Assembly: GCF_001642935.1 (NCBI RefSeq)
Contig: NZ_CP016761.1
Coordinates: forward strand, 2,232,001-2,296,000
Origin: Fictibacillus arsenicus
GTDB lineage: Bacteria > Bacillota > Bacilli > Bacillales > Fictibacillaceae
Length of the DNA: 64,000 nucleotides
Direction of reading: 5' to 3'
Under the pieces are notes generated by a model. That model was not told the origin of the DNA. It was given only the letters and a program-made list of their open reading frames with translations, and searched no databases. A program made the translations under genes and the position numbers. Of this stretch, positions 1-64,000 are shown one piece after another. How positions within the stretch are numbered: position 1 is the stretch's first letter; the number at the start of each line of letters is the position of its first letter.

Positions 1-1544
1 AGAAGCAATACTTGAATATGTGCACCATCTGTATCGGCATCGGTCATGATAATGATTTTGTCGTAGTTTACATCTTTCAACGTAAAATCAGAACCAACTC
101 CAGCTCCGATCGCATGTATGATTGTGTTGATTTCTTCGTTCTTAAATATATCTGCAAGCTTTGCTTTTTCCGTGTTGATTACTTTACCACGAAGCGGCAA
201 AATGGCTTGGAATTTTCGGTCTCGTCCTTGTTTTGCAGAACCGCCTGCAGAGTCACCCTCTACTAAGTACAGTTCGTTGCGTTCAGGATTTTTAGAAGTT
301 GCAGGAGTTAACTTCCCGCTCAGCATAGAATCCTTACGTTTGTTCTTTTTCCCGTTACGAGCATCCTCACGTGCTTTGCGTGCTGCTTCACGAGCTTGAG
401 CCGCTTTAATACTTTTACGGATAAGCATTTCACTAATTGCAGGATTCTCCTCAAGGAAATAAGCGAGCTTTCCGGCAACCACTGCATCTACTGCAGATCG
501 TGCTTCACTCGTACCTAATTTGCTCTTTGTTTGGCCTTCGAACTGAAGAAATTCTTCTGGGATACGGACAGAAACAACAGCTGTTAACCCTTCTCGGATA
601 TCAGAGCCGTCTAAGTTCTTATCTTTTTCTTTTAACAGGTTCGTTTTACGTGCGTACTCGTTGATGCTTCGAGTTATCGCTGTCTTTGCGCCTGACTCAT
701 GTGTTCCGCCGTCTTTTGTGCGAACGTTGTTAACGAATGACAGAACGTTTTCTGCATAACCGTCATTGTATTGAAATGCAAAATCTACCTCGATCTCATT
801 TTGCATTCCTTCAAAGCTAACGACATTATGAAGTGTATCTTTATCTTCGTTCAAATATTGCACGAATGCTTCCAGTCCTGTTTCGAACTGAAATTCTTCT
901 TTTTCTCCATTTCGCGCATCTTCAAGAACGATTTTGATTCCTTTTAAAAGAAAAGCCGCTTCTCTAAGACGTTCGCTTAGTGTTTCGTAATTATAGTTAA
1001 TCGTCGAAAACATCGTACGGTCTGGTTTGAAATGAACGGTCGTCCCTGTTTTGCGGGTATTACCTACTACTTCAAGTGTCGTAACAGGCTTTCCGCCATC
1101 TTCAAAACGCTGACGATATGTTTTACCGTCACGGTAGATCGTTACTTCAAGCCATTCTGAAAGTGCGTTTACTACAGATGCACCTACACCATGAAGTCCT
1201 CCAGATGTTTTGTACCCGCCTTGTCCGAACTTACCGCCGGCATGCAAAACAGTAAAGATGATCTCAGGCGTCGGTTTTCCAAGCTTATGCATTCCTGTAG
1301 GCATTCCACGGCCATCATCTGACACAGAAATACTGTTATCTTTATGAATCTTCACATGTATGTAATCACCGAATCCGCCTAATGCTTCGTCAACGGCGTT
1401 ATCTACAATTTCATATACGAGGTGATGCAAACCTCTGGCATCCGTGCTGCCGATATACATACCAGGGCGCTTTCGAACGGCTTCTAACCCTTCGAGCACC
1501 TGTATGGCATCATCGTTGTAGTCAAATAATGATTTACTTGCCAA
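1..1544 (-). CDS. parE: DNA topoisomerase IV subunit B (5' part, cut by window edge)
   Basis: ParE is the GHKL ATPase half of the ParC2ParE2 decatenase that unlinks daughter chromosomes. I place the start at a TTG at 1544 (MASKSLFDYNDDA), preceded at good spacing by AAAGGAG; no ATG fits the family N-terminus. The GHKL ATP-binding segment (MYIGSTDARGLHH, then EIVDNAVDEAL) lies near the N-terminus. The frame leaves the left edge in the Toprim region (DADTDGAHIQVLL), so about 514 of a usual ~650 residues are present. A yneT-type gene lies upstream, as in B. subtilis yneT-parE-parC; parC is expected just outside the window. A possible LexA site lies in the promoter. Identification is secure. Confidence 0.96.
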   Translation of the reverse strand, partial: MASKSLFDYNDDAIQVLEGLEAVRKRPGMYIGSTDARGLHHLVYEIVDNAVDEALGGFGDYIHVKIHKDNSISVSDDGRGMPTGMHKLGKPTPEIIFTVLHAGGKFGQGGYKTSGGLHGVGASVVNALSEWLEVTIYRDGKTYRQRFEDGGKPVTTLEVVGNTRKTGTTVHFKPDRTMFSTINYNYETLSERLREAAFLLKGIKIVLEDARNGEKEEFQFETGLEAFVQYLNEDKDTLHNVVSFEGMQNEIEVDFAFQYNDGYAENVLSFVNNVRTKDGGTHESGAKTAITRSINEYARKTNLLKEKDKNLDGSDIREGLTAVVSVRIPEEFLQFEGQTKSKLGTSEARSAVDAVVAGKLAYFLEENPAISEMLIRKSIKAAQAREAARKAREDARNGKKNKRKDSMLSGKLTPATSKNPERNELYLVEGDSAGGSAKQGRDRKFQAILPLRGKVINTEKAKLADIFKNEEINTIIHAIGAGVGSDFTLKDVNYDKIIIMTDADTDGAHIQVLL

Positions 1545-1579
1545 AATGTGTTGCTCCTTTCACGAACTGCAGTACTTCT

Positions 1580-1608
1580 ATCATAGCAGAACGTTTGTTT
1601 CTATACTA
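1580..1608 (-). promoter_or_regulatory. Putative parE promoter with LexA-like box
   Basis: On the minus strand a TATGAT -10 hexamer lies at 1580-1585. Between it and a weak -35 region is a GAAC-N4-GTTT motif (plus strand 1589-1600), one base from the Gram-positive LexA core GAAC-N4-GTTC. As I recall, B. subtilis parEC belongs to the SOS regulon, which makes the position meaningful. The -35 is poor and the box imperfect, so this is a candidate only. Confidence 0.45.
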
Positions 1609-1715
1609 CCTCTGTCCTTATATTCTCCTCTTATTTCTCGGTTAAAGAACAAAAACCTTTAGTTCAAAAGAGTTTCTTTTTTAGTTCTTTAAATAGAGGA
1701 TAAAAACAAGCATGG

Positions 1716-1743
1716 GAAAACCACCCGTATATGGCGGGTGGTT
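1716..1743 (-). terminator. Rho-independent terminator after yneT
   Basis: Stem CCACCCG / CGGGTGG with a short ATATG-type loop, followed on the minus strand by TTTT. It lies directly downstream of the CoA-binding protein gene and separates it from parE, so parE needs its own promoter. Confidence 0.8.
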
Positions 1744-1748
1744 CATTA

Positions 1749-2156
1749 CTACCGTATCATAGCATGTTCCACTTTAATGCACTTATCCATAATATAAGGA
1801 ATCGTCGCACTTTGCAAAATCTCTTCTGCTTCGGCACTGTATAAACCGAGCTGAGCCCAGAAGAAACCAGCATTAATATTTGCTGCCGATCGAGCAACTT
1901 CAGGCAGGTGCTCACTTCTTCTGAACACATTGACGATATCTACATGTCCTTCAATATCTTCAAGCTTCGCATAAGCTTTCTGTCCCAAAACTTCTGTGAC
2001 ATTAGGATTTACGGGAATAATTTCATAGCCTGCATCCTGCATATATTCTGAGACCATATAAGATGTACGAAACGGCTGATCGGACAATCCGACTACCGCA
2101 ATACGTTTTCTTAATTTTAGAAGGTTTTTAATATCCTCTTTCGTTGCAGCTCCCAT
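1749..2156 (-). CDS. yneT: CoA-binding domain protein (YneT family)
   Basis: Small single-domain Rossmann-like CoA-binding protein of the YneT/YccU type, cytosolic, molecular role not established. I choose the ATG at 2156 (MGAATKEDIKN) because GGGAGGAAG sits at the right distance before it; the in-frame ATG seven codons upstream has no such site. That gives 135 residues, normal for the family. The nucleotide-binding segment KRIAVVGLSDQPFR is near residues 18-32, followed by the family segment IIPVNPNV and later VDIVNVFR. It lies upstream of parE as in B. subtilis, with a terminator between. Confidence 0.9.
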   Translation of the reverse strand: MGAATKEDIKNLLKLRKRIAVVGLSDQPFRTSYMVSEYMQDAGYEIIPVNPNVTEVLGQKAYAKLEDIEGHVDIVNVFRRSEHLPEVARSAANINAGFFWAQLGLYSAEAEEILQSATIPYIMDKCIKVEHAMIR

Positions 2157-2220
2157 TTTACTTCCTCCCAATTTCATTTTATATAGATTTTAGACAAAAT
2201 CAGTAAAAATGAAACATTTT

Positions 2221-2259
2221 TAAAGAAAACTCAGCTGACGCCGAGCCTATCTGTCAGCT
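2221..2259 (-). other. Terminator-like hairpin in yneT leader region
   Basis: Perfect 7-bp inverted repeat AGCTGAC (2233-2239) / GTCAGCT (2253-2259) with a 13-nt loop. On the minus strand it is followed by GAGTTTTCTTT. It lies upstream of yneT and downstream of the ypwA terminator. It could be a leader attenuator or the end of a short transcript starting near a TATAAC box at about 2306-2311. Nothing more can be read here. Confidence 0.35.
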
Positions 2260-2325
2260 CAAGTTGCGCTTATGTTGAACGTCGGAAACCATCGTGCAAA
2301 CAAGTTATACTTTCTAATAGTGCAG

Positions 2326-2365
2326 CAAAAAGCCGGCATTCTCGAATTGTTCACGAGAGCCGGCT
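2326..2365 (-). terminator. Rho-independent terminator after carboxypeptidase
   Basis: Long stem beginning AGCCGGC and closing GCCGGCT, interior AATTCG loop, then TTTTTG on the minus strand, a few bases after the carboxypeptidase stop codon. Confidence 0.88.
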
Positions 2366-2376
2366 CCCCAAGTCAT

Positions 2377-3897
2377 TTATCCGTTTAATCGGTAGATGTC
2401 ACTATACTTCTTCTCAAAGTATGCGATGAGATGATCTGGGTTCAACCCTTCACCTGTAACGTCTTTCAGGATTTCGATCGGCTTTTTCATCTTACCGTAT
2501 TGGTGCACATTTTTTGTTAACCATTCTTTGATCGGAATAAGATTTCCTGATTCAACAAGAGAATCAAAGTCGGGAATATCTTTTACCATTGCATCTTTAA
2601 GCTGTGCCGCATAAATGTATCCTAATGCATAGGACGGGAAGTATCCAAAGCTTCCGCCTGACCAGTGAACGTCTTGAAGAACACCTTCAGCATCATTTTT
2701 CGGAGTTACTCCGATATATTCCTGCATTTTCTCGTTCCAGATACGAGGAAGGTCCTTTACTTCAATCTCGTCGTTAAATAATCCTTTTTCGATCTCATAA
2801 CGAACAATAACATGTAGCGGATATGTCATTTCATCAGCTTCAATACGAATAAGAGAAGGTTCTACAACGTTGATCGAACGGTAGAAATCTTCAAGCTCTA
2901 CTCCGTGGAACTGTGAACCGGAAACACTCTTTAGTGTAGAATAATGGTTTTTCCAGAATCCGAAGTGACGGCCAACAAAGTTCTCCCAGAACAATGATTG
3001 TGATTCATGTATCCCCATGGAAGTTCCTGAGCATAAAGGTGTTCCGACTAGCTCTTCAGAGATATTTTGTTCATAAAGAGCATGCCCGCCTTCATGGATT
3101 GTACCGAATACTGCTGTACGGAAATCATTTTCCATGTACTTCGTCGTTACACGCACATCTCCAGGGTTTAGACCGATCGCAAACGGATGAACCGTTTCAT
3201 CCAAGCGGCCAGAATCAAAATCATAGCCCATGTCTTTTAGTACATGAAGACTGAATTCTTTTTGCTTATCTTTCGGAAAATGTTCGAACAAGAATTTCGT
3301 TTCAGGCTGACCAGCTTCTGTTACTTTTTGTAGAAGCGGCACGATACGGTCACGAAGTTTTGAGAAAGTCTCATCCAAAATTTCAACCGTTACCCCTGGC
3401 TCATACATATCTAAAAGCGTGTTGTATTTATTTTCTTCATAGCCCCAGTATTCAATAAACTTCTTATTGAATTCTACAAGTTTTTCTAAGTAAGGCTGGA
3501 ATAATGAGAAGTCAGAATTTTTTTTCGCTTCTTCCCATACATTCTCTGCTTTTGATTGCAGAATTACATATTCTTTGAATTCAGCTGGAGGAATCTTGGC
3601 GTTGCGCTCAAAATCCTTCTTCACTTCTTCAAGCGTCTTTTTCGTTACGTCTGATAGCGTATCATGAACTTCGGGCTTCGAAAGTTCTGCTATGAAGTTT
3701 TTCATTTCATCTGAAGTAGACATCGCAAATACATCGGAAGATAATGTCCCAATTACTTCAGAGCGCTGTTCTACTCCTTTTTTAGGTGCCCCTGTACGAA
3801 GGTCCCAATACATAAGACCGATCGCTTCATTCACGTGCACCATTTTCTTCACATACTCTAAAAATTCTTTTTCAACATTCACTTTCGTTTGCGTCAT
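2377..3897 (-). CDS. ypwA: M32 family metallocarboxypeptidase (carboxypeptidase Taq)
   Basis: Cytosolic zinc/cobalt carboxypeptidase of family M32, which removes C-terminal residues with broad specificity. The zinc-binding HEXXH is visible as HEGGH at residues 268-272 and the downstream family segment HESQSLFWENFVGR follows with the third metal ligand region. Start taken at the ATG at 3897 (MTQTKVNVEKEF), which has AAGGGATGG 8 nt before it; an ATG four codons earlier overlaps that site. Length 506 residues, close to B. subtilis YpwA. It stands alone on the minus strand between a terminator and a small possible ORF upstream. Confidence 0.95.
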   Translation of the reverse strand: MTQTKVNVEKEFLEYVKKMVHVNEAIGLMYWDLRTGAPKKGVEQRSEVIGTLSSDVFAMSTSDEMKNFIAELSKPEVHDTLSDVTKKTLEEVKKDFERNAKIPPAEFKEYVILQSKAENVWEEAKKNSDFSLFQPYLEKLVEFNKKFIEYWGYEENKYNTLLDMYEPGVTVEILDETFSKLRDRIVPLLQKVTEAGQPETKFLFEHFPKDKQKEFSLHVLKDMGYDFDSGRLDETVHPFAIGLNPGDVRVTTKYMENDFRTAVFGTIHEGGHALYEQNISEELVGTPLCSGTSMGIHESQSLFWENFVGRHFGFWKNHYSTLKSVSGSQFHGVELEDFYRSINVVEPSLIRIEADEMTYPLHVIVRYEIEKGLFNDEIEVKDLPRIWNEKMQEYIGVTPKNDAEGVLQDVHWSGGSFGYFPSYALGYIYAAQLKDAMVKDIPDFDSLVESGNLIPIKEWLTKNVHQYGKMKKPIEILKDVTGEGLNPDHLIAYFEKKYSDIYRLNG

Positions 3898-3992
3898 TAT
3901 AAAATCCATCCCTTCACGTGTTCATAAAAAACATACCGCTATAGGAATTCGTGAAACAATAAAAAAGTCCTGCTGGTCAGTTTATTTTTTTA

Positions 3993-4172
3993 TTAAAAAT
4001 CTTCTTTGAACATTTCTGCATACGGAGCAAATGATGGATCGATATTGTTCACATGACCGATTGATTGATGAAGGAGCTGGTGGATTTCTTCTTTATGATG
4101 ATTCCCTAGATGAGGATATATGCTATGGAATGCCTTTTTGATACTATTTAAATGACTAAAATGAGTGTACAT
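3993..4172 (-). CDS. Possible small protein, 59 aa, His-rich, unrecognised
   Basis: Open frame with ATG at 4172 and TAA at 3993, preceded by AAGGCAGG at about 8 nt. The product begins MYTHFSHLNSIKKAFHSIYP and ends SFAPYAEMFKEDF; it has ten histidines but no membrane segment or Cys motif. Composition reads like real protein rather than a shadow, and no longer gene competes on either strand. It lies between ypwA and ypsC, on the same strand as both. I do not recognise a family. Conservation of the frame in relatives would decide whether it is real. Confidence 0.45.
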   Translation of the reverse strand: MYTHFSHLNSIKKAFHSIYPHLGNHHKEEIHQLLHQSIGHVNNIDPSFAPYAEMFKEDF

Positions 4173-4279
4173 ACTAAAAACCTGCCTTAAATGAATTTAC
4201 GCATAGTATGTACAGGATCGAATTGAATTTAAACCCCTTTAAACTGTATATAGCATTCATATCTCAAATGTGTCAGCAC

Positions 4280-4336
4280 ATTTCGTAAAGGAATCAGCAA
4301 CTCGCTTTTTAACAATGAAGAGGACCTTTACGAAAT
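4280..4336. repeat. 12-bp perfect inverted repeat
   Basis: ATTTCGTAAAGG (4280-4291) is matched exactly by its reverse complement CCTTTACGAAAT (4325-4336), separated by 33 nt. The stretch 4173-4583 has no convincing gene; it holds this repeat, a terminator at about 4400 and the degenerate repeat array up to 4558. Role unknown. Confidence 0.6.
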
Positions 4337-4390
4337 CTCACACCGACCCGAGTATTGCTTAGAATAATGTGATTTTTTTTGTGAAATTTA

Positions 4391-4411
4391 ATAAAAAGCT
4401 CAGCATGAGCT
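4391..4411 (-). terminator. Rho-independent terminator, probably of ypsC
   Basis: AGCTCA (4397-4402), GCA loop, TGAGCT (4406-4411), then TTTTATT on the minus strand. It is the first terminator-like structure downstream of ypsC, about 170 nt after its stop and past the repeat array. The stem is only 6 bp, so it may be weak. Confidence 0.55.
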
Positions 4412-4440
4412 AGCCTTACGTGATTTATATTTTTATAAAG

Positions 4441-4558
4441 GAATCCGAAAGTTTGCAGGATGAATCCAAAAAGTTTGCGCTTCAATCCACGAGTTTTACC
4501 CCTCAATCCACGAATTCCAGTCGATTATCCACGAGTTTACACTCCGCGACAAAAGTCG
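4441..4558. repeat. Array of ~21-22 bp degenerate units (AATCCACGAGTTT type)
   Basis: About five units of 20-22 bp in tandem, each beginning (G)AATCC followed by AMRAGTTT or ACGAGTTT and a variable 6-9 nt tail; starts at about 4441, 4462, 4484, 4505 and 4527. A related array lies in the ypiF-ypiB gap at 55843-55925 in the opposite orientation. Both are followed on the plus strand by a similar ACAGAAA-RR-GGCATWATG stretch. It lies immediately downstream of the ypsC stop codon and encodes nothing recognisable. Confidence 0.7.
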
Positions 4559-4583
4559 ACAAGTTGGGCTAACAGAAAAGGCA

Positions 4584-5732
4584 TTATGTTTGCTGCTGTC
4601 TAGGCGGTCTCTTCCCGAAGAACTGATAATAATCCGTTTTCAGATCTCCGTTATATAGTTTACGTTTCTTAGTCGCACTTCTGCCATAATACTCTTCAAA
4701 CTTTTCATTAGAAGTGATAACATACACACTCCACGTATCATATGGTCTCATTGCATCACCAAGATCGCGGTACATCTGAGCCACTTCTTCTCTTTCACCT
4801 AAACGTTCACCGTACGGAGGGTTAGTTACGAGGCACCCGTAATCTTTTCTTGTAGTAAAGTCACGTACCTGCATTTGTTTAAACGTGATAAAACCTTCAA
4901 ACCCAGCCTCAATCGCATTGTTCTTCGATAGCTCGATCATCTTATGATCAATGTCTGAGCCTTGAATATCGAGGGGCAGATCATATTTTGCTACATCCTG
5001 TGCTTCTCCGACTGCTTCATACCATACTTTTTTATCAATCCAATCCCATTTTTCTGAAGCAAATTCGCGATTAAGACCAGGAGCAATGTTTTGTCCAATC
5101 ATAGCCGCTTCAATTGGGAGAGTACCTGAACCGCAGAAAGGATCTGCAAATGGTTTATCAGGTGTCCAGTTTGTTAGCATGATAAGAGCAGCAGCCATTG
5201 TTTCTTTAATCGGAGCACCTGAATGCAATTCGCGATAGCCGCGCTTATGAAGACCTGTTCCGCTCGTATCAATTGTCAGTGTTGCAATATCTTTATGAAT
5301 AGCTACTTCAATACGATACAAAGCTCCGTCCTCTGGGAACCAGGTTTTACGGTTATACTCGGTTTTTAAGTTATCTACTACTGCTTTTTTTACGATCGCC
5401 TGACAGTCAGAAACTGAAAAAAGCTTTGATTTTACAGAACGGCCGATAACAGGAAATTCTCCGTCTTCCGGAATATAATCTGACCATGGAAGAGCTTTTG
5501 TTTTTTCGAATAGTTCATCAAACGTTTCCGCTTTGAATTCTCCGACCACAAGCTTTACGCGGTCAGCCGTTCTTAACCATAAATTAGCTTTCACAAGTGC
5601 TTTTTCATCGCCATCAAAATAGACTTTTCCGTTTTCTACTTGTACATTTTCAAAACCTAACGCCCGTACTTCATTCGCTACTAGGGCTTCAAGTCCCATT
5701 GCAGCCGTTGCAATCAGTCTTAATTTAGTCAT
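4584..5732 (-). CDS. ypsC: THUMP-domain RNA (guanine-N2) methyltransferase, RlmL/YpsC family
   Basis: SAM-dependent rRNA methyltransferase of the RlmL N-terminal half type, expected to modify 23S rRNA. Residues 1-~160 are the ferredoxin-like plus THUMP RNA-binding part (starts MTKLRLIATAAMGLEALV); the rest is a Rossmann methyltransferase with DPFCGSGTLPIEAA (motif I) and the catalytic NPPYGERLG (motif IV). Length 382 is usual for the Gram-positive single-domain form. Start ATG has GGGAG 8 nt upstream. It sits beside rnpB and gpsB as in B. subtilis. The exact methylated base cannot be read from sequence. Confidence 0.93.
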   Translation of the reverse strand: MTKLRLIATAAMGLEALVANEVRALGFENVQVENGKVYFDGDEKALVKANLWLRTADRVKLVVGEFKAETFDELFEKTKALPWSDYIPEDGEFPVIGRSVKSKLFSVSDCQAIVKKAVVDNLKTEYNRKTWFPEDGALYRIEVAIHKDIATLTIDTSGTGLHKRGYRELHSGAPIKETMAAALIMLTNWTPDKPFADPFCGSGTLPIEAAMIGQNIAPGLNREFASEKWDWIDKKVWYEAVGEAQDVAKYDLPLDIQGSDIDHKMIELSKNNAIEAGFEGFITFKQMQVRDFTTRKDYGCLVTNPPYGERLGEREEVAQMYRDLGDAMRPYDTWSVYVITSNEKFEEYYGRSATKKRKLYNGDLKTDYYQFFGKRPPRQQQT

Positions 5733-5801
5733 ATTCGCAACTCCCTTATTCTTGCGTTTAATCGTCTATCATAAGTATACCCTGTTCTTTTTTATGTAAA
5801 T

Positions 5802-5826
5802 AGAAAAAGCCCCGTAAGCGGGGCCC
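5802..5826 (-). terminator. Rho-independent terminator of rnpB
   Basis: GGCCCCGC / GCGGGGC stem with a TTAC loop followed by TTTTTCTATTT on the minus strand, 22 nt beyond the 3' end of the RNase P RNA. Confidence 0.9.
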
Positions 5827-5847
5827 TCATTCAGCTTTAATTAGGTA

Positions 5848-6270
5848 CCAATAACGTTCTGTAAGCCATGTTCTGTTCCTTAGTACTGCAAGCGGCTATT
5901 CGCCTCGTACACCGGTGGTAATCATCTATCTACAAAAAGCCTTAGCTTCTTGTTCTCCCATTCGTTCAATTCCGAAATGGGAAACTCCCCTACCATAATT
6001 TGGGTTTCTCGCTCGTGGGGTTTACCTCGTTCCACTCCCGCAGTTTCCATTGGGACTACGTCACTGTGGCACTTTCAAGGTATTAACACCATATCCAAAG
6101 GACTTAGGTGCGTTCCCTGCCGTTAGCCCAGTAAGCTCATAGAGCAAACCAAGCTACCCTGGCTTATTTTTTGGCCAGGCACGATCATTACGGTCATCTC
6201 AGATCCGTGCGAGCATGGACTTTCCTCTAAACCAGAAATCTGGTCCAGCGATTACCCGAACGTTATTGAT
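5848..6270 (-). ncRNA. rnpB: RNase P RNA, Bacillus type B
   Basis: Catalytic RNA that matures tRNA 5' ends. On the minus strand it opens with ATCAATAACGTTCGGGTAATCGC, contains the hallmark GAGGAAAGTCCATGCTCGC near its 5' end and the conserved GGTGCGTTCC..AGGGAACGCACC core, and closes with an AACGTTATTGG segment that pairs with the 5' end (AACGTT at both ends forms P1). Length about 420 nt matches B-type RNAs (B. subtilis about 400). Neighbours ypsC and gpsB are the usual ones. Ends are good to a few bases. Confidence 0.96.
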
Positions 6271-6293
6271 TTAGTTTTTTAAAAGCAAGATTC

Positions 6294-6322
6294 ATTATAG
6301 CATGCTGAATTGATAAAAACAA
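6294..6322 (-). promoter_or_regulatory. Sigma-A promoter of rnpB
   Basis: Minus strand: TTGTTT (6317-6322), 17-bp spacer, TATAAT (6294-6299), placing the start of transcription about 20 nt before the mature RNase P RNA. Confidence 0.8.
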
Positions 6323-6339
6323 ATGGATAAAAACTGGAA

Positions 6340-6651
6340 TCAATCGTATAATTTGCTGCCAAAAACATGTTTTTCCAAGTTAGACAAACGCTGAAGAATA
6401 TCTGAGTTTGTCGTGCTTGAAGTTACTGCAGGCATTCGTCGAGTCGGCTGATCAGATGAATTTTGAGCTTCGCGACGCAAGCGGTTATTTTCTTGCACGA
6501 TTGCATCGTACTCTTTTTGAAAGTTCTCATAGTCTTTAATGATTAAATCTAAGAACTTATCCACTTCATCCTGATCGTAGCCACGAAAGCCTTGTTTAAA
6601 GTCTTTTTCTAATATTTCTTTTGCCGTTAAATGAAAACGCTGTTCACTCAT
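6340..6651 (-). CDS. gpsB: Cell-division adaptor GpsB
   Basis: DivIVA-like coiled-coil protein that couples division with peptidoglycan synthesis by binding penicillin-binding proteins (PBP1 in B. subtilis) at the septum. Start chosen at ATG 6651 (MSEQRFHLTAKEIL) with GAGGTGATT upstream; the open frame continues 20 codons further without a ribosome site. 103 residues. The membrane-binding N-terminal motif KDFKQGFRGYDQDEVDKFL is at about 14-33, followed by a coiled coil and a variable linker; the C-terminal segment SDILQRLSNLEKHVFG is the trimerisation part. The ponA gene at 29.3 kb encodes the expected partner. Confidence 0.95.
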   Translation of the reverse strand: MSEQRFHLTAKEILEKDFKQGFRGYDQDEVDKFLDLIIKDYENFQKEYDAIVQENNRLRREAQNSSDQPTRRMPAVTSSTTNSDILQRLSNLEKHVFGSKLYD

Positions 6652-6731
6652 GTGAATCACCTCACACAAAGATTCTAAAATTATTTTTTCACTACATGAC
6701 GTAAATGTCAATTTCTTTCTCTTTAAACCTT

Positions 6732-7292
6732 TTACTCGTTACGATTCCATTGTTCTTCCTGGACAAGCATATCCAAATCATAAGGGGTAATATAAAATAT
6801 TTCGTATGAATTGTCCATTTCCTGCTTTTGCTTGGCGGCATCCAAATAATACTTCGGTGAGCCATCCTTTTCTTCGTCGTAAAGTAGTAAAATCGCATCG
6901 CTTTTTTGGACGAGAAACTGATTTTTCACCCTCAATTGCTGTGGACTCTCATAGGGTTTACGGCTGACTGAATCCACAAAATCTGCATTCAAGAGAATTT
7001 CTTGATATTTTTCCTGCACATTTTCTTTCCAGCGAGTTTCCTGCTCTAAAAAAGGAGTAAGGACAGCTAATTTTAGATCAGGATATTCTGGCTGCAAATC
7101 AAAGACAACATCGGCGGTCCACATCTCCACCCCAGGCTGACCGCTGATTATTACCCATTCTAGCCCCTCATCGATTAGGGAAGTAATCCTTTGCTGCAGT
7201 GCTTTCTTTATGTAGTATACCCCTTCGTGATTGTCACTAAAAATACCAAGTTCATGGGCTTTATAACCACTGACCAGCAGCGTTTGAAGCAT
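6732..7292 (-). CDS. ypsA: YpsA family SLOG-domain protein (DUF1273)
   Basis: Member of the SLOG (SMF/DprA-LOG-like) Rossmann superfamily, thought to bind nucleotide-like ligands. B. subtilis and S. aureus YpsA affect cell division, consistent with the neighbouring gpsB. 186 residues, usual length. Visible features are the N-terminal VSGYKAHELGIF, the glycine segment VIISGQPGVEMWTADV near 50-63, and the conserved ADFVDSVSRKPYESP about residue 103. Start ATG follows CAGGGGGTTTTTCAA. Enzymatic activity is unproven. Confidence 0.92.
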   Translation of the reverse strand: MLQTLLVSGYKAHELGIFSDNHEGVYYIKKALQQRITSLIDEGLEWVIISGQPGVEMWTADVVFDLQPEYPDLKLAVLTPFLEQETRWKENVQEKYQEILLNADFVDSVSRKPYESPQQLRVKNQFLVQKSDAILLLYDEEKDGSPKYYLDAAKQKQEMDNSYEIFYITPYDLDMLVQEEQWNRNE

Positions 7293-7312
7293 TTGAAAAA
7301 CCCCCTGTTAAT

Positions 7313-7343
7313 GAAAAACACCCGGCTCTTTCTATAGCCGGGC
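7313..7343 (-). terminator. Rho-independent terminator upstream of ypsA
   Basis: GCCCGGCT / AGCCGGGTG stem with ATAGAA loop followed by TTTTTC on the minus strand. It ends whatever reads the 30-codon ORF at 7351-7443 and isolates ypsA. Confidence 0.85.
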
Positions 7344-7350
7344 TTTCCCA

Positions 7351-7443
7351 TTAAAAGTTTTGTGTTGTATGACTGATTTGATTGCCAATCATGACTGTTA
7401 ACCCGACGATTACAAAAAATAGAACAACAATCCACTGCTTCAC
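7351..7443 (-). CDS. Possible 30-aa single-span membrane peptide
   Basis: GTG at 7443 with GGAGAG seven bases upstream, TAA at 7351, followed within 8 nt by a good terminator. The product begins MKQWIVVLFFVIVGLTVMIG: one hydrophobic helix with a basic N-terminus and a polar tail ending SHTTQNF. The package of ribosome site, ORF and terminator argues that it is expressed, but no family is recognised and 30 codons can arise by chance. Confidence 0.45.
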   Translation of the reverse strand: MKQWIVVLFFVIVGLTVMIGNQISHTTQNF

Positions 7444-7705
7444 TTACCATCTCTCCATGCCTAAAATATATCATTTCCCTCTTCTATTTACGGTTATTTT
7501 GCGAAAACAATCGAAATGTACAGATTATTGACGAAAAACATGATGAAATTTCAGGTATTGTGGCGTTTTTTGCGCTTACCCGGGGAATAAAAAAAGAGGG
7601 GAAATTTATTTTTCCAAAAACATTTTCATGTCCTCTCTTATTCTACAAAAAACACGAGCGGTTGAGAAGAGATATTTTGAATAAATTCATAAATTTGACG
7701 AATTT

Positions 7706-8971
7706 TTACGAATATTGGATGATCCGCTGCTCCAATCGTTCGATTCTTTTTGCAAACGCCTGTTTTTCCTGTTCTTCTTTCCTCTTAACCAGCCTTTTTT
7801 TACCCTTCCAGATCGTAAAAGCCTGAATAGCAAAATCTAATGCTTTTTCATAATCTTTTTGTGCATGTTCATAGTACTTAGAAAGTTCAATTGCCGGTTC
7901 TTCATCCAGGTTATTTTCTCGGATCAATTCCTGCCAAAAACGAACAGAAATATCTATTTGATTTTGTTTTTTGTATAGAGAAGCGAGTGATTTCTTTGAT
8001 TGATATTGAAGTGTTGTTCCAGTTTCTAGCACTTCACTATAAAAAGCAATAGCTCGATCATGTTCATTTAACGCTTCAAACCAACGTGCAGCTTCAAATG
8101 TTTCTCTTTCCGTTCGAATACCCTTTCCGTGAACGAGGCTGGACATATGAGTATAAAGCGTGATTAAAGAAAGCACATCCCACTCATTATGCCGGAAGAC
8201 TCCCTCCAGTAAAGAAGGATCTCCCTCATTGCAATATTGGAAATAAAGCATAGGAGCCAAGTAGCCAGGGGTATCATGTATTCTGTTGACTCCCAGGATT
8301 TCTTTTTCCACTACTGATAATTTCACAGCTGGCAATGATTCTTTCCAAAGCCTTCTCGCTCCGTGCAAAAGGTCAAAATGGCCAAACTCCGGCAAAGAAG
8401 GAACATAATCACGAATTAATGTATGCCTTGTTCTTACCTGGGGCCAATCAAACGATTTTCCGTTATAGGTCACTAAGTTCCGAAGCTCTTTTACATGATT
8501 TAAAAAGTAATGATACAGTGCCACTTCAGAACCTGGACCAGGGAGGAAAAATTGATTGACAAGTACATGATCCTCTTTTATCTGGCTCATACCGAGCATA
8601 AAGATTGTATTACCTGCCCCGCCGCTCAAACCTGTCGTTTCCGTATCGAAGAAAAGAAGCTGAGACGCATCCAAGTCTTTAGCGTTTAGCGGATGAGCCG
8701 TCTTAATATCCTGCCACCTTATTACAGCGTCCTTAACATCCGAGAACCGGTACCTTCCCCACATATGATCAAGCGGGTATTCTACTTTCCGAATGATGCA
8801 ATAATCATCCTCAAAAAAGTAAGGAGTTGCACCGAACTTCTCCCAATATCCCGCATGATCAATGATTTTGCCTTTTTCCTTTTCAGTTGTCGATTGAGGA
8901 GGAAAGACCTCTGTCGAAACAGAATTGACCATATGCTTTTTTAGTCGTTTCAATTTATTTTGAATCGACAT
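7706..8971 (-). CDS. mrfB: MrfB 3'-5' exonuclease (YprB)
   Basis: DEDD-type nuclease of the RNase H fold that acts with the MrfA helicase in the B. subtilis mitomycin-repair pathway. The first acidic motif is DTETTGLSGG at residues 109-118 and a VTYNGKSFDWP segment carries the second; the C-terminal third looks like TPR-type helices (RAIAFYSEVLETG, FAIQAFTIWKGKKR). Start chosen at ATG 8971 (MSIQNKLKRLKKH) because AAAGGAG is 9 nt upstream; it overlaps the end of mrfA by 17 nt, implying co-translation. 421 residues. Confidence 0.9.
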   Translation of the reverse strand: MSIQNKLKRLKKHMVNSVSTEVFPPQSTTEKEKGKIIDHAGYWEKFGATPYFFEDDYCIIRKVEYPLDHMWGRYRFSDVKDAVIRWQDIKTAHPLNAKDLDASQLLFFDTETTGLSGGAGNTIFMLGMSQIKEDHVLVNQFFLPGPGSEVALYHYFLNHVKELRNLVTYNGKSFDWPQVRTRHTLIRDYVPSLPEFGHFDLLHGARRLWKESLPAVKLSVVEKEILGVNRIHDTPGYLAPMLYFQYCNEGDPSLLEGVFRHNEWDVLSLITLYTHMSSLVHGKGIRTERETFEAARWFEALNEHDRAIAFYSEVLETGTTLQYQSKKSLASLYKKQNQIDISVRFWQELIRENNLDEEPAIELSKYYEHAQKDYEKALDFAIQAFTIWKGKKRLVKRKEEQEKQAFAKRIERLEQRIIQYS

Positions 8972-11237
8972 GATGCGGCACTCCTTTAATTTGAGCAATT
9001 AATTTTACAGCTAATGCTTTACTGTTGCTGCCTTCTTCTAGTGTTCCGGTACAAGATGGACATCCCATTTCGCAAGGACATTTTTCAATCATGGACAGAG
9101 CTTGATCTAAAACGGTGTTCCAAGATCCATATACCTTTTCACTTAAACCGATCCCGCCTGGATAACGGTCATAAATAAAAATAGTAGGCTGCTGGTTATG
9201 AACGGCTTTTACCTGAGGAACAACATGTAAGTCATTTGCATCACACATTACAAAAAGAGGAGCAACGTGACGCAATACATGTGCAATACCCAATAAACCA
9301 GCTTCTAATTTTTCCTCAGAAAGATTTTCATTTTGAAAAGTAAGCCATGTTGCTGATGTATGAAGTTCTTCTTCAGGTAAATGAATTGGACCTGAACCGA
9401 TGTTATCATGTGTTTCAAATTTGATTTTTTTAAAAATCGTCGCTTTTGCGACAACCATGACATCGCCATACGCTTTTGCGTTTTGGTCATTCTTCGTTTC
9501 TTTATCGACCTCTAAAACATTCAGCGAAACGGCAAGGTTAGCATCAGTAAAATAATCGACATCTACTTCACGTACATAAGCCTTCTTTTCCTCATAATCG
9601 AGCTTTTCAACTTGATATTGAGTTCCTTGATGAAGATAAATGGCTTCTTCATGTAAAAGAGTCATAGAACTAAAACGATCCATTTCACCAATAACTTTCA
9701 CATCTGCCACATTTGTTTGATCAATAATAATAACGTTTTCCTGGGACGCTGAACGCAAGCTAATGTTGTGCGCCGGAAACGAATCATTCATCCAGTAAAA
9801 ATGCTTTCCTCTCTTATGAAGCACTTGTTCTTCAACTAAAAATTCAAGCACATCTTCTATTTCCTGATTCCCGAACTTTTCGTTTTCCTGAAAAGGCAGT
9901 TCATAAGCTGCGCATTTTAAGTGATCAACTAATATGATCAAATTGTCGGGATTCATGCGGGCAGATTCAGGTGAACGCTCGAAAAAGTAATCAGGATTCT
10001 GTATGACATATTGATCAAGCGGCGATGAGGATGCAACCATGATGACAACACTCTCATCCTGCCGTCTGCCAGCTCGTCCTGCCTGCTGCCACGCGCTTGC
10101 GATCGAGCCAGGATAACCTGTTAAAATACAAGCATGAAGCTGGCCGATATCTACACCAAGTTCAAGGGCATTTGTTGAAACAACACCCATAATATCTCCG
10201 TTTCGGAGACCTTTTTCAATAGCACGGCGCTGTTTAGGGAGATAGCCACCTCGATATCCTTGTATTGATTTGGTGCCAAATTCTTTTTTTACCAATTCCT
10301 GCAGGTAAGTAAGCAGTATTTCTACTCTTACCCGGCTTCTCGCGAAAACGATTGTCTGAATGTGATTCTCTAAAAAGAGCTTAGCCAAATTACGGGCTTC
10401 AAGTGTAGCATTTCTCCTCACATTGAGCGGCTTATTAACAACTGGTGGATTATAGAATAAAAAATGTTTTCTCCCCGCTGGCGCACCATTATTGTTAATT
10501 AACGTCATAGGATTTCCGGTAAGCTGTTCAGCAAGCTCCTTTGGATTAGCGATTGTTGCTGACGTACAGATAAAAACAGGGTCACTTCCGTAAAACTTAC
10601 AGATTCGTTTTAAACGTCGAATGACATTAGCTACATGACTTCCAAAAACCCCCCGGTATGTATGAAGCTCATCGATAACCACATACTTTAAGTTCTCGAA
10701 TAAGGCTACCCATTTTGTATGATGAGGCAAAACAGCTGCATGAAGCATATCTGGATTCGTCATGACGATGTTCCCAGCTTTCCTCACGACTTGACGAATA
10801 TTAGCAGGAGTATCTCCGTCATACGTATAGCTTTTAATATCTAATTCCATCTCATCAATCAGTTCATTGATTTCTGCCTTCTGATCTTGAGCAAGTGCTT
10901 TTGTCGGAAAAAGATATAGAGCTCTTGCTTCTGGATTGTTTGCGACCTCTTGTAATACAGGTAGATTATAACAAAGCGTTTTACCAGAGGCCGTTGGTGT
11001 AACTGCGACAAAGCTTTCTTGCCGGAGTGCTGTCTCATACCCTGACAGCTGATGTATATACAATGAAGAAATCCCTCTTTTTTTAAGAGCTGATTGAATA
11101 TTTGGATGTAAAGTTTCCGGAATTGGGACATATACCGCTTCCCGTGGTTCTATCGTCTTCCAATGCACAATTTGTTTGGATATGTCAGGCTCACGCAAAA
11201 CATCCATAACTTGTTGAATGGATTTTTTTCGAAACAT
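8955..11237 (-). CDS. mrfA: MrfA DEAD/DEAH-box helicase (YprA)
   Basis: 3'-5' DNA helicase of superfamily 2, in B. subtilis required with MrfB for excision of mitomycin C lesions. Start at ATG 11237 (MFRKKSIQQVMDVL) after GAGGTGAG; 760 residues. Motif I PTASGKT at 81-87, DELH motif II near 190, TSATIANP motif III, and helicase C with QQAGRAGRR. The C-terminal cysteine cluster CPCEMGCPSC (a metal-binding feature of the family) and the MZB-like domain before it are intact. Overlaps mrfB by 17 nt. Confidence 0.93.
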   Translation of the reverse strand: MFRKKSIQQVMDVLREPDISKQIVHWKTIEPREAVYVPIPETLHPNIQSALKKRGISSLYIHQLSGYETALRQESFVAVTPTASGKTLCYNLPVLQEVANNPEARALYLFPTKALAQDQKAEINELIDEMELDIKSYTYDGDTPANIRQVVRKAGNIVMTNPDMLHAAVLPHHTKWVALFENLKYVVIDELHTYRGVFGSHVANVIRRLKRICKFYGSDPVFICTSATIANPKELAEQLTGNPMTLINNNGAPAGRKHFLFYNPPVVNKPLNVRRNATLEARNLAKLFLENHIQTIVFARSRVRVEILLTYLQELVKKEFGTKSIQGYRGGYLPKQRRAIEKGLRNGDIMGVVSTNALELGVDIGQLHACILTGYPGSIASAWQQAGRAGRRQDESVVIMVASSSPLDQYVIQNPDYFFERSPESARMNPDNLIILVDHLKCAAYELPFQENEKFGNQEIEDVLEFLVEEQVLHKRGKHFYWMNDSFPAHNISLRSASQENVIIIDQTNVADVKVIGEMDRFSSMTLLHEEAIYLHQGTQYQVEKLDYEEKKAYVREVDVDYFTDANLAVSLNVLEVDKETKNDQNAKAYGDVMVVAKATIFKKIKFETHDNIGSGPIHLPEEELHTSATWLTFQNENLSEEKLEAGLLGIAHVLRHVAPLFVMCDANDLHVVPQVKAVHNQQPTIFIYDRYPGGIGLSEKVYGSWNTVLDQALSMIEKCPCEMGCPSCTGTLEEGSNSKALAVKLIAQIKGVPHHVDSK

Positions 11238-11281
11238 GGTTCTCACCTCACTTTCTATTTTAACGAATATTTGTTCGTAAT

Positions 11282-11325
11282 GAAACAAGGACTTAACCAG
11301 ATTGTCTGAGTCCTGTCTTGTTTTT
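11282..11325 (+). terminator. Possible plus-strand terminator in mrfA/VOC gap
   Basis: Stem built from ACAAGGACT and AGTCCTGTCTTGT followed by TTTTTT on the plus strand. No plus-strand gene precedes it, so it may only stop antisense transcription out of mrfA or end an unseen short RNA. Confidence 0.35.
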
Positions 11326-11429
11326 TCCTTTTTAAAATTGCATTAAAATTGACTTATGGAAATATTGTACTTTTCAATGATAGAATATAATTGACTAGAC
11401 GAATAAAAATGTAAATGGGAGTGAAAAAA

Positions 11430-11855
11430 ATGTCAGTAGATGTTTACCTTAATTTCAATGGAAATTGCCGTGAAGCTGTAGAATTTTACGCAGAAGTATT
11501 TAAGACAGAAAAACCTCAGATTATGACGTTTGGTGAAGCACCGCCAAACCCAAATTACGAACTTCCGGAAGAGGCTAAAGATTTAGTTATGCACACCCGT
11601 TTAAATATTGATGGCAGCAATGTAATGTTTTCTGATACATTTCCAGGCATGCCGTTTGTAGAAGGAAACAACGTAACTCTTGCCATTGTTAATAAAGACA
11701 TCGAGCAAATAAAATCGATATACGAAGGCTTAAAAGAAGATGGAAATGTTGTGATGGAACTACAAGAGACGTTCTGGAGCAAACTTTATGGACAAGTTAC
11801 AGATAAGTTCGGCATTCATTGGCAATTAAATTATGATAATGGGGAAAGTTTCTAA
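11430..11855 (+). CDS. VOC-superfamily protein, PhnB/glyoxalase-like
   Basis: Small betaalphabetabetabeta-fold protein of the vicinal oxygen chelate superfamily, PhnB-like subgroup. Start at ATG 11430 (MSVDVYLNFNGNCREAV) with GGGAGTG 7 nt upstream. 141 residues. The family signature is the N-terminal YLNFNGNCREAVEFYAEVF and the closing FGIHWQLNYD. These proteins are annotated as glyoxalase, bleomycin-resistance or demethylubiquinone methyltransferase relatives; the substrate cannot be inferred. Monocistronic, opposite in strand to mrfA, and the first gene of the accessory block. Confidence 0.85.
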   Translation: MSVDVYLNFNGNCREAVEFYAEVFKTEKPQIMTFGEAPPNPNYELPEEAKDLVMHTRLNIDGSNVMFSDTFPGMPFVEGNNVTLAIVNKDIEQIKSIYEGLKEDGNVVMELQETFWSKLYGQVTDKFGIHWQLNYDNGESF

Positions 11856-11884
11856 GAGCATTTGTAACTCTTATTATTAAGGGG

Positions 11885-11931
11885 GGACGACTCAAAAGTA
11901 TAAAAACTTTTGGGGGTCATGACTCTTTTTA
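11885..11931 (+). terminator. Probable terminator of VOC gene
   Basis: CAAAAGT / ACTTTTG stem extended by G-U pairs, with TTTTTATTA a few bases downstream of the stem. The gap between stem and T-run makes it less than ideal. Confidence 0.5.
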
Positions 11932-11933
11932 TT

Positions 11934-12216
11934 AGGCTGTTTTCGCATTGTTGCTCTTGAAAGTGGTTGATTTCCATTTCAGATGCTCGCTTTCCGCGGG
12001 GCGTGCGGTGAGCCACCTTGTCGCTTTGCGCCTGTTGTGTCTCACCTTCAAGGAAGTTTGTGTGCTCCTGCGTCTACAAGTTAAGCCTGACGAAGCGTGT
12101 TCCTCGTCGCATGCCTTGCAAGAAGTATATTCAGGTAGTTGGCACGCAGGAGTCTCTCATCTTACCCTCTAATCAACTGTCAATGAAGAGGATTTACAAA
12201 ATGACCTGAAAGCAAC
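11934..12216 (+). repeat. Dispersed GC-rich Bacillaceae repeat, copy 1
   Basis: Starts GGCTGTTTTCGCATTGTTGC, continues through TTGAAAGTGGTTGATTTCC and GCTCGCTTTCCGCGGGGCG, and ends around CTAATCAACTG...GAAAGCAAC, so the outer parts are inverted (GTTGATT/AATCAAC, GTTGC/GCAAC). Three other copies occur at 23497-23655, 38731-38818 and 49780-49966. The 437-nt gap 11856-12292 holds only this element and flanking terminators; short ORFs inside it are not credible genes. Confidence 0.85.
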
Positions 12217-12236
12217 TCGATGAGATAGCTGTAAAA

Positions 12237-12290
12237 ATAAAAAATTGGGGCTGCCAAAAGATAGTTTATCTTACTTTTGTGACAGCTCCT
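12237..12290 (-). terminator. Rho-independent terminator of the ABC operon
   Basis: Long imperfect stem GGAGCTGTCACAAAAGT / GGCAGCCCC region followed by AATTTTTT on the minus strand, starting right after the permease stop codon. Confidence 0.85.
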
Positions 12291-12292
12291 TT

Positions 12293-13081
12293 TTAATCAT
12301 AATCTTGAATCAATTGGCTTCTATCGTTGAAAAACTGTTTATATCCTAAATGCAAAAATAGAATTACTGAGAGTGAAACGCTTCCTACGATACCTAATAT
12401 GACAGCTATTTGGTATTCTATCGCAACGATAGGTGAGGTCCCTGATAAAATCTGACCTGTCATCAAGCCCGGCAAAAAAACAATCCCCATACCAACCATA
12501 GAATTTATAGTGGGAATCATAGCTGCATCAAAAGCTTGATTTGTAACCTTTTTTGAAGCCACTTTTGGTGTTGCTCCCAGCATTAAAGCTCCTTCAACTT
12601 CCTCCCGATGTGATTTCATACCCGTAATCAGGTTATTCACACCTAATGTGATGCCTGTCATTGAATTCCCAATAATCATTCCAGCGATCGGTATAAAATA
12701 ACGTGGTTCATACCATGGAGATACGTTTATTACGATAAAAATAAAATAAAATAGACTAAAAAATATACCTAGCGTCATAGACAGCGCAATTATTTTTTTC
12801 ATCTTAAGATTAATCCTTGTGTTCGATCGCTTATATACATTGTATATAGCAAATACTTGCATAATGCAAATGGATAATAGGGTTAATAGAGGGTGCGTAT
12901 TCTCAAAAAGGTATACTAATATATAGCCCGCTAAAATAAGCTGAATTGTCATCCGGACAGTCGCTAACAATATTTCTTTTTCTCTTGGAATTCTTTTAAT
13001 CTTAACAATCAATATCAAAATCAAAACAAAAACGTATGCTGCAAGGAGCTGCCAAAACGAAAAATCAATGATTTCCTTCAT
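12293..13081 (-). CDS. ABC transporter permease, FetB/YbbM (UPF0014) family
   Basis: Polytopic membrane protein of 262 residues with about seven hydrophobic segments, starting MKEIIDFSFWQLLAAYVFV. Family markers are VRMTIQLILAGYIL, the amphipathic coupling region REEVEGALMLGATPKVA and PTINSMVGMGIVFLPGLMTGQILSG. The E. coli relative FetAB is an iron exporter; B. subtilis YjkA is similar. Start overlaps the ATPase gene by 17 nt with GGGAGAAG upstream, so the pair is translated together. Substrate is inferred from the family only. Confidence 0.88.
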   Translation of the reverse strand: MKEIIDFSFWQLLAAYVFVLILILIVKIKRIPREKEILLATVRMTIQLILAGYILVYLFENTHPLLTLLSICIMQVFAIYNVYKRSNTRINLKMKKIIALSMTLGIFFSLFYFIFIVINVSPWYEPRYFIPIAGMIIGNSMTGITLGVNNLITGMKSHREEVEGALMLGATPKVASKKVTNQAFDAAMIPTINSMVGMGIVFLPGLMTGQILSGTSPIVAIEYQIAVILGIVGSVSLSVILFLHLGYKQFFNDRSQLIQDYD

Positions 13082-13718
13082 TAGTTGTCTTCTCCCTTTT
13101 CAAACTGAATTCCATAAGATCTATCGTATAATCTGCAACTTGTGCTGCCAATTCTTTATTATGAGTAACAAAAATGAGTGAAAGATTTTTGTCTTTTACA
13201 TACTCCAATATTTTTTGTACCACAACCTCTGCCGTTTCCTCATCCAATGCAGAAGTAGGTTCATCGAGCAATAACACCTCTGGATTCATAAGGATTGCCC
13301 TCGCTATAGCTAATCGCTGTTTTTCTCCTCCAGAAAGATTTATTGCATTTTCATTTAGATCCTTAATTAATTTAAACTCTTCCAGGATGCTATTCATTTC
13401 ATCTATACTTGGATGCTCTTTTTCTGAGAATGTTGAACCTATCGCTAAATTGTCTTTAATAGTCCCTTCAAATATTACGGGGGTTTGTGGTACCATAACT
13501 GATTTCCTCCTTAATTGAATAGGATCTAAATCAGAAATTGATTGTTTTTTGTAAGCTATCTGTCCTTCATCTGGGGTAATCATGTTATTTAATACTTTCA
13601 GCAAGGTGGATTTCCCGCTGCCGCTGTGACCTAGAATACAAGTTATAGACTGTTCGGGAATAGTAAGATTGTCAATTTTTATCAGTTCGTTTATTTTAAT
13701 ATTTGTTAATTTGTACAA
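13065..13718 (-). CDS. ABC transporter ATP-binding protein, FetA/YjkB type
   Basis: ATPase partner of the UPF0014 permease downstream. I place the start at TTG 13718 (encoding MYKLTNIKINELIKID) because GGAGAG lies 6 nt before it; the open frame runs 27 codons further upstream into the glycosylase gene without any ribosome site. 217 residues. Walker A GHSGSGKST, Q-loop PQTP, signature LSGGEKQRLA, Walker B LLLDEPTSALD and the H-loop VTHN are all present, so it should be active. Two-gene operon, possible metal exporter. Confidence 0.88.
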   Translation of the reverse strand: MYKLTNIKINELIKIDNLTIPEQSITCILGHSGSGKSTLLKVLNNMITPDEGQIAYKKQSISDLDPIQLRRKSVMVPQTPVIFEGTIKDNLAIGSTFSEKEHPSIDEMNSILEEFKLIKDLNENAINLSGGEKQRLAIARAILMNPEVLLLDEPTSALDEETAEVVVQKILEYVKDKNLSLIFVTHNKELAAQVADYTIDLMEFSLKREKTTNEGNH

Positions 13719-13786
13719 ACGAAACTCTCCTAATCGTGTATAAAGAATCAATCTTTTACTTTCCCTCATAAAAGCAATACATAACA

Positions 13787-14590
13787 TTATCTTTGGCATT
13801 TAGGACAATAGAATGACTTAATTGCCGAACTTTCTACCCTTTCAATTTCAGTTCCGCATCGGAAGCAATTTTGCCCTTCCCTTTCGTAAACAAGGCGATT
13901 ATCATTATACCCTCCTGTTTTCTTATCACCTTCGTACATCGGGTTGTCCATATAGCCCCCCAGCTCAATTGCCTTTGTTAATACTGGTTTGATTGCACCA
14001 TACAATGATTTTGTTTGTTCCTCTGATAGGTCATTTGCTTTTTCAAAGGGATTAAGGTTTGCTTCATAACAAATCTCATCTGAATAGCAGTTACCGATAC
14101 CTGCAATAAATTTTTGATTTACTAGTAATGGCTTTAGTGCTCCTTTTTTCTTGCTGATCATCTTTTCAAAATCTTCTGCACTTAAATCAAATGGTTCAGG
14201 TCCAAGATCAGCAAGTGTCTCTCCTAATTCCTCGTTCGATAAAAGATGAAGATACCCCAGCCTCAATCCAATGAAATAAAGCTTAAGATCACCAAAGGAT
14301 AAAATCACTTGTTTTGTCCGGTCAGGCGCATTGCTTACATTCCCTAAAAACATCCATCCTCCAAGCATTAAGTGCAACAAAAGGTTCTGTCCTGAGCTCA
14401 ACTCAAAAATAAGATGCTTTGCTCTTCTATTGATTCGGGTTATCGTCTTCCCTTGAACGTGGGAAGTGAAATCTTTTACATGCTTATTAATTGATTTATC
14501 TCTATTAATCTCCACGTCAGTAATGGTTTTATTAATAATGTTGTGACTTAACAGTATTCGATATGTTTCCATCTCTGGCAGTTCTGGCAT
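13787..14590 (-). CDS. Fpg/Nei family DNA glycosylase
   Basis: Base-excision DNA glycosylase/AP lyase of the formamidopyrimidine-DNA glycosylase family. The N-terminal catalytic proline and glutamate are in MPELPEMETYRI; the helix-two-turn-helix region includes GIGNCYSDEICYEANLNP; the C-terminal zinc finger CFRCGTEIERV...FYCPKCQR is complete. 267 residues. It is probably a second family member rather than the housekeeping mutM, which in Bacillus sits by polA; this one stands by the FetAB-like pair. Start ATG follows AAGGAGCTACTAATT. Confidence 0.85.
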   Translation of the reverse strand: MPELPEMETYRILLSHNIINKTITDVEINRDKSINKHVKDFTSHVQGKTITRINRRAKHLIFELSSGQNLLLHLMLGGWMFLGNVSNAPDRTKQVILSFGDLKLYFIGLRLGYLHLLSNEELGETLADLGPEPFDLSAEDFEKMISKKKGALKPLLVNQKFIAGIGNCYSDEICYEANLNPFEKANDLSEEQTKSLYGAIKPVLTKAIELGGYMDNPMYEGDKKTGGYNDNRLVYEREGQNCFRCGTEIERVESSAIKSFYCPKCQR

Positions 14591-14650
14591 AATTAGTAGC
14601 TCCTTAAGGTTCCTTTCCTTATTATTTAGCCTGGTTATATTTTTATGTAC

Positions 14651-14682
14651 AAAAAAAGGACAGCCGCGTTAGCCATCCTTTT
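14651..14682 (-). terminator. Rho-independent terminator of kynA
   Basis: AGGATGGCT / GGCTGTCCT stem (with G-U pairs), short loop, then TTTTTTT on the minus strand, directly after the kynA stop. Confidence 0.88.
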
Positions 14683-14687
14683 ATACC

Positions 14688-15536
14688 TTATATGCTTGTT
14701 CTTAAATCCCAAAGCTCAGGGAAGAAACGCTGATCTAATACTTTTTTCAAGTAGTTTACACCAGATGATCCGCCTGTTCCTACTTTAAATCCGATAATTC
14801 GCTCAACTGTTTTCATATGACGGAATCGCCACTGCTGAAGCCAGTCTTCAATGTCTACTAGCTTCTCTGCAAGCTCATATAGATCCCAATACTTTTCAAC
14901 ATTTTTATAGACTTCAAGCCAAGCTGCTTCAACGGAATTATTGTACTCATAACGTTTCGTTACATCACGGTTTAACATTTCTTTATCAATATAGAGTCCT
15001 GCTTTAGCAAGCGCATGAATTGATACATCATAAAGACTAGGTGTATGAAGAGCAGCTGTCAGCTGTTCATGCAGATCTGCATCTTTTTTATAGATTTCTA
15101 AAATATGAGGCGTTTTATAACCAAGAGCAAATTCAATCATGCGATATTGATAAGATTGGAAACCAGATGCTTGTCCAAGTTTGTCGCGGAACTCCATATA
15201 TTCTGCTGGAGTAAGTGTTGAAAGAACATCCCACGATTCAATGATCTGAGACTGAATCTTTGATACGCGAGCAAGCATCTTAAATGCTGAATGCAGATTA
15301 CCGTTTTCTATTGATGAAATAGCTGATCTTGTTTCATGTAAGATTAATTTCATCCAAAGTTCACTTACCTGGTGAATGATAATAAACAGCATCTCGTCAT
15401 GGTGCCCAGAAAGCCTTTTTTGACTTGATAAGATTTGATCAAGCTGAAGATATTCTCCATAAGTCATCTGATTAATAAAGTCAGTATAAATCCCTTTTTC
15501 AGTTTCTTTACTGTCCAATTTTTTCTGTTCTGTCAT
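14688..15536 (-). CDS. kynA: Tryptophan 2,3-dioxygenase
   Basis: Haem enzyme that opens tryptophan to N-formylkynurenine, first step of the kynurenine pathway. Start at ATG 15536 ([14 protein letters not shown]) after GGGGAGTGG; 282 residues. Visible family segments are [14 protein letters not shown], the distal [17 protein letters not shown] with the catalytic His, [13 protein letters not shown] and the haem-ligand region [14 protein letters not shown] followed by [13 protein letters not shown]. Unlike B. cereus, kynB and kynU are not adjacent; the divergent neighbour is an alpha-oxoamine synthase. A perfect cre box overlaps its promoter. Confidence 0.95.
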
Positions 15537-15567
15537 TTGATCCACTCCCCATAGGACATAAAAACTT

Positions 15568-15586
15568 TGTTAACGCTTTCATTATA
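15568..15586 (-). promoter_or_regulatory. kynA promoter -10 with CcpA cre site
   Basis: On the minus strand a TATAAT -10 (15581-15586) runs directly into TGAAAGCGTTAACA (15568-15581), a full match to the cre consensus TGWNANCGNTNWCA. A site at +1 normally gives catabolite repression. The -35 is not obvious. Confidence 0.75.
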
Positions 15587-15666
15587 CATGAAATTTTGAA
15601 TTTCTTTTAGCATTTCTTAAAAATGACAAACCTCAAAAATTTTTAAATCGAACTTTGAAGGTAATT

Positions 15667-15678
15667 GTAAAATTTTAC
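15667..15678. promoter_or_regulatory. 12-bp palindrome upstream of oxoamine synthase
   Basis: GTAAAATTTTAC is a perfect palindrome 43 nt before the start codon of the synthase and between it and kynA. It could be an operator; AT-rich palindromes also arise by chance. Confidence 0.35.
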
Positions 15679-15720
15679 CGAAATAGACAAACATTCAAAT
15701 AATCGTATAGGAGGTTTCAT

Positions 15721-17001
15721 ATGACACAGATTCAAACGAAGTACATTGATATCTTTGATAAATGTAAAACAAATGAAGGCTATTTCGGGGATTTCCGGGT
15801 TTCAGAAGATCAGTATTTTGTATCGCCAGTTTTAGATTCTGTTCCTGGAACAGTGATGTCATTTAATGGACAGGACAAAATCATGTGGGCTACTAACAAT
15901 TATCTAGGGTTGGCAGAAAACGAAGATATAAAGAAAATAGCAGTGGAAACAGCCAAAGAATGGGGTGTGAGTGGTCCGATGGGCTGCCGCATGGTTAGCG
16001 GCAACACGCGGGAGCATGTACTTCTTGAAGAGGAACTCGCTTCTTTTGCTGAAAAAGAGTCTTCTATCCTTTTTAACTTTGGTTATTTAGGCATTATCGG
16101 CACGATTGCGTCACTTGTTGGCAAAGATGATATCGTAATTATGGATAAGCTTTGTCATGCTTCTATTATAGACGCAGCAAAACTCGCGGTCAGCGACCCG
16201 CGGAACCTTCGTGTTTTCCGGCATAACGACATGAACAGTCTTGAAAAATTATTAAAGTCAGTAAATAAGAACCGTAAAGGCGGTGTACTGATACTAACAG
16301 AAGGTGTGTATGGGATGACTGGCGACATCGTAAAACTTGATGCGATCTGTGACCTGAAAGAAAAGTATGATGCCCGTCTTTTTGTCGATGATGCACATGG
16401 ATTCGGAGTAATGGGGCCGAGTGGAAAAGGTGTTGGTGAGCATTTTGGAGTTCAGGACAGAGTGGATATATACTTATCTACTTTTGCAAAAGCCTTTACT
16501 GCTATTGGCGGTGTTTCAGCTGCAAGCAAGGAAGTTGTGGATTGGATTCACTACAATGCAAGAACACAAATTTTCGCAAAAAGTTTGCCGATGGTTTATG
16601 TAAAAAGTCTTCGGAAAACATTAGAGCTTGTTTCGTCAGGTCATGACCGCCGTCATAGACTTTTTCAAGTATCACAAAAGCTTTCAAACGGTTTAAGAGA
16701 ATTAGGTTATTTTGTTGCAGATACTCCTTCCCCTATTATTTCTGTTTATGTTCCTGGGGGAGATCTTCAAATAGGACTTCATTGGGTTAGATACTTAAGG
16801 GATAACGGCTTGTTTCTACAAGCTGTTATGTATCCGGTAATCCCAAGAGGATTGTTCATGTTCCGCATTATACCGACTGCAAGCCATACAGACGAACAAA
16901 TTGACACAACTCTTCAGATTTTTAAGAGGTTACGCGATGAACAAGGATTGAAACTGAATGTTAATCTAAGTGCAGTCGACAGAATATATGCAAATAATTA
17001 A
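15721..17001 (+). CDS. Alpha-oxoamine synthase family PLP enzyme (BioF/KBL/SPT-like)
   Basis: PLP-dependent enzyme of the family that joins an acyl-CoA to an amino acid with loss of CO2 (BioF, Kbl, HemA, serine palmitoyltransferase, CqsA). 426 residues, about 30 longer at the N-terminus than BioF. Visible: NNYLGLAENEDI, SGNTREHVLLEEELASF, the cofactor segment DDAHGFGVMGPSGKG and the PLP lysine in STFAKAFTAIGGV. The ATG has AGGAGG 6 nt upstream. No biotin or threonine genes are near; it is divergent from kynA. The family call is firm, the reaction is not known. Confidence 0.85.
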   Translation: MTQIQTKYIDIFDKCKTNEGYFGDFRVSEDQYFVSPVLDSVPGTVMSFNGQDKIMWATNNYLGLAENEDIKKIAVETAKEWGVSGPMGCRMVSGNTREHVLLEEELASFAEKESSILFNFGYLGIIGTIASLVGKDDIVIMDKLCHASIIDAAKLAVSDPRNLRVFRHNDMNSLEKLLKSVNKNRKGGVLILTEGVYGMTGDIVKLDAICDLKEKYDARLFVDDAHGFGVMGPSGKGVGEHFGVQDRVDIYLSTFAKAFTAIGGVSAASKEVVDWIHYNARTQIFAKSLPMVYVKSLRKTLELVSSGHDRRHRLFQVSQKLSNGLRELGYFVADTPSPIISVYVPGGDLQIGLHWVRYLRDNGLFLQAVMYPVIPRGLFMFRIIPTASHTDEQIDTTLQIFKRLRDEQGLKLNVNLSAVDRIYANN

Positions 17002-17005
17002 AGGA

Positions 17006-17036
17006 AAAAAGCTTGAGTTCAGTTCTCAAGCTTTTG
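17006..17036. terminator. Bidirectional terminator, convergent genes
   Basis: AAGCTTGAG / CTCAAGCTT stem with A-run on one side and TTTTGTTTTT on the other. It serves the oxoamine synthase and overlaps the last codons of the convergent SRPBCC gene. Confidence 0.85.
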
Positions 17037-17468
17037 TTTTTCCAGAATTTCTTTTATTTTTATTAAGTCTTTTTTATTAGCTTTTTTCATCATTAAAGAC
17101 ATAAATGGAACAAATATTTTAGAAAAACCTGATGGAACTCCTTTATTCCGTAAAGTCATTCGTGTTTGATTTTCATTGATAGATTCCCAAGTATAGATCG
17201 TTTCCATTGGAAACGGCCCATCAGCCGTTTTCATAACGAGTTTTTGCCCTGGAATATAAACTGCAATCTCGTATACATACTCCAATCTTCTTCCTAAAAA
17301 CTCTGCTATGAATGCTATTTTTGAACCTGCTTGTAGTGTTTTATCGGTTTGCCATTCTGCAGTTTTGATGTTCACATACCAATCTGGAGCATGATCAGGA
17401 TTCGCTGCATACTGAGCTACCTTTTCATGAGGGCTATTAATAATTATTTCTGTAAAGACATTTACCAT
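17019..17468 (-). CDS. SRPBCC-family protein
   Basis: Single START/Bet v1-like (SRPBCC) ligand-binding domain of 149 residues, starting MVNVFTEIIINSPHEKVAQY and closing with a basic tail. Central segments DHAPDWYVNIKTAEW and TIYTWESINENQTRMTLRNKG follow the polyketide-cyclase/dehydrase pattern. Ligand unknown. Its start is 9 nt after the stop of the ArsR-AHSA1 fusion gene upstream, so both SRPBCC proteins are very likely one operon under that regulator. Its stop codon lies inside the shared terminator hairpin. Confidence 0.8.
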   Translation of the reverse strand: MVNVFTEIIINSPHEKVAQYAANPDHAPDWYVNIKTAEWQTDKTLQAGSKIAFIAEFLGRRLEYVYEIAVYIPGQKLVMKTADGPFPMETIYTWESINENQTRMTLRNKGVPSGFSKIFVPFMSLMMKKANKKDLIKIKEILEKQKLEN

Positions 17469-17477
17469 TTCTGCACC

Positions 17478-18260
17478 TTATTTCTTTTCTATAAAATTCT
17501 TTAAATGAACAAAAAGAAGTTCATTCCAGCCATGCCGATGAGCTTCTTCCCAATGTGGTTCAAGAATTCCTGCGGCATGGTGTGTCAGTTGAAGAACAGT
17601 CTTGTTATCATCCTCCGATAACTTATAAGAATAAAAGCTGTTAACAGCACCACTCATACCCAACAGTCCATTTAAACGAATTTCCTCATTCTCTTTAAAA
17701 TAAGTTACTGTTCCCCATAAGGCACCCTCACCATTACCCCAGTCTTCGTAAAAGCGGCCATTCAATTGGGGTTCAAAGATTAAAGTTGAGCTTTCTTCTC
17801 CAAGTCTAAACTTCCACCAGCTGTTTATGTCTTGCGTCAAGGCTTTAAATACCGTTTCTTTTGCTGCCTGTATAACAATCTCCTGCTCGATCTCGAATGA
17901 GTCTACTTTTCTTTCAGTTGTTTGTTCCATTTTCTCCTCTTCCCTTTCTTCCACTAAGTTTTTTAGCTGCATCAATCCTTGGGCAAGTGGTGCCTCATAT
18001 TTACTGACCCACCTGTTATAAAGCTTCTGCAGCGGGATTACATTTAAATAGTTGAGGCGCACCCTTCCTTTTCGTCTAATAAGTACGAGGTTAGCATCTA
18101 CAAGAACATTAAGATGTTTCATGATTGCATATCTCGAAACATCATACTTTTCAGTTATCTCACCTGTGGAAAGTGGCTGCTTCTTTAAATCGTCCAAAAT
18201 ATCAATACGAATTGGATGAGATAATGCTTTAAAGACATCTACGAGATCTTGGTTAACCAT
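17478..18260 (-). CDS. ArsR-type HTH regulator fused to AHSA1/SRPBCC domain
   Basis: Two-domain protein of 260 residues. Residues 1-~95 are a winged helix of the ArsR type (VFKALSHPIRIDILDDL, then STGEITEKYDVSRYAIMKHL); residues ~125-260 are an AHSA1-type SRPBCC domain (IVIQAAKETVFKALTQDIN to HRHGWNELLFVHL). No Cys metal site is seen in the HTH, so the fused pocket is the likely sensor. Start at ATG 18260 (MVNQDLVDVFKAL) with GAGGGTGG upstream. Heads a two-gene operon; tandem repeats lie in its promoter. Probably autoregulatory, which is inference. Confidence 0.85.
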   Translation of the reverse strand: MVNQDLVDVFKALSHPIRIDILDDLKKQPLSTGEITEKYDVSRYAIMKHLNVLVDANLVLIRRKGRVRLNYLNVIPLQKLYNRWVSKYEAPLAQGLMQLKNLVEEREEEKMEQTTERKVDSFEIEQEIVIQAAKETVFKALTQDINSWWKFRLGEESSTLIFEPQLNGRFYEDWGNGEGALWGTVTYFKENEEIRLNGLLGMSGAVNSFYSYKLSEDDNKTVLQLTHHAAGILEPHWEEAHRHGWNELLFVHLKNFIEKK

Positions 18261-18302
18261 TTCGCTAATTACCACCCTCTTTGCTTTTAACTTATATGTG
18301 CC

Positions 18303-18343
18303 AAATTGGTAACATTTAATGTGTGACTAAATGGTAACATTAT
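18303..18343. promoter_or_regulatory. Tandem direct repeats, candidate operator of ArsR-type regulator
   Basis: TGGTAACATT occurs at 18307-18316 and again at 18332-18341, 25 bp apart, 45-80 nt before the regulator start codon. Direct rather than inverted repeats are unusual for this family. A TATAAT-like box overlaps the second copy on the minus strand. Confidence 0.5.
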
Positions 18344-18423
18344 AAATATAAGTTGTCTACAAAAAATAAAAACCCGGGACGAATAGACTGACCTAGTCAT
18401 TTGAGACAATAATAAAACACCCT

Positions 18424-19176
18424 TTAGGCTGCCATACTACCAAATTCAATTGGGGTGTGGTAGCCTAATTTTTCTTGGATACGTTCTTCATTATAATACT
18501 TCATGTATTGATCTACTTGTTCCCTGATTTTATCCATCGACATAGAATTAAACTTCACATACTGAAATCCTTCAGATTTTAGATTTGAATGGAAGGACTC
18601 GATAACCGCATTATCCCAACAATTTCCCCTTCTGGACATACTGCTAATCAATTTTCTTTCGTTTACTAAATGTTGATACGTATAGGATGTATACACACTT
18701 CCTTGATCAGAGTGAATAATGACCCCTTTGGGGTTCCCTCGTGATTCCAAAGCTGCTTTTAACGTATCTGCCACAAGAGGGGTTTGTTGATGGGTATAGA
18801 GCTTGTAAGCCACAATTTGATTATTAAATAAATCCATTATGGTTGATAAGTACAATGTGGTTGAACCATACTGAATATACGTTATATCTGTTACCCATTT
18901 TTGATTAGGCAAAGTTGCTGAAAAATCTCGCTGTAAAATGTTTGGTGCGACAATGATTGATTCCCCTTGAGATTTCCACTTGCGCTTTGGTTTTACACGG
19001 CACTGTAGATGATGCTTTTGCATAATACGTTGAACAGAATTTCGATTCAAACTAATTTGATGTCGACGCTTTAGTAAATTCTTAATTTTACGATGACCAT
19101 AACGATAGTTAGTCTGTTCACAAAGGGAGATAATGGCCTGCTCTGATTTAGACAGTTCATCAGATGGAGCAGACAA
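18424..19176 (-). CDS. IS3-family transposase OrfB (DDE catalytic part)
   Basis: DDE-type integrase core. Visible are the HTH_21 region TNYRYGHRKIKNLL, first Asp in WVTDITYIQYG, second in VIIHSDQGSVYTS and the Glu in CWDNAVIESFHSNLKSE, ending in the integrase tail YNEERIQEKLGYHTPIEF. The given start is a TTG; the frame is open upstream to at least 19272 and overlaps the end of orfA in the -1 frame, so the active protein is probably an OrfAB fusion made by frameshift near the GAAAAAG run at 19275-19281. No internal stops: likely functional. Confidence 0.9.
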   Translation of the reverse strand: MSAPSDELSKSEQAIISLCEQTNYRYGHRKIKNLLKRRHQISLNRNSVQRIMQKHHLQCRVKPKRKWKSQGESIIVAPNILQRDFSATLPNQKWVTDITYIQYGSTTLYLSTIMDLFNNQIVAYKLYTHQQTPLVADTLKAALESRGNPKGVIIHSDQGSVYTSYTYQHLVNERKLISSMSRRGNCWDNAVIESFHSNLKSEGFQYVKFNSMSMDKIREQVDQYMKYYNEERIQEKLGYHTPIEFGSMAA

Positions 19177-19268
19177 CCAACGATAGTATGTGGATCTTGG
19201 AACGTTTAAAGCGCATAGAACAGCCGTAACTGTGTACTTTTTTCGTAATCTTTTTACTAAACGGAGAA

Positions 19269-19586
19269 CTACTTCTTTTTCAGCTCCTTTTCGATCTCCA
19301 AATACTTTTTTAAAATCTCATTCTCCTGTTTATAGTGATTGAATTGACGTTCTTTCTTTTCCTCTTCACTAGCTGAATCAGGCCCTTGACCATAAGAGTA
19401 TTGCTTGCCTATTGGCTGATTAAACCGATGTACTTGATTTTCCCGATACCATTTCATCCATGTTTTTATTTGAGAAACATTTTTAATGTCATACTTATTC
19501 ATGATTTCTTCATTCGTAAATTGGCCACTCATTTTATCCTTAACTACAGCCCACTTTGTTTCTTTTGAATAAACGTTTTTGCCCAC
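19269..19586 (-). CDS. IS3-family OrfA (HTH protein)
   Basis: 105-residue DNA-binding protein with a helix-turn-helix (FTNEEIMNKYDIKNVSQIKTW) and a C-terminal coiled-coil/leucine-zipper stretch ENEILKKYLEIEKELKKK, standard for OrfA of the IS150-like group. Start GTG at 19586. The reading frame ends at 19269, three bases inside the region where the orfB frame is already open. It gives target and end recognition to the fused transposase. Confidence 0.88.
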   Translation of the reverse strand: MGKNVYSKETKWAVVKDKMSGQFTNEEIMNKYDIKNVSQIKTWMKWYRENQVHRFNQPIGKQYSYGQGPDSASEEEKKERQFNHYKQENEILKKYLEIEKELKKK

Positions 19587-19706
19587 GCAAAAACACCTCC
19601 GATTATCACTTTTAATAAGTGTATCATTTCGAAGGTGTTTTATTGTGTCCCATTTATCTAGGTTAGTCTAGAATCCCGGGTTTTTTCTTACAAGGAGGTT
19701 GCTGGA

Positions 19707-19895
19707 TTAACGAAGTCCGCCTAACGCTTGTGCTACAAGACGCTTAGTGATTTCGCCACCAACAGATCCGTTTGCACGAGAAGTTGTGTCTGGTCCAAGA
19801 TGTACTCCGAACTCAGCAGCGATCTCTTGCTTCATTGCATCAAGAGCTCCTTGTGCTCCAGGAACTACGATTTGGTTGCTTTGGTTACGTGCCAT
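19707..19895 (-). CDS. Alpha/beta-type small acid-soluble spore protein
   Basis: 62-residue DNA-binding SASP that coats and protects spore DNA from UV and is degraded by GPR during germination. Start at ATG 19895 ([15 protein letters not shown]) after AAAGGAGGG. Both family motifs are present: the GPR cleavage region [23 protein letters not shown] (site in EFGV) and [16 protein letters not shown] sigma-G type promoter lies about 65 nt upstream. Its terminator was split by the IS element just downstream, so read-through into the IS is possible. Confidence 0.95.
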
Positions 19896-19957
19896 GCGAT
19901 TTCCCTCCTTTGGGAGATAATATGTACGGAAAAGCAGAGATGTTTTTCCGTTAAAGG

Positions 19958-19986
19958 TAGTATGGGTCAATTTTGAAAACCTATTC
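19958..19986 (-). promoter_or_regulatory. Sigma-G type forespore promoter of the SASP gene
   Basis: Minus strand GAATA (19982-19986), 17-bp spacer, CATACTA (19958-19964), matching the forespore consensus GHATR-N17/18-CATNHTA. The location before a SASP gene is what is expected. Confidence 0.8.
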
Positions 19987-20006
19987 ATAGAAATATAAAT
20001 TTTTTC

Positions 20007-20041
20007 AAAAAAAAACAAGAACTCATTATAAGTCCTTGTTT
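20007..20041 (-). terminator. Terminator of the 62-aa membrane protein gene
   Basis: ACAAGGACT / AGTTCTTGT stem followed by TTTTTTTTT on the minus strand. The stop codon of the gene lies inside the stem loop. Confidence 0.85.
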
Positions 20042-20214
20042 TGCGTCTCTTTGCTAAGTAAATCTTCTTCTACTAATTGAGCTCTTTTTAATTCTTTTGC
20101 AGAATGTTTTTTAAAAAATACAACTGTTCGCCACGCGAATATTGTAAAGATAGCAAGCGTTATAAAAGCTGGGATATACTCAAGTTTGTTTTCAGGAAAC
20201 ACAATTGGCAGCAT
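20026..20214 (-). CDS. Small membrane protein, 62 aa, unrecognised
   Basis: One membrane span near residues 12-30 ([17 protein letters not shown]) followed by a basic then acidic cytoplasmic tail rich in Lys and Glu. Start at ATG 20214 ([13 protein letters not shown]) with GAGAGGG 9 nt upstream; the ATG eight codons earlier lacks a ribosome site. It has its own terminator and lies between the SASP and PAP2 genes. I do not recognise the family; topology and length are all that can be read. Confidence 0.7.
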
Positions 20215-20277
20215 CTCTTTGCACCCTCTCGTAAACATTACGACTTATTATATCAAAAAAGCAGAACAAATGAAAAT

Positions 20278-20919
20278 CTATAAATAAGTATTCTTATTGT
20301 TTTGTATCTCTGTAGATTTACCATTTAATGATTTGTATAAAACTGTTAAACAAACACAAAAAGCTATTCCAATGCTGAATCCTGCAAGTATATCGGATGG
20401 ATAGTGTACTCCAGCATAGACGCGGCTTACGCTCAAGAAAAATGGAAGAATTGCACCGATCCAAAGAATCCATGGTTTTTGGTATTTTTGATAGAGCAAG
20501 AAAGCTGAAAATAAATAGAAGGATGTTCCTACCATAGCGTTCCCGCTTGGGAAACTAAACCCATCCTCTTCTAATAAACGATTCCCTAATGGACGTTCCC
20601 TTTCAAATACGTTCTTTAATACCAGATTCAAACCATAGGATAATCCTATACTTGCAAGCAGAAGAATGCCGCTCAGCCATTTTCTAAAAAGAAATAAACC
20701 AATAACACCAAAGATGCATAGTGCCGCTAATACTTTGGCATCTCCAACATATGTAAATGCGGTAACCAGTTCAGTTAAAGTATCGTTTCTCATACTTAGA
20801 ATAAATTCTCTTGCTGCATCATCGAATGCACTTACTATCCGAGTGTCATAAAATACAAATAATAAAAAACACATCAAACAGACACTTAGTAAAAGATTAT
20901 ACTTTTTCATATTCTTCAT
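20278..20919 (-). CDS. PAP2-family membrane phosphatase
   Basis: 213-residue integral membrane phosphatase of the PAP2 superfamily (undecaprenyl-pyrophosphate or phosphatidylglycerophosphate phosphatase type) with about six spans. Motif 1 KNVFERERP at 102-110, motif 2 PSGN at 124-127 and motif 3 SRVYAGVHYPSD at 165-176. Motif 2 has Asn in place of the usual His of PSGH, which occurs in some Bacillus members; the nucleophilic His of motif 3 is intact. Start MKNMKKYNLLL. Substrate unknown. Monocistronic. Confidence 0.88.
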   Translation of the reverse strand: MKNMKKYNLLLSVCLMCFLLFVFYDTRIVSAFDDAAREFILSMRNDTLTELVTAFTYVGDAKVLAALCIFGVIGLFLFRKWLSGILLLASIGLSYGLNLVLKNVFERERPLGNRLLEEDGFSFPSGNAMVGTSFYLFSAFLLYQKYQKPWILWIGAILPFFLSVSRVYAGVHYPSDILAGFSIGIAFCVCLTVLYKSLNGKSTEIQNNKNTYL

Positions 20920-20962
20920 TCCCCCTAATACTTATTTTACGTTATATAACAAAAAATAGGAG

Positions 20963-20994
20963 AAAAAAAGCCCTCCTAGTTCGGAGAGCTTTCT
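20963..20994 (-). terminator. Terminator of trhO
   Basis: AAAGCTCTCC / GGAGGGCTTT stem and TTTTTTTC on the minus strand; the trhO stop codon is in the loop. Confidence 0.85.
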
Positions 20995-21893
20995 CGTTCT
21001 TGTTCTTTTATATAGCGATTCCAGGGATGTTCAAGACATTCCTTGCTGCATGATCGTTTATGTTCCTTTTCACAGTCCTCACACATTAATAGGTGTGCAT
21101 TACATTCAGGGTTTCCGCATTTCACATAACGTTCTTCAGGATTTCCGCAATGATAGCATCTGCCCACAACCGTTTCTTCTCCGCTTCGATTTACTGGAAC
21201 TGAGATTCGTTCATCAAAGACATAGCATTTCCCATCCCAGAGCTTACCTTTTGCCTCTTCGTCATGGCCATAGCTGATTATTCCGCCTTCTAGCTGAGAA
21301 ACATCCTTAAATCCCTCTTTTAAAAGAAAACCAGAGAACTTTTCACAGCGGATTCCACCTGTACAATACGTTAGTACTTTCTTATCTTTAAACTGACTAA
21401 AGTTTTCCCTCACCCATTGTGGAAGTTCTCTAAATGTTTCCACATCAGGCCTGATCGCATTTTTGAAATGTCCAAGATCATATTCATACGTATTACGTGC
21501 ATCCAGGATTACTACGTCTTCTTGCTCCATAGCTACAAGCCATTCTTTTGGTGAAAGGTGCTTACCTGTAGTTTCATTTGGATTCACATCATCCTCAAGA
21601 CTTAAATGTACTAGTTCAGGTCTCACTCTTACTTTCATTTTTTTAAAAGCATGAGTTTCTGAAGTTTCTATTTTGAAAACCGTATCTGCAAATCTAGAAT
21701 CATTTTTCATATCATCCATATATTTTTGGGTCTGTTCAATCGTTCCGGAAACCGTTCCATTTATTCCTTCACGGGCAACTAGGATGCGCCCTATTAAACC
21801 AAGTTCCTTACAATAGGCAAGATGCTCTTCTTTAAAAGATTCCGGATCATCTATGGTTACATATTTGTAATACAGCAAAACTCGATATTGCAT
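20976..21893 (-). CDS. trhO: tRNA uridine(34) hydroxylase, rhodanese-like (UPF0176)
   Basis: Oxygen-dependent hydroxylase that makes ho5U at tRNA position 34 (B. subtilis YbfQ, E. coli YceA family). 305 residues, starting [21 protein letters not shown]-terminal ferredoxin-like domain with [11 protein letters not shown], then a rhodanese domain with the cysteine loop [13 protein letters not shown], and a C-terminal cysteine cluster ([27 protein letters not shown]) that likely binds zinc. Monocistronic within the accessory block. Confidence 0.92.
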
Positions 21894-21949
21894 AATTCCA
21901 CCTACTTCTGTTTCTTAAAAACTCCTTTCTTATAATAACAAATTATTAA

Positions 21950-21982
21950 AAAAAGAAAAATACAGGCTGCCCTGTATTTTAG
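21950..21982 (-). terminator. Terminator of ankyrin gene
   Basis: AAAATACAGG / CCTGTATTTT stem with GCAG loop and a T-rich run on the minus strand, overlapping the last codon of the ankyrin gene. Confidence 0.85.
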
Positions 21983-22467
21983 ATTTTATTAAGTGTATAG
22001 TTTCGCAATACTGAAGCGGCTTCATGGAGTTGTTCATCTTCGGCCAATTCTAAGGCTGTTCTTCCATCTTCTTTTGCTGAATAAGGATCTGCTCCTTGTT
22101 CTAAGTAGAAAAGAATCATTTCAGGATCATTATTGTGAGCAGCTTGATGCAGCACGGTCCATCCCCCGCTTTGTTTTCCATTAATATCAGCTCCATGAGA
22201 AAGCAGCATACTCATCATTTCTTTACGGTTATTCTTATTTGCAGCTGCCGCGTGAAGCGGTGTGTTAGCCATCTCATTTCCTGATTTAATATGTATATTT
22301 GCTCCATTTTGAAGCAAGAGTGCTGCTGCTTCAGTATTTCCGAAATGGGCGGCTAGATGAAGCGGTGACCATCCATCTTGAATCTGATTCACATCGGTAT
22401 TCTTATCGTTTAATTGCGCTTGTAATTCGTAAACATTTCCTTCCATAGCTGCTTTATGCAAACTCAT
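21979..22467 (-). CDS. Ankyrin-repeat protein
   Basis: 162 residues made almost entirely of ankyrin repeats: units beginning at about residues 28 (DGWSPLHLAAHFGNTEAAALL), 63 (MANTPLHAAAANKNNRKEMM), 100 (GGWTVLHQAAHNNDPEMIL) and 133 (DGRTALELAEDEQLHEAA). No signal peptide or catalytic domain, so probably a cytosolic protein-binding scaffold. Start ATG follows AAAGGGATG. Function and partners unknown. Confidence 0.88.
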   Translation of the reverse strand: MSLHKAAMEGNVYELQAQLNDKNTDVNQIQDGWSPLHLAAHFGNTEAAALLLQNGANIHIKSGNEMANTPLHAAAANKNNRKEMMSMLLSHGADINGKQSGGWTVLHQAAHNNDPEMILFYLEQGADPYSAKEDGRTALELAEDEQLHEAASVLRNYTLNKI

Positions 22468-22661
22468 AACATCATCCCTTTACATTTTTTTAACTTACTT
22501 CAACAATTCGACATGGAATTCCTTTAAAAAGAACGAAACTGCCAGCATAGATACATTTATTTACAAAAATTCTCTGCCATTCCCAGTTGTTTGAGCGCTT
22601 TCATTGTGTGAATATTTAATTAGTGGGATTCGTTGGAGGAACTGGGATATCGGGGGATATT

Positions 22662-23432
22662 ATGCGTTTAAAAATTGCTTCTTTAAGTATTTCAGCTTTT
22701 CTTTTAATGGGGTCTGCAACATATGCAGCAACACCATATACGGTTCAGCAGAACGATACTCTTTGGAGTATCTCTCAAGATAAAAATGTAAGTTTGAACA
22801 ACGTAATTGGAATGAACCTATTAAAAAGTTCATCGATTTATGCTGGACAAACTCTTTATGTTCCATCGTCTTCAAAACAATATACAGTAAAAACTGGAGA
22901 CACATTATATAAAATCGCTTCGGCGTCAAATGTTAGTCTATGGGCAATCCAACAGGCAAACCCGCAAGTACGACAAATCAACTGGGTTTACCCTGGACAA
23001 GTTTTAGATTTGCCAGCTTCTGCTGCACAAAAACCTGCCGCTCCTGCTCCAGCTCAATCTTCTGTTGGTGCATACGCAACTCAAGTTTCACAATTGGTGA
23101 ATCAAGAGCGGCAAAAAGCAGGCCTTGCCCCATTAACACTTGATGCTGAATTAAGCAATGTTGCTTTGGCAAAAGCAAAAGACATGATTGCTAAGAATTA
23201 TTTCGACCACAATTCACCAACTTACGGGTCACCTTTTGACATGATGCGCAGCTTTGGTATCAATTACACTGCAGCAGGTGAAAACATCGCAAAAGGACAG
23301 ACTTCACCACAAGCTGTTATGAACGATTGGATGAATAGCCCGGGTCATAGACAAAACATTTTAAGCACAAATTATGATTCTATTGGAGTTGCTTATTATC
23401 AAGGAGCTTGGGTACAGCTTTTCAAAAAATAA
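22662..23432 (+). CDS. Secreted LysM-LysM-CAP domain protein (YkwD/SafA-like)
   Basis: 256 residues. Start at ATG 22662 (MRLKIASLSISAFLLMG) with GGGGGATA just upstream; a signal peptide ends at about TYAA. Two LysM peptidoglycan-binding modules follow (PYTVQQNDTLWSISQ, about 25-67; QYTVKTGDTLYKIAS, about 72-118), an Ala/Pro linker, then a CAP/SCP domain (LVNQERQKAGLAPL to WMNSPGHRQNIL) with the histidine-containing ENIAKG segment. Likely cell-wall or spore-coat associated. Activity of bacterial CAP domains is not settled. Followed by its own terminator. Confidence 0.9.
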   Translation: MRLKIASLSISAFLLMGSATYAATPYTVQQNDTLWSISQDKNVSLNNVIGMNLLKSSSIYAGQTLYVPSSSKQYTVKTGDTLYKIASASNVSLWAIQQANPQVRQINWVYPGQVLDLPASAAQKPAAPAPAQSSVGAYATQVSQLVNQERQKAGLAPLTLDAELSNVALAKAKDMIAKNYFDHNSPTYGSPFDMMRSFGINYTAAGENIAKGQTSPQAVMNDWMNSPGHRQNILSTNYDSIGVAYYQGAWVQLFKK

Positions 23433-23455
23433 AGATCTTCCAGACGATTTCCACG

Positions 23456-23491
23456 AAAAAAGCATGCAGCTTCTGGCTGTATGCTTTTTAA
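23456..23491 (+). terminator. Terminator of LysM-CAP gene
   Basis: AAAAAGCATGCAGC / GCTGTATGCTTTTT stem-loop with T-run, 24 nt after the stop codon. Confidence 0.9.
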
Positions 23492-23496
23492 ATAAA

Positions 23497-23655
23497 CCTT
23501 TTTCGCAAACTTTGTTGCTATTAGAAGCGGTTGATTTCCACTCCAGGATGTTCGTTTTCCGCGGGGCGGGCGGTGAGCCTCCTCGGCGCATGGCGCCTGC
23601 GGGGTCTCACACTTAATTGATTCAAAGCAAAGCAACAATCTTTTAGAAAAGAACC
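23497..23655 (+). repeat. Dispersed GC-rich Bacillaceae repeat, copy 2
   Basis: Contains TTTGTTGCT, GCGGTTGATTTCCACTCCAG, CGTTTTCCGCGGGGCGGGCG and GCGCCTGCGGGGTCTCAC, closing with AAAGCAACAATCTTTTAGA. It fills the whole gap between the LysM-CAP terminator and the stop of the convergent YciI-like gene. See copy 1 at 11934. Confidence 0.85.
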
Positions 23656-23952
23656 TTATTTTTTCAGAAGCGAAATACGAAACGGAAATAATTCTCCTGT
23701 CATTATCTCGTTTACAATAGCTGGATCGTTAACCATGATTCTGTTCGCTTCTTCATTATCTACATTTTGCAAAATCACAACGCCGAAAGATGCATCTAGA
23801 CATGGACCTGCCAGTACGAGCTTATCTTCTTGCAAAAGATTTTGAAGGTAGAAAAAATGAGCTTCTAATGCATTTTTTTCTTCTTGCGACTGATTTTCCA
23901 TAAAATCTGATCGAATCGGTTTTATCTGATATAAAAACTCTCTGGTTTCCAA
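23656..23952 (-). CDS. YciI-family protein
   Basis: 98-residue ferredoxin-like-fold protein of the YciI/DGPF superfamily, starting at a TTG (METREFLYQIKPIR) with GGGGAG 7 nt upstream. The conserved core is AHFFYLQNLLQEDKLVLAGPCLD and FGVVILQNVDNEEAN, with the usual NDPAIVNEIM segment. Function of the family is mostly unknown. It lies between the dispersed repeat and the DEAD-box helicase gene on the minus strand. Confidence 0.85.
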   Translation of the reverse strand: METREFLYQIKPIRSDFMENQSQEEKNALEAHFFYLQNLLQEDKLVLAGPCLDASFGVVILQNVDNEEANRIMVNDPAIVNEIMTGELFPFRISLLKK

Positions 23953-24049
23953 AATAATCTCCCCTTTATAAGGGAAATTCTCTTATTAAACCCTTAATTC
24001 CTTTTTAAAATATCCATATAAAAGATCCCAAAAATAAAAACTTTTAGAT

Positions 24050-25282
24050 TTATCTGCTGTCTTTTGAATCTCTTTTCTTCTTATCTGAAAAAGGCTTTTT
24101 ATTCGCTGGCACCCCGTTTTTCTGAGGTGACTGTTTCTTAAACGTATTTTTTTGAATATCTTCTATAACGACATTGCCTCTTTCTAGGAGCTGCTTTTGC
24201 AGGGGCACATCTATATTCGCAGTCCATTTCTTTACAGATGACAATTCAGCTTTTGTTACGAGTGAGACAACCATTCCTTCCTTCCCCATTCTGCCGGTTC
24301 TTCCTGAACGGTGAACATATTGCTTAACGTCTTCAGGAAGCTCAAGATGTACAACATGTGTTACATCAGGTATATCCAGACCGCGTGTCGCAACATCCGT
24401 TGTTAAAAGTACTGGAATTTTCCCTCGTTTAAAATCATTTAATACTTTTTGTCTCTCTTGTTTTGTAGAGTTACCTGCCAGAACACCAAGTTTAATCTTT
24501 TTGTATTCAAGTTTTGAAGCGAATTCATCCATTTTCATGGAACTGTTGATAAAAACAATCGCTTTGATGCCAGGTGTATGGCGAATCAGCTTTCGAAGAT
24601 TATCCACCTTATCACGGTACTCGGATACCATGAACGAATGGGTCACCTGGTTTGCTGTTTCTTGTTTTTCCACTTTAATTATTGAAGGTTCTACTGCTAA
24701 TTTATTAGACCAATCTTCTGTCTTTTTATTAATTGTTGCAGATACAAATACGAGCTGTCGATCTTTTAATGTGGCACCTATTACTTGTTCGACATCCCCG
24801 TTAAAACCAGCTTCAATAATATGATCCGCTTCATCAATGACAATCGTTTTAACTTCATGCACCTTCAGTTTTTTGTTTTGTATCAATTCTTTTACTCGCC
24901 CTGGTGTCCCAACGATATATTGAGGCTTTTTCTTCAATTTATCAAGCTGCCTCTGCATATTTGCTCCTCCAATTAGAGAAGCTCCGCTGAGCCCGCTGTT
25001 TTCGGTAAACTTTTGGCAAACTTCATAAATCTGCATGGCAAGTTCTCTAGTTGGTGCAAGAAATACTACTTGTACATTTTTTGTTTCTGGATCTAGCTTT
25101 GCAAGTGCAGGCAAAGCATATGCAAGAGTTTTGCCCGTTCCAGTCGGGGACTCAATAACGATGTCTTTATTCTCTAATAAATTTGGAATAGCGCGTTCCT
25201 GAATGTCAGTTAGTGAAGTGAATCCGCTTTTATTCCACGCGTTTTGGATAAATTCCGGAAAACTATGTATCAGTTGTGTCAT
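24050..25282 (-). CDS. DEAD-box RNA helicase (YfmL-like)
   Basis: ATP-dependent RNA helicase of 410 residues. Q-motif FTSLTDIQERAIP, motif I SPTGTGKT, Ia PTRELAMQ, GG, TPGR, motif II DEAD (VIDEADHIIEAG), motif III SAT, and in the second domain ATRGLDIPD and HRSGRTGRMG. A short basic tail (KKPFSDKKKRD) may bind RNA. Closest B. subtilis paralogue by size is YfmL, a ribosome-assembly helicase; that assignment is by resemblance only. Start ATG overlaps the stop of the upstream gene as ATGA. Confidence 0.9.
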   Translation of the reverse strand: MTQLIHSFPEFIQNAWNKSGFTSLTDIQERAIPNLLENKDIVIESPTGTGKTLAYALPALAKLDPETKNVQVVFLAPTRELAMQIYEVCQKFTENSGLSGASLIGGANMQRQLDKLKKKPQYIVGTPGRVKELIQNKKLKVHEVKTIVIDEADHIIEAGFNGDVEQVIGATLKDRQLVFVSATINKKTEDWSNKLAVEPSIIKVEKQETANQVTHSFMVSEYRDKVDNLRKLIRHTPGIKAIVFINSSMKMDEFASKLEYKKIKLGVLAGNSTKQERQKVLNDFKRGKIPVLLTTDVATRGLDIPDVTHVVHLELPEDVKQYVHRSGRTGRMGKEGMVVSLVTKAELSSVKKWTANIDVPLQKQLLERGNVVIEDIQKNTFKKQSPQKNGVPANKKPFSDKKKRDSKDSR

Positions 25283-25818
25283 TTTTTATACCCCTTAAAA
25301 TATTCATTCATTTCTTTCATTGATGCGATAACCTGTTCAAGTACTAGTGAAAAACGTTCAGGTTCTTCTTCAGAAAAAGGCTTCTGTAAATGGATGGAGA
25401 TCGTGTTGCTGAATACGTTTCTTGATTCTCCATATATATAGGTAAGTTTTTGCTGAATATCTCCTTTTAAATCACCTTCTGACCATTTTTTTAAAATGGA
25501 TTGAAGCTGTTTGCAATCTGTTTCAATTTCATAAACAGGCGTTTCTATAAATATGGAAACCTTGCTGCCAGCCCCTTCAGGATTATCTTTTAGTTTTTCA
25601 GTTGCGTAATTTTCAAGGTTTGTATTTAAAGTAAGATTTCCTTTAAAAGACTGACTGATTCCTGAAACAATAAAATCAATTGAATAGCTTCTGCCGATAA
25701 CGGCAAGATCCACTAAATCTCTTCGATCTACAATTTCTATCGCGCCAGCAAAATCTAAATCATATACGGCACCTTCAAGCACAACCTTTAGATTATCATA
25801 AACCGATGGATGATACAT
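25279..25818 (-). CDS. Unrecognised 179-aa protein, coupled to DEAD-box helicase
   Basis: Starts MYHPSVYDNLKVVLEGAVYD after AAAGGAGCG; no signal peptide, membrane span or motif I recognise. The sequence is mixed, with YSIDFIVSGISQSFKG and KVSIFIETPVYEIETD resembling beta strands and a helical C-terminus. The stop overlaps the start of the helicase gene (ATGA), so the two are translationally coupled and may act together. The function is unknown. Confidence 0.8.
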   Translation of the reverse strand: MYHPSVYDNLKVVLEGAVYDLDFAGAIEIVDRRDLVDLAVIGRSYSIDFIVSGISQSFKGNLTLNTNLENYATEKLKDNPEGAGSKVSIFIETPVYEIETDCKQLQSILKKWSEGDLKGDIQQKLTYIYGESRNVFSNTISIHLQKPFSEEEPERFSLVLEQVIASMKEMNEYFKGYKK

Positions 25819-25869
25819 CTTGCTCGCTCCTTTATTTAAAAATAATTTATTTGTACGGTACGTGAAATT

Positions 25870-26235
25870 TTATTCTTCATCTGAACTCATTTGTTCTTTC
25901 ATCTGGTTCAAAACATACAATACCGATTTTACCATTTCAGTGATCCGCTTATCTTTCATATTTTTTTGAAAAACATAAACACCCAGGTAACCAATGTTCT
26001 CGGCTGCAGTCTTGATCTGAATCGGATATAAGTATTTAGGTTTATTTGTGATCACCCATTCACGTGCCAGCGGCTCCCACTCTTGTACCCTAAAATGGAT
26101 GCGGTCTGCAAACGGCTTAACTTCAGTATAGAAATCCGCTTCCGTTTCCCTTGCCTTTGTTTCTGTTTTATAAATATGAAACGCTTCATTAATATCAGCG
26201 ATTAATTCTGTCGTTTTTTTGTACAAATTGCTCAT
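25870..26235 (-). CDS. yppE: YppE family protein (DUF1798)
   Basis: 121-residue helical-bundle protein, starting MSNLYKKTTELIADINEAFH at ATG 26235 after GGAGGG. Family segments are DFYTEVKPFADRIH, EWEPLAREWVITNKP and the tyrosine-rich KYLYPIQIKTAAENI. B. subtilis yppE lies in the same recU-ponA neighbourhood; structure is known, function is not. The open frame extends 11 codons upstream without a ribosome site. Confidence 0.88.
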   Translation of the reverse strand: MSNLYKKTTELIADINEAFHIYKTETKARETEADFYTEVKPFADRIHFRVQEWEPLAREWVITNKPKYLYPIQIKTAAENIGYLGVYVFQKNMKDKRITEMVKSVLYVLNQMKEQMSSDEE

Positions 26236-26299
26236 AAAAAAGTCCCTCCATTCTTTATATCGTACCAAAGAATGAAGAGACTTACACTTTTCATTTCAT

Positions 26300-26809
26300 T
26301 TATAGTGTAAACAGACTCACAAACCAGTTCTTTTTTGGCTTTTCCTTAACATAAAGCTTTTCTTCTGGATAATTGTTTTTTAGTAATGCTACCTCAAGAT
26401 CCTGAAGACGTGCCTCCATGTTTTCCATTTTCTTTATAAGTTCTTCGAGTTCAGATGCATGCTGGAGCATTTGATAGGAAACAACTGCATCAGCTTTCTC
26501 TTCAACCTTCTTTTCTAATGCTTTAATAGCTGCATTAAGCCGGTCAAACTTCTCTTCAAACTGGGTTGGCAGTTCTACTGATTTCTCTGATGTTTGAAAT
26601 GACTGGATTTGAATATCACTCATCAATAATCCATTGTCGAGCTGAGCTTTGATCTCTCTTAACTGCTCGATGTCTTCTTGCTTGAACAAATAATGACCAT
26701 GTTCGTTCTTATCACATTGAATGTTAAAATGTCTGACCCAGCGCTGAACCGTTGTCGGATTCACCCCGAGTTCCTCAGAGACAGTTTTGGTCTTCAACAC
26801 CATTTCCAT
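26300..26809 (-). CDS. racA: Chromosome-anchoring protein RacA
   Basis: Sporulation protein that tethers oriC-proximal DNA to the cell pole through DivIVA. 169 residues: a MerR-like helix-turn-helix at the N-terminus (TKTVSEELGVNPTTVQRWVRHF) and a long coiled coil (about 75-145: FDRLNAAIKALEKKVEEK, LIKKMENMEARLQDLE), ending in a basic tail. Start ATG after GGGGAGGG. In B. subtilis racA lies elsewhere, so its place here by yppE is a local difference. A Spo0A box and a sigma-H-like promoter lie upstream. Confidence 0.85.
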   Translation of the reverse strand: MEMVLKTKTVSEELGVNPTTVQRWVRHFNIQCDKNEHGHYLFKQEDIEQLREIKAQLDNGLLMSDIQIQSFQTSEKSVELPTQFEEKFDRLNAAIKALEKKVEEKADAVVSYQMLQHASELEELIKKMENMEARLQDLEVALLKNNYPEEKLYVKEKPKKNWFVSLFTL

Positions 26810-26893
26810 TATGAATCCCTCCCCGTTTTCTTGTAGGAACTAATTTCGTGCTGTATCCTCTTATCCCCTTCACACGTGACAAAACTAGTTTTT

Positions 26894-26940
26894 ATTCGGC
26901 AAAGAAAGTGCAAATTTACTTTTTCAACATAAATTCGACA
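26894..26940 (-). promoter_or_regulatory. Candidate sigma-H promoter with Spo0A box for racA
   Basis: Minus strand: AAAGTAAAT (26914-26922, one mismatch to RNAGGAWWW), then CGAAT (GAAT at 26894-26897). Upstream is TGTCGAA (26934-26940), an exact Spo0A box. racA is induced early in sporulation in B. subtilis, so the arrangement is plausible; spacing is 1-2 nt off ideal. Confidence 0.5.
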
Positions 26941-26958
26941 GCTATTTGTTGATTGTTT

Positions 26959-26988
26959 GTATATTCAGTCGCATCAACCGTAAAACTA
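26959..26988 (+). promoter_or_regulatory. Candidate sigma-F/G forespore promoter
   Basis: GTATA (26959-26963), 15-bp spacer, CGTAAAACTA (26979-26988): matches the sigma-F consensus GYATA-N15-GGNNANANTR except the first G of the -10. It precedes the 44-codon ORF by about 37 nt. Confidence 0.6.
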
Positions 26989-27024
26989 ATATGAGTTCAC
27001 GTTTTTTAAAAGGAGGTGCAAAAA

Positions 27025-27159
27025 ATGAACGAAGACAGCAAACAGCAAAGGAAGCAGGATCAATATTCACAACAGCAAGGAACTGAAAAAACAGAACAAA
27101 AGCAAAACACAGGTTATGGTGATAAAAAACTGAATGGTCCAGATATTCCAAGCACGTAA
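27025..27159 (+). CDS. Small hydrophilic protein, 44 aa, likely spore protein
   Basis: ATG at 27025 with AAAGGAGGTG at 7 nt, one of the best ribosome sites in the window, followed after the stop by a strong terminator. The product is Gln/Lys-rich without hydrophobic stretches (starts MNEDSKQQRKQDQYSQQQ, ends YGDKKLNGPDIPST). Composition and a forespore-type promoter suggest a minor small acid-soluble spore protein; I cannot assign it to a named SASP. It is divergent from racA and convergent with yppC. Confidence 0.75.
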   Translation: MNEDSKQQRKQDQYSQQQGTEKTEQKQNTGYGDKKLNGPDIPST

Positions 27160-27164
27160 CAATG

Positions 27165-27196
27165 AAAAAGACGGTATCTCCTCTGCCGTCTTTTTG
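27165..27196. terminator. Bidirectional terminator, small ORF and yppC
   Basis: AAAAAGACGG / CCGTCTTTTT stem-loop between two convergent genes. Confidence 0.9.
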
Positions 27197-27199
27197 TAT

Positions 27200-28156
27200 T
27201 TAACGATTTTGTATCCATTCTTTTAATAGAATGCCTATTTTAATTTGTCTTTGTTTTTGTTTATACCAATCTGTAAGACATGGTTTTTGAATTTTCTTTA
27301 CGGGATGATAAAAAACCTCCGTATTCATTCCCTTTCTATACCAGTCTTTCGTAGACTTTCTATGATGGTGGACAATCGGATAGACCATCCTGAGAAGCGG
27401 TGTCTCCCTCATTTTTTTCGGATAGACATACTTTTCAAAATCATGCCTTGAACCGGTATGGGTAACAGCATCAGAAAAACGAATTATCTCCTCACTCCAC
27501 CTCGACTCAAACAAAATGGTGTAAAGCATCTTTCCCGTTTCTATTCTATTTTTTACAGTTTTAAATCCATGAACTGAAATTCCGTATACATCGCCTGAAA
27601 GAACAGGAAAGAGTACTGTGCTGAAATGCATATAGTCTTGGAGCAGAAATGGCACTCCTGAAAATATCCTTTTGTTATAAAAAGAATTTTTAATCACTGG
27701 ATTTTCTATCACATGCTGTTCATTGATGATCAATGATGTACATATTCTTTTTATATCCCTTTCGATCCAAAAGCGGTGCCATTCTTTTTTCATGAATGTT
27801 GAAACATAAAAGTTATCCAGCAGATCAAATAATGGAGCCCCTTTCTCTTTGGAGTATTCATAAAGCAGCAGCTGAGGATAAGCATCCTGGAAAATCAGCC
27901 AGTTTGCACGTTCATATGTATGAAATAAATGTTTTCTTGTATCTTTAGATAAAAATCTTGGAAGCCAATCTCCTTTTAGATCACACATGCTGTATCCAGC
28001 GTTTCGGGACACTAAACTTGCGAGCATTGCCCATCTTATCTCAGGATTTCTTTTAAAAAAAGCGGCATAGCTTACGGTACGTGAAATATTATCACGATTT
28101 TGTGAAATCGTATTATTCAAGATTGTCATTGTTATATCCTGATACCGCTCTTTCAC
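27200..28156 (-). CDS. yppC: DUF2515 family protein YppC
   Basis: 318-residue protein of unknown function, found beside recU and ponA in Bacillus. Start taken at GTG 28156 (MKERYQDITMTILNN) because AGGAGG is 6 nt before it; the frame stays open for 50 more codons, but that part overlaps the divergent glutaredoxin gene start. Segments FFKRNPEIRWAMLASLVSRN, FHTYERANWLIFQDAYPQLL and ILFESRWSEEIIRFSDAV are typical. No catalytic motif or membrane span recognised. Confidence 0.88.
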   Translation of the reverse strand: MKERYQDITMTILNNTISQNRDNISRTVSYAAFFKRNPEIRWAMLASLVSRNAGYSMCDLKGDWLPRFLSKDTRKHLFHTYERANWLIFQDAYPQLLLYEYSKEKGAPLFDLLDNFYVSTFMKKEWHRFWIERDIKRICTSLIINEQHVIENPVIKNSFYNKRIFSGVPFLLQDYMHFSTVLFPVLSGDVYGISVHGFKTVKNRIETGKMLYTILFESRWSEEIIRFSDAVTHTGSRHDFEKYVYPKKMRETPLLRMVYPIVHHHRKSTKDWYRKGMNTEVFYHPVKKIQKPCLTDWYKQKQRQIKIGILLKEWIQNR

Positions 28157-28286
28157 ACTGTGCCTCCTATGATTCGTTCTCTCTTTTATCGTTTGCTTCA
28201 GCACTATAAAATATTTGTATCGCGTAAGAAAAAGGAGTAAACTAGTCTTTATGAAAGATGCAAAATGGAAAAAGGAGGCATAAAAA

Positions 28287-28532
28287 TTGGAGAAAAAAGT
28301 AATCATCTACACACAGGAAACGTGCCCTCCATGCTTCGCAGAAAAAGAGTGGCTGAAAGCAAATAATATTGAATTCGAAGAACGCGACATACGAAAAAAT
28401 CAAAGCTATATGAAGGAAGTTATGGATCTGGGTGCTTCGGCAACTCCTGTTACTGTAATCAAGACAGAAGAAGGCAATCAGGTTGTAATGGGCTTTAAAG
28501 AAGATGAACTTTCTGTACTATTAAAAAAGTAA
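28287..28532 (+). CDS. Glutaredoxin-like thiol-disulphide protein
   Basis: 81-residue thioredoxin-fold protein with the active site CPPC (YTQETCPPCFAEKEWL, about residues 9-24), the cis-Pro in ASATPVTVIK and a GFKEDEL C-terminal segment, as in NrdH/glutaredoxin-like redoxins. Start is a TTG (MEKKVIIY) with GGAGG 8 nt upstream. It lies between yppC and recU, where B. subtilis has no such gene. Bacillithiol made by bshA and bshB1 at 46-48 kb is a possible reductant partner; that link is speculation. Confidence 0.85.
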   Translation: MEKKVIIYTQETCPPCFAEKEWLKANNIEFEERDIRKNQSYMKEVMDLGASATPVTVIKTEEGNQVVMGFKEDELSVLLKK

Positions 28533-28540
28533 ACTAAAGC

Positions 28541-28584
28541 GGGCTATGTGTATCTATTTTCGTAATATGCGCATAGCCATCTTT
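28541..28584 (+). terminator. Possible weak terminator between redoxin and recU
   Basis: GGCTATGTG / CGCATAGCC stem with a 20-nt loop followed by ATCTTTAATT. The T-run is broken, so it may be only partial and recU could be read through. Confidence 0.4.
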
Positions 28585-28604
28585 AATTGAAAAGGAGATG
28601 AATC

Positions 28605-29228
28605 ATGGGAACCTTTCATTATCCAAATGGTAAGAAAGTGACTTCTGTAACTAAAACAAGATCGTCTTCCTCATCTTCTGTTAAAAAAGAAGTTTCATAC
28701 AGCAACAGAGGGATGTCGCTCGAAGACGATATCAATCAAAGCAATCAATTTTATCTCTTAACGAATAAAGCGATCATTCACAAAAAACCGACTCCCGTAC
28801 AAATCGTGAATGTTGAGTACCCGAAAAGATCTGCAGCTGTCATTCGTGAAGCATACTTTAAACTCGCTTCTACAACCGATTATAACGGTGTATATAAAGG
28901 AAGATATATTGACTTTGAAGCAAAAGAAACAAAGAACAAGACGAGTTTTCCGCTTAAGAATTTTCATGAGCATCAGATCACACATATGCAGCAGATTCTA
29001 GATCATGGCGGAATATCTTTTATCATTCTTCGATTCTCTTCTACGGATGAAAGCTATCTGCTGGACAGCTCTTACCTTGTTCACTATTGGAAGGAACAAA
29101 GCATGGGGAGAAAATCAATTCCAAAGGGTGAAATAGAAGAAAAAGGATATTCTATTACTAACGGGTATCAACCTAGGCTGAATTATTTAGAAACAGTAGA
29201 TCGTGTCTATTTCTATCCTTCTCTTTGA
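28605..29228 (+). CDS. recU: Holliday junction resolvase RecU
   Basis: Resolves Holliday junctions in recombination and chromosome segregation. 207 residues. Conserved segments: NRGMSLEDDINQSNQFYL, IHKKPTPVQIV, the catalytic acidic motif in YKGRYIDFEAKETKNK (D and ExK of the restriction-nuclease fold), and FHEHQITHMQQI. Serine-rich N-terminus (TRSSSSSSVKK) is typical of Bacillus. Start ATG after AAAGGAGATG. Followed 76 nt later by ponA in the same direction, as in B. subtilis. Confidence 0.96.
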   Translation: MGTFHYPNGKKVTSVTKTRSSSSSSVKKEVSYSNRGMSLEDDINQSNQFYLLTNKAIIHKKPTPVQIVNVEYPKRSAAVIREAYFKLASTTDYNGVYKGRYIDFEAKETKNKTSFPLKNFHEHQITHMQQILDHGGISFIILRFSSTDESYLLDSSYLVHYWKEQSMGRKSIPKGEIEEKGYSITNGYQPRLNYLETVDRVYFYPSL

Positions 29229-29304
29229 TTGTTCATAAACTCAGAATTGGCCACGAATATTGATAATGTTAGTTTTTTTATGAAGTTGAAAGGTTGGTAA
29301 AACT

Positions 29305-31890
29305 ATGTCAAAAGATTACCGAAGCCGGGTAGAAAGAAGACAATCTTCTAATGGTTCTACACCGGCAAAGAAAACGAAAAAGCCAAGACGCAATTGGAAA
29401 AAGACTCTCCTATTGCTTGCAGTTATTTTAGGATTATTAGGACTTTTAACAGTAGGTGTAATCGCAGCTACTTCTCCAAAGCTTGATCCGAAGAAACTAG
29501 AAACACCTGTATCTTCTAAAATCATGGATATGAATGATAAAGAAGTTTCTCTTGTTTCAGGGCAAGAAAAAAGAATCAGGGTTAAGATAAATGAAATCCC
29601 TGAACCTGTTCAAAATGCGTTTATCGCAACGGAAGACGTCCGTTTCCGCAAACATAGCGGTGTTGATGTCAGACGTTTATTCGGTGCTGCATTCGCTAAC
29701 GTAACAGAAGGATTTGGTGCTGAAGGTGCAAGTACGATTTCACAGCAGGTCATTAAGAACACGATCCTGACTAATGAAAAATCACTCACTAGAAAGATCC
29801 GAGAAGCTTATCTTTCTGTTCAGCTAGAACAAAAATATTCTAAGGATCAGATCTTGGAAATGTATTTAAATAAGATTTATTTTGGTAAAGGTGCATACGG
29901 AATTGCAACAGCCGCAAAAGTGTACTTTAACAAAGATGTAAGCGAACTTGAATTGCATGAAGCAGCTCTTTTAGCAGGGTTGCCAAAAGCACCAAGCTAT
30001 TACGATCCAACTGTTAATCCAAAGGAAGCTGAACATAGACGGAATGTAGTCCTTAATTTAATGGCTCAGCATAAATTTATTTCTAAAGAAGATGCAGAAA
30101 AAGCGAAGAGTATTTCTGTAAAAGATAGTCTTGTAAAAGGTGAAGTTAAGACCGAAACACGTCCTTATGATGCTTATATTAAGCAAGTAATGGATGATGT
30201 AAAAGATATCGACGGTCTTGAAAAAGTAGACATCTTCTCTTCTGGACTGAAGATCTATACAAACCTTGATACAAAAGCACAGCAGGTTACAGAAGATGTA
30301 TTGAAAGCTAAATTAGAGCCCGAGCATGAGCTGTTACAGTCTGGTGTCGCGATCGTTGATACGAAAACAGGTGCAATACGTGCTGTCGGCAGCGGCCGCG
30401 GAAACGAATTGAGCAACCAGTTCTCAACACGAATCACTCGCCAGCCAGGGTCAACTATCAAACCAATCCTGGACTACGGTCCGGCCATCGAAAATAAAAA
30501 ATGGAGCACAGCTCATATGTTAAATGATGAGCCCGTAAAGATTGGTGACGTAACCATCAATAACTTCAACAAGAAAAACGTTGGAGATATTACGATGCGC
30601 CAAGCCCTTGTTGAATCTAAAAATACAACGGCTGTGAAGACATTCCAAGAAGTTGGTGCTGAAGAAGCTACTGACTTTGCAAATAAGCTTGGATTTGACT
30701 TAGATCCAGACACCACTTACCCGTCTTATGCGATCGGCGGATTTGAACAAGGAGTATCACCGCTTACAATGGCAGGTGCTTATCAAGCATTCGGAAACGG
30801 CGGTGTTTACACGAAACCGACTACCATCCGTAAGATTGAATTCCCTGACGGAAGAGTCATCGAAGTCGACCCAGAACCAAAAGCAGCTATGAAAGATTAC
30901 ACGGCTTACATGATCACAGATATGTTAAAAGATGTTATGGACCGTGGTACAGGGACACAAGCCAATGTGAGCGGATTAAAATTAGCTGGAAAAACAGGTA
31001 CGACAAACTTCCCTAAAGACCTTCGGGATCAATACGGCATGCCAAGTAATGCTACAAAAGATGCGTGGATGGCTGGTTATACAACTACCTATACTGCAGC
31101 TGTATGGACGGGTTATGATAAATACCAAGATGATGAAGGAAATGCTCTATACCTGGATAAAACGAAAGACGATTATTCAAAGCAGGTCTTTAAAGACATC
31201 ATGAGTCAGCTTAAGCACAAGAACACAGACTTCAAGAAACCGAAATCTGTGACTGAAGTTCCGATGGAAAAAGGAACTGGGAAACGTGCAAGTGAGTTTA
31301 CGCCAGATTCTGAAAAGATCATCGAACTGTTCGTAAAAGGATCTAAATTGCCAGATGTAAGTGACAAGTTCGAGAAACCAACCGGCATTGAAGGACTTGA
31401 AGCGAAGTTCGATGAAAAGAAAAATGAGATCGAAGTAAAATGGAAATACGAGAAAAAAGAAGGTGTTACCTTTAAGGTCCTTGCAAGCTATAACGATGGA
31501 CCGATGCAGGAAAGAGCAACTATCAACGATACGAAATTTGTTGTTCCATCCCCTGCTCCTGGTAAATACACGTTCCAAGTGATAGCAGTCGACAGTGAAA
31601 ACAACACTGAAAGCGAACCTGCAGAAACATCAATTACGATTGAAGCGCCTGAAGGAGAACAACCGCCGCAGCCACCTGGTGAAGGTGAACCGGGCACTCC
31701 TCCTGGCGAAGGTGAACCAGGTACCCCTCCAGGTCAAGGTGAACCGGGAACACCGCCTCCTTCTGGCGGAGAACCTGGTACTGAACCTCCTCCGGGTCAA
31801 GAACCCGGTACTCCACCTCCGGGTCAAGGAGGCGGAGATGAGGAAGAGGAAGACGGCGGAGGCTTGCAGTTCCCTCCATTTAACCAGTAA
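29305..31890 (+). CDS. ponA: Class A penicillin-binding protein 1A/1B
   Basis: Bifunctional peptidoglycan synthase, 861 residues. Short basic cytoplasmic tail, one membrane helix at about 35-55 (LLLLAVILGLLGLLTVGVIA), glycosyltransferase domain with EDVRFRKHSGVD and GASTISQQVIKN, transpeptidase domain with the SxxK serine in RQPGSTIKPI, SKN in ESKNTTAVK and the KTGT triad in LAGKTGTTNF. A fibronectin-III-like domain (about 720-790) precedes a Gly/Pro/Glu repeat tail. GpsB (6.3 kb) is the expected partner. Start ATG lies 8 nt after GGTTGG, a weak ribosome site. Confidence 0.96.
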   Translation: MSKDYRSRVERRQSSNGSTPAKKTKKPRRNWKKTLLLLAVILGLLGLLTVGVIAATSPKLDPKKLETPVSSKIMDMNDKEVSLVSGQEKRIRVKINEIPEPVQNAFIATEDVRFRKHSGVDVRRLFGAAFANVTEGFGAEGASTISQQVIKNTILTNEKSLTRKIREAYLSVQLEQKYSKDQILEMYLNKIYFGKGAYGIATAAKVYFNKDVSELELHEAALLAGLPKAPSYYDPTVNPKEAEHRRNVVLNLMAQHKFISKEDAEKAKSISVKDSLVKGEVKTETRPYDAYIKQVMDDVKDIDGLEKVDIFSSGLKIYTNLDTKAQQVTEDVLKAKLEPEHELLQSGVAIVDTKTGAIRAVGSGRGNELSNQFSTRITRQPGSTIKPILDYGPAIENKKWSTAHMLNDEPVKIGDVTINNFNKKNVGDITMRQALVESKNTTAVKTFQEVGAEEATDFANKLGFDLDPDTTYPSYAIGGFEQGVSPLTMAGAYQAFGNGGVYTKPTTIRKIEFPDGRVIEVDPEPKAAMKDYTAYMITDMLKDVMDRGTGTQANVSGLKLAGKTGTTNFPKDLRDQYGMPSNATKDAWMAGYTTTYTAAVWTGYDKYQDDEGNALYLDKTKDDYSKQVFKDIMSQLKHKNTDFKKPKSVTEVPMEKGTGKRASEFTPDSEKIIELFVKGSKLPDVSDKFEKPTGIEGLEAKFDEKKNEIEVKWKYEKKEGVTFKVLASYNDGPMQERATINDTKFVVPSPAPGKYTFQVIAVDSENNTESEPAETSITIEAPEGEQPPQPPGEGEPGTPPGEGEPGTPPGQGEPGTPPPSGGEPGTEPPPGQEPGTPPPGQGGGDEEEEDGGGLQFPPFNQ
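31678..31830 (+). repeat. GEPGTPP-type repeats encoding the PonA tail
   Basis: Imperfect repeats of about 30 nt built on GGTGAACCGGGCACTCCTCC encode (G)EPGTPPG-x units inside ponA. Such tracts usually vary in number between strains. Confidence 0.75.
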
Positions 31891-31897
31891 TAAACAT

Positions 31898-31936
31898 TAA
31901 AAATCCGCCAGCTATTTAAGCTGGCGGATTTTTTAT
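31898..31936. terminator. Bidirectional terminator, ponA and SleL-like gene
   Basis: AAATCCGCCAGC / GCTGGCGGATTTTTT stem-loop between convergent genes, with A- and T-runs on both sides. Confidence 0.9.
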
Positions 31937-33195
31937 TTAATATTATATCGGTCTACTAAGTAGTTCCAAAACACAGGATAACCAAATGATAAATTCCAGA
32001 AGCTTACTCCAGCAAAACCGTATTGATCGACAACATCAAATTTCGCTTTCATACTTCGTAAATCTTCAAACCATACAATATGTTCTTTTTTATCTTTATC
32101 CCAATATCTGAAATATGGAGATTCATCCTTTCTGCTGTACTTAATGGCTGCCTGTCTTTTTCCGGCTAGCTGAGTTGCCTGAACAGGGTTCAGAGCTTTC
32201 GCAAATTCGCCGCCTGGTTTAAACGGTAGTGTCCAGTCATATCCGTATAGATTAATGCCCATTAATATTTTCTTTGGGTCAATCTCGCTAACAGCATAAT
32301 CCAACACTTTTTTAACGGAAGCGATTGGACTAACGGCCATTGGAGGTCCACCGCTGTAACCCCATTCATATGTCATCAAAATGACGTAATCCACGATCTC
32401 ACCATGTGCTTTATAATCATGTGATTCATACCATTCACCGATCTGTGTCGCACTGATCTTTGGTGCGACTGCAGTCATTACGATATACCTTTGCTGATGC
32501 ATCTTTTCTGTTAAGATTCTTAAAAATTGATTATAAGCTTCTTTATTTTTCTTTCCTAAAAACTCAAAATCAACAGATATTCCTTGGTATCCTTTTTGTT
32601 TCATCATAGCTAATGAATTTTCTATCACTTTGTTCGTTATCTCTTTGTTTGTCAGTATCGCCGTACCTACCTCTTCACTGAACTCTCCACCTTTAATATT
32701 TGTAATAGACATGAGGGGTTTTACATTTTTATTTTTGGCTTCTCTTAAAAATTCGGTATCATCAAGCGGCTTTAGTTCACCTTTTTCATTTACTTCATAA
32801 CTGAACATCGTAATATAAGTTAATCCCTTTGCGGCGGCTGCGAAATTTTCTTTTGCTTTTGGAACGGGTTCGGCAAATGCATTTGTCGTTATATCTTTTT
32901 TTGTTCGTTCAGGAACATTTAACTGCTTTCCGGCAGCTAAATTCATATCCGTAACACCTGGATTCGCCTGCTGCAGCTGTGCGACAGAAACCCCAATCAT
33001 ATCCCCGATCTCTTTCAGAGTATCTCCAGGCTGGACCGTATAGGTAAAAGGTGTAGGGATAAATAGTGTCTGGCCGACAGTTAGCTTGTCTTTTGATGTC
33101 AGCCTGTTTACCACAGCGAGCTCTTGCCATGGAAGTCTATAGTACTGCGAAAGCTTCCATAAGGAATCGCCTTTTTTCACCACATGAATCTGCAT
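31933..33195 (-). CDS. LysM-LysM-GH18 spore peptidoglycan hydrolase (SleL/YaaH-like)
   Basis: 420 residues: two LysM modules (IHVVKKGDSLWKLSQYYR, about 3-46; FTYTVQPGDTLKEIGDMIG, about 51-95) and a GH18 domain. The GH18 catalytic motif appears as GISVDFEFLG near residue 217, with YVILMTYEWGYSGGPP and the C-terminal FAGVSFWNLSFGYP. No signal peptide, as for SleL/YaaH, which are made in the mother cell and placed on the spore cortex as N-acetylglucosaminidases for germination. It sits between ponA and ypoC, where B. subtilis has none. Confidence 0.9.
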   Translation of the reverse strand: MQIHVVKKGDSLWKLSQYYRLPWQELAVVNRLTSKDKLTVGQTLFIPTPFTYTVQPGDTLKEIGDMIGVSVAQLQQANPGVTDMNLAAGKQLNVPERTKKDITTNAFAEPVPKAKENFAAAAKGLTYITMFSYEVNEKGELKPLDDTEFLREAKNKNVKPLMSITNIKGGEFSEEVGTAILTNKEITNKVIENSLAMMKQKGYQGISVDFEFLGKKNKEAYNQFLRILTEKMHQQRYIVMTAVAPKISATQIGEWYESHDYKAHGEIVDYVILMTYEWGYSGGPPMAVSPIASVKKVLDYAVSEIDPKKILMGINLYGYDWTLPFKPGGEFAKALNPVQATQLAGKRQAAIKYSRKDESPYFRYWDKDKKEHIVWFEDLRSMKAKFDVVDQYGFAGVSFWNLSFGYPVFWNYLVDRYNIK

Positions 33196-33250
33196 GTTAC
33201 CCCTCCTTGAAACATCTCATGCTTTCATCATATGTCCAAGTGCCTTGTCC

Positions 33251-33607
33251 TTATGTTTTCCGCTTTAAAAGTATGACACTTTTCTTTTCCCATTCTGAAA
33301 ATAATTCACTTAATTGAATAAAAGATTGATAATGATCCGGTTGTTCTTCAATAAATGAAAGGCGTTCTATTACATTTACAGGAAGTTGATCCAGTTCCTT
33401 TACGGTCTCTTTCCACTTTATCAGGTCCTTTTCATTGACAGTTTTACTGTTACCGTAGAATAAAGCCGTCAAAAACCGCTGAAAAAAGTAGATCATCGGT
33501 TCTTTTGCTTTATTTCGATTGCGTTCTTTAAAATAAGCCGCTATAGAAGGACTTTTTTCCTTCCATTCTTTAATAATCTCTATCAATTGTTCTGTATTTT
33601 GCTCCAA
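33251..33607 (-). CDS. ypoC: YpoC-like protein
   Basis: 118-residue helical protein starting MEQNTEQLIEIIKEWKEKSP after GGAGGGAGC. Typical segment YFFQRFLTALFYGNSKTVN. It occupies the YpoC position downstream of nth in the dnaD-nth-ypoC-ponA order of Bacillus. No known function. A terminator at 33755 separates it from nth, so it likely has its own promoter in the repeat-bearing gap. Confidence 0.82.
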   Translation of the reverse strand: MEQNTEQLIEIIKEWKEKSPSIAAYFKERNRNKAKEPMIYFFQRFLTALFYGNSKTVNEKDLIKWKETVKELDQLPVNVIERLSFIEEQPDHYQSFIQLSELFSEWEKKSVILLKRKT

Positions 33608-33635
33608 TTGAGCTCCCTCCTTTTATCAAAAAGAC

Positions 33636-33720
33636 TTAATCATATAAAAATCAGTCATGATCATATAAAAACATGAGCCCATTACATAAAAAATGAAGAT
33701 AATCACATAAAAAATGCCTT
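33636..33720. repeat. AT-rich array of ~22 bp degenerate units (ATCATATAAAAA type)
   Basis: Four units of 20-24 bp: AATCATATAAAAATCAGTC, GATCATATAAAAACATGAG, ATTACATAAAAAATGAAG and AATCACATAAAAAATGCC. It lies in the nth-ypoC gap next to the ypoC start. Unit length is like the arrays at 4441 and 55843, but the sequence is different. Confidence 0.6.
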
Positions 33721-33754
33721 TTCCAATTATTACCATTCAATTAAGAAAAATCTT

Positions 33755-33798
33755 AAAAAAACTGACTCAAGAGGTGGAATTTCCTCATTTGAGTCAGC
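33755..33798 (-). terminator. Rho-independent terminator of nth
   Basis: CTGACTCA..TGAGG / CCTC..TGAGTCAG stem, then TTTTTTTAAG on the minus strand. Confidence 0.88.
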
Positions 33799-33816
33799 GT
33801 ATGATAATTCGTAATG

Positions 33817-34476
33817 TCATTTCTTCTTCTCTTTTTGATTCATCCGCTTTTTACCTTCGCGGCAGATGGAAAGTAGCGGACATTCAGGACAATTAGGTTT
33901 TTGCGCCTTACAATGATACCTTCCAAAGAAAATAAGACGGTGGTGTGTTGCTCCCCATAGGTCTTTAGGAATCTTTTTCATCAGCGTTTCTTCGACTTGC
34001 AAGACAGAATCCTTCCACCTGCAGATTCCAAGTCTTTTAGAGACGCGTTCAACATGTGTATCTACCGCAATCGCAGGTACATCATAAGCAACAGAAACAA
34101 CTACGTTCGCTGTTTTTCTTCCTACACCTGGAAGCTTTGTCAGCTCATCACGGTCTTTTGGAATTTCTCCTCCGTATTCATTTAGCACGAGCTCACTTAA
34201 TTTTTGAATGTTCTTCGCCTTGTTGCGATAGAGTCCGATTGATCTAATGTCATCTTGAAGTTCTTCGAGAGAAACATCCAAGTAATCTTGAGGCTTCTTA
34301 TATTTTTCAAAAAGCTTTGGAGTTACTTTATTCACAAGTGCATCAGTACATTGTGCAGATAACAGGACTGCTATCGTCAGCTCGAAAGGATTTGAGTGAT
34401 GCAGCTCACAATGAGCATCTGGAAACATGTCCTCGATCTGTTCCAGGCAAAATTGAATCTGAGCTTTGTTTAACAC
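33817..34476 (-). CDS. nth: Endonuclease III
   Basis: DNA glycosylase/AP lyase for oxidised pyrimidines. 219 residues. Helix-hairpin-helix with catalytic Lys in TKLPGVGRKTANVV and Asp in AIAVDTHVERVSKRLG; the 4Fe-4S cluster ligands are CKAQKPNCPECPLLSIC (C-x6-C-x2-C-x5-C), complete. Basic C-terminal tail. Start ATG (MLNKAQIQFCLEQIED) after AGGAGGAATG. Follows dnaD after a terminator, in the conserved order. Confidence 0.96.
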   Translation of the reverse strand: MLNKAQIQFCLEQIEDMFPDAHCELHHSNPFELTIAVLLSAQCTDALVNKVTPKLFEKYKKPQDYLDVSLEELQDDIRSIGLYRNKAKNIQKLSELVLNEYGGEIPKDRDELTKLPGVGRKTANVVVSVAYDVPAIAVDTHVERVSKRLGICRWKDSVLQVEETLMKKIPKDLWGATHHRLIFFGRYHCKAQKPNCPECPLLSICREGKKRMNQKEKKK

Positions 34477-34496
34477 GTTTACATTCCTCCTGTAAT

Positions 34497-34527
34497 GAAA
34501 AAGAAGACCCAGTTTTATCAGGGTCTG
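34497..34527 (-). terminator. Terminator between dnaD and nth
   Basis: AGACCC / GGGTCT stem with a 10-11 nt loop, then TCTTTTTC on the minus strand. Short stem, moderately convincing. Confidence 0.7.
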
Positions 34528-34539
34528 TTTGTTTTGCAG

Positions 34540-35253
34540 TTATGATTCAAGCCAATTATAAACGGGCCGTTTTAATTCACTGTCTTTTCTTGGTTTATCA
34601 GATTGGCCAGATTTTTGCAGCTGTCTAACACGGAATTTCTCTCCATACTGCTTTGCAGCTTCAGGAGTCTTTATTCCGTTTTTCTTCCACTCAAAAAGAA
34701 TACGATCGATATATCTGAAGTTGAGCTTGCCAGACAAAACGGATTCCTTTAATGCAGTTAGTATGAGTTCTGGAGATTGCTGGTCTTCATCCATCCAAAT
34801 TTTTAATGTTTCAAGCTCCATTGGTGATAGCGGGCGGCCGAATTCTTTTTCGAATAAAACAAATACATTCTGCTCAAGCTGTTCTTTATTCGTCTCTTTC
34901 TGTATTTGTTCCTCTTCTTTTAAACTATCCATTAGCCTGTTCCATAACGGCTGTAAGGTATACGCTTCAAAATAAACGCCTTTTTCTTTATCTTCGTACT
35001 GTTCCATCCCTAGAAGACCTCTCCCTACTAATGAACGAAGCATTGAAGACATCTCATGAGATGAAGTTGTCATCCTTTCAGCTAGTTCTATTGGAGTGGG
35101 AAAATAGTTTCCGGACTCAATAAAGACATGAAGCTGTATGAACAACATACATTCATTGTCCGAAAGTCCAATTTTTTTATAAGATTTTAAAAGCATATTT
35201 GGTATGCTGACTGATCCTTCTGACATCCATTTTTCAAATAACATTCCGTTCAC
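34540..35253 (-). CDS. dnaD: Primosomal replication-initiation protein DnaD
   Basis: Helicase-loading and DNA-remodelling protein of Firmicute initiation at oriC and restart. 237 residues. Start set at GTG 35253 (MNGMLFEKWMSEGS) because AGAGGTG lies 6 nt before it; the ATG nine nt later is possible. N-terminal winged-helix DDBH1 part (SIPNMLLKSYKKIGLSDNE) and C-terminal DDBH2 domain with FEKEFGRPLSPMELETL and the YIDRILFEWKKNGIKT motif. Preceded by asnS, as in B. subtilis. Confidence 0.93.
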   Translation of the reverse strand: MNGMLFEKWMSEGSVSIPNMLLKSYKKIGLSDNECMLFIQLHVFIESGNYFPTPIELAERMTTSSHEMSSMLRSLVGRGLLGMEQYEDKEKGVYFEAYTLQPLWNRLMDSLKEEEQIQKETNKEQLEQNVFVLFEKEFGRPLSPMELETLKIWMDEDQQSPELILTALKESVLSGKLNFRYIDRILFEWKKNGIKTPEAAKQYGEKFRVRQLQKSGQSDKPRKDSELKRPVYNWLES

Positions 35254-35312
35254 TTGCAACACCTCTTGTACCATTATAGCATAAGAACTTGCTCTATCTT
35301 TTTATAAAGCCA

Positions 35313-35346
35313 AGAAAAAAACCTCCCTGCAGCAGGGAGATTTTTC
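35313..35346 (-). terminator. Rho-independent terminator of asnS
   Basis: CTCCCTGC / GCAGGGAG stem, nearly loopless palindrome, then GTTTTTTTC on the minus strand. Confidence 0.9.
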
Positions 35347-35353
35347 ATATTTA

Positions 35354-36646
35354 TTAAGGATATAAACGGTTTAACAAACGAGGGAACGGGATCGTTTCAC
35401 GCACGTGTTCCGCACCTGAAATCCATGCAACTGTTCGTTCTAAGCCAAGACCAAATCCAGAATGAGGTACGCTTCCGTATTTTCTAAGCTCCAGATACCA
35501 CTTATAAGCATCATCTGTCAGTCCGTGTTCTTCATAACGCTGCTCCATTAGAGCAAGGTCGTCAATACGCTGGCTTCCTCCGATAATCTCTCCATAACCT
35601 TCAGGAGCGATCAAGTCTGCACATAAAACAACATCTTCGCGGTTAGGATCAGGCTTCATATAGAACGCCTTAATGTCTTTAGGATAATTTGTAATGAATA
35701 CCGGTTTATCAAAGCTCTCAGCAATCGCTGTTTCGTGCGGCGCACCAAAATCGTCACCCCACTCGATATCATCAAACCCTTTTTCTTTTAACATTTTAAT
35801 CGCATCATCATAAGAAACACGCGGGAAAGGTGCTATAACGTTCTCTAGTTTCGAAACATCACGTCCGAGTGTTTTCAGCTCGTTTTCACAGCGCTTGATC
35901 ACAGATTGGACAATATGTGAGATGAACTGCTCCTGAATTTCAAGAGATTCTTCGTGTTCAACGAATGCCATCTCAGGTTCGATCATCCAGAACTCGATCA
36001 AGTGACGGCGTGTCTTAGACTTCTCAGCTCGGAAAGTTGGTCCGAAAGAATATACTTTCCCTAATGCCATCGCTGCAGCTTCCATATAAAGCTGTCCGCT
36101 TTGAGAAAGATATGCATCTTCTTCAAAGTATTTTGTATGGAACAATGAAGTAGTTCCTTCAGCAGAGCTTCCTGTAAGAATAGGAGGGTCTACTTTTACA
36201 AAATCATTGTTATAGAAAAACTCGTTTACAGCATGTATGATCTCGTTTCTGATCTTTAAAATGCTGTGCTGGCGCTTTGAACGAATCCACAGATGACGGT
36301 GATCCATCAAAAATTCTGTGCCATGCTCTTTCGGTGTGATCGGGTAATCTACCGCTTGATGCAGTACTTCAACATCTGTGACTTCAAGTTCCACACCAAG
36401 TGATGAACGCTCGTCCTCTTTTACAGTACCTGTTACGTAAAGACTGGATTCTTGAGTCAACCCTTTAGCTTTTGTAAAAATTTCTTCACCAACTTCGCTT
36501 TTTACAACGACACCTTGAACAAATCCTGTTCCGTCACGCAGCTGCAAGAAAGCAATTTTTCCAGAAGAACGTTTATTAGAGAGCCATGCACCAATCGTTA
36601 CAGACTCACCAACATGTTCACGTAGTTTTTGAATAGTAGTTTTCAC
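35354..36646 (-). CDS. asnS: Asparaginyl-tRNA synthetase
   Basis: Class IIb aminoacyl-tRNA synthetase charging tRNA-Asn. 430 residues from a GTG start at 36646 ([15 protein letters not shown]) with GGAGG 8 nt upstream, equal to B. subtilis AsnS. OB-fold anticodon domain at 1-~105; catalytic domain with motif 2 [24 protein letters not shown] and motif 3 [13 protein letters not shown]. Motif 1 region lies near [16 protein letters not shown]. Downstream of aspB in the same direction, an aspartate/asparagine pairing conserved in Bacillus. Confidence 0.97.
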
Positions 36647-36714
36647 AAAATGTACCTCCACTGTTTCTAAAATCTGCCTCTATCAAAAAATTATGAATGA
36701 CCGCTCATCAAAAA

Positions 36715-37905
36715 TCAATCTTTCTTTGAATGGCGGACGATAAAACGTTCAATTCGGTCAAGTGCTTCCATGATCGTATCCAATGAAGTAGCGTATGAAA
36801 GCCGAACATTATCAGGAGCACCAAAGCCTGATCCTGGAACAAGCGCAACTTTCTCTTCCTCCAAGATTGCTTCAACCCATTCGTCTACTGTTGAGAAGCC
36901 TGTATTCTTTACAGCTTCTTTTGCATTCGGGAACAGATAGAACGCACCATTTGGTTTAACACAGCTAATGCCAGGCAATGTAATCAGACGCTCATAAACT
37001 TTGTTCATACGTTCTTCAAAAGCTTGACGCATCTCTTCAACCGGCTCTTGTGTACCATTGTAAGCAGCTAAAGCTCCATGCTGAGAAATAGTTGTTGGAT
37101 TGGATGTACTGTGGCTATCCAAGTTTGTCATAGCCTTAATAATCTTAGCGTTTCCGGCTGCAAATCCGATTCTCCATCCTGTCATCGCATGTGACTTTGA
37201 AAGACCATTAATGATGATCGTCTGCTCTTTCAGTTCTGGTGAAAGTTCAGCAATGGATGTATGTTTCGCCTCGCCATAGATTAATTTTTCATAGATTTCA
37301 TCGGAAACGATCAATACGTCTTCTTGAAGGCAGACTTCACCGATCGCTTTCAGCTCGTCAGCTGTGTAAAGCGAACCAGTCGGATTGCTGGGTGAATTTA
37401 AAATAAGCGCTTTTGTCTGTTTTGTGATTGATGTTTTCAAATCTTCTGCTGTAATCTTGAATTGATTCTCTTCTTTTCCTTCTACGTAAACTGGAACTCC
37501 GCCTGCAAGTTTAACTTGTTCAGGGTAGCTTACCCAGTAAGGAATAGGGATGATCACTTCGTCTCCTTCATCGATTATTGCTTGGAACAAGGAATAAAGT
37601 GAATGTTTAGCTCCTGTACTCACGATGATTTCAGAAGTTTCATATGTTAGCCCTTGATCTTCCTTTAATTTGTTTGTGATCGCTTTTTTAAGCGAAAGAA
37701 GACCGCCAGAAGCTGTATACTTTGTATGTCCTTCTTTCATAGACTGATAAGCAGCTTCAATAATATGTATTGGAGTATTAAAATCCGGCTCTCCTGCACC
37801 AAGACCGATTACATTGTGCCCTTCTGCTTTAAGTGCGTTTGCCTTTGCTGTAATTGCCAATGTTGTTGAAGGTGTCAATGCCTCCACACGTTTTGCAAGC
37901 TTCAT
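36715..37905 (-). CDS. aspB: Aspartate aminotransferase
   Basis: PLP-dependent class I aminotransferase (subgroup Ib) interconverting aspartate and oxaloacetate with glutamate/2-oxoglutarate. 396 residues, starting MKLAKRVEALTPSTTLAITA. The PLP lysine is in NGLSKSHAMTGWRIGFA, the substrate Asn in LNSPSNPTGSLY and the C-terminal Arg in VRLSYATS. GGAGGG precedes the ATG. Placed between ypmB and asnS as in B. subtilis. Confidence 0.95.
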   Translation of the reverse strand: MKLAKRVEALTPSTTLAITAKANALKAEGHNVIGLGAGEPDFNTPIHIIEAAYQSMKEGHTKYTASGGLLSLKKAITNKLKEDQGLTYETSEIIVSTGAKHSLYSLFQAIIDEGDEVIIPIPYWVSYPEQVKLAGGVPVYVEGKEENQFKITAEDLKTSITKQTKALILNSPSNPTGSLYTADELKAIGEVCLQEDVLIVSDEIYEKLIYGEAKHTSIAELSPELKEQTIIINGLSKSHAMTGWRIGFAAGNAKIIKAMTNLDSHSTSNPTTISQHGALAAYNGTQEPVEEMRQAFEERMNKVYERLITLPGISCVKPNGAFYLFPNAKEAVKNTGFSTVDEWVEAILEEEKVALVPGSGFGAPDNVRLSYATSLDTIMEALDRIERFIVRHSKKD

Positions 37906-37924
37906 TAAAATATCCCTCCACTAT

Positions 37925-38410
37925 TTATTGTTCTGATTCTTTAAGCCGATAGATCTCATACCGTTTACCTGTTTCAAAGTATCCATAATAATACGTATAG
38001 CGATTTTGATCATCGATGTATACAACTTCCCATAATGGAATCTCATCTTCCATGCCTAATCGGCTGTCAATGATTTTTTCAGCATTATGGTTTTTTTTCA
38101 CATAATCAATCATCTGTTTTTCTGAAAGCCCTTTTTTAGCAATCTCGGAAAAAATCTCTTTATCTTTTCCTACCCAGACAATCATGTCAGTACCATGCTC
38201 GTTCTTGCCTTCAACTACATAATAGGTTTCATTCTTGAAAAAGTGCTCCACATTTGTCACGGATGTGAGATTTTTTTCTATTTTTGCGATTTCAACAGCT
38301 TCAGCTTCTTTTTTCTGCGGTTTTGCGTGCACTCCGCTATAAAGATAGTATGTTTGCCAACTTGCTAAAATCAAAATGCCAACAATGATAAGTATCCACT
38401 TTTTTCCCAT
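37925..38410 (-). CDS. ypmB: YpmB family membrane-anchored protein (DUF5590)
   Basis: 161 residues with one N-terminal membrane helix (WILIIVGILILASWQTYYLYS, about 4-25) and an extracytoplasmic domain resembling two PepSY-like halves: VEHFFKNETYYVVEGKNE and IPLWEVVYIDDQNRYTYYYG. Function unknown. Start ATG after AGAGGCTG. It precedes aspB with a 19-nt gap and follows ypmA by 12 nt, so ypmA-ypmB-aspB form one transcript. Confidence 0.92.
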   Translation of the reverse strand: MGKKWILIIVGILILASWQTYYLYSGVHAKPQKKEAEAVEIAKIEKNLTSVTNVEHFFKNETYYVVEGKNEHGTDMIVWVGKDKEIFSEIAKKGLSEKQMIDYVKKNHNAEKIIDSRLGMEDEIPLWEVVYIDDQNRYTYYYGYFETGKRYEIYRLKESEQ

Positions 38411-38422
38411 ATTTCAGCCTCT

Positions 38423-38593
38423 CTATGTGCGATAGATTGTAAAAATCATCTTATCTTTATTCTCGTCATCTAACGCAAGCCCAAACATTAAATCCTGATG
38501 CTTTAATGTTTTGTTCAATTCTGAAACAACTTTGTACAAATCACTAGACTTGTCTACCTTAACTGTAGAAAGAACCTCGATTTTACTTTCCAT
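38423..38593 (-). CDS. ypmA: YpmA family protein (DUF4264)
   Basis: 56-residue protein starting MESKIEVLSTVKVDKSSDLY at ATG 38593, with AGGAGGAAG upstream; the longer open frame has no ribosome site. The family segment is VSELNKTLKHQDLMFGLALD. Function unknown. First gene of the ypmA-ypmB-aspB group. The dispersed repeat and the dinG terminator fill the 337 nt upstream (38594-38930); no other gene is seen there. Confidence 0.88.
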   Translation of the reverse strand: MESKIEVLSTVKVDKSSDLYKVVSELNKTLKHQDLMFGLALDDENKDKMIFTIYRT

Positions 38594-38730
38594 TGTTCTT
38601 CCTCCTATACTTTGAAACTTATCCCTGTTTACTATAGCAGAAATTCTTTTAAAGTGGTACTTTAGAATGCCTAAAAACAGGGGATTATTCAACGTTAATA
38701 AAACATTTCACGGTACGTGTTCTTTTATTT

Positions 38731-38818
38731 AAGCTCTTTTCTAAAGGCTGTTTGGCATACATTGTTGCTTTTGAAAGTAGTTGATTTCCGCTCCAGGCTG
38801 CTCGCTTTCCACGGGGCA
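38731..38818 (+). repeat. Dispersed GC-rich Bacillaceae repeat, copy 3 (5' part only)
   Basis: Carries AAGGCTGTTTGGCATACATTGTTGC-type left end (38744 on), TTGAAAGTAGTTGATTTCCG, CTCCAGGCTGCTCGCTTTCC and ACGGGGC, then diverges. The right half seen in copies 1, 2 and 4 is missing, so it is truncated. Confidence 0.75.
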
Positions 38819-38875
38819 GTTCCACTCCAAATCCTTTTAGCTCTAGGCAGTAATTCATTACAACCTTTTCAATTA

Positions 38876-38924
38876 AACGAAAAGCCGACATCACAAGGTA
38901 TATTCCCTCTTGTGTGTCAGCTTC
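38876..38924 (-). terminator. Rho-independent terminator of dinG
   Basis: Strong stem AAGCTGACA.CACAAG / CTTGTG.TGTCGGCTT followed by TTCGTTTAATT on the minus strand, just after the dinG stop. Confidence 0.8.
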
Positions 38925-38930
38925 TTCTTT

Positions 38931-41741
38931 CTAATCCATCCAGTCCCTGAGTTCTTCAACGAGTTCGTCGACCGGTTTTATAGAAACCGGCAGTTTAGGC
39001 AGTGACTGAATGAATGATTTTCCGTAGCGTGTCTCAATCATCCGGCGGTCAAAAACAAAGACTGCACCTTTATCTCTGCTGCTTCTTACAAGTCGGCCAA
39101 AGCCCTGTTTAAAGCGGATGATGGCTTGAGGAAGCGAAAGATCATAGAAGGGATTTCCTCCCTCCGCTTTCAATTTTTCGCTTTTCGCTGCCATTACAGG
39201 CTGATCTGGAGGCGTAAAAGGAAGTCTAATAATCACCAGGCAGGAAAGATCATCTCCTGGAATATCAATTCCTTCCCAAAAACTGTTTGTTCCAAAAAGT
39301 ATAGCGTTATCGAACCGCTGAAAGTTCTTAGTCAGTCTTGCTCTGCTCCCGCTGTCAACACCTTGTGCGATCAGCACGAACTCTTCTTGGTCCATTAACG
39401 ATTTAAAAGCAGAATGTGTTTCTTTTAACATCTCATACGATGTAAACAGGACGAGCATCCTGCCCTTTGTAACTTTTGCTATCTCATATAAAGAGGTTGA
39501 GATTTTGGCAACAAACGTTTTTTGGTCTACTTCATTAATGAGTGGTATATCTGTTGGCACCATAAGCTTTGACTGTTCCTCATACTTAAAAGGTGATGGC
39601 AGCTGTGCGTTTAAAGGACCGAAGTCGAGCAGCCCAAGCCGTTCAGATATATAACTGAACTTGTTTTTCACACTCATCGTTGCTGATGTCAATACAACAC
39701 TGCTTTTTTTGCCAAAGAATTGATCTGCTAGAATCTGATCGATCTCAACCGGTTTTGCGTAAAGAGTAACAGCATGTCTCGGACCTTTTGATTCAGCTTC
39801 CATCCAATAAACTTCCTGAGATAATGGACATGACAGAAGGTGATGAAGAACTGCTGCTTCATCCTGCAGATCGTTTAAAAGGCCTTCAACATCAACTAAA
39901 AATCCTTTTTGTTTAACAGTAAGATGTTCTTCAAACTGATCAAAGCTCTTTAAAAGACGTTTAACCGGCTTTACCAAATCTGATATATACTGCTTAGCTC
40001 TCTCTTCCATCTCAAGTACAGGTTCCCAGAGAGCAGATTCTATGTCTTCTTTCGTATAACGAAGTGTCTGCTTTGTTAACTCTGAAGAACGTGAGGATTT
40101 AGCTTTTGTAACACAAATCGTTTTAATTTGCTTAAAAAGATCATCTAGCTCATTTTTAACATCTAGAAAAAGATTGTCCCATTTTGCTAGATATGTTTCA
40201 TACTTCGGAACTTCCAAAAGATCAGAAAGTTCTCTTAATGTATTAAGCATGCCATCACTTTCAGTCGAGGAAAGTCTGTCCAGCAATTTTAGAAATGTGA
40301 AATAATCGGTTTCCTTGCCGAAATGATCGCTCACTACCTCTTCAATATGATGTGCTTCATCCAAGACTGCTTCTTTATAAGACGGAAGCAGCTGTGAGTC
40401 GGATTTTAAATCTGTAAACAATAAAGCATGATTCGTAATAACTAGATCTGATTCATGAGCAGCTCTTCTTTGCTTATGATAGTAACATCTCGAGAACCAT
40501 GGACATCGATGGTTCAAGCATGAATTCGCATCACTTTTCACTGTATTCCAAAACAGTTTTCCGCCGGAAGCCAACGATAGTTCTTCTACATCACCCTGCT
40601 CTGTTTCAGTCAGCCATATAATCAATTGAGCCTTTGTAAAGTTCGTATCATAATTGTCTTCATGATGATCCTGAAGAGTATGTTCAAACTTTCTCAAACA
40701 TAAGTAATGGTTTCTGCCTTTTAAAAGTGTTGCAGTAAAGTCAAAAGGCATAATTTTCTTCAATAAAGGCACATCTCGTTCTAACAGCTGCTGCTGCAAT
40801 TGAACGGTATGTGTTGAAACCACAAGCGGACGATCCTTTTCCTTTGCAAAACGAACACCAGGTATGAGATAGCCAAGTGATTTACCGACACCTGTACCTG
40901 CCTCGATAACAAGATGCTGATTCGTATGAAGGGCTTCATCTACAAGCTCGACCATCTTTTGCTGGCTTTCACGGATCTCATAATGTGCCATGTGTGTTTT
41001 TAATTTTTGCTCTAAATCAGATACCCCATAACTTTCGAGATCATCATTAAAATCTTGCTGTTCTAATTTCAATGTCTTCTTAAGAGCTAGTTTACGGAAA
41101 AAATCATATGTTTCTTCATCTGCTAAAAAGACAGATTTCTCATTGATGATATCACTTACGATATTTTCTAATGAGCTCTGCAGTTTTTTCACAAATGGAG
41201 ATAATCGCTCTAACGTCAATAACGGCAAGGTCTCAAGCTTATTTAAAAGATGCATGAGAAGCATAGCCGTTACCTCTGCGTCACTATCTGCCTGGTGGGG
41301 ATTTTCATGTTCAAGCCCAAGGTATTCCGCAAGCATTCCTAGCTGATATCCATCGGCTCCAAGAAGGAGCAGCCTGGATAACTCTACGGTATCAATTAGA
41401 GGCATAGAGAGCGGTGAGTAACCGCAGCGATCCAGCTCTCCCTGTAGGAATGAATAGTCGAACATTACGTTGTGCGCAACAAAATAAGCTCCTTCTAGCA
41501 TCTGAAGGAGCTTCGGCGCTGCTTCTTCAAATAACGGAGCATCTTTGACCATGTCATCATTGATGCCCGTTAATTGTTCAATAAAAGGGGGGATGGGAAC
41601 GCCTGGCTGGATGAACGTTGAATATCTGTCCGTTATCTGTCCTGCCTCAACGGCGACCGCTCCAATCTGGATAATCCGGTCTCCTCTTGCTGCTGAATTT
41701 CCTGTTGTTTCAAAATCGATAACGACATATCGCCGTGTCAT
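38931..41741 (-). CDS. dinG: Exonuclease/helicase-family protein DinG
   Basis: 936-residue two-part protein of the Gram-positive DinG type. Residues 1-~170 form a DEDDh exonuclease (VVIDFETTGNSAARGDRIIQ first motif, VAHNVMFDYSFLQ second, HQADSDAEVTA last). The remainder is an XPD-like helicase with Walker A AGTGVGKSLGYLIP, DEAH box LDEAHHIEE and late motifs FWEGIDIPGDD and QGFGRLVRSS. In S. aureus the protein is an exonuclease and not an active helicase; the same may hold here. Located upstream of ypmA and downstream of panD. Confidence 0.94.
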   Translation of the reverse strand: MTRRYVVIDFETTGNSAARGDRIIQIGAVAVEAGQITDRYSTFIQPGVPIPPFIEQLTGINDDMVKDAPLFEEAAPKLLQMLEGAYFVAHNVMFDYSFLQGELDRCGYSPLSMPLIDTVELSRLLLLGADGYQLGMLAEYLGLEHENPHQADSDAEVTAMLLMHLLNKLETLPLLTLERLSPFVKKLQSSLENIVSDIINEKSVFLADEETYDFFRKLALKKTLKLEQQDFNDDLESYGVSDLEQKLKTHMAHYEIRESQQKMVELVDEALHTNQHLVIEAGTGVGKSLGYLIPGVRFAKEKDRPLVVSTHTVQLQQQLLERDVPLLKKIMPFDFTATLLKGRNHYLCLRKFEHTLQDHHEDNYDTNFTKAQLIIWLTETEQGDVEELSLASGGKLFWNTVKSDANSCLNHRCPWFSRCYYHKQRRAAHESDLVITNHALLFTDLKSDSQLLPSYKEAVLDEAHHIEEVVSDHFGKETDYFTFLKLLDRLSSTESDGMLNTLRELSDLLEVPKYETYLAKWDNLFLDVKNELDDLFKQIKTICVTKAKSSRSSELTKQTLRYTKEDIESALWEPVLEMEERAKQYISDLVKPVKRLLKSFDQFEEHLTVKQKGFLVDVEGLLNDLQDEAAVLHHLLSCPLSQEVYWMEAESKGPRHAVTLYAKPVEIDQILADQFFGKKSSVVLTSATMSVKNKFSYISERLGLLDFGPLNAQLPSPFKYEEQSKLMVPTDIPLINEVDQKTFVAKISTSLYEIAKVTKGRMLVLFTSYEMLKETHSAFKSLMDQEEFVLIAQGVDSGSRARLTKNFQRFDNAILFGTNSFWEGIDIPGDDLSCLVIIRLPFTPPDQPVMAAKSEKLKAEGGNPFYDLSLPQAIIRFKQGFGRLVRSSRDKGAVFVFDRRMIETRYGKSFIQSLPKLPVSIKPVDELVEELRDWMD

Positions 41742-41790
41742 AGCCTTTTCACCTCATTCCCCTGTGGCTATCTTAATAGGTTATTAAAAA

Positions 41791-42174
41791 TTAGTAGATG
41801 GTAGCCTCAGGTTCAACACCAAGCATTTCTTGTATCATATTATTCTTGTCCATGATTGCCACTTTTGGCTGATGATTTTTGGCTTCTGCCTCATCATACA
41901 TAGCATAGGAAATAACAATAATCGTATCTCCTTCTTGAACGAGTCTCGCAGCTGCACCATTTAAACACATCACACCGCTTCCTCTTTTTCCAGGAATAAT
42001 ATAAGTCTCAAAACGCGCACCATTATTATTATTTACAATTTGAACTTTTTCGTTCGGCATCATATCAACCGCATCTAAAATATCTTCATCGATCGTGATG
42101 CTTCCAACATAGTTTAAATTAGATTCAGTTACGGTTGCACGGTGTATTTTAGCTTTCATTAAATTACGGAACAT
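41791..42174 (-). CDS. panD: Aspartate 1-decarboxylase
   Basis: Pyruvoyl enzyme making beta-alanine for pantothenate. 127 residues. Self-cleavage Gly-Ser pair is in [16 protein letters not shown] (Ser about residue 25), with the conserved [10 protein letters not shown] and [10 protein letters not shown]. Start ATG after GAGGAAG and inside the end of panC (16-nt overlap), so panBCD are co-translated. Supplies the substrate of PanC upstream. Confidence 0.97.
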
Positions 42175-43043
42175 TTTTCTTCCTCACTTCCTTGTTTCTC
42201 TAGTATGTTGTCGATAATGACATTATCTATAAGTCGTGCTTTGCTGAATCTAACGCTTAATGCGATGATCAGCTTTTTGTCATCTTTAACTGGAGGAAGA
42301 AGTTCAGGATATGAGAGAACTTTGCAATACTCAACAGTTCCAGCCGTATGTTCCTCCAAGTATTTTATCATCTTTTCTTCTGTCTCACCACTATCGCAGT
42401 TCGATAGCCAGCTCTGCGCTTTCTGTAAAGATTGATACAAGTGGTGAGCTTCTTTTCTTTCTTCTTCCGAAAGATATACATTTCTTGAGCTCATCGCCAG
42501 TCCATCAGATTCACGTTTCGTTTCACAGCCAATGATTTCTACTGGAAAATTAAAATCATCAACAAGACCTCGAACTACTGCCACCTGCTGGGCATCTTTC
42601 AGACCAAAAAACGCTTTATCCGGTGATACAATGTGAAACAGCTTCGTAAGTACTGTTGCCACCCCGTCAAAATGACCTGTTCTGCTTTTTCCGCAAAGAG
42701 CATCGGTTCTTCTGTTTACAGAAACCGTGACAACAGGTTTATCTGGATACATTTCTTTTGTGTCAGGATAAAAAAGAACGTCTGCACCAGCTTCTTCTGC
42801 AAGTTTTTTATCACGTTCAAAATCTCGCGGATAACGGTCAAAATCTTCGTTCGGTCCAAATTGCAGCGGATTGACAAAAATACTTACCACAACGATGTCA
42901 GCCTCATTCTTCGCACGTTCCATCAGTGAAAGATGCCCTTCATGCAGATAGCCCATAGTTGGTACGAATCCTACCGAATTACCTTCTGTTTTTTCTTGCA
43001 GAATATATTTTTGCATGTCTTGGATGCTGTTCAATATAATCAT
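42159..43043 (-). CDS. panC: Pantothenate synthetase
   Basis: ATP-dependent ligase joining pantoate and beta-alanine. 294 residues. Adenylylation motifs [15 protein letters not shown] (HIGH-like), [18 protein letters not shown] and the MSSRNVYLS loop (KMSKS-like) are intact. The start ATG overlaps the panB stop as ATGA. Middle gene of panBCD; controlled by the panB leader if that leader is a switch. Confidence 0.97.
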
Positions 43044-43879
43044 GACTTAACTCCTCCATACAAACGGTCGATCGTTTCTGTTTTCATGTTAAAGCTGTGT
43101 TCTTCCTCAGGGAACTTCATCTGCTGTACATCTTCTTTATACTTCTGGAGTCCTGCGACCAGCATATCTTTAACATTTCCGTAGGATTTCACAAATTTTG
43201 GTATATGATGAAAACCATATCCGATCATATCGTGATAGACTAAAACCTGGCCATCTGTATGTTTACCTGCACCAATACCTATAACTGGGATAGTCAGTTT
43301 CTTTGACGCTATTTCAGCAAGCTGCTGTGGTACGCATTCTAAAACAATCGCAAAAGCTCCAGATTTTTCTAATAAGAGACATTCTTCTAAAAGTCTGTTT
43401 GCCTCTTCCTCTTCTTTCGCTTGCACGCTGTAACCGCCCATAACTCCGACCATCTGCGGAGTCAGCCCAAGATGCCCCATCACAGGAACACCTGCGTTCG
43501 TCAATGTTTCTATTGTAGAGATTACTTGTTTTCCGCCTTCAAGTTTTACAGCGGATGCGCCGCTTTCCTGCATCATTCTTCTCGCATTGTTCAGCGTCAC
43601 ATCAATTGAGCCATGATAGGTCATAAATGGCATGTCTGTCACGATAAACGTGTCGGCCGCCCCTCGCTTTACCGCTTTTGTATGATGAATCATATCTTCT
43701 AGCGTTACTGGAATGGTAGATTCGTATCCCAAAACGACCATTCCGAGAGAATCTCCGACTAATATAAGATCCATTCCAGCCTTTTCACAGATCACAGCAG
43801 ATGGATAGTCATATGCCGTAACCATTGAAATTTTTTCGCCGTCTCTTTTCATCTTGAGAAAGCTTTTTGTTGTTTTCAT
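43040..43879 (-). CDS. panB: Ketopantoate hydroxymethyltransferase
   Basis: Transfers a hydroxymethyl group from methylene-THF to 2-oxoisovalerate. 279 residues, TIM barrel. Conserved: [35 protein letters not shown] (metal and substrate site), GHLGLTPQ and [18 protein letters not shown]. Start ATG ([13 protein letters not shown]) has GGGAGG 8 nt upstream; the GGG of that site can pair in a CCCTGTT/AACAGGG hairpin right before it. First gene of the operon, after a structured leader. Confidence 0.97.
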
Positions 43880-43884
43880 ACTTT

Positions 43885-44085
43885 TAGCCTCCCTGTTTTT
43901 TAACAGGGCCAGAGTGCAAAAAACCTTCTTCCAAAGAGGAAGAAGGCATAGGAAACATCCCTAGACGTTTTGATTGTTTGCTCCCTCTGTCCCGGTCCTG
44001 ATTTTGGATCTAGGCAGATATATGGTTTATGTTCAAAAACTCGCAGTACTAGTGCAGTTCCACTGTAAGGATACTGCCTATAAGA
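43885..44085 (-). ncRNA. Structured panB leader (pan motif candidate)
   Basis: About 200 nt of leader between birA and panB. It can form GCAGTA(44072-44077)/TACTGC(44043-44048) or, exclusively, TAGGCAG/CTGCCTA (44074-44080 with 44011-44017), or CCTAGA/TCTAGG (44009-44014 with 43960-43965). A terminator follows at 43918-43946 and an RBS-adjacent hairpin at about 43886-43905. As I recall, the pan RNA motif of Firmicutes sits exactly upstream of panB; whether this copy matches the consensus needs a covariance search. Confidence 0.7.
43918..43946 (-). terminator. Intrinsic terminator in the panB leader
   Basis: CCTTCTTCC / GGAAGAAGG stem with a 5-nt loop followed by TTTTTTG on the minus strand, 38 nt before panB. 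It either ends the birA operon or attenuates panBCD. Confidence 0.88.
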
Positions 44086-44106
44086 TTATTTTATCACGTA
44101 CATAAC

Positions 44107-45081
44107 TTAGTGAGAAGGAAATTCGATATCCGCTGAATAGATTGAATGGATCTCGCCATTGTCATCCTCGAGCAGCAGAACACCTTCATCTGTTATTCCT
44201 TTTGCATAGCCTGTAATAGAACCTGTGACAGACCTTGCTGTTATTCTTTTTCCAAGGCTGTAAGCACGCGCTTCCCAAAGAAGCTTTATAACCGCAAAGC
44301 CTTTAACCAGGTAGCTTCTATACAGGTTTTCAATCTCTTGCAAAACTGCACCTGCTATTTCAGCTCGCTTATAAGTTTTTCCGCCTTCGATCGCAAGGCT
44401 AGTCGCAATTTCTGAGATTTCTTCTGTAAAGTGCTTTTTCTCCTGATTGACATTCATTCCGATTCCAACAATAACAGAATGGATAGAATCGGCTTCTGCC
44501 TGAAGCTCAGTTAGAATACCAGCTACTTTTTTCCCTTTGATTAACAGGTCGTTTGGCCACTTGATTGCAGCTTCAAGACCTGTTACTTTTTCAATTGCTC
44601 TTGATGCAGCAACAGCAATAAGCAATGTGAGCTGCGGAGCTTTTTGAAGGGGGATTTCTGGACGAAGGATGAGACTCATCCAGATACCGGTTCCAGATGG
44701 AGACTGCCACGCTCTCCCAAGCCTTCCTCTTCCGCCTGTCTGTTCATCGGCAAGTACTATGCTTCCTTCAAGAGCACCTTCTCTTGCTAAGCTGTGGGCT
44801 ATTTCCTGTGTGCTTTTAACAGAAGTTTTGTAAGTAACCTTTTTGCCGAACGTTCCATTACCTGTGTATAAAGAGACTTCCTCTGCAGTTACAAGATCAG
44901 GTGATGTGAGAAGACGGTAGCCTCTTTTCTGAACGGCTTCAATCGAATAGCCTGACTTTCTAAGCTCTGATATATGTTTCCATATGGCTGTCCTTGAACA
45001 GTTCAAGTTTTCACTTATCTGCTGACCTGAAACAAATTCACCCTCATTTTCAGCCAGCATGTGTAATAATGCTTCTTTCAT
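44107..45081 (-). CDS. birA: Biotin--protein ligase / biotin repressor BirA
   Basis: Bifunctional protein: winged-helix DNA-binding domain at 1-~65 (SGQQISENLNCSRTAIWKHI) and a biotin ligase domain with the adenylate loop GGRGRLGRAWQSP and the lysine segment IKWPNDLLIKGKKVAGIL. 324 residues from ATG 45081 (MKEALLHMLAENEGE), which overlaps the cca stop as ATGA and has AAGGTGGGG upstream. Last gene of the ypjD-birA operon. Confidence 0.95.
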   Translation of the reverse strand: MKEALLHMLAENEGEFVSGQQISENLNCSRTAIWKHISELRKSGYSIEAVQKRGYRLLTSPDLVTAEEVSLYTGNGTFGKKVTYKTSVKSTQEIAHSLAREGALEGSIVLADEQTGGRGRLGRAWQSPSGTGIWMSLILRPEIPLQKAPQLTLLIAVAASRAIEKVTGLEAAIKWPNDLLIKGKKVAGILTELQAEADSIHSVIVGIGMNVNQEKKHFTEEISEIATSLAIEGGKTYKRAEIAGAVLQEIENLYRSYLVKGFAVIKLLWEARAYSLGKRITARSVTGSITGYAKGITDEGVLLLEDDNGEIHSIYSADIEFPSH

Positions 45082-46262
45082 TCTTTTCCCCACCTTCGCA
45101 CCCAATCGCTGATCTCCCTTTCAGAAAGAGGGAGTTTACCTTCAACGATTTCTTTTTCTAACTCCTGAAAAAGTTGTCCTACCCACACGCCTGGAGCTTT
45201 TTGTTTAATTTTTAAAATGTCCTCACCGTTTAAAGGGATTTCATCTCTGGATTTAATAACAATTTCATTTGCTAGTTGTTTCAGCTTGCTCGCTTGTTCT
45301 TCAAAGGATTCATCCTCAAGAAGACATTTTAGCCTTAGACCTGATAGTGCCTCAGTTAAGCCTGTGGTGTACAAATCCATTTTAGTCCATTTAGTTTTTT
45401 TATATGAAGAAAGGATGTTTAAAACTGACTGGATAACCTTATTAGGAAGCTTCCATAACTTTAAGAAATCTCTCTCATCATCCACTTTAGTTAACACGAT
45501 TACAGCCGCCCATCTTTGTTCTTCGCTCTTTAAAGAGCTCCAATCAAATGAGAGCAGGCTGCCTTCGCATATTTCCTCTATAGGGTATGGCATAAACGGG
45601 AAGACGCCGCAATTTCGCATTAGTTGCAGTGCTTTTCCTGTTTGTTCGCCTTCAAGCAGTTTCTTGAATTCCACCGTTATTCTTTCTGTAGATATTCTTT
45701 TTAGCAATGGTGCATTCTTTTTCAGGGCAAACTTTGTTTCTTCTTCAATGTTCATACCGTACACACTCATAAAACGGAATGCCCGCATGATACGAAGCGG
45801 ATCTTCAGAGAATCGGTGATCAGGTTTTCCTACAGTCCTGATCTGCAGCTTTTTAAGATCATCTCTTCCATTGAATGGGTCGATAAGCTGAAAATTCTTA
45901 TCCATGGCCATCGCATTAAAGGTAAAATCTCTCCTCGACAGATCTTCTTCTAATTTCGTGACAAACCACACTTTAGAAGGTCTTCGGAAATCTTCATATT
46001 TGTCTTCTTTTCTGAAGGTTGTTACTTCATAAGAGACTTGATTATATCTAACGATGACTGTACCATGTTCAATTCCGACAGGAATCGTTTTTGGGAAGAT
46101 GCTCTGTATTTCTTCTGGTTTTGCACTAGAAGCTATGTCTATATCCTTTATCGGACGATTTAAACAATAATCCCGAACACATCCTCCTACAAAATAAGCC
46201 TTGAAGCCTTTTGATTCGATTTGCTCTATTACATAGGAAGCATCCTCAAATAACTTGTTCAT
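45078..46262 (-). CDS. cca: CCA tRNA nucleotidyltransferase
   Basis: Adds or repairs the 3' CCA of tRNAs. 394 residues, class II. Catalytic signature FVGGCVRDYCLNRPIKDIDIASS near residues 25-47, followed by RRDFTFNAMAMD and EDPLRIMRAFRF; helical neck and body follow. Start ATG after AAAGGGTTGAGG. Located between bshA (8-nt gap) and birA (overlap), same order as B. subtilis. Confidence 0.95.
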   Translation of the reverse strand: MNKLFEDASYVIEQIESKGFKAYFVGGCVRDYCLNRPIKDIDIASSAKPEEIQSIFPKTIPVGIEHGTVIVRYNQVSYEVTTFRKEDKYEDFRRPSKVWFVTKLEEDLSRRDFTFNAMAMDKNFQLIDPFNGRDDLKKLQIRTVGKPDHRFSEDPLRIMRAFRFMSVYGMNIEEETKFALKKNAPLLKRISTERITVEFKKLLEGEQTGKALQLMRNCGVFPFMPYPIEEICEGSLLSFDWSSLKSEEQRWAAVIVLTKVDDERDFLKLWKLPNKVIQSVLNILSSYKKTKWTKMDLYTTGLTEALSGLRLKCLLEDESFEEQASKLKQLANEIVIKSRDEIPLNGEDILKIKQKAPGVWVGQLFQELEKEIVEGKLPLSEREISDWVRRWGKE

Positions 46263-46269
46263 ATGAACC

Positions 46270-47400
46270 TCAACCCTTTACTAAAGAGTTATAGATTTCT
46301 TCGTATACACTCACTATTTTTTCAGATAAAAAGTTTTCCCTTACATGTCTAACGGAATTCTCTCTGAAACGTCTATGTCTTTCATCATTTTTTAATAAAG
46401 AGATAGCTTTATCTGCCACAGCAGCCGTGTCGCCCACTTCCACCATGTACCCTGTCTCACCATCCACAATCACTTCAGGAATACCGCCGATGCGCGTTCC
46501 AATTACAGGCACACCGCAAGCCATCGCTTCTAATAGAACGAGTCCGAAACTTTCTTTTTCTGATAACAGAAGTTTCAGATCACAGATAGAGAATAGTTCG
46601 CCTACATTCTCCTGCTTCCCTAAAAATAACACATCATCTTCTATATTAAGTTCACGGACCTGTTCACATGCTACCGTTAATTCAGGGCCGTTTCCGATCA
46701 GCAATAACTTTGATGGCATCTCTTTTCTGATCAATGAAAAAGCTTTGATCACATCCTGTATCCGCTTAACGGGTCTGAAGTTAGATATATGTACGATGAC
46801 TTTTTCATCATCTTGTATTCCATAAGTTTTCTTAAGTTCTGAATTATTATCACGTCTGTAATACACCCGCTCATCAACAAAGTTATGTACAGGAATAATT
46901 TCTTTTTGAGTTTTAAGCAGCTGTTCGGTATCCTCTTTTAATTGGTGAGAAACGGCTGTTACTGCATCAGATTTTTCGATGCCGAATTTTATCATCTCAC
47001 TTAATGAAGGGTCGTATCCTAATACGGTAATATCTGTTCCGTGAAGAGTTGTAAGAATTTTAATATTATCATCTAACATCTGCTTTGCGAGAACAGCGCA
47101 TACTGCGTGCGGTACAGCATAATGCACGTGCAGAAGATCTAATTTTTCCCGCTTAGCTACCTCTGCCATTTTGCTTGCTAAGGCAAGGTCATAAGGAGGA
47201 TACTGAAAAACCGAATATTGATTTACTTCCACTTCATGAAAAAAAATGTTCGGATAAAATTTCCCGAGACGAAAAGGTATGCTGGACGCGATGAAGTGTA
47301 TCTCATGCCCTCTTTCCGCAAGTAATTTTCCTAGTTCAGTAGCAACCACCCCTGACCCGCCGACTGTGGGATAACAGGTGATTCCGATTTTTAGCTTCAT
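46270..47400 (-). CDS. bshA: N-acetyl-alpha-D-glucosaminyl L-malate synthase BshA
   Basis: GT4-family glycosyltransferase joining GlcNAc (from UDP-GlcNAc) to L-malate, first step of bacillithiol synthesis. 376 residues. N-terminal [20 protein letters not shown], then [12 protein letters not shown] and the nucleotide-sugar EX7E region [17 protein letters not shown]. Start ATG after AAGGAGATT. Adjacent to bshB1, which removes the acetyl group from its product. Confidence 0.95.
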
Positions 47401-47410
47401 AACAATCTCC

Positions 47411-48103
47411 TTATAAATTGTTGGTCACATAAGTTTGTTCAGGAATAAAACCTTCTGCATAAGCAGTCCCTGCTTCAAGTCCAAACAGCCTGTCTCTTGC
47501 TTCAACGCGCTCAATATAGCCGTTTGTGAGCGGTGTATCAACACTGTCCGCAGTTTTTATAAACTGAGAAGGGTATGCTTGCAAAGCTTTTATTTTATAT
47601 GAATATGCTTCACTGACATTTAGAAACAATGAAGGTCTATCTGTACTGTTAATGAAATAATAAAAAATATTTTTTACTTTATGTGCATCGAGATCATCTG
47701 GATCCTTTATATTTTTGATACCAGCTGAAAAAACAGCTTCTTTAACTAGTTTAGCGCAATTCCCATGATCAGGATGGCGGTCGACCCAATAAGGAGCAAA
47801 AACATACTCGGGCTTGAACTTTCGGATACAAGAAACCATTCTCAAAATGAATTCTTCTTGTAAGTACAAACCTCTGTCCGGAAGCTGAAGATTCACTCTA
47901 TTTTTGACACCTAGAATAACTGCTGCTTCTTTGGCTTCTCTTCTCCTGATCTCAACGCTTCCGTTTGATGAGAGCTCAGCTTCTGTTAAGTCACAGATGA
48001 TAACTTCACGGCCGCTTTCTGTTTCCTTTTTAATTGCTGCTCCCATTCCGATCTCTACATCATCTGCATGTGCACCGAAAGCTAGCCAGTTTTTTAAATT
48101 CAT
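47411..48103 (-). CDS. bshB1: Bacillithiol biosynthesis deacetylase BshB1
   Basis: Zinc LmbE-like deacetylase converting GlcNAc-malate to GlcN-malate. 230 residues. Zinc/catalytic motif [16 protein letters not shown] at about 8-23 and the second histidine segment [16 protein letters not shown]. Start ATG overlaps mgsA stop as ATGA. The third enzyme, BshC, is not in the window, as expected. Confidence 0.95.
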
Positions 48104-48516
48104 TTGTTTTCTGACTCTCTTTCGTCGATTATTCTGCGCCAGTCTAAGTCTCCCCGTTCAAGTGACTTGATAAATAGTTCTGCCGAAGCTAAATTTGTTG
48201 CAAGCGGAATTTGGTAAACGTCACACAGGCGCATTAATGCAGACACATCTGGTTCATGCGGCTGCGCTGTTAAAGGGTCTCTGAAAAACAATACGAGATC
48301 CAGCTCATTTTCAGCAATTAGTGCACCGATCTGCTGATCACCGCCTAAAGGACCAGACTGTAACAAGTTAATAGAAAGATTTGTGGCTTCGTTTATTTTA
48401 GATCCTGTTGTTCCGGTAGCGTATAAAGTATGTTCGATTAAGATGTCCTTATAAGCAATAGTAAAATTAATCATATCGTTTTTCTTTTTATCGTGCGCAA
48501 TAAGAGCTATTTTCAT
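48100..48516 (-). CDS. mgsA: Methylglyoxal synthase
   Basis: Converts dihydroxyacetone phosphate to methylglyoxal and phosphate, a bypass of lower glycolysis. 138 residues. Conserved: [40 protein letters not shown] and [21 protein letters not shown] after AAGAGGTG. Its place before bshB1-bshA is notable because bacillithiol detoxifies methylglyoxal; the pairing is conserved in Bacillus. Confidence 0.96.
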
Positions 48517-48527
48517 AATTACACCTC

Positions 48528-49331
48528 TTATTCCATAATATTTTCAAGACCATACACAAGGCCTTCGACGTTCATAACACTTTCAACAGCCATTTTCACT
48601 CCTGGCATGAAAGACGCTCTGTTCATAGAATCATGGCGGATGGTCAACAGCTGTCCTTCTCCGCCAAACATAACTTCTTGGTGAGCTACTAGCCCTGGCA
48701 ATCTCACACTATGAATCCGGATACCTTGAAGCTCTGCCCCCCTTGCACCTTGCAGATCTTCATTTTCATCTGGATGCCCCTGCCTTTTTTCTTCGCGGAC
48801 TTCAGTAATGAGCTGAGCAGTCTTGAGTGCAGTACCCGATGGTGCATCAAGCTTTTGATCATGATGCTTCTCAATTATTTCAATATCAGGAAGATATTTT
48901 GCAGCCATCTGAGAAAATTTCATCATCAAGATAGCTCCAATCGCAAAGTTTGGTGCGATTATAGCACCAGTATTCTTTTCTTGTGCGAGCTCTGTCAGCC
49001 TCTCAAGATCCTCATTAGAAAATCCAGTAGTGCCGATAACCGTTCTTAATCCGTGGTTAAGGGCGATTTCAAGGTGTTTTTTTCCGATATCAGGTCGAGT
49101 AAGGTCGACTAATACATCTGCTTCCACCGACTGGATACATCGTTCTAAATCATCGTAAACAGGTGCTTCCATAGAAACAGGAGCCCCTTGCAGATCTTTC
49201 ACTTGCACTCCGTCATTTTTAGAGTCCACGGCAGCTGCCAGTTCGAAATGAGATGCAGCTTCAATCATCTTTAACGCTTCTGTACCCATCTTTCCGCGGG
49301 GACCTGCTAAAATAATTTTTATTTTATCCAT
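48528..49331 (-). CDS. dapB: 4-hydroxy-tetrahydrodipicolinate reductase
   Basis: NAD(P)H-dependent step of lysine, diaminopimelate and (for spores) dipicolinate supply. 267 residues from ATG 49331 ([16 protein letters not shown]), with GGAGAG 7 nt upstream; seven upstream codons lack a ribosome site. Dinucleotide loop [22 protein letters not shown] and the catalytic [14 protein letters not shown] are present. Overlaps ypjD by 8 nt. Confidence 0.96.
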
Positions 49332-49671
49332 TGTTTCTCTCTCCTTCATCAATACGTGTCCATCTGTCTTTATCCCGTGTTTGAAATTTATTCATTACTG
49401 TACTAAGTGCTTCATCCAAATCTATATTAAGGGAATTCGCAAGGCATATTAAAACAAAGAACATATCTCCAAGTTCTTCTTCTACTGTTTTTGCATCCTC
49501 CGATGACTTTTTTGGTTTTTCACCATAATGGTGATTCACCTCACGAGCTAGTTCACCAAGTTCCTCGGTTAATCTGGCAAGCATTGCAAGAGGGCTGAAA
49601 TAGCCTTCTTTAAACTGTGATATGTATTGATCTACAACGTCCTGACTTTCTTTTAAAGTACGGTTGGCCAT
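49324..49671 (-). CDS. ypjD: MazG-like nucleotide pyrophosphohydrolase YpjD
   Basis: 115-residue all-alpha NTP pyrophosphohydrolase. Metal-binding motif [21 protein letters not shown] (EExxE-type) at about 30-50 and [18 protein letters not shown] (ExxD-type) at 66-83. Probable house-cleaning enzyme. Start ATG after AGGAGGGTC. It heads the ypjD-dapB-mgsA-bshB1-bshA-cca-birA operon; its promoter shares a -35 region with the divergent one facing ypjC. Confidence 0.92.
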
Positions 49672-49707
49672 GATGGTGACCCTCCTTATCTTTTTAGTAC
49701 CACCTTT

Positions 49708-49760
49708 ATGTTATCGGTATTTTTTATGTTTGACAAATTTCATGAAATTTTGATTATAAT
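49708..49760. promoter_or_regulatory. Divergent overlapping promoters with 16-bp palindrome
   Basis: Minus strand: TTGTCA (49731-49736), 17 bp, TAACAT (49708-49713), toward ypjD. Plus strand: TTGACA (49730-49735), 19 bp, TATAAT (49755-49760), toward ypjC. The two -35 hexamers lie on almost the same bases. The plus spacer is a perfect palindrome AAATTTCATGAAATTT (49735-49750). The long spacer with a palindrome resembles promoters activated by MerR-family proteins. Confidence 0.65.
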
Positions 49761-49779
49761 AGGAAGGCGTGTTTTAAAG

Positions 49780-49966
49780 AAAGGCTCTATTCTAAAAGAT
49801 TGTTGCTTATGATCATTTATCTCTTTCACTTTATTGATAAGTTGATTGTAGTGCAAGGTGCTTGCAGACGCAGGAGCACCATCTTTCTTTGACCCGCGGA
49901 AAGCGAGCGACATGTAACGGAAATCAACTACTTTCAATAACAACAAAGATTACGAAAACAGCTAAA
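49780..49966 (-). repeat. Dispersed GC-rich Bacillaceae repeat, copy 4 (inverted)
   Basis: Read on the minus strand: GCTGTTTTCGTAATCTTTGTTG, TTGAAAGTAGTTGATTTCCG, CTCGCTTTCCGCGGGTC, GCTCCTGCGTCTGCAAGC, AATCAAC and AAGCAACAATCTTTTAGAA. It fills the gap between the plus-strand promoter at about 49760 and ypjC at 50003, so it would lie in the ypjC 5' UTR. Confidence 0.8.
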
Positions 49967-50002
49967 ATAAACAACTCGATTTAGACAGAAAAGAGGCATT
50001 AT

Positions 50003-50875
50003 ATGATTTATCCTATCAAACTAAAAAATATTCTTTTCATCCTATTTGGTTCTGCTATTTTCTCTTTTGGAATTGTTCATATTAATATGACGAACAATTT
50101 AGCAGAAGGCGGTTTTACTGGTATCACACTTATTCTTTATTTTTTGTTTTCCATTGATCCTTCCTATTCTAACCTTGCCTTGAACATCCCATTATTCTTT
50201 GTAGGATGGAAACTGCTTGGCAAAAACTCATTCATTTATACAGTTATTGGGACTGTTGCAGTATCTGTCTTCTTATTTATTTTTCAGAGATATTCATCCA
50301 TTATGATAGACCTGAAAGAAGATATGACACTCGCTGCTCTGTTCGCTGGTGTATTTATCGGCGTCGGCCTCGGTATCATATTCCGCTATGGAGGAACAAC
50401 GGGGGGAGTTGATATCATTGCACGGCTTGGCCATAAATTCTTAGGCTGGAGTATGGGTAAAACCATGTTTATATTCGATTTTATGGTTATCGCAATTTCA
50501 CTTGTTTATTTAAATTATCGTGAAGCTATGTATACTCTTGTTGCAGTATTTATTGGAGCACGTGTAATTGATTTTATGCAAGAAGGGGCATACGCCGGAA
50601 AAGCAGTGATGGTTGTCTCAGAGAAAAACGCAGAAATTGCTGCGAATATTATGAAGGAACTGGACCGGGGTGCAACTTTATTAAATGGTAAAGGAACATT
50701 TACCGGGCAGCTTCGTGAAGTTCTGTATTGTGTAATCGCGAAGAACGAGATCGTTCGTATAAAGCAAGTTATCGAAAGAATAGATCCACATGCCTTTGTG
50801 ACGGTAAATGATGTTCATGAGGTAATCGGAGAAGGTTTCACTCTCGATGCGGATAAGAACCCTATAGGAAGATAA
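50003..50875 (+). CDS. ypjC: YitT-family membrane protein YpjC (DUF2179)
   Basis: 290 residues with five to six membrane segments from residue 8 (ILFILFGSAIFSFGIVH) to about 195, including the family signature RYGGTTGGVDIIA, then a cytoplasmic ferredoxin-like DUF2179 domain (GATLLNGKGTFTGQLREVLY). Function unknown; suspected transporter. In B. subtilis ypjC lies between ypjD and ypjB, here it is in the opposite orientation to both. RBS is weak (AAGAGG). Confidence 0.92.
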   Translation: MIYPIKLKNILFILFGSAIFSFGIVHINMTNNLAEGGFTGITLILYFLFSIDPSYSNLALNIPLFFVGWKLLGKNSFIYTVIGTVAVSVFLFIFQRYSSIMIDLKEDMTLAALFAGVFIGVGLGIIFRYGGTTGGVDIIARLGHKFLGWSMGKTMFIFDFMVIAISLVYLNYREAMYTLVAVFIGARVIDFMQEGAYAGKAVMVVSEKNAEIAANIMKELDRGATLLNGKGTFTGQLREVLYCVIAKNEIVRIKQVIERIDPHAFVTVNDVHEVIGEGFTLDADKNPIGR

Positions 50876-50904
50876 AAAAACTCCCGAGATATCGGGAGTT
50901 TTTC
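50873..50904. terminator. Bidirectional terminator, ypjC and YugP-like gene
   Basis: ACTCCCGA / TCGGGAGT stem with GATA loop, A-run and T-run on either side, between convergent genes. Confidence 0.92.
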
Positions 50905-50905
50905 A

Positions 50906-51586
50906 TTAGTCGTCTTGGTTCATTCCTAAGAACATGAATATAAATCGTGCTAATTCCAGCAAAGCAACTAATGCGCCAGCAACATATGTCAATGCTGCAG
51001 CGTTTAATACTCTGCGAGCTCCGCGTTCTTCATTGTTGCGAATCATACCAGTTGATACGATTTGGTCCATCGCACGAGAGCTTGCATTAAACTCAACAGG
51101 CAATGTTACGAACTGGAACAATACAGCGGCTGACATGAAGATAATTCCCAGCAAGAACAGGTTTGTTGCTTGAAAGAAAATTCCGCCTAATATCAATAAG
51201 AATGAAAAGTTCGATCCGATGTTGGCAACAGGTACAAGTGCGTGTCTGAAACGCAGGAAGGCATATCCTTCAGCATCTTGAATAGCATGGCCTACTTCGT
51301 GGGCTGCAACAGCAGCACCTGCAATCGAATTTCCATAATAGTTATCTTCAGATAAACGAACTACTTTGCTGCGAGGATCATAGTGATCAGAAAGCATCCC
51401 TCTAACAGGTTCTACTTGAACATTATACAGCCCATTTTCATCTAAAATCTGTCTTGCTACTTCTGCACCCGTTTTACCAGTGCTGTTAGCTACTTTTGAA
51501 TATTTCTTGTACGTACTTTTTACTCTCATTTGCGCCCAAATGGGAACAATGAGCAAAATTGCGAAGTAGATTAAAAATCCACCCAT
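50906..51586 (-). CDS. Zinc metallopeptidase, YugP family
   Basis: Membrane-bound M78-like zinc peptidase of 226 residues. N-terminal membrane helix, then HEVGH at residues 96-100 (AAVAAHEVGHAIQDAEGY), followed by further hydrophobic helices (SFLLILGGIFFQATNLFLLGI; LALVALLELARFIFMF type) and the downstream conserved VEFNASSRAMDQI carrying the third ligand. Start at ATG 51586 (MGGFLIYFAIL) with GGAGG 10 nt upstream. Substrate unknown. Confidence 0.9.
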   Translation of the reverse strand: MGGFLIYFAILLIVPIWAQMRVKSTYKKYSKVANSTGKTGAEVARQILDENGLYNVQVEPVRGMLSDHYDPRSKVVRLSEDNYYGNSIAGAAVAAHEVGHAIQDAEGYAFLRFRHALVPVANIGSNFSFLLILGGIFFQATNLFLLGIIFMSAAVLFQFVTLPVEFNASSRAMDQIVSTGMIRNNEERGARRVLNAAALTYVAGALVALLELARFIFMFLGMNQDD

Positions 51587-51670
51587 TTTTTGCATTCCTC
51601 CATATAAAAAGCTATTGTTACAAACATTTTACGTTTTAACCCTATTGCTTGTCAAAGAATTCGCATTGCC

Positions 51671-52465
51671 TTATCTCTTTCCAGGCACTCGAAGCTCCTC
51701 TTCTTTATCACCTTTATATTTTCTCCAGCCAACATAAAATAATGTCGATGAAATAATTCCGCCAATTGAAAAGATCAGCCAAAACAGAGAAGGCTCTGAA
51801 TTATCCTTTTTAGCGAAAAAAAGAGCTTCAAAGTCTGCTGCAGCTGCTTCAAGATGTTTCTGATGTTCGGCATCTGTCAAAATTTTAATTCTGTTGGTAT
51901 CTACATAGGAAACATGTTCATCCAATTTTTCAATCTTGTCGGGACTTAAATCAACCATCAATGCAGGTCTAACTGTTTCATATCGTTCTAAAAGAAGATT
52001 TGCTGCTTGATGAAACGCTGTTGAATTTTGATCACCGATTTCTTTTTCCATAGTAATAAACGGTTCGAGCATCATCAGACCAGTCTTTTTCCATAACGGT
52101 TCATAATTGGTTTGCAAGGCATCAACAAGGAGACGGACTTCTGTGAGTTTGTTAAGCTTCTTCTCTTTCGTCCATTCTGGATTCTGCAGAGATGTTATTG
52201 CATCCGAGAATGTGTATTCTACAAGACGCTGCTGATCAGGTCGTAACGATAGCACATCTTCAATATGGGTGATATTTTCCGAGGTGAATTCAAGAACATC
52301 TGCCGCCTCATTATACCTTTCAATTTTACCTAGTTCCCATATTTCACTCGTAAGCTCATTAATCTCTGACCAATCTTTTATCGTTGTATGGTTCGATGCA
52401 TATACAGGCATCGCAGCTAAAGAAACGATACAAAAAATCAAAACTGTCCATCCTACCCTTTTCAT
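51671..52465 (-). CDS. ypjB: Sporulation protein YpjB
   Basis: 264 residues with a signal peptide (WTVLIFCIVSLAAMPVYA) and one membrane span near the C-terminus (SLFWLIFSIGGIISSTLFYV), so mainly outside the cell or in the forespore intermembrane space. The central part is helical, no catalytic motif. Known as a sporulation-associated protein in Bacillus, precise job unknown. Lies between ypjA and the YugP-like gene in the usual place. Confidence 0.88.
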   Translation of the reverse strand: MKRVGWTVLIFCIVSLAAMPVYASNHTTIKDWSEINELTSEIWELGKIERYNEAADVLEFTSENITHIEDVLSLRPDQQRLVEYTFSDAITSLQNPEWTKEKKLNKLTEVRLLVDALQTNYEPLWKKTGLMMLEPFITMEKEIGDQNSTAFHQAANLLLERYETVRPALMVDLSPDKIEKLDEHVSYVDTNRIKILTDAEHQKHLEAAAADFEALFFAKKDNSEPSLFWLIFSIGGIISSTLFYVGWRKYKGDKEEELRVPGKR

Positions 52466-52548
52466 CCGTTGTCCCTCCTGTACCCTTATACTAAAAAGTA
52501 TGAGAGCTGGGACAAGGTTAGACCTAATTTAAGGCAATAAAGAAATGG

Positions 52549-53115
52549 CTAGGACTTTCTCATTCGCCAGACAAGAACCACAGATAGTACAGAAAGCCAG
52601 AATGTAAGATAACCGATTATTTCTTGATAAGGAGCTAAAACAGGATATCTTGGCATCATCCCAAATACATAATCTACGATTTCGTTATGAAACAGCCATA
52701 ACGCAGCTGCACAGGCATGCCACATTTTAATTCTATAAAAAGGGGCATACAGTAGACCTTGTACAGCCATTCCGAGGTGAGAGAATATAAGCATATAATT
52801 AACGATATTCAAGGGAGTTCCGATAAAAGCTCCGCCTATGTTCATCCCTACTGCCCAGATTCCATATTTAAATAATGATGCCGCTGCAAGTGCTTCAAAA
52901 AGGCCATTTTGCTGTTTTAGCAAAAACCCTATAAGAACAAATACAAAGAAAAGTGATGCTGTTGGGCTGTCCGGAACGAACGGGAGAAAATACCACGGAG
53001 TTTCAATAAGCTGATAGTAGTACCAAATATAGCCGTAAATCGTGCCTAAGATATTTACGAGCAGAAGAGTCATTAGGAACCATCGTTCTTTGATGATTGC
53101 AGAAATCCACGACAT
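52549..53115 (-). CDS. ypjA: DUF1405 membrane protein YpjA
   Basis: 188 residues, about five membrane helices (MTLLLVNILGTIYGYIWYY; SLFFVFVLIGFLLK; FLTFWLSVLSVVLVW). Conserved stretch PWYFLPFVPDSPTASLFF near residue 40 is the family hallmark. Function unknown. Downstream of qcrC, separated by a strong terminator, so likely its own transcript with ypjB. Confidence 0.92.
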   Translation of the reverse strand: MSWISAIIKERWFLMTLLLVNILGTIYGYIWYYYQLIETPWYFLPFVPDSPTASLFFVFVLIGFLLKQQNGLFEALAAASLFKYGIWAVGMNIGGAFIGTPLNIVNYMLIFSHLGMAVQGLLYAPFYRIKMWHACAAALWLFHNEIVDYVFGMMPRYPVLAPYQEIIGYLTFWLSVLSVVLVWRMRKS

Positions 53116-53136
53116 TTTTATGCTCCTTTACATTTA

Positions 53137-53170
53137 GAAAAAAAGCCGGCCCATACCGAGCCGGCTTTCT
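53137..53170 (-). terminator. Rho-independent terminator of qcrABC
   Basis: AAAGCCGGC / GCCGGCTTT stem with 9-nt loop and TTTTTTTC on the minus strand, immediately after the qcrC stop. Confidence 0.92.
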
Positions 53171-53173
53171 ACA

Positions 53174-53941
53174 TTATTTCTGTTCAAGTTTTGAGATGAA
53201 CTCTGCTAATTGCTTTAGCTCTTCGTCTGAACCTTTAAACGCGTTTGGCGGCATGCCTGGCGGCTTACCTTCTTTAGCGATTTTCATGATTTCTTCAGGC
53301 TTCAAACCTGTTCCAATCAATGATGGACCAGAAGCTCCGCCAGTCAGAGTGTTGCCGTGACAGCCAACACAGCTCTGCTGCTGGTAGATTTGATATCCTG
53401 GATCATTTTGGTCAAAGCTTACATCAACAATCTTACCTTGAGTCTTCGCTTTTTCCCAATCATGAGTCACAACGGATTCCCATGTTAAATATGTAACGGA
53501 AATCAAACCTAATAGCATTAATCCAGTTGCAATCGGACGTTTAGAAGGACGTCTCTCCAATCCTGTATCTAGGAACGGCGCTAACATTAAAGCACCAAAT
53601 GCTAGACCAGGAATAATTACTGTACCAATTAGAACATAATCCCCTGCCGCATACTTGTACTTCAAGAGCTGGTATAAAAATAAGAAGTACCAGTCTGGTA
53701 GAGGAATATATCCGGCATCGGTAGGATCAGCTTTTTTCTCCAAAGGAGATTCATGAACGATAGTCAATACTAGGTAACCGATTAAGAAAACGGCACCAAC
53801 CATCCACTCTTTTAAAAGAAAGTTTGGCCAAAATGCTTCTGTTTTTCCCGGGAACTCCGAATAGTCTTTCGGTATATTCGGTTTGCGTTCAGCAGGAACA
53901 CGAGAGTCTCCGACAAACTTCATTCCTTTACCGCGATGCAT
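53174..53941 (-). CDS. qcrC: Menaquinol-cytochrome c reductase cytochrome b/c subunit
   Basis: Fusion of subunit IV of a b6f-type complex with a cytochrome c domain, as in Bacillus complex III. 255 residues from ATG 53941 (MHRGKGMKFVGDSRV) after GGAGGG. Membrane helices at about 45-65, 110-135 and 140-160; haem c site CVGCH in QQSCVGCHGNTLTGG with the Met ligand in PPGMPPNAF. Translated with qcrB and qcrA. Confidence 0.96.
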   Translation of the reverse strand: MHRGKGMKFVGDSRVPAERKPNIPKDYSEFPGKTEAFWPNFLLKEWMVGAVFLIGYLVLTIVHESPLEKKADPTDAGYIPLPDWYFLFLYQLLKYKYAAGDYVLIGTVIIPGLAFGALMLAPFLDTGLERRPSKRPIATGLMLLGLISVTYLTWESVVTHDWEKAKTQGKIVDVSFDQNDPGYQIYQQQSCVGCHGNTLTGGASGPSLIGTGLKPEEIMKIAKEGKPPGMPPNAFKGSDEELKQLAEFISKLEQK

Positions 53942-53989
53942 ATATTTCCCTCCTTTGCTCTCATGAAACTTATAAATCATTGCTGGTTT

Positions 53990-54661
53990 TTACAACGGTC
54001 CGGAAATACCTTGTTTACGGATCATTAAGAAGTGGGCACCCATTAAGCCTAACAATGCTGCAGGAAGGAAGAATACGTGAATCGCAAAGAATCGCGTAAG
54101 CGTCTGTGCTCCGATAATCTCTCCGCCGGCAAGGAATGTTTTAGCGATTGGACCAACAACAGGAATTGTCATAGCAATCTCAATCCCTACTTTTGTCGCA
54201 AATAGCGCTTTCATATCCCAAGGCAATAGATATCCTGTAAAACCTAAACCTAACATAACAAAGAAAATAAGTACTCCGACAACCCAGTTTAATTCTCTTG
54301 GCTTTTTATAAGCTCCCTGGAAGAATACGCGCAATGTATGTAAGAACATCATTACGATAACAAGGCTTGCGCCCCAGTGGTGCATTCCGCGTACGATAAC
54401 TCCAAATGCCACTTCATTTTGCAGGTAATAAACGGATTCCCATGCATTCACGATATCAGGCACATAGTACATTGTTAAAAACATACCTGAAAGAATTTGA
54501 ATAACCGTGATAAAGAAAGTTAATCCGCCGAAACAGTAAACAAACGCAGAGAAATGATGTGCGGGGTTTACGTGTTCAGGTACCTCATGGTCTGCAACGT
54601 CTCTCCAAAGCGGCGTAATATCCAGGCGCTCATCTACCCAGTCATAAATCTTTTGTAGCAT
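53990..54661 (-). CDS. qcrB: Menaquinol-cytochrome c reductase cytochrome b subunit
   Basis: Four-helix cytochrome b6-type subunit, 223 residues, starting MLQKIYDWVDERLDITPLW. Haem-ligand histidines lie in RGMHHWGASLVIVMMFLHTLR and FAIHVFFLPAALLGLMGAHF; the b6-type GYLLPWDMKALFATKVG is present. Start 3 nt after the qcrA stop. Oxidises menaquinol in the membrane. Confidence 0.97.
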   Translation of the reverse strand: MLQKIYDWVDERLDITPLWRDVADHEVPEHVNPAHHFSAFVYCFGGLTFFITVIQILSGMFLTMYYVPDIVNAWESVYYLQNEVAFGVIVRGMHHWGASLVIVMMFLHTLRVFFQGAYKKPRELNWVVGVLIFFVMLGLGFTGYLLPWDMKALFATKVGIEIAMTIPVVGPIAKTFLAGGEIIGAQTLTRFFAIHVFFLPAALLGLMGAHFLMIRKQGISGPL

Positions 54662-54664
54662 TCA

Positions 54665-55168
54665 TTACGCCCCCTTTCTTGGTTTTGCCTTTCCTAAGTA
54701 AAGCTTCCCATCTTTCACCTGGCTGTCATATACATCAAGCGGTGCAAGAGGTGCAGTACCCTTTACGTTTGTTCCATCCTTCGTATAGCGCCCTAAGTGG
54801 CAAGGACAGAAAAACTGATTAGGGTGTGATGGATCTGTGTTCCAGTCTACTGTACAGCCTAAGTGTTTACAGATTGGAGAAAGTGCGATGATATCACCGT
54901 TCTTCGCTTTATAAACCCAGGCAGATTGAGTAACATCAGACTCGTACCAGCCATCTTTTTGTTTGATTTTAAAGTCGAAACGCTTCGGTTCGTTCGATAG
55001 CTCTTCTATACTCGTAACCGCTACCAATTTTTGATCAGAACCCTCTTTTAAAATCGGATCAAGGGCGAAACGGACCATTGGCATAAGCATGCCGGCAGCC
55101 ATAAATCCGCCAACGCCAGTTAATGTGTAGTTTAAGAACTGACGTCTTGAAATATCTTCCTTTGACAT
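54665..55168 (-). CDS. qcrA: Menaquinol-cytochrome c reductase Rieske subunit
   Basis: Rieske 2Fe-2S protein, 167 residues from ATG 55168 (MSKEDISRRQFLNYTL) after GGGGGGAAA; the longer open frame has no ribosome site. RRQFL Tat-like motif precedes the membrane helix (about 16-38). Cluster ligands are CKHLGC and CPCHLG. First gene of qcrABC. Confidence 0.96.
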   Translation of the reverse strand: MSKEDISRRQFLNYTLTGVGGFMAAGMLMPMVRFALDPILKEGSDQKLVAVTSIEELSNEPKRFDFKIKQKDGWYESDVTQSAWVYKAKNGDIIALSPICKHLGCTVDWNTDPSHPNQFFCPCHLGRYTKDGTNVKGTAPLAPLDVYDSQVKDGKLYLGKAKPRKGA

Positions 55169-55239
55169 TGTTTTCCCCCCCTTATGCTGTAAATAACGGT
55201 CCCTCCGGACTTTTACACACATATTACTAGGACATAAAC

Positions 55240-55269
55240 ATGATAGCTTAAGTTGTCTTTTACTGTCAA
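55240..55269 (-). promoter_or_regulatory. Sigma-A promoter of qcrABC
   Basis: Minus strand TTGACA (55264-55269), 18-bp spacer, TATCAT (55240-55245), about 65 nt before the qcrA start. Confidence 0.75.
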
Positions 55270-55288
55270 TATGAACATGACGTAATTA

Positions 55289-55753
55289 TCATGAATTTAT
55301 CCCGCGCTGCCAATCATTAAAGATGAGCTGAAAAAGCGGTTTTACTTGTTCTTTAATAACTTCCAGCCTATATTTTTCATCCATACTTTCAAGAGGCAGC
55401 GCAGGAACCCAAAAAAGCTGCCCTGTAATAGTATGTTCAAATTCTTTCCAATACACATCACTAGTCATCAAAAAGATGTGTTTAAAGTGTCCGGAGTCTT
55501 TAACATGTTCTAGCAAACTTTTTAATTGCTCGATTGGTGAATGTTCTTTAACATATGTAAAATTAGGAGCTAAAAACATCCTTCCGTGCAGCTGCCGTTC
55601 AATTTCGCCGCAAAGCATCTCAGTATATTCCCCCATCGTGACACTGCTCTTAAAATCTTGTTTAAAATCGATGGGGGTTAACGGGATTAACAGACTATCA
55701 ACATATTCCCCAGATTTTAAAAATACATCTGCATCACTTGTCTTCCATCTCAT
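55289..55753 (-). CDS. ypiF: YpiF family protein (DUF2487)
   Basis: 154 residues, cytosolic, starting MRWKTSDADVFLKSGEYVDS after AAGGAGAC. The family segment is IPLTPIDFKQDFKSSVTMGEYTEML and FLMTSDVYWKEFEH. Function unknown; conserved between ypiB and qcrA in Bacillus. About 120 nt separate it from qcrA, with the qcr promoter in between. Confidence 0.88.
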   Translation of the reverse strand: MRWKTSDADVFLKSGEYVDSLLIPLTPIDFKQDFKSSVTMGEYTEMLCGEIERQLHGRMFLAPNFTYVKEHSPIEQLKSLLEHVKDSGHFKHIFLMTSDVYWKEFEHTITGQLFWVPALPLESMDEKYRLEVIKEQVKPLFQLIFNDWQRGINS

Positions 55754-55842
55754 AATTAGTCTCCTTATGCTATTCCTTATTCTGTTCTATATCGTACCAC
55801 AATTCTGCTGGTTTTAACTTATTCTATGTAAATATGCATAAG

Positions 55843-55925
55843 GGTTGTCGGAATTTGGCGACGATGCTGACTCGTGGATATTCGACAAAAACTTGTGGAT
55901 TAAGGCGGCAAACTTTTGGATTCGG
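55843..55925. repeat. Array of ~21-22 bp degenerate units, second locus
   Basis: Read on the minus strand, three units GAATCCAAAAGTTTGCC, AATCCACAAGTTTTTG and ATATCCACGAGTCAGC follow each other at 20-22 bp; the flank carries CCGACAAC. Same family as the array at 4441-4558, opposite orientation. It lies in the ypiF-ypiB gap. Confidence 0.65.
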
Positions 55926-55994
55926 ACAGAAAGAAGGCATAATGAACATCACTTGTTCCAAATCTGCTCCTTATATTTGGACATCGATAAACAC

Positions 55995-56024
55995 AAAAAA
56001 GGATGACTCAATGAGTCATCCTTT
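55995..56024 (-). terminator. Rho-independent terminator of ypiB
   Basis: AAAGGATGACTC / GAGTCATCCTTT stem with small loop and TTTTTTG on the minus strand. Confidence 0.9.
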
Positions 56025-56028
56025 ACAT

Positions 56029-56580
56029 TTAAGATGGCTGTTTTTCAAGGTTCTTAAGCTCGGTCGTCCACTTGGTAAAACTATCATAATCTTTTTGATC
56101 TAATGCTTCATCGATCTTAGCCATAATATCGTTTTTACGATAAGTTTCAATAGACTTTTCTAGAATCATCTCAGCCCATATGCCGTACTTTTTGTCCATG
56201 GACATATTTTGAGGCAGGTGCGGGTTCTCTTCCAGCACTGAGGCATACTCAGGTGTAAGTCTCGAAGCATTAAAGTTGAGCTCCAAATAAATTTCTTCTT
56301 CCTGATTTAAACGAATATCATGGAAAGACTTTTCTGCATCCGTTGTTAAAACATTTTGTTTGTAAAACCGGAATGGAACACCATCTGTACATTGAGTAGA
56401 CATGATAATAGCTTTAGGACAATACTCTGCTTTTTCAACAAAATGAACTTTTTCCATCAGCTGGTCATCACTGACTAAATAATTTAAAAGCCATACACAT
56501 TCGCGCTTCTTTAACTGATAATGATTAAGGAACCATTTGATAAAATCCTTCTTTTCAAGGACCGAAACGGTGCTGCTCAT
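56029..56580 (-). CDS. ypiB: YpiB family protein with IDEAL domain (UPF0302)
   Basis: 183 residues from ATG 56580 ([18 protein letters not shown]) after GGGGGG. N-terminal UPF0302 part with [20 protein letters not shown] and [16 protein letters not shown]-terminal IDEAL motif visible as [17 protein letters not shown]. The IDEAL motif is a short regulatory helix named for this sequence. Function not established, possibly linked to qcr expression by location only. Confidence 0.9.
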
Positions 56581-56670
56581 TGCAATCCCCCCATCATTCA
56601 AAAACACGTCTTATTTATAATATTTATATTCTCTCATTGCTCTTAAAATCCTTCTTTGCTTCAGAAAGTT

Positions 56671-57924
56671 TTAAAATTCTTCCAATCTGTTTAAAACATC
56701 CTCGATATCCGCTCTTTCAGGATTCATTGTTAGCAAGAACTTCATTATTTTTTTAGCTTCTTCCTGTTTTCCTTCTTCTAATAAAAAATAAGCATATTCT
56801 TCTAAAAACACGGGATCATCCTGAAAAAGCTGTGCAGCTTTTTCATACCATATTAAAGCTTCATTAAAATCCTCTGTTTCCTTATTAGCGGTTGCTAGAT
56901 GCCAATACATAAGAGGAATTTCTTCTTTTGTTTCCGTAAGCGGCTTGTAGAGGCTTATAATATCTTCAAATCTCTCCTCGCGTAAATATTGATCACCTAA
57001 GCGCAGCAAGGGCTCAATAAGGGCTGGATTTAACGCGAGTGCTTTCTTTACCCATTCTTCACCTTGATCTGGATTATGCATCTTATAAGCGAGTCTCGCA
57101 GCCTGCAAGTATATGTTTTCGTTATGTTCATCTCTTTTCAAGCCATCTTGGATAACTTGGTACGCTTCATCCAATGCTCCTTCTTCCTCATAAGATTCAG
57201 AAAGAACGCTGTATAGCGTCGTATAATCTGGATCCATATCCTTCAATTCTTCTAGAGCTGAAATGGCTTCTTTAAATTCACCTGCTTTAAAAGCAGTAAC
57301 TCCATGACCAAACAAGCTATATAGATCTTTATGATGGTCAAGACCTTTTCTGTAAAACGGAAGTGCCTCCTCAAATTTTCCTGCACGGCTCAATGCCTCT
57401 GCATATCTTAATGGAAGATCTTCGATTTCAGCATTATTATCAATGGCTTTTTGAAAAAGCGGCAGACTTGAATCGAACTTTCCTTGTCTTAAATAAAAAT
57501 CTCCCAATGCATATGAAAGTATAGGGTGTTCGGTATCTTTTTGATGTGCGTCCATTAATTTTCGTTCTGCAACTTCAGTTAAACCCATTCCTTCATAAAG
57601 GTCTGCTTGAAGAATTAATGCCCTTAAATACTCATCGTCATTCTTATCAACCTGCTCTAAATAACTGATTGCTTCTTCATCCATACCTTCATCCAGACAG
57701 CATTCAGCAATAGATACAAGAAGCTCTCCGTCTCCAGGGTATTTCTTCAGCAAGTTTTTCAGCATGTTCATAGCTTTTGAAGTGTGTCCCCAATCCAGAT
57801 ATACTTCAGCAATCTCAAATTGTTCTGCATCGTTTGCATTTTGTGCTAATTGTTCTAATAGAGACATGCCTTTTTCTACATCTCCATGTTCTACGAGTCT
57901 AATCGCATCTTGGATTGTGTTCAA
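56671..57924 (-). CDS. ypiA: TPR-repeat protein YpiA
   Basis: 417 residues composed of about ten tetratricopeptide repeats (for example AEVYLDWGHTSKAMNMLKNL, YALGDFYLRQGKFDSSLPLF, LADQ-type units to the end). Cytosolic scaffold, role unknown. Start is a TTG (MNTIQDAIRLVEHG) with AAGGGG 9 nt upstream. Acidic. A promoter overlaps the end of the upstream gene. In B. subtilis ypiA follows aroE; here the amidohydrolase-like gene takes that place. Confidence 0.9.
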   Translation of the reverse strand: MNTIQDAIRLVEHGDVEKGMSLLEQLAQNANDAEQFEIAEVYLDWGHTSKAMNMLKNLLKKYPGDGELLVSIAECCLDEGMDEEAISYLEQVDKNDDEYLRALILQADLYEGMGLTEVAERKLMDAHQKDTEHPILSYALGDFYLRQGKFDSSLPLFQKAIDNNAEIEDLPLRYAEALSRAGKFEEALPFYRKGLDHHKDLYSLFGHGVTAFKAGEFKEAISALEELKDMDPDYTTLYSVLSESYEEEGALDEAYQVIQDGLKRDEHNENIYLQAARLAYKMHNPDQGEEWVKKALALNPALIEPLLRLGDQYLREERFEDIISLYKPLTETKEEIPLMYWHLATANKETEDFNEALIWYEKAAQLFQDDPVFLEEYAYFLLEEGKQEEAKKIMKFLLTMNPERADIEDVLNRLEEF

Positions 57925-57961
57925 TACATAAAACCCCTTTATCCCATGTTTTCTTGTGCCT

Positions 57962-57991
57962 ATTATACACGAGAACTAAGAGATTCTCCAA
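57962..57991 (-). promoter_or_regulatory. Promoter of ypiA
   Basis: Minus strand TTGGAG (57986-57991), 18-bp spacer, TATAAT (57962-57967). The -10 overlaps the stop codon of the preceding gene. Confidence 0.65.
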
Positions 57992-58835
57992 AACGACGGG
58001 GCTGGGTTATAATAATTTCTTTTCCATAGCCTTGCTTCTTTTCTGAATTTTTATCAGAATAGACGATTGTACCTCTTACAATGACGGACATAATCTTTTC
58101 TTCAAAGCCTTCTGTTGATAGTAAACAATAATCTGCATCACTGCCAGAGAAAAGTCCGCCTTTTTGAGGATATATTCCGAGCATCTTTAAAAAGGGAAGC
58201 GGAAGCGGCTCATCTTCGTTCAAATCCTTATAAAGAGTAGGTATCTGCATATTTGCTGAAAGATCGTTCCATTTTTTGTGCCATATTTTTTTCTTCTTAT
58301 CTTCTATATCTAAAGGAAATTTCGGAAAGATGACAGTACCATACGGAAAATTAGCTTCTCTGATCCTTTCCCATACTACGCGTGTCAGCTGACTGAAATC
58401 ATCACAGATCAACTCAATAAAAGGGATCTTTTTCTGCTTGCAATAACGGATAATATTTGGAGTGATTTTTTCTGGTGATAAAGAGAGACCGATGCAATAA
58501 TCAATTGAACTTGATATAAGCAGGTGCCGTGTTCTTTTTAATTCGTGTTCAGCTTCGTGGAGATAGTCGATCCTTGCTGAAGTTATTAATGTGGTTGTGC
58601 CGCGCTGTGTTTTCTCAACCGCCTGTCTCCTAACATCCTCTACGGTCATTTTATTGATAGACATTAGTGGCGTAATATGACCGGGTATCATCTTAAAACC
58701 ATGCATCGACATTCTCATAACATTCATTCTAAGAGGCCCTTGTGATACATATGATATTTTTTGAGAATCTACTAGATAAGAAAGTACTGTATTTGTACCA
58801 AGCGATTCTAATGGGCGCTCAATAATATACCGCAT
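57963..58835 (-). CDS. Degenerate amidohydrolase-like protein, function unknown
   Basis: 290 residues, start MRYIIERPLESLGTNT after AAAAGGAGG. The layout recalls the amidohydrolase superfamily: an N-terminal beta part ending GFKMIPGHITPLMSIN where active enzymes have PGxIDxHxH, then GTTTLITSARIDYLHE, a barrel-like middle, and a C-terminal KGGLFSGSDADYCLLS with VIVRGTIVYSD as in the closing strands of that family. The HxH metal pair is missing, so catalysis is doubtful. It occupies the tyrA-aroE position between hisC and ypiA. Family call is inference. Confidence 0.6.
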   Translation of the reverse strand: MRYIIERPLESLGTNTVLSYLVDSQKISYVSQGPLRMNVMRMSMHGFKMIPGHITPLMSINKMTVEDVRRQAVEKTQRGTTTLITSARIDYLHEAEHELKRTRHLLISSSIDYCIGLSLSPEKITPNIIRYCKQKKIPFIELICDDFSQLTRVVWERIREANFPYGTVIFPKFPLDIEDKKKKIWHKKWNDLSANMQIPTLYKDLNEDEPLPLPFLKMLGIYPQKGGLFSGSDADYCLLSTEGFEEKIMSVIVRGTIVYSDKNSEKKQGYGKEIIITQPRRFGESLSSRV

Positions 58836-58908
58836 AGCTCGCCTCCTTTTATCTCTTTAAGACAAGCTATGATTCTATTATAAAATATATGATAAAAGAA
58901 AAATAAAC

Positions 58909-58978
58909 AAAAAAAGTCCTGACATGTAAGCGTTGTCAGGAAAGTATAATATGGATAGGAGTGGAGAGAAACCATATT
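58909..58978 (-). ncRNA. Candidate trans-acting small RNA, ~70 nt, CU-rich loop
   Basis: Minus-strand unit with its own promoter and terminator between hisC and the amidohydrolase-like gene. Hairpin 1 is AATATGG (58972-58978) / CCATATT (58948-58954) with a 17-nt loop containing CTCTCCACTCCT, complementary to Shine-Dalgarno sequences. Hairpin 2 is TCCTGACA / TGTCAGGA (58917-58941) followed by CTTTTTTT. No ORF fits inside. It resembles Gram-positive regulatory RNAs with C-rich loops in design only; I recognise no named family. Confidence 0.6.
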
Positions 58979-58984
58979 AACTAC

Positions 58985-59013
58985 ATTATAAATAGAGTAT
59001 TCTGAAAATGCAA
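58985..59013 (-). promoter_or_regulatory. Strong sigma-A promoter of the candidate sRNA
   Basis: Minus strand TTGCAT (59008-59013), exactly 17 bp, TATAAT (58985-58990). The predicted start falls at 58977-58978, the first base of hairpin 1. Confidence 0.8.
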
Positions 59014-59031
59014 CACTTTTTTGAAAATTAT

Positions 59032-59066
59032 GAAAATAGCCCGAGTATCTGATCGATACCGGGCTA
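59032..59066 (-). terminator. Terminator of the trp-hisC operon
   Basis: AGCCCG.GTATC / GATAC.CGGGCT stem with GATCA loop, then ATTTTC on the minus strand, 6 nt after the hisC stop. Weak T-run. It separates the operon from the sRNA unit. Confidence 0.75.
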
Positions 59067-59071
59067 AAATA

Positions 59072-60175
59072 TCAGTTCACACTTTCAACAAGGGATTCTA
59101 TATATGCTTCTAAATGTCCAATTATTTCTTTGTTATGTTCTTCTTCACCTATCGTGATTCGAATCATCGTTGGAAAACCGAGTGCACTTCCTGAACGGAC
59201 AATGTAGCCTTTCTTTAATAGATAATTAAATGCTGAATCTGCGTCAGAATTTACATCAAGTAATATAAAGTTAGCCTCTGAAGGGTAGTAAAGAAGGTCT
59301 TTTCTTTCACAGAAAGAATAGAAGAGTTCGAGCCCCTCCCTGTTCTTCTGTTTACACTCATTAATAAAGCCCTCATCCTCCAATGCGCCTATTGCTGCTG
59401 CTTGAGCAAGTCTTGATGTATTGAATGGTTCTCGAGCTGGCTCCATACCTTTAATAATAGATCTATCCGCTATACCGTATCCTATACGGAGCGCAGCTAG
59501 TCCATGTGCTTTAGAAAATGTACGCAGAATTACTAGATTAGGATAATTCTTTAAATAATGAATGGTATTAGGATAATCATTTGCCGAAACATATTCGAAG
59601 TATGCTTCATCACTAACCACAATGACATTAGAAGGAACCTTTTTCATAAATTGAACAAAATCATTTTCGGGTATGTAGTTCCCCGTAGGATTGTTCGGAT
59701 TACATAGCCAGACGATCTTTGTCTGATGATCAATTTCTTCAATCATTGAATCTAAATCATGGTTACCGTTAATTAACGGCACCTCTCTAATTTCTGCTCC
59801 TTCAATAACTGCATTGTGGCGGTATTGAGGAAAAGTGGGAGCAGCCATTACGGTGTTCGTTTCAGGAGATAAATAAGCTCGGCAAAGAATTTGAACAACT
59901 TCATCGGAACCATTTCCAAAAATAAGCTGTTCTTGTTCTACCCCTAAATAACCAGATAATTTTTCTCTAATCTCAGCTGCATATCCATCCGGATAAACTT
60001 GAAGATTTGAAAGTTCTTCTGTTATCTTATCTTTGGCTAATTTAGAACATCCATAAGGATTCTCATTGGAAGCGAGTTTGATTATTTTTTCTAATCCTAA
60101 CTCACGCTTTACTTCCTCAACGGGTTTACCTGGTTTGTATGGCTGTAATGATAACAACTGTTCTTTCGGCTGCAT
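59072..60175 (-). CDS. hisC: Histidinol-phosphate aminotransferase (aromatic-capable)
   Basis: PLP enzyme serving histidine synthesis and, in Bacillus, tyrosine/phenylalanine transamination, which explains its place in the trp operon. 367 residues. Conserved ASNENPYGCSKLAKD, NNPTGNY, the Asp-x-Ala-Tyr segment VSDEAYFEYV and PLP lysine in TFSKAHGLAALRIGYG. Start ATG (MQPKEQLLSLQPYKPG) after AAAGGAG. Follows trpA by 15 nt; no tyrA or aroE follows. Confidence 0.95.
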   Translation of the reverse strand: MQPKEQLLSLQPYKPGKPVEEVKRELGLEKIIKLASNENPYGCSKLAKDKITEELSNLQVYPDGYAAEIREKLSGYLGVEQEQLIFGNGSDEVVQILCRAYLSPETNTVMAAPTFPQYRHNAVIEGAEIREVPLINGNHDLDSMIEEIDHQTKIVWLCNPNNPTGNYIPENDFVQFMKKVPSNVIVVSDEAYFEYVSANDYPNTIHYLKNYPNLVILRTFSKAHGLAALRIGYGIADRSIIKGMEPAREPFNTSRLAQAAAIGALEDEGFINECKQKNREGLELFYSFCERKDLLYYPSEANFILLDVNSDADSAFNYLLKKGYIVRSGSALGFPTMIRITIGEEEHNKEIIGHLEAYIESLVESVN

Positions 60176-60190
60176 TTTCCCACTCCTTTT

Positions 60191-60997
60191 TTAACGGCTA
60201 TAAACAGGCAGCAACGATTCTACATACTGTTTAAACTCTCTAATCGCTTCTTCTCTGTTATTAATAAGTTCATTCTCCAGCGATTCAATCTTCTTAACGA
60301 TGGCGCTTCCTACGATAAATCCATCACTTGTTCCTTCGAATTGTTCGATTTGATTTCTTTTAGACAATCCAAATCCTACTAAAACAGGAACAGCAGAATT
60401 TTCTTTAGCAGCTCTTAGGAAATCGTTCAATCCATCACGGAATTCACTTCTTATTCCAGTCACTCCAAGTGAAGAAATGCAATATAGAAAACCTTCCGCT
60501 TCACTAGAAAGCATATTAAGCTTTTCTTTATTTGTAGTTGGAGCTACTAATGAGATCAAAGCAAGGTGATGAGCTGAGCACATTTCTTTTAGATAAGAGC
60601 TTTCTTCATAAGGTAGATCTGGCACCAAGACGCCGTCAACGCCACCTTCTTCTGCTAGCGTCATGAAGCGATTTTCTCCTAATTGTAACAAAAGATTATA
60701 ATAAGTAAAGATGATTACGGGAATCTTCAAGCCTCTCTCCCGCAGCTTTGAGACCAGTTTGATCGTTTTCTCCAGGTTCATTTTCTGCTTTAATCCCCTC
60801 ATGCCTGCCCGCTGGATAACTGGACCGTCCGCAAGAGGATCTGAATAGGGCACGCCAAGTTCCAGGGCTGCCGCACCGCAATCTTCCAATGCTAAAGAAA
60901 GTTCTATTGTAGCCTCTTCACACGGGTCACCTGCCATAATATAAGGAACGAATCGATAATCAGCTGAATTTTGAAAAGCTGTCCATCTCTTATTCAT
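60191..60997 (-). CDS. trpA: Tryptophan synthase alpha chain
   Basis: Cleaves indole-glycerol phosphate to indole. 268 residues from ATG 60997 ([17 protein letters not shown]) after GAAGGAGGG; it overlaps trpB by 8 nt. Catalytic Glu in [18 protein letters not shown] and Asp in [12 protein letters not shown] are present, with phosphate loop [10 protein letters not shown] and GSAIVKKI. Acts as an alpha2beta2 complex with TrpB. Confidence 0.96.
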
Positions 60998-62198
60998 GCT
61001 GATTCCCTCCTTCGGCTTTTTCCATAAGTGTATGAACATCCTTGTCTCCTCTGCCGGATAGGCATACGACTACTGATTCATCTTTGTTCATATTCTTTGC
61101 AAGTTTTAGGCTGTACGCTACCGCATGGGCACTCTCTAGCGCACAGAGGATGCCTTCGTTCAAGCATAAAGACTTTAACGCTTCTAAAGATTCTTGGTCG
61201 GTTACAGCTTCATACTTTACCCTTCCGGTTTCATGAAGATAAGCATGTTCAGGTCCGATTCCTGGATAGTCCAATCCTGCAGATATTGAATAAGGCTCCG
61301 TAATTTGACCTTCTTCCGTTTGCAGCAGTTTTGTAAGAGATCCATGTATCACGCCGTTTGTCCCCTTTGATAAGGTAGCAGCATGCTGATTCGTTTCTAT
61401 TCCTTTGCCTGCAGCTTCTATACCAAAAAGAGGAACATCTTTATTGATAAATGGTGCAAACATTCCGATAGCATTGCTTCCTCCGCCGACACATGCAACA
61501 ACTGCGCCTGGTAAGCTCCCGTCATTTTCCCGGGTAAATTGATCCATCGTTTCAAAACCGATTACCTGCTGGAAATTCTTCACCATTTTAGGATAAGGAT
61601 GCGGACCGACAGCTGAGCCGATAAGATAAAACGTATCTTCAACAGCTGCCACCCATTCCCTGATCGCTTCATTCGTAGCGTCTTTTAGCGTTTGACTTCC
61701 GCTCGTTACCTCGATCACTTCTGCACCTAGAAGTTTCATACGAAAAACATTCAACGCCTGTCTTCTTATATCCTCTTTTCCCATATATACTTTGCAGGAA
61801 AGGCCGTATTTAGCGGCTACGGTCGCTGCAGCAACTCCATGCTGTCCCGCTCCTGTTTCAGCAATAATTTTTTTTTTGCCCATCCTAACCGCTAAGAGTG
61901 CTTGTCCGATGGCATTATTTATTTTATGAGCCCCAGTGTGATTAAGATCTTCACGTTTCAAATAAATCTTTGCACCTCCATTAACCTCACTCAATCGTTC
62001 AGCTAAAGTTAGAGGAGTTGGTCTTCCTGAATAAATAGCAAGTTCGTTTTGAAACCGCTCCTGAAACTCCTTGTCTTTCATGGCTTCTTCAAATGCTTTT
62101 TCAAGTTCTTCAAGTGCAAACATTATTGTTTCAGGTACATATTTTCCGCCAAAGTCACCATATCTTCCTCGGTGATCAGGTACGATTGCTGCTGACAT
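60990..62198 (-). CDS. trpB: Tryptophan synthase beta chain
   Basis: PLP enzyme condensing indole with serine. 402 residues. PLP lysine in [18 protein letters not shown], catalytic Glu in [14 protein letters not shown], phosphate loop [10 protein letters not shown]. Starts [21 protein letters not shown] and overlaps trpF by 23 nt. Part of trp(E)DCFBA-hisC. Confidence 0.97.
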
Positions 62199-62826
62199 GT
62201 GAAATCATCCTTTCCAGTTTTTTTATCCGTTCACTGCTTTTTTTCCCCTCGTATTCTATGCCTCCGCTCAGATCAACCCCATATGGATCATATTCAAGCA
62301 AGGAATTGATGTTTTCCGGGTTGATTCCGCCTGCTATAAAACACGGAACATTTTCTTTTTTTGCCTCTTTTAAAATTGCCGGCACCTGAGTCCAGGAAAA
62401 CGAAATACCGGTACCTCCGAATTGCCCTTTCGATACAGAGTCAACTACAATTGCATCTGCATATTTTGCAAATACAGAAATCTGTTCGGAGATCGTGCCG
62501 CTATAAGGAATAGCTTTATAGACTAGCTTTTTTGTACGTTTCTTCAGATTAATAATCGTACTAACCGATTCATTTCCGTGGCATTGAATAATATCAAGCG
62601 GAACTTCTTTTGCCGCCGAAACCATCTCTTCTATTGAACTATTCTGAAATACACCTGCTAAAAGTTTTCGTTTTTCATGGAAACGAACCCATGACGAGAC
62701 TTCTTCAGGGGTTACCTTTCTTTTGCTTTCAGCAAAAACAAAACCAATAATATCAGCTCTAGATGAAGAAAGAAGCTTGTAGTCATCCTCTGACTGGCAG
62801 CCGCAATATTTAACGTACATTACCAT
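62176..62826 (-). CDS. trpF: Phosphoribosylanthranilate isomerase
   Basis: Third-stage TIM-barrel isomerase of tryptophan synthesis. 216 residues. Catalytic Cys in [15 protein letters not shown] and Asp in [26 protein letters not shown] and [12 protein letters not shown] are typical. Two ATGs two codons apart could serve (62826, 62820); GGAG is nearer ideal for the second. Overlaps trpC by 17 nt. Confidence 0.94.
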
Positions 62827-63586
62827 AGATCTCCGTTATTTTCTTTTCAATAGAATCAGCACGCATAAGTGATTCCCCTATCAGCATTCCGTTCACACCA
62901 TGATCTGAGAGTCTTTTCACATCAGTACCCGATTTAATTCCGCTTTCACTGATCACTATTGTTTCTTTTTTTATATAGGGAAGCAACGAAAAGGTGTGAT
63001 TGATGCTAGTAGTAAAGTTTTTTAAGTCACGGTTGTTTATTCCGATCATAGAAGGGTTACAAACTTCATAGACTTGATCGATCTCCTCTTTTGTGTGGAC
63101 TTCTATTAAGCACTCAAGACCGCATTCTTCTGCAAATTTATGAAGTGCTTTTAACTTTTCTTTCGTTAAGCAAGCTGCAATCAGCAATATTGCATCTGCT
63201 CCATGTTCAACACTCTCAATAATTTGCCTTTCATCAATTATAAAATCTTTTCTCAGCAACGGAATGGAAACATGCTTTCGAATTTCTTTTAAATATTTAA
63301 GGCTTCCCTGAAAGAACTCATTATCTGTTAGAACCGATAAGCAAGCTGCTCCAGCCTCTTCATACTCTTTAGCAATGCTTACAGGATTAAAATTTTCTTT
63401 AATAATTCCTTTGGATGGTGAAGCTTTCTTCACTTCTGCAATCAATGCTGGCTTATTTTCAGATCTCAGCAGATTCAAGGCAAATGGACGATGGTCTTTT
63501 TCAATAAAATCTAAATTCGCTGATCTCGTGATCGGAGGAAGAACATCGATCTCTTTTTCTTTTTGCTGTAAGATTTTAGTTAACAA
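62810..63586 (-). CDS. trpC: Indole-3-glycerol phosphate synthase
   Basis: Forms indole-glycerol phosphate from CdRP. 258 residues, TIM barrel. Conserved KPALIAEVKKASPSKGII (catalytic Lys), LLRKDFIIDERQI, LIEVHTKEEID, IGINNRDLKNF and VISESGIKSG. Start ATG (MLTKILQQKEKEIDVL) after AGGAGGAGAAAG and overlapping the trpD end by 11 nt. Confidence 0.96.
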   Translation of the reverse strand: MLTKILQQKEKEIDVLPPITRSANLDFIEKDHRPFALNLLRSENKPALIAEVKKASPSKGIIKENFNPVSIAKEYEEAGAACLSVLTDNEFFQGSLKYLKEIRKHVSIPLLRKDFIIDERQIIESVEHGADAILLIAACLTKEKLKALHKFAEECGLECLIEVHTKEEIDQVYEVCNPSMIGINNRDLKNFTTSINHTFSLLPYIKKETIVISESGIKSGTDVKRLSDHGVNGMLIGESLMRADSIEKKITEIYGNVR

Positions 63587-64000
63587 GAACTTTCTCCTCC
63601 TCTTTATTGATTGATAATAGATGTTTATATGCTTTGCCTGATCTCAGGCAGTTCTCGATCACTTCAACGCCTTCCCTGATCCCGTGAACACGGTTTGATG
63701 CAAACAATGCTGCAGCCGCATTTAGGATAACGATATTTTTTGCTGATTCATTTCCTTGACCTTTTAATATAGCAGTGATTAATTCCGCACTTTCTTGCTT
63801 ATCATTTACAGTAATATCTTTTAATGAACCTCTTTTCAGCCCTGCTTCTTCTGGTGTATATGAAAATTCAGTAATTTCTCCTTTTTCAACTAAAAACATT
63901 TTTGTCTCCCCAGTAATCGAGCATTCATCCAGCCCATCTTTTCCTGTAACTAAAAGTGCTTTCTTAATACCGAGTATTTTAATAGCTTCTGCCATCGCTG
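63576..64000 (-). CDS. trpD: Anthranilate phosphoribosyltransferase (3' part, cut by window edge)
   Basis: Second step of tryptophan synthesis. Only the C-terminal ~140 of about 340 residues are in the window; the N-terminus lies to the right. Visible family segments are LVTGKDGLDECSITGETKMF, LKRGSLKDITVNDKQESA and the closing NAAAALFASNRVHGIREGVE. trpE is expected further upstream. Overlaps trpC by 11 nt. Confidence 0.95.
   Translation of the reverse strand, partial: AMAEAIKILGIKKALLVTGKDGLDECSITGETKMFLVEKGEITEFSYTPEEAGLKRGSLKDITVNDKQESAELITAILKGQGNESAKNIVILNAAAALFASNRVHGIREGVEVIENCLRSGKAYKHLLSINKEEEKVLVN

Follow-up and report, generated by a model that had tools for sequence, protein, structure and literature searches.

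The minus strand between hisC and an amidohydrolase-like gene of Fictibacillus arsenicus carries a short element (58909-59013) made up of a promoter, a hairpin with a 17-nt loop and a terminator. Is this candidate small RNA (sRNA) gene a transcription unit of its own, and what would its RNA do? We followed the element through the stretch of 64,000 nt in which it lies (contig NZ_CP016761.1, positions 2,232,001 to 2,296,000; hereafter the window) and through its relatives.

The element and its conservation

The -10 hexamer TATAAT (58990-58985, minus) is perfect and lies, after a 17-nt spacer, downstream of a weak -35 hexamer, TTGCAT (59013-59008, minus), which has 3/6 bases of TTGACA. An initial annotation had called this promoter near-consensus for sigma-A; the description fits the -10 but not the -35, and a consensus scan requiring a minimum of 4/6 per hexamer missed the promoter. 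With only 3/6 bases at the -35, the window promoter is therefore unconvincing taken alone.

The predicted sRNA is about 70 nt long (58909-58978, minus), its start placed about 7 nt past the -10. The hairpin with a 17-nt loop and the terminator hairpin with seven Ts proposed in that annotation were both recovered. Hairpin 1 (58948-58978, minus) has the stem AATATGG (58978-58972) / CCATATT (58954-58948) and an open 17-nt loop, TTTCTCTCCACTCCTAT (58971-58955, minus), with a seed complementary to GGAGUGGAGAG ribosome-binding sites (RBSs). A 25-nt core, ATGGTTTCTCTCCACTCCTATCCAT (58951-58975, minus), is invariant in its central 21 nt; in the locus comparison, its last T is an A in many Paenibacillaceae loci. 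The terminator hairpin TCCTGACA/TGTCAGGA (58917-58941, minus; stem 58941-58934 / 58924-58917) is followed by the tail of seven T (58909-58915, minus).

Upstream, another hairpin (59037-59066, minus) closes the trp-hisC operon and separates the sRNA from hisC (59072-60175, minus), the upstream neighbour conserved in the window's lineage. A terminator isolating the element from this operon had been proposed and the hairpin bears it out, with a weak T tail. Downstream, the amidohydrolase-like gene (57963-58835, minus) starts 73 nt past the element.

The RNA fold of the window element reaches -17.7 kcal/mol versus -6.6 +/- 2.0 for 200 dinucleotide shuffles, none of which was as good (z -5.6). At the level of sequence, the decisive case against chance is conservation. 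Among 60 relatives, BLASTN found the element in 39 genomes including the window's own, comprising the window's whole family (34 of 34 genomes) and five genomes that belong to the order but to other families; the remaining low-scoring matches are chance.

In 397 genomes of the order, the 21-nt core pattern with at most 2 mismatches occurred at 82 places in 73 genomes, compared to 0 places for the reversed pattern. Zero mismatches were found at 72 of the 82 places, 1-2 mismatches at nine (genus g24), and one place is a chance match. Once chance matches and galT places (see below) are set aside, 72/72 sRNA-type places have no mismatch at all, though 2 were tolerated; the loop is kept, as the initial annotation had asked of relatives. 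A core match was found in 28/135 genera, one of them by the chance match alone. We fetched 55 of the 72 zero-mismatch places (17 were not), and 55/55 have a promoter scoring at least 9/12 plus a T-run, a combination seen at 27/1480 random positions of the loci. Two matches were rejected as chance: one inside coding sequence and without promoter (G044, L064), the other without promoter (G584, L423).

An exact scan of named genomes, in which the exactness of the core holds by construction, returned at least 118 stretches, 80 of them listed with names; the genera among the matches listed include Paenibacillus, Cohnella, Brevibacillus, Aneurinibacillus, Thermoactinomyces, Melghirimyces, Shouchella, Halalkalibacter, Fictibacillus and others. 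In a phylum-wide sample of 398 genomes there are seven loci. One is the window's own; the other six come from the same class, and each of them has a promoter and a T-run (an eighth match, in G584, is the one without promoter). We also inspected 30 EPSPS stretches of 29 genomes without the core, two of these stretches being weak EPSPS matches, and found no degenerate remnant (best, 16/23 identities).

Next, we compared how 166 distinct loci are built. When 60 nt upstream are searched, the best promoter scores 12/12 in 81 loci, 11 in 36, 10 in 20, 9 in 28 and 4 in one (upstream masked). Promoters of relatives are mostly stronger than the window's, and many distant relatives have TTGACA at the -35. 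The predicted transcript has a median length of 84 nt. In the 166 folds, the mean unpaired probability of the loop bases is 0.70-0.99 per base, and at least 0.87 except for the middle CCA at about 0.7.

The stem is less constant. The TGG/CCA stem of hairpin 1 is closed in 114/166 predicted folds and open in 52/166. Among 47 distinct contexts of CCAT-type loci, 35 have GC, AT or GT as the third outer pair; CCAA-type loci (the Paenibacillaceae form) show no simple stem extension. As the stem varies outside the core, the exposed core is the constant part and the hairpin a variable support. In L038, L044, L050 and similar loci we also observed a further small hairpin, TAGC...GCTA, lying after hairpin 1 and ahead of the terminator; many Paenibacillaceae loci have another kind of extra hairpin in this position. 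A conserved seed, predicted to be accessible, is what characterizes a trans-acting base-pairing sRNA, and it was found here.

Predicted targets of the loop

To look for mRNAs that the loop could pair with, we searched for the 11-nt complementary sequence GGAGTGGAGAG followed by 0-10 nt and ATG, and counted a match as RBS-like if it precedes an open frame of at least 60 aa and the upstream frame is closed. Raw matches compared with a reversed control were 46 vs 7 in 42 genomes of the order that carry the sRNA (sRNA+), 42 rows vs 12 in 29 sRNA+ genomes from named records, and 28 vs 9 in 71 genomes without it (sRNA-). RBS-like sites numbered 35/46, at least 25 (25/36 read) and 12/28, respectively. 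From the 88 sRNA+ rows, 82 sites were read, and the rest are two repeats, two hits on the sRNA gene itself and two unfetched sites (G424, G442). Target prediction had been suggested at the outset as a check, and complementary RBSs are enriched in sRNA+ genomes (35 in 42 genomes vs 12 in 71 sRNA- genomes). Several 11-mer matches inside a reading frame that we take to be thiolase-like were rejected, as their upstream frame is not closed. Taken by itself, the seed's 3' half (ATAGGAGTGGA) shows only mild enrichment (87 vs 58 rows); extended by GA, it occurs 14 times vs 1, as counted by eye.

The matched genes recur within lineages. In the window's genus, the start of an aldehyde dehydrogenase gene is matched in five of six included genomes and that of a B12-binding mutase-type protein in three of six; the window's own genome carries both (G000:C1:706597 and G000:C1:2400392). 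Thioredoxin reductase is matched in 4/5 genomes of genus g3, which belongs to the window's family. Pattern matches were also found at DAHP synthase-chorismate mutase (three genomes, two families), homoserine dehydrogenase (hom; three, two families) and cggR (four Paenibacillus records), and once each at serA, serC, pheA, purB, glycogen phosphorylase and an HPr-family protein. Matches to NCBIfam models exceed the cut-off for DAHP synthase, TrxB, Hom, HPr and GalT. For the aldehyde dehydrogenase and cggR proteins, models matched only below their cut-offs, and these two names are presumed from likeness; the remaining target names are likewise presumed.

Three of these genes, DAHP synthase, hom and cggR, were picked from the pattern matches for a comparison of ortholog starts, measured as at least 9 contiguous Watson-Crick pairs between seed and start region. 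The sRNA+ and sRNA- sets are different families, for cggR different orders, and genomes within families are related. For DAHP synthase, 20/43 sRNA+ starts vs 1/27 sRNA- starts reach this length. The median duplex energy is -20.7 vs -12.6 kcal/mol, with a p value of 2e-5 that ignores kinship and is too small, and 25/43 sRNA+ starts compared to 1/27 sRNA- starts beat 98% of 300 shuffled seeds. For hom, the counts are 13/31 vs 0/18 (p = 1e-4 by energy, kinship ignored), and 14/31 vs 1/18 starts beat 98% of shuffles. For cggR, 10/31 vs 0/19 starts reach the length, with p values (3e-7 by energy, 0.004 by Fisher on counts) that ignore kinship and are too small; just 7/31 sRNA+ starts beat 98% of shuffled seeds.

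Without the discovery matches, 17/40 (DAHP synthase), 10/28 (hom) and 6/27 (cggR) sRNA+ starts still reach 9 pairs. As background, 5/841 starts in sRNA+ trp-qcr stretches do so, none with 11 or more, and 0/89 in sRNA- stretches. The DAHP synthase and hom signals are each present in six of nine sRNA+ families. These numbers rest on 70/88 listed matches for DAHP synthase (the unread ones being mainly second copies and G009, G012, G041, G051 and G062), 50/55 for cggR (G440, G422, G415, G056 and G418 left out) and 49 starts for hom, with a single start per genome (G036, G019, second paralogs and two matches that are broken or partial left out).

Contiguous Watson-Crick pairing does not exceed 5 pairs at the DAHP synthase and hom starts of the window's own genome. 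Once G-U pairs are allowed, hom (-21.1) and one of the two DAHP synthase copies (-20.2) beat nearly all shuffled seeds; the second copy does not. One sRNA- genome (G061 of family f29; L440, L555) has AGGAGTGGAG at its DAHP synthase RBS and a partly similar hom RBS, perhaps reflecting a recent loss of the sRNA or a diverged sRNA.

The longest match was found in genus g24, where 9/14 genomes have a core match with 1-2 mismatches. We considered paralogous sRNA copies and rejected them: the six fetched places (four translated) all lie on the opposite strand of the galT RBS. There (L219-L224, near position 2000), 18 nt are perfectly complementary to the core, over the Shine-Dalgarno sequence and the start codon, and the flanks differ. 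This RBS sits just after a presumably galK-like gene, and galT itself was identified by NCBIfam. Outside g24, no significant pairing was found in nine galT starts read from 18 matched starts, the nine others being missed by the motif filter. As 24/42 sRNA+ genomes, the window's included, have no galT match, galT was rejected as a universal target.

Complementary mRNA starts that co-occur with the sRNA, as found here, point to predicted targets of its loop. Alternatively, the frozen core could bind a protein or a single conserved RNA, the RBS matches being coincidental G-rich Shine-Dalgarno sequences. For a multi-target seed, invariance that extends into stem bases is indeed unusually strict, and the mild enrichment of the 3'-half motif alone fits this explanation as well. 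Nevertheless, we consider it unlikely, given the long complementarity at sRNA+ ortholog starts against a background of 0.6% and one of 64 sRNA- ortholog starts, and given an 18-nt match at galT while the flanks differ.

CcpA boxes and known RNAs

Catabolite control by CcpA acts at cre boxes, for which the consensuses are TGWNANCGNTNWCA and TGNAARCGNWWWCA. The terminator hairpin of the window element contains a cre-like CcpA box, TGACAACGCTTACA (58925-58938, minus), which fits TGWNANCGNTNWCA. We searched for perfect matches to either consensus from 60 nt upstream to 120 nt downstream of the core and found one in 111/164 distinct loci compared to 4/3280 mononucleotide shuffles. Of these 111 loci, 74 have the perfect box upstream and 36 downstream; a single locus has one on each side. 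All upstream boxes (74/74) overlap the stretch from -35 to -10. Among the downstream boxes, 33 stop short of the terminator's end; three others and the two-sided case are less telling. A perfect cre box in the promoter or before the terminator's end is therefore present in 107/164 distinct loci.

Among the 53 loci lacking a perfect box, 37 have a box with one mismatch, and in 16/164 loci none was found even at one mismatch: eight of genus g3, two of Aneurinibacillus, one of Melghirimyces, one of Thermoactinomyces, and L152, L167, L178 and L181 (upstream masked). Control of these sRNA loci may differ from the CcpA type. The cre-less set includes L071, L073, L084, L128, L152, L167 and L178 and, in genus g3, L027-L032, L034 and L035.

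Placement follows lineage, with the box in the promoter in Paenibacillaceae and in the terminator hairpin in the window and many Bacillaceae-like loci. Two unrelated placements of one operator suggest selection on CcpA control. From the overlap with the promoter we infer repression, and a downstream box could act as a roadblock. With cre boxes at positions able to act, the sRNA gene is a predicted member of the CcpA regulon. Comparison of the loci establishes a sigma-A-type promoter, a C/U-rich seed frozen across several families, a Rho-independent terminator, a cre box in most loci and enriched complementary RBSs.

Is the element a known RNA? No Rfam match reached the gathering score at the element in the window and 8 relative stretches. 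Under permissive settings, six weak matches appeared (E 0.37 to 9.4), the best with a bit score of 19 (rseX, gathering 50). RoxS/RsaE and FsrA have Rfam models, and no known family matched the element. Elsewhere in the window, ordinary Rfam matches are RNase P class B (5857-6263) and a pan motif (43983-44080). A literature search covering a minority of the subscription papers and no supplementary tables found no paper describing the element.

Spot 42 of Escherichia coli is a catabolite-linked sRNA that acts within the gal operon and is made in glucose. The element shares the catabolite link and a gal target (galT, predicted in one genus) but differs in lineage, has no Rfam match and would follow the opposite carbon logic, being predicted to be made without glucose.

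In logic, the nearest known RNAs are RsaI of Staphylococcus aureus and RosA of Bacillus subtilis. RsaI (RsaOG) is repressed by CcpA and derepressed on glucose starvation; by base pairing of its C-rich region with mRNAs, it represses translation at Shine-Dalgarno sequences (PMC9266662, PMC8216469). Its mRNA targets include glcU_2, fn3K and icaR (PMC9266662), and it is reportedly conserved in Staphylococcus and not in Bacilli (PMC8216469). CcpA repression and a C-rich mRNA-pairing region are predicted for the element too; in contrast, its predicted targets belong mainly to amino-acid biosynthesis and central carbon metabolism, and it is without an Rfam match. RosA is a CcpA-repressed sponge of RoxS and FsrA with G-rich and without C-rich regions (PMC8216469); CcpA repression is again common to both (predicted for the element), whereas the element's loop is C-rich. 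The C-rich regions of RoxS/RsaE and FsrA pair with central-metabolism mRNAs (in part PMC8216469), much as predicted here, but RoxS is under Rex control (PMC8216469) and the element has CcpA cre boxes. An RNA-seq study of P. riograndensis reports 27 intergenic small RNAs (PMC5670726).

The precedent of RosA, itself repressed by CcpA (PMC8216469), would also allow an RNA that chiefly sponges another sRNA, as RosA does RoxS, with mRNA pairing secondary. This is very unlikely for the present element: RosA and RsaI bind C-rich partners via G-rich regions, and the exposed region here is C-rich, of the kind with which RsaI pairs with mRNAs.

Genomic place and meaning of the element

Finally, we investigated the place of the sRNA gene. 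The neighbours named here (hisC, tyrA, aroA(EPSPS) and the ECF sigma factor-like, amidohydrolase-like, ypiA-like and dihydroorotase-like genes) are what we take them to be from their sequences. In 112/121 distinct loci examined, hisC, tyrA or aroA(EPSPS) is on the same stretch. This conserved block lies upstream on the same strand in 90/112 loci and downstream on the opposite strand in 22/112, where the sRNA gene is inverted. The next gene varies across the 112 loci: it is ECF sigma factor-like in 32, amidohydrolase-like in 9, ypiA-like in 8, dihydroorotase-like in 3 and another in the others. A fixed same-strand downstream gene was not found across the 112 loci.

The initial annotation had offered an attenuated leader of the downstream gene as its alternative, in which the terminator would conditionally admit RNA polymerase into that gene. 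The window taken by itself fits this, with a promoter, two hairpins, a terminator and a same-strand gene 73 nt on. Nonetheless, the next gene changes between loci, the element opposes the conserved block in 22/112 of them, and what stays invariant is the loop rather than an alternative antiterminator helix. A leader or attenuator would not survive inversion, so the element is an independent gene, and we rejected the cis-acting leader as highly improbable. As the neighbour differs by lineage, the comparison indicates that the amidohydrolase-like gene is not the regulated gene. Its protein (57963-58835) has no Pfam match at 0.001, and relatives of this protein flank the sRNA in several families. 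With its own promoter and terminator, the element has the predicted make-up of an independent transcription unit.

Least likely of all is a near-leaderless peptide from ATG GTT TCT CTC CAC TCC TAT CCA (MVSLHSYP...), which we rejected: the ATG is present in 162/162 loci, but third codon positions are equally invariant, no fitting ribosome-binding site precedes the ATG, and the sequence diverges freely past the core, with an in-frame stop before the T-run in only 84/162 loci.

The element is thus very probably an independent, CcpA-repressed sRNA gene whose trans-acting RNA uses its loop to block translation of anabolic and central-carbon mRNAs on sugar depletion. The initial proposal from the window, a trans-acting sRNA carrying an anti-Shine-Dalgarno loop, is strengthened by the frozen loop, the element's own promoter and terminator, a place kept despite changes of strand and neighbour, and the enriched RBSs. 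While a preferred sugar is present, CcpA would repress the gene. Once the sugar runs out, the sRNA would accumulate. In many mRNAs, its loop would then pair with GGAGUGGAGAG around the Shine-Dalgarno sequence and block 30S binding. The recurrent predicted targets are DAHP synthase-chorismate mutase, hom, cggR (in Paenibacillus), thioredoxin reductase, aldehyde dehydrogenase, the B12-binding protein and galT. When carbon is limiting, the sRNA would thereby slow the translation of anabolic and central-carbon genes.

The cre box, the breadth of the distribution and the predicted targets go beyond the initial annotation. Base-pairing sRNAs are usually fast-evolving and narrow in range. The predicted transcript defines a new sRNA family of a known kind, with unusually strict and wide conservation. 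We see an even chance that one ancient sRNA beside the aromatic-amino-acid block of aerobic spore-formers, from Paenibacillaceae to alkaliphilic Bacillaceae, forms a shared CcpA-controlled post-transcriptional arm. Its seed would be fixed by a broad, lineage-shifting set of RBSs, with some targets such as galT paired over Shine-Dalgarno sequence and start codon, stem bases included. With its invariant core in many families, a predicted CcpA switch and predicted targets, the sRNA would provide a system for studying the turnover of an sRNA regulon around a fixed seed, and CcpA control would reach amino-acid biosynthesis and glycolysis translationally in Paenibacillus, Halalkalibacter-type and Fictibacillus-type bacteria.
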